A stretch of 5,961 bases of DNA from Cytophagales bacterium (lineage in GTDB: Bacteria > Bacteroidota > Bacteroidia > Cytophagales > Cyclobacteriaceae). The DNA lies in assembly GCA_003541895.1 (NCBI GenBank), contig DPLR01000645.1, positions 1 to 5,961 of the forward strand, read 5' to 3'. Both the position numbers and the translations under genes were made by a program. Positions 1-5,961 of this stretch are shown one piece after another (positions within the stretch are counted from its first letter, which is position 1; each line of letters begins with the position of its first letter). The notes under the pieces are model-generated. The model ran no database searches and was not told the DNA's origin. It worked only from the letters and a program-made list of their open reading frames with translations.

Positions 1-414
1 TCCATTCACCTGTGTCCAACCTGTAATTCCGGGCCTCACTTGATGACGTTGGCGCTGCTGCGCATTCATTAATGGTAAGTACTCGATCGGCAAAGGGCGC
101 GGACCTATCAACGACATTTCTCCTCGTAGCACATTCCACAGTTGGGGCAGTTCATCCAAAGAAAGAAAACGCAACACATCTCCCCACCAAAACCTGCGCG
201 CTTCATTATCCTCTTTTCCCTCTAGCAAAGTTCTGAATTTAAAAATGGTAAAAGGAACATTGTTTCTACCAATTCTTTGTTGCTTAAAAAAAACAGGAAA
301 CTGAAATTGAAAAACATACATCAACACAATCAAGGCTAACAACCCGCTGAGTACAACTAGCATAATGAGTGTAAAAAATAAATCCATCGCACGTTTTAAA
401 AATAGTAAGTACAT
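1..414 (-). CDS. Sugar transferase, PglC/WcaJ-type monotopic phosphoglycosyl transferase (C-terminus beyond window)
   Basis: This is the first 138 codons of a bacterial sugar transferase (PF02397-type), an inner-membrane enzyme that moves a sugar-1-phosphate from a nucleotide sugar onto undecaprenyl phosphate to start a glycan. Seen in the translation: an N-terminal KRAMDLFF segment and a hydrophobic re-entrant helix (about residues 8-36), FFKQQRIGR (42-50), PFTIFKFRT (54-62), the catalytic Asp-Glu pair in SLDELPQLWNVLRG (D87, E88), SLIGPRPLPIEYLP (101-114) and RHQVRPGITGWTQVNG (123-138). Family members of the short PglC type are about 200 residues, so roughly 60 are missing past base 1. There is no large N-terminal multi-TM domain as in WcaJ/WbaP, so the short class is favoured. 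Its ATG overlaps the stop of the upstream wecA-like gene (TGATG), which suggests translational coupling. The substrate cannot be read from the sequence; diNAcBac-type sugars are one possibility for PglC relatives. Confidence 0.93.
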   Translation of the reverse strand, partial: MYLLFLKRAMDLFFTLIMLVVLSGLLALIVLMYVFQFQFPVFFKQQRIGRNNVPFTIFKFRTLLEGKEDNEARRFWWGDVLRFLSLDELPQLWNVLRGEMSLIGPRPLPIEYLPLMNAQQRQRHQVRPGITGWTQVNG

Positions 415-1388
415 CACAATGAAGTTGTCGCCTTAATTTTAATCATCACACTTCTTCGCACAAAAAAATAAATCAGCACAAAAATAATACTGATGACTAA
501 TGCCCAACTATTTTTAGAATTGATCAAGCAATAGATGATCATGACATTAAGGATACCCTGAGCGATTCCATAACTTACCGATACCACCCGTTGTGAAATT
601 TTTAATTCATTGGATAGATATTGATACAAATGGGTACGATGAGGTGTTAAAATATTTTCTTTTCTTTTGAGCCTTGAGAAAATGGTGACCAGCGAGTCAG
701 TACCATAGACCAATAACAGCAACGGCCAAAGGAAATTTCCGGTAGCATTGATCAGCTGAAGGATAATAAAAATCAGAATCAATGCCATCGTCACACTGCC
801 CACATCACCTGCGAAACAGCGTGCCGTTTTACGAAAATTAAAGAACAGAAATACGAGTACTCCCATCGCACTGTACATTAAAAGCGAATTGCTTGTAAAA
901 TGAAGTTGCTCATTGATGAACCAAAAAGAGCCAATTGTTACTAAGGAATATACTCCTGTTATTCCATTGATGCCGTCCATAAAATTGAAAGCGTTTATGG
1001 TGCCTACGCAAAAAGGCACGGCAAGCACCAAAAAATAGAATGGCCAATGGAGCGGCCATAACTGAAAAAACAATAGACCAAGCGCTATGAACTGAAAAAA
1101 GAAACGCACATACACATTAAGCGAAGTAACATCATCCAGGAAACTGATGATAGCGACCATGACTGTTGCTAACACAAACCACGGCCATAATTCGGTAGCG
1201 AAATACCACAGTAAAATAGCAAACACAAAGATAATTCCGCCTCCGCGAATGATTGGATTGACATGCGAACTTCGCTCATTGGGTTTGTCAATAATATTAT
1301 AGAGATCCGCAATTTTAAAGTAAATCAATTCCAGCACTAGCAAGAATGCGGTAGATAATCCCAACCTGATGAGTAAACTATTTTCCAT
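414..1388 (-). CDS. WecA/WbpL-like undecaprenyl-phosphate sugar-1-phosphate transferase
   Basis: This is a polytopic glycosyltransferase 4 family (MraY/WecA, PF00953) protein of 324 residues with about ten hydrophobic segments. It is expected to transfer a HexNAc-1-phosphate from a UDP-sugar to undecaprenyl phosphate at the cytoplasmic face. Family signatures counted from the chosen start: DKPNERSSHVNPIIRGGG (34-51), the Mg-binding DD pair in FLDDVTS (D85-D86), NAFNFMDGINGI (132-143), FAGDVGS (192-198) and the basic cytoplasmic loop TPHRTHLYQ (248-256). The length is normal for WecA/WbpL. I chose the ATG at 1388, ten codons inside the longest open frame (which begins at 1418), because it leaves only an 11-nt overlap with the upstream gene and places the first TM helix at the N-terminus. 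It is followed directly by a second initiating transferase. Being downstream of a WbpV-like reductase suggests a QuiNAc/FucNAc-type donor, as in the Pseudomonas WbpV-WbpL pair; this is inference. Confidence 0.93.
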   Translation of the reverse strand: MENSLLIRLGLSTAFLLVLELIYFKIADLYNIIDKPNERSSHVNPIIRGGGIIFVFAILLWYFATELWPWFVLATVMVAIISFLDDVTSLNVYVRFFFQFIALGLLFFQLWPLHWPFYFLVLAVPFCVGTINAFNFMDGINGITGVYSLVTIGSFWFINEQLHFTSNSLLMYSAMGVLVFLFFNFRKTARCFAGDVGSVTMALILIFIILQLINATGNFLWPLLLLVYGTDSLVTIFSRLKRKENILTPHRTHLYQYLSNELKISQRVVSVSYGIAQGILNVMIIYCLINSKNSWALVISIIFVLIYFFVRRSVMIKIKATTSL

Positions 1389-2292
1389 CGAATGAATGAA
1401 TCGTTTGAATGAGGCCATCGCGCATCGTTATTGGAAATGGTGCAGCCATGGCAGAAGTAATTTTTTGATTGGAGATCATCATATTTTCAGTCAACTTAGA
1501 AATCATCGCTCTTCTTCCCACAAGTTTCGCACACCACTCAATTACAGAGGTAGGTAAATTCCACACCACTGGTTTTTTATTCAATGTGTGAGCAATGAGT
1601 TGATACAATTCTTTCGTTGATAAAAATCCATCATCGGCCAAATGGTAAATACCCGATTCTATTTTGTTTTCAGAAAGCAATTGTTCAATCACAAAACAAA
1701 AATTACCTATACTCAAAAATGATCGTTGATTGTGAAAGGCACCTAACGGAAATGGCATCCCCGTTTTCACAAATTGATACAACAAATTCAAATTGCCTTT
1801 GTTACCCGGACCATGCATCATCCCCGGGCGAAGTATATAAAATGATTTACTGCTCCACTGCTTTGATAAAATATATTCCTCCGCTTTCAATTTCGATTTT
1901 CCGTAATCCGAACTCGGATGAGGTTGAATAGATTCATTGGCTGGAACAGAAGATGTATCGCACACGGCTTTGATCGAACTAACGTAAATAAATTTTTCAA
2001 TGTTGGATTTCAGTACTTCTTCCACGAGTGCTTTCGTCCCTTCGGTATTCACCCGGTAATAATCTTCTGTGGTAAACTGACCACTTAAATCGTGGGCTAT
2101 TCCTGCGAGATGAATCACCGTATCAATCTTAGTTTCATCCAATGCCATGGCCGAAAAATTAGGAAGATATTCCACTCCTTCTACCTTGCTCCTACTATAC
2201 CCTTTCAGAACGATGTCCGGAACGTTTGCAAAATGGCGTACCAAATTGATCCCCACAAATCCCGATATCCCTGTGATCAATACGTTTTTCAT
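1378..2292 (-). CDS. NAD-dependent epimerase/dehydratase-family (extended SDR) sugar-nucleotide reductase, WbpV-like
   Basis: This 304-residue extended short-chain dehydrogenase has a complete Rossmann fold. It starts MKNVLITGISGFVG with the nucleotide-binding glycines G8, G11 and G14. HLAGIAHD (61-68), VSSIKAV (104-110) and the catalytic YGKSK (Y130, K134) follow, with Ser105/106 as the third catalytic position. The segment LRPGMMHGPGNKGN (154-167) and then PLGAFHNQRS (182-191) closely resemble WbpV/WbpK-type enzymes of O-antigen loci, which reduce or epimerise UDP-4-keto-6-deoxy-HexNAc to UDP-QuiNAc or UDP-FucNAc. A UDP-hexose or UDP-HexNAc 4-epimerase is the alternative. The 4,6-dehydratase that would feed it is not in the window. 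It is soluble, with no signal or membrane segment. Its last 11 bases overlap the start of the wecA-like gene, and a 46-bp gap filled with heptamer repeats separates it from the upstream glycosyltransferase gene. Confidence 0.9.
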   Translation of the reverse strand: MKNVLITGISGFVGINLVRHFANVPDIVLKGYSRSKVEGVEYLPNFSAMALDETKIDTVIHLAGIAHDLSGQFTTEDYYRVNTEGTKALVEEVLKSNIEKFIYVSSIKAVCDTSSVPANESIQPHPSSDYGKSKLKAEEYILSKQWSSKSFYILRPGMMHGPGNKGNLNLLYQFVKTGMPFPLGAFHNQRSFLSIGNFCFVIEQLLSENKIESGIYHLADDGFLSTKELYQLIAHTLNKKPVVWNLPTSVIEWCAKLVGRRAMISKLTENMMISNQKITSAMAAPFPITMRDGLIQTIHSFDGK

Positions 2293-2304
2293 CGAATCAT
2301 TACC

Positions 2305-2339
2305 CTTGAATCTGAAATTTGAAACCTGAAACCGGAAAC
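2305..2339. repeat. Five imperfect tandem heptamers (CTGAAAC type) between two operon genes
   Basis: Five adjacent 7-bp units read CTTGAAT, CTGAAAT, TTGAAAC, CTGAAAC and CGGAAAC on the plus strand (GTTTCAG-like on the transcribed strand). They fill nearly all of the 46-bp gap between the glycosyltransferase stop at 2339 and the SDR start at 2292; the last unit ends on the first base of that stop codon. The array is not coding. The period of exactly 7 and the degenerate copies indicate an old microsatellite-like tract. Any role in transcript spacing or stability is unknown. Confidence 0.7.
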
Positions 2340-3085
2340 TAATTAACCAACTCCATCCACTTTCTAAAATACTTGCTATACACCATCAACCAGTTCGTGT
2401 ACAATCCATTTTCACGACAACCCCGCATAATTTCATCATTCAAAATAATATTACTTCTCCAATTACGAGAGCTGACACCCCCTTTGCGCATCACTACCAT
2501 TTTCATGGGAAGGTATTTGTATTTCAATTGATGAACATACAGAAAACGGATCAGCAATTCATAGTCAGCTGCGATCTTGTAATCTGTCTTAAATACCCCA
2601 AACTGCTCATAATATTTTTTTCGGATAAACACCGCTGGGTGCGGTGGCATAAAACCCCAGGCCAATTTTTTTGGATACCAATGCGCAGCCGAATACGTGC
2701 GCACGACTTTGGATAAATTCTGCGGATCAACAAACACCAGATCGCCAAATACCACATCCACCGAAGGATCGACAAACTCTTTCGCCACTTTCGATACGAT
2801 GGTACTATCCGTATAAAAATCATCCGAGTTCAAAATTCCTATCACTTCACCGGTGGCCAACTTCAACGCTTTGTTCATGGCATCATAAATGCCTTGATCG
2901 GGCTCGCTGATCCATCGATCTATTTTGGATGCATGTGCATGAATGATCTCCACCGTTCCATCGCTTGAGTTTCCGTCTACCACAATATATTCAATGTGTG
3001 GATAATCCTGTGACCGTACCGAGTTGATAGTATCTACTAGTGTCGATGCCGAGTTGAACGCAACAGTGAGTATAGATATTTTCAT
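2339..3085 (-). CDS. GT2-family glycosyltransferase (GT-A fold)
   Basis: This 248-residue cytoplasmic glycosyltransferase of the GT2 (WcaA/SpsA-like, PF00535) family probably adds one sugar to a lipid-linked glycan intermediate. Seen: the N-terminal beta strand and loop KISILTVAFNSASTL (2-16), the nucleotide-binding VVDGNSSDGT (35-44), SEPDQGIYDAMNKAL (60-74), the metal-binding DXD-type NSDD (86-89), PPHPAVFIRK (147-156), a probable catalytic-base region ADYELLIR (173-180) and the acceptor-side GGVSS (202-206). Length and motif order match the short GT2 enzymes common in Bacteroidota polysaccharide loci. It starts only 2 nt after the stop of the transposase-like gene, so both are probably on one transcript. 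Donor and acceptor sugars cannot be assigned from sequence alone. Confidence 0.92.
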   Translation of the reverse strand: MKISILTVAFNSASTLVDTINSVRSQDYPHIEYIVVDGNSSDGTVEIIHAHASKIDRWISEPDQGIYDAMNKALKLATGEVIGILNSDDFYTDSTIVSKVAKEFVDPSVDVVFGDLVFVDPQNLSKVVRTYSAAHWYPKKLAWGFMPPHPAVFIRKKYYEQFGVFKTDYKIAADYELLIRFLYVHQLKYKYLPMKMVVMRKGGVSSRNWRSNIILNDEIMRGCRENGLYTNWLMVYSKYFRKWMELVN

Positions 3086-3087
3086 TT

Positions 3088-3549
3088 TTACTCAAGCGGT
3101 TTAAACAAATAACGTTCGTCAAAATCAATGCTAAAGTCGGTCAGCATGTTTGTATACTCCTCCATGAACGTCTGTTGCTTATGATGACTCTCCTGATTTT
3201 GAATGTACTGTATAACCGTGGGAACATTTGACATGCTGTGAGAAAAAGCACCGTACCCCTCCTGCCATTCAAATCTTCCTCTCAGAAATTTTTGCTCATT
3301 GATCCATTTTGAAGAGCTTCCCTTCACGTCCTGCATTAATTCTGAAAGCGACTGAACGGGACGCATTCCAAAAAAAATATGCACGTGATCAGGCATGCCG
3401 TTGATGGCGAGTAATTTATGATGATGGTGTTGAATAATGCCCGTAATGTATTTATAAAGTTCGTCTTTCCATTCGGGTTGAATCAATCCTTGCTGATATT
3501 TCACCACGAACACTGCATGAATATGAATTTGAGTATAGGTGTTGGGCAT
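3088..3549 (-). CDS. IS200/IS605-type Y1 (HUH) transposase, possible REP-associated RAYT
   Basis: This 153-residue single-domain Y1 transposase (PF01797, TnpA-like) is of the class that cuts and rejoins single-stranded DNA at hairpin ends through a phosphotyrosine link. Seen: the HUH pair in MPDHVHIFFGM (H55, H57), a candidate nucleophile in VIQYIQNQESHHKQ (Y115, with Q119 completing a YxxxQ arrangement), the conserved WQEGYGAFSHS block (95-105) and a family-typical C-terminus DFDERYLFKPLE. Full length and uninterrupted, so it may still be active. No tnpB or accessory gene is nearby. An array of eight palindromic 13-mers begins 74 bp upstream of its start, while downstream the stop is 2 nt from a glycosyltransferase start, leaving no room for a second transposon end. 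That one-sided arrangement fits a REP-associated, perhaps domesticated, tyrosine transposase better than an intact insertion sequence. A plain IS200 remnant is the alternative. Confidence 0.9.
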   Translation of the reverse strand: MPNTYTQIHIHAVFVVKYQQGLIQPEWKDELYKYITGIIQHHHHKLLAINGMPDHVHIFFGMRPVQSLSELMQDVKGSSSKWINEQKFLRGRFEWQEGYGAFSHSMSNVPTVIQYIQNQESHHKQQTFMEEYTNMLTDFSIDFDERYLFKPLE

Positions 3550-3579
3550 AGTGTTGTCTTGTAATCATGATCTTGCCCC

Positions 3580-3613
3580 TAAAACTATTTATTTTTTTAG
3601 TAATCCGTACCAA
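3580..3613 (-). promoter_or_regulatory. Weak candidate Bacteroidota promoter for the glycan operon
   Basis: On the minus strand TAGTTTTA (3587-3580) is one base off the Bacteroidota -7 consensus TAnnTTTG. A TTG (3613-3611) lies 23 nt upstream, slightly longer than the usual spacing to the -33 element. It lies about 30 nt before the transposase ATG and between that gene and the REP array. The match is weak; the placement is the main support. Confidence 0.25.
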
Positions 3614-3686
3614 GGATATTACGTCCCTACGGGACTAGTCATTAAACTTAACTTTTTTGATCAACTTGATTGCGTCCCTACAGGAT
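3614..3686 (-). repeat. Two-palindrome REP unit 1
   Basis: Unit 1 reads on the minus strand. Its outer palindrome (3623-3635) is perfect, while the inner one (3674-3686) is decayed: the second arm is AGGAT instead of GGGAC, giving one mismatch and one wobble. The 38-nt spacer contains TTGATCAA and is nearly the same as that of unit 3. The flank facing the transposase gene reads GTAATATCC on the minus strand, a variant of the GAAATATCC flank of unit 4. Confidence 0.8.
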
Positions 3687-3741
3687 TGGAATAGACCACA
3701 CGTGTCAACATCGACTTCCAAATGAGAGAAATCCGCATTAA

Positions 3742-3811
3742 GTCCCATAGGGACAAAACATAGTAAAAAAATCCCATTACAACTGATCAAATCCCGTAGG
3801 GATGAAATATC
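3742..3811 (+). repeat. Two-palindrome REP unit 2
   Basis: The first palindrome (3742-3754) has its loop changed from GTA to ATA. The second (3791-3803) has A and T at its ends in place of G and C, so the stem remains paired. The 36-nt spacer starts AAAACATAGTAAAAAAATCC and matches unit 4 almost base for base, as does the upstream flank ATCCGCATTAA. The unit ends GAAATATC. Confidence 0.82.
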
Positions 3812-3822
3812 ACACGTGCATC

Positions 3823-3892
3823 TATTTCGTCCCTACGGGACTCGACATTAAACTTAACTTACTTGATCAACTTGATTTTGTCCCTACGGGAC
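3823..3892 (-). repeat. Two-palindrome REP unit 3, head-to-head with unit 2
   Basis: Both palindromes (3829-3841, 3880-3892) are perfect. The 38-nt spacer is a close copy of the unit 1 spacer. Its outer GAAATA flank faces that of unit 2 across a 13-nt loop containing CACGTG. Bases 3791-3809 can therefore pair with 3823-3841 to form a 19-position stem with one end mismatch and one G-U pair in RNA. Confidence 0.82.
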
Positions 3893-3969
3893 TGAAGGGA
3901 AACCACTACCTTAGAAAAAAATAGTATCTGTAAAATTAATTAGTAGCTCCAAATAGGAATCCGCATTAA

Positions 3970-4041
3970 GTCCCGTAGGGACAAAACATAGTAAAAAAAT
4001 CCCATTACAAACTCATCAAGTCCCGTAGGGACGAAATATCC
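3970..4041 (+). repeat. Two-palindrome REP unit 4
   Basis: Both palindromes (3970-3982, 4020-4032) are perfect. The spacer of 37 nt and the ATCCGCATTAA upstream flank match unit 2. The unit ends GAAATATCC, 24 bp before the terminator hairpin of the neighbouring gene. Confidence 0.82.
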
Positions 4042-4065
4042 CATTATTAAAGGGCCAGAAAATAA

Positions 4066-4091
4066 AAAACCTCCGAGCAAACGGAGGTTTT
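4066..4091 (-). terminator. Intrinsic terminator of the DUF4230-like gene
   Basis: A perfect 10-bp stem pairs AAAACCTCCG (4066-4075) with CGGAGGTTTT (4082-4091) around a 6-nt loop. Read on the minus strand the hairpin ends in a T-run (GGAGGTTTTTTATTTT). It lies 34 bp after the gene stop and separates that gene from the REP array. Confidence 0.9.
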
Positions 4092-4124
4092 AAGTTAAGA
4101 ATGACACATATGTGCTCAGCTTCA

Positions 4125-4832
4125 TCAAATGCTGTTGGTTAACAGAATTGAGGGGATAAAACCAAAAGGAATTGCCTCAAATGTCTCAGAATAACTTTCT
4201 TTAGGGTCAACTTTATTCGCAACTGTTGTTAAGGTCGCTGGATTCTCCTTTTTAAAAATCACCTGAATATCTGCCCTGCCTACGGACCTCAACAGAACTT
4301 CAATGTATTGCTTGCCCTCCACCTCTGCCTGTACTAGAATGCGTTGCGTTACAGCCATTTGTTTTACCGAGTCTATTCTGTTTGCGATTAAGGATTGAAC
4401 ATAATTCCCGATTACGGGATAAAGATCTTTGCCTATGTGAACTTGCAGCGAGCGCGTTTCACGAAAAACCATTTTGTCTACTTCATAAAGTGGCTGGTTC
4501 AAGCGCGCGTGGGGCAAAACAATCTGCTTTACTGAATCTCCTTTTTTTATCAATTCAATTTCTTTGAGATTCAGGTAAGCGGTAATTTCAACGGGCACAA
4601 AAACAATGGCACGAATGGGTTTTCGGGGATCGTTATTTCGATGAAGAAAAAATAAATCATTGTAGGTGTGTTTAACCAAGTGCAGTTCACGAATGGACAA
4701 GATCTGCTCCAGCGTGAGGTGTGGCGGCACGACTTCAGTGCGAGAACGCCCTGTGAAGAGTCCACAAAAAAATGCAATCACCAACGTGATTACATTGACA
4801 CCGATGATCAGAGATGTTTTCATACAATTCAT
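4125..4832 (-). CDS. Membrane-anchored DUF4230-like protein
   Basis: This 235-residue protein has one N-terminal hydrophobic helix (about residues 7-27, ending before GRSRTE), so it is probably anchored in the inner membrane with the remainder outside the cytoplasm. The soluble part resembles the DUF4230 family: a LTLEQILSIRELHLVKHTYND segment split across residues 39-59, a beta-rich stretch with IRAIVFVPVEITAYLNL (73-89), IVLPHARL (104-111), YEVDKMVFRE (116-125), and then a helix leading to a final strand VEGKQYIEVLLRS (about 171-183). The family's function is not known. The start at 4832 is followed three codons later by a second ATG (4823) that is about equally plausible. It is a single-gene unit with terminators on both sides. 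The family assignment rests on memory of the pattern and is less certain than the coding call. Confidence 0.78.
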   Translation of the reverse strand: MNCMKTSLIIGVNVITLVIAFFCGLFTGRSRTEVVPPHLTLEQILSIRELHLVKHTYNDLFFLHRNNDPRKPIRAIVFVPVEITAYLNLKEIELIKKGDSVKQIVLPHARLNQPLYEVDKMVFRETRSLQVHIGKDLYPVIGNYVQSLIANRIDSVKQMAVTQRILVQAEVEGKQYIEVLLRSVGRADIQVIFKKENPATLTTVANKVDPKESYSETFEAIPFGFIPSILLTNSI

Positions 4833-4863
4833 GTTTACAATTTTTCTCAGCCGTATTCAAAAA

Positions 4864-4897
4864 AAAAACCTCTGCAGACCCGGCCACAGAGGTTTTT
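4864..4897 (-). terminator. Intrinsic terminator of the duplicated-domain gene
   Basis: An 11-bp perfect stem pairs AAAAACCTCTG (4864-4874) with CAGAGGTTTTT (4887-4897) around a 12-nt GC-rich loop. On the minus strand it is followed by a run of ten T residues, giving a strong terminator 19 bp after the stop of the gene at 4916. The A-run side is almost as good in reverse, so it could act in both directions. Confidence 0.9.
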
Positions 4898-4915
4898 ATT
4901 TTGCACTTGCTAGCA

Positions 4916-5668
4916 TCATGTCAGGCTCGGTTTAGTGAATACTATTTTGCTAATCTTCTGGTACTCCTGGCTCCGCAGTCCGAAAGCTGCGCGTACATAC
5001 TTCTGCACACTGCGACTTGTTTTCAAAAGCGAGTCACCGGTGTACAACGCTTTGTCTCGCGCTATCCTCTTGCTGTTCCAGTTCGACTGAGCCTGAATTA
5101 CGGTGCTGTTCATTTGCTGAAGCTCAGCAGCCATACTTGTCAAGCCCGCTACCTGCAACTCCGGTTCGTTGGGCTGATAGTTGGCCTCTGCGCTTACCAG
5201 TTTCACCAAGTTTGCAAAATGATTGGCTTTGCTGGCATAGCTGGCAGGCGGAGTTGCCTTGGGCACAGCACTCACCTCGGCTTGTGGTGAAGGGGCTGTT
5301 GCTGGTGCGGCTGTTGGTACAGTTCCTACCGGTGCAGCTTTACCACCGTCTTTTCTGCGACCTGTAATCTGGCGCAATAAAAACCGCGCGTCATTCAGTG
5401 TCTGCTCACTTGCCCCTGAAGAAGCCAGTGTATACACGATGCTTGATGCCAACCGGGGTAGCGCATCAAAAACTATCTCCCGGCTGTTCGACTCCTTGTC
5501 AAGGTTCGACTTGGCAACGTTGGCGTCATCCACCGCCTGCTTGGCATTGATCAACTTGTTGGTCAATGACTGGATGGTGAGGTTGGGCTTTCCGGGGTTG
5601 TATCCTCCATACCCGGAGCAGAGACCTAAGAGCTTCTCAAAGGCTTCTACATTTTTTACATTGGACAT
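4916..5668 (-). CDS. Uncharacterised protein with two homologous helical halves
   Basis: I cannot give a function. Numbered from the longest frame (ATG at 5710, 264 residues), the protein has two related segments of about 95 residues. The first starts FEKLLGLCSGYGGYNP (24-39), the second FANLVKLVSAEANYQP (165-180). Each follows with a PxL(T/Q)(I/V)xxLT motif, a long polar helix (KQAVDDANVAKSNLDKE; QMNSTVIQAQSNWNSKR) and an L..S.S.V.Y-like helix (LASSIVYTLASSGAS; TSRSVQKYVRAAFG). A Pro/Ala-rich linker (about 118-160) joins them. There is no signal peptide or TM segment, so it is probably cytoplasmic. I prefer the inner ATG (5668, Met15 of the long frame, MSNVKNVEAFEKLL), because residues 1-14 look like translated leader and precede the first repeat only loosely. 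Composition is visibly more GC-rich than the glycan genes. It resembles a Bacteroidota-restricted family, from memory only. Confidence 0.82.
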   Translation of the reverse strand: MSNVKNVEAFEKLLGLCSGYGGYNPGKPNLTIQSLTNKLINAKQAVDDANVAKSNLDKESNSREIVFDALPRLASSIVYTLASSGASEQTLNDARFLLRQITGRRKDGGKAAPVGTVPTAAPATAPSPQAEVSAVPKATPPASYASKANHFANLVKLVSAEANYQPNEPELQVAGLTSMAAELQQMNSTVIQAQSNWNSKRIARDKALYTGDSLLKTSRSVQKYVRAAFGLRSQEYQKISKIVFTKPSLT

Positions 5669-5735
5669 ACATTTTCGTGCTTTATTGTGCACTTGTGTAT
5701 TGTTACGCAAATGCCCACTCGCAATGTTTTATCTT

Positions 5736-5753
5736 TTTACACTTTTTTGTAAA
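5736..5753. promoter_or_regulatory. Inverted repeat TTTACA-N6-TGTAAA upstream of the duplicated-domain gene
   Basis: A perfect 6-bp inverted repeat with a 6-bp centre, 68 bp upstream of the preferred start, in an AT-rich gene-free stretch (5711-5859). Size and symmetry fit a dimeric repressor or activator site, but AT-rich sequence produces such repeats by chance. I found no convincing -33/-7 promoter pair beside it. Confidence 0.3.
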
Positions 5754-5859
5754 GTATATTTTCATCCTAAAGTGAAACTCAAAATAGAGTGGCACGTTTG
5801 CATGCATTTTTTCACGCGGTCCTTCTGATGTTTTTGAAAAATATTTTTTTTGTTTGGCT

Positions 5860-5961
5860 CTATCGCATTACATCCACCAAATGCACTTCTAATTCTTCAC
5901 TGGTGCGAATTTCTTCGACAGTGTGAGTTGCATTCTCCAACGGTACGAGTTGCATTCTCCA
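5860..5961 (-). CDS. Probable C-terminal end of a minus-strand gene (start beyond window)
   Basis: An open frame enters from the right edge and ends at TAG (5862-5860), giving 33 residues ending ENATHTVEEIRTSEELEVHLVDVMR. The hydrophilic, Glu-rich and Val/Leu-alternating composition looks like real protein, and the AT-rich stretch that follows (about 5825-5859) is typical intergenic DNA. The product is not recognisable. A caution is that the frame crosses a 22-bp direct repeat, whose period is not a multiple of three, so part of this could be non-coding repeat DNA. Confidence 0.4.
   Translation of the reverse strand, partial: WRMQLVPLENATHTVEEIRTSEELEVHLVDVMR
5925..5961. repeat. Direct repeat GAGTTGCATTCTCCA, period 22 bp, cut by window edge
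   Basis: Two exact 15-bp copies lie at 5925-5939 and 5947-5961 with 7 bp between them. The second ends at the last base of the window, so more copies may follow. A weaker third relative (GTGCGAATTTCTTCGACA, 5903-5920) precedes them. Confidence 0.65.

Follow-up and report, generated by a model that had tools for sequence, protein, structure and literature searches.

Introduction

The TnpA transposases of IS608 and ISDra2 hold the left and right ends of their elements on one strand, and these ends are two co-oriented hairpins. A second kind of partnership between Y1 transposases and hairpins is that of the REP/RAYT systems, REPtrons and REPINs (PMC2817692, PMC3116915, PMC6006769). In these systems a few-copy Y1/HUH gene lies between inverted palindromic units, the units are dispersed mostly outside genes, the type of repeat tracks the protein, and several systems can occur in one genome. 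The RAYT (TnpA_REP) proteins belong to class 2 and carry the signature Y---NP, and REPs exceed 100 copies per genome and have GTAG or GTGG located 0-2 nt 5' of the foot. Bertels and Rainey (2011, PMC3116915) give 93% of the 430 REP doublets in SBW25 as inverted, and head-to-tail REP dimers are called absent or under-represented by Di Nocera (2013, PMC3733652).

Two additional types of element invite comparison. Class 3 TnpA_Y1 proteins, as described by Quentin (2018, PMC6006769), are both IS-like and REPtron-like, are flanked by atypical hairpins, and are distinguished by the motif Y----Q, a CnGA foot and an occurrence in other phyla. The CGTC-tagged REPs (Di Nocera 2013, PMC3733652) are reported from several phyla, Bacteroidetes included. 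They have stems of 8-9 bp with A-T as the first two pairs, they mostly end in a CCA tail, and they are reported without a transposase.

Subclass 1.2 of the Y1 transposases is defined by the signature Y---Q--HH and a conserved C-terminal part, and its members are present in few copies in Bacteroidetes and Cyanobacteria, as stated by Quentin (2018, PMC6006769). A table in this source enters 'no' for structures associated with the subclass, and the passage that deals with it describes the members as generally without typical IS200 ends. The REP search outlined there covered stems of 7-20 nt with GTAG or GTGG 0-2 nt 5' of the stem, in genomes that encode TnpA_REP. Searches of the open-licence PMC literature likewise turned up no publication that links this subclass to such repeats. 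The comparative sequence analysis presented here suggests that this subclass, which has been listed without IS ends or REPs, likely gains a candidate DNA partner in the form of paired hairpins.

A hairpin array upstream of a subclass 1.2 transposase gene

The window, by which we mean the whole stretch of 5,961 nt that was analysed, is contig C220 of a metagenome-assembled genome of 3.48 Mb that is 73.9% complete and divided into 705 contigs. An earlier note on this DNA described an intact Y1 HUH transposase gene, and such a gene is indeed present: a tnpA_Y1 gene of subclass 1.2 occupies positions 3088-3549 of the minus strand as an intact open reading frame (ORF) of 153 aa. Its product matches PF01797 in a profile search (E=3.1e-30), scores above the cut-off of NF033573, and is modelled by AF2 (pLDDT 90) with an IS200-type fold. 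The HUH motif is D54-H55-V-H57 and the catalytic tyrosine is Y115, which aligns to position 132 of ISDra2 TnpA, the tyrosine that is mutated in 2xo6. The signature Y115---Q119--H122H123, read in the window protein as YIQNQESHH, is the Y---Q--HH of subclass 1.2, and residues H55, H57, Y115, Q119, H122 and H123 are invariant across 35 aligned sequences, the window protein included. The start of a GT2 gene lies 2 nt beyond the tnpA stop codon.

The same signature is carried by 148 of the 153 Y1 proteins that were fetched, the five without it being IS200-like sequences; the one cyanobacterial match examined (L145, on a Kovacikia plasmid) does not carry Y---Q--HH. The genome to which the window belongs has a single copy of the subclass 1.2 gene and Y1_Tnp matches at three places, and 96 relatives have 0-7 matches per genome, with IS200-like ones counted in. 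The locus had been proposed to be a REP/RAYT system. What stands of this proposal is the REP- or REPtron-like arrangement, but the protein is not a RAYT, as it has no Y---NP and reaches only 33.6 bits with the REP_Tyr_transpos model NF047646, whose cut-off is 80.

The hairpins of the window, all of which lie upstream of tnpA, have the form GTCCC-N3-GGGAC. The sequence TCCCNNNGGGA occurs seven times between positions 3624 and 4031, where 0.03 occurrences are expected, and none of 200 dinucleotide shuffles reached seven. An eighth hairpin at 3674-3686, GTCCCTACAGGAT, is decayed, and the strand fold gives 3 bp at this site. Thus, of the eight perfect or near-perfect hairpins in ordered orientation that had been described, the eight sites and their order are confirmed but only seven hairpins are good. 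On the plus strand the order is R R F F R R F F, which amounts to four co-oriented pairs, or 'dyads', whose hairpins are ~50 nt apart. A co-oriented pair had been suggested as the basic unit, and both the four dyads of the window and the same design in relatives (see below) bear this out.

Dyad 1 (3613-3692, minus strand) is closest to the gene and contains a good hairpin at 3623-3635 in addition to the decayed one. With R1, a covariance model of the dyad, it scores 31.3 bits (E=1.4e-5), less than any of the other three; R1 draws on 34 of 51 dyads, each having two loops of 3 nt. Dyad 2 (3736-3813, plus strand; hairpins 3742-3754 and 3791-3803) scores 52.7 bits (E=4.9e-10; DNA fold z=-2.2), dyad 3 (3819-3898, minus strand; hairpins 3829-3841 and 3880-3892) scores 41.2 bits (E=1.2e-7; z=-3.3), and dyad 4 (3964-4042, plus strand; hairpins 3970-3982 and 4020-4032) scores 54.5 bits (E=2.1e-10; z=-2.7). 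Dyad orientations therefore alternate (R, F, R, F), and the whole array consists of two RR-FF units, dyads 1+2 and 3+4, whose copies are 206 and 228-229 nt apart. The interval of 3088-4041 previously assigned to the system begins at the gene, and the array proper covers approximately 3613-4042, on the upstream side of the gene only. No Rfam family matched at gathering scores.

The window's own array looks partly decayed. A sequence motif that is conserved in the dyads of relatives, (G/T)(G/A)TAG, is degenerate in its dyads, and on the downstream side of tnpA no hairpin was found within 700 nt, such that a downstream dyad is absent from the window. Given this degenerate motif, the decayed hairpin and the absent downstream dyad, the copy of the system in the window may be losing function.

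A genome-wide count of the palindrome, proposed when the array was first noticed, places it beyond the window: the exact 13-mer occurs eight times in this genome, on two contigs only, C220 and C510. When up to two mismatches are permitted there are 19 matches versus 33 for the reversed control, and therefore only the C220 and C510 arrays stand out. The array on C510 has no Y1_Tnp match, has an N gap inside it, and has spacer sequence similar to that of the window, and the R1 model detects five dyads in the genome overall. Because the exact palindrome is present at only these two loci, relatives and the dyad model were used to assess dispersal.

Double hairpins beside related transposase genes

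We examined 144 loci encoding distinct proteins, after one of 145 was left out for having too little flanking sequence and the duplicates L095 and L099 were dropped. At 116 of these loci, at least two hairpins that share a stem lie no further than 300 nt from the gene; the controls give 2 in 1440 dinucleotide shuffles and 7 in 700 distant windows. At least three such hairpins are present at 72 loci, in none of the shuffles and in two of the distant windows, and 28 loci are without two same-stem hairpins inside 300 nt. Hairpins with the GTCCC stem number 213 at less than 600 nt from the gene (129 kb of sequence) versus four at more than 1500 nt (489 kb), counted over 110 loci that include the two duplicates. 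Within 160 nt of the gene, hairpins are present on both sides at 58 of 108 loci, on one side at 39 and on neither at 11. This association extends to loci whose proteins are only 28-42% identical, 11 of 15 of which are also flanked by same-stem hairpins, of other stem types. Bernardetia plasmid NZ_CP147018.1 has two pairs of GTTGC-stem hairpins upstream of a gene annotated as tnpA.

The distance between the nearest two hairpins on one side of a gene is 48-54 nt in 67 of 94 cases, and the dyads have a common layout wherein an outer hairpin is followed by ~9 nt holding an ATAT-like stretch, the conserved (G/T)(G/A)TAG, ~25 nt, a second hairpin of the same orientation, and then GAnATAT. When the ATAT..GTAG anchor was used with no requirement for a stem, a 5-bp stem was found at the expected place in 70 of 93 cases, compared to 20 of 1860 in the control. 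The GTAG within the hairpin loop had been likened to the foot of E. coli REPs, but this idea fails because the loop is variable between lineages (GTA, GTTA, TTTA, GAA, ATC) and the conserved motif lies ~9 nt 3' of the outer hairpin. When dyads are oriented by this motif, those upstream of the gene are F in 59 cases and R in 15, and those downstream are R in 56 and F in 23 (Fisher p 2e-10). The gene in relatives is often enclosed by an F dyad upstream and an R dyad downstream.

Stem sequences also vary between loci while pairing is kept (GTCCC, ATCCC, GCCCC, ACCCC, GTTCC, GCTCC, GTGCC, GTCGC and others), and double changes occur at nine of ten stem pairs in an alignment of 34 dyads, the rows of which were picked for perfect pairing. 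Most dyads are located outside ORFs, with nine of 202 paired hairpins falling in ORFs longer than 100 aa at 43 loci (50 loci were fetched and seven gave no pair; loci overlap, and some of them adjoin the gene).

Like the published members of subclass 1.2, the window protein and its relatives have Y---Q--HH, a conserved C-terminal part, low copy numbers and a home in Bacteroidota, yet REP-like hairpins are present at 116 of the 144 loci. With 5-bp stems and a GTAG-like motif on the other side of the hairpin, dyads fall outside the REP criteria of PMC6006769, and this may be why they have been overlooked. The resemblance to REP/RAYT systems extends to the few-copy Y1/HUH gene between inverted palindromic units, the dispersal of units mostly outside genes, the correspondence between repeat type and protein, and the coexistence of several systems per genome. 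As with RAYT genes, flanking by inverted units holds across relatives, and the window is without the downstream side. There are also several differences. The protein is of class 1 (Y---Q--HH) rather than class 2, two hairpins with stems of 5 bp are joined head to tail in each unit, the GTAG-like motif is ~9 nt 3' of the outer hairpin rather than 0-2 nt 5' of a foot, and the dyad copies found number in the tens (the highest count among ten genomes is at least 67) rather than more than 100.

Comparable likenesses and differences link the system to IS200/IS605 elements such as IS608 and ISDra2 (subclass 1.1). The fold and the HUH, Tyr and Gln residues are held in common, and a pair of co-oriented hairpins resembles a left plus a right end. 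In contrast to IS200/IS605, gene copies here are mostly divergent (there are exceptions, G043 foremost), and the hairpin pairs are found on both sides of the gene, inverted, and also alone. Class 3 TnpA_Y1 systems are alike in being IS- and REPtron-like with atypical flanking hairpins, but differ in motif, foot and phyla. The window R hairpins include CGTCCC, which recalls the CGTC-tagged REPs; however, the dyads have 5-bp stems beside a transposase, with G-C or A-T as the first pair and T-A or C-G as the second.

We consider it likely that the array is composed of REP-like double hairpins that are recognised by the adjoining single-stranded DNA transposase, and we predict that this enzyme cuts and copies dyad-bounded DNA. 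Our best reading, which draws on sequence comparisons, is of a REPtron-like system that has a head-to-tail double hairpin as its unit; the cutting and copying are inferred. The enzyme would act mostly on dyads alone and occasionally on a pair of dyads that enclose its own gene. An enzyme dimer could bind a dyad with one subunit on either hairpin, and by analogy with the TnpA proteins of IS608 and ISDra2 a dyad would correspond to a left end and a right end with almost nothing between. Residue Y115 would cleave beside the hairpins, and copying would proceed via single strands.

Because the left and right ends of IS200-type elements lie co-oriented on one strand, we propose that the dyad is a minimal two-end element. 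A bolder version of this proposal, which we put forward only tentatively and would not bet on, is that the dyad is the smallest transposable unit known, consisting of IS200-type ends ~25-60 nt apart that are moved in trans by a class 1 TnpA that seldom moves its own gene. If the dyad is such a unit, then subclass 1.2 would be a missing link between IS200/IS605 elements, with co-oriented ends, and REPtrons, with inverted REPs and a resident gene. To studies of how REP-handling genes arose from IS200 transposases the group offers a natural intermediate, and its enzymes might serve as tools for writing short sequences into genomes.

A gene-bearing unit and solitary dyads that share an end

The closest we come to evidence of movement is genome G043, which encodes a distant member that is 33% identical to the window protein and has the motif Y---Q--HH. 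This genome carries two copies of a 745-bp dyad-gene-dyad unit that are 99% identical and reside on different contigs with unrelated flanks, and the unit begins and ends with an outer hairpin, one belonging to an F dyad and the other to an R dyad. At 11 further places the match is limited to the left dyad of the unit, from base 1-15 to base 88-122, and nine of these matches stop at base 93, six nt past the inner hairpin; five places match the right end only. The whole unit and the lone dyad thus share an end. Some of the solitary dyads have longer flanks in common with each other, and so not each is an independent insertion. Since the whole unit is present at two sites, our proposal allows for occasional movement of the gene by the enzyme that it encodes.

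These same copies bring up the possibility that we are dealing with an IS200-type insertion sequence with hairpin ends, wherein the dyad-gene-dyad unit moves and the solitary dyads and arrays are its remains. We regard this explanation as unlikely, although it accommodates the fold and catalytic residues shared with the TnpA proteins of IS608 and ISDra2, the NF033573 score, the frequent enclosure of the gene by an F and an R dyad, and both the G043 copies and a pair in G278 that is 85% alike over 812 bp (93% protein identity). Such an element would end in inverted dyads, in contrast to IS200/IS605 with one hairpin on the left and one on the right, and nine solitary dyads in G043 share an end base, which remains of random deletion would not. 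Moreover, the highest identity among fetched gene copies of one genome is 38-70% in 17 genomes, and in eight more is 99% (G043), 93% (G278), 85% (G243), 79% (G195) and 40-58% (the other four), whereas an IS200 control (three of seven copies in G090) gives 98-100%. With identities mostly low and high in some genomes, gene copies would be mostly old residents, some of which have recently moved.

Hairpin type, transposase lineage and genome content

On a maximum-likelihood protein tree of 111 loci plus three outgroup rows (113 of 145 kept, with loci lacking two same-stem hairpins excluded), stem type changes 32 times, compared to 61.8 for shuffled assignments, and none of 200 shuffles is as low; near-copies favour a positive result in this test. 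Clustering was not seen for the GCCCC stem (107 of 500 shuffles as low) or the TTCCC stem (500 of 500). Gene copies residing in the same genome, compared after the same exclusion of loci, share their dominant stem in none of 23 scored pairs, where ~3.8 would be expected under random dealing, a value obtained by arithmetic from the stem-type counts on the tree. Sister rows that come from different genomes have a common stem in some cases (L106/L109, L149/L152, L121/L155, L151/L163) and unlike stems in others (L013/L028, L111/L161, L069/L077). The clustering on the tree together with the unlike stems within genomes indicates that hairpin type is tied more closely to the enzyme than to the host, although it drifts. 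Having several enzyme-hairpin pairs with unlike stems in one genome makes the group suited to recognition studies.

Whether the repeats are present in genomes with the transposase clade and absent from those without it had been proposed as a test, and this is largely what the genomes reveal. The exact 13-mer is present in 19 of 96 relatives. All 19 belong to the 59 relatives that have a homolog at E<=1e-3, and the other 37 have no copy of it. Scoring the best 49 candidates per genome with R1, we detected dyads in 43 of the 53 relatives that have a homolog at E<=1e-20 versus 8 of the 43 others. Across 198 Bacteroidota genomes, with the best 23 candidates scored in each, the counts are 63 of 86 with a homolog (E<=1e-20) versus 14 of 112 without (Fisher p 7e-19, an optimistic value because genomes share ancestry and such values overstate independence). 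In this sample, 51 of the 55 genomes whose homolog reaches E<=1e-40 have dyads, as do 12 of the 31 that have weaker homologs only; this scoring detected none in the remaining 4 and 19, respectively. As homologs at E<=1e-20 occur in 86 of the 198 sampled genomes, a transposase group gains a defined, testable partner on a phylum-wide scale.

This dependence on the gene bears on a second and rather improbable alternative, in which the hairpins are chiefly host RNA or DNA elements involved in transcription ends, mRNA stability or protein binding, while the transposase gene either rides along or is under their regulation. Classical REPs are reported to have such functions (PMC2817692), the compensatory stem changes would fit RNA equally well, and the dyads are mostly outside ORFs. 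However, stem type tracks transposase lineage more than host genome, the presence of dyads depends strongly on that of the gene, and none of the three terminator-like sites in positions 3000-4200 is inside the array.

Dispersal of dyads

Among ten genomes in which the best 150 candidates were scored, the most dyads are present in G072 (at least 67), G043 (at least 43) and G086 (at least 38), where the larger counts are lower bounds because only these best candidates were scored. Of the 140 dyads listed among 228 counted in seven genomes, 98 are separated by more than 5 kb from the nearest homolog, and these occupy 70 places. A single dyad was detected at 51 of these 70 places by a search model that itself requires a dyad. 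One solitary dyad of G046 has matches at five other places, which lie in at least four contexts and extend over no more than 63-69 bp, and the shared stretch starts just before the outer hairpin and ends just after the inner one. Among the stems of these matches are ATCCC/GGGAT and ACCCC/GGGGT, which differ by a compensatory change.

Neither cutting nor excision was observed, and three comparisons revealed no empty site. For G072, two genus mates are 71-76% alike at non-repeat matches and the upstream flank is unmatched; for the L233 region, no full-length ortholog is present among 57 other genomes. L125 and L137 were considered as a filled and an empty dyad site, and the difference between them proved to be a 144-bp MITE beside the dyad.

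Some dyads are evidently carried by other elements. The dispersed dyads of G059 are parts of MITEs that have inverted repeats and target duplications of 8 bp, and so another transposase carried them. L131-L133 have inverted repeats GGCTCTATTCTAAAA, 8-bp target duplications and, between FF and RR, a leftover of the tnpA C-terminus; L129/L130 are a further case. That dyads in general spread chiefly as cargo of such inverted-repeat MITEs, with the Y1 gene as another hitchhiker, is nevertheless very improbable despite L131-L133 and L129/L130, because the stretch shared in G046 is the dyad alone, the ends of solitary dyads in G043 coincide with the end of the gene-bearing unit, and the stem types that follow the protein tree would be left unexplained.

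The units that we propose to be handled by the Y1 enzyme also occur in larger combinations. Among the listed dyads, 28 neighbouring pairs are less than 1 kb apart, and these include inverted pairs in the order '+-' (10) and '-+' (8). The repeated unit of G072 is a longer inverted arrangement of 170-206 bp that is REPIN-like.

Dyad arrays at orthologous and repeated sites

Two orthologous dyad arrays, at 1048-1420 of locus L128 and 1660-2256 of locus L139, differ in length and in the number of repeat units, with the unit in L139 spanning 166 bp. Such a difference points to units having been gained or lost locally.

In genome G043, the second copy of the 745-bp dyad-gene-dyad unit (around 784-1528 of locus L265) and a nearby copy of the right end alone (around 1633-1760) both lie between flanking sequences that form an inverted repeat, namely CCATCAGGAA/TTCCTGATGG and CATCCGGAAG/CTTCCGGATG for the two copies. 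Each looks as if it had landed in the centre of a different palindrome.

Dyads associated with MITEs

Dyads also occur in the company of MITEs. At three loci of genome G059 (L131, L132 and L133), dyads lie within a MITE that has GGCTCTATTCTAAAA as its inverted repeats and is bordered by target duplications of 8 bp, and in L131 and L133 a remnant of the tnpA C-terminus lies between FF and RR, where F and R denote orientation. At two further loci of this genome (L129 and L130), the dyad is carried by a second MITE-like type with ends AATGACTATCCGC, which in L130 has an apparent target duplication of 8-9 bp. Elsewhere, a 144-bp MITE at 1868-2011 of L125 directly adjoins a dyad and is missing from the orthologous place in another species (L137; the two genomes are G054 and G021).

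Dyads without a detected homolog and unexpected hosts

Dyads without a detected homolog occur in one relative (G087) and, in the sample drawn from the phylum, in 14 genomes that include G153: 19 in G087 and 18 in G153, where 23 candidates were scored. Either the gene was lost, or it was missed, or the dyads were moved by another enzyme. Hairpin-bearing homologs (L021 and L049) were also encountered in MAGs that carry the labels Planctomycetota (Pirellulaceae) and Calditrichaeota, for which the alternatives are horizontal transfer and mis-binning.

Variants beside the gene

Long hairpin arrays with a regular period of 48-51 nt adjoin the gene at L017, L066, L149 and L192, the last containing 25 paired hairpins. 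In some clades (L032, L039, L162 and L264), an additional hairpin is placed between the outer and inner hairpins, its sequences among these loci being CGGGT-TTCA, CGGAC-TTCA and CTGGCC-GCA.

Neighborhood of the window and a second array

Positions 1-3085 of the window hold a polysaccharide gene cluster encoding a sugar transferase, a family 4 glycosyltransferase, an epimerase and a family 2 glycosyltransferase (GT2), and only 2 nt separate the tnpA stop codon from the GT2 start codon. A 264-amino-acid ORF at 4916-5710 has no matches in Pfam or PHROG at E ≤ 0.001.

The same genome carries a second hairpin array (contig C510; L012, 100-720) that has no Y1 gene and contains an N gap; its repeats were probably collapsed in assembly. 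Another short repeat (CATTCTCCAACRGT and GAGTTGCA-like) is located near both arrays, at 5905-5961 of the window and 700-735 of L012.
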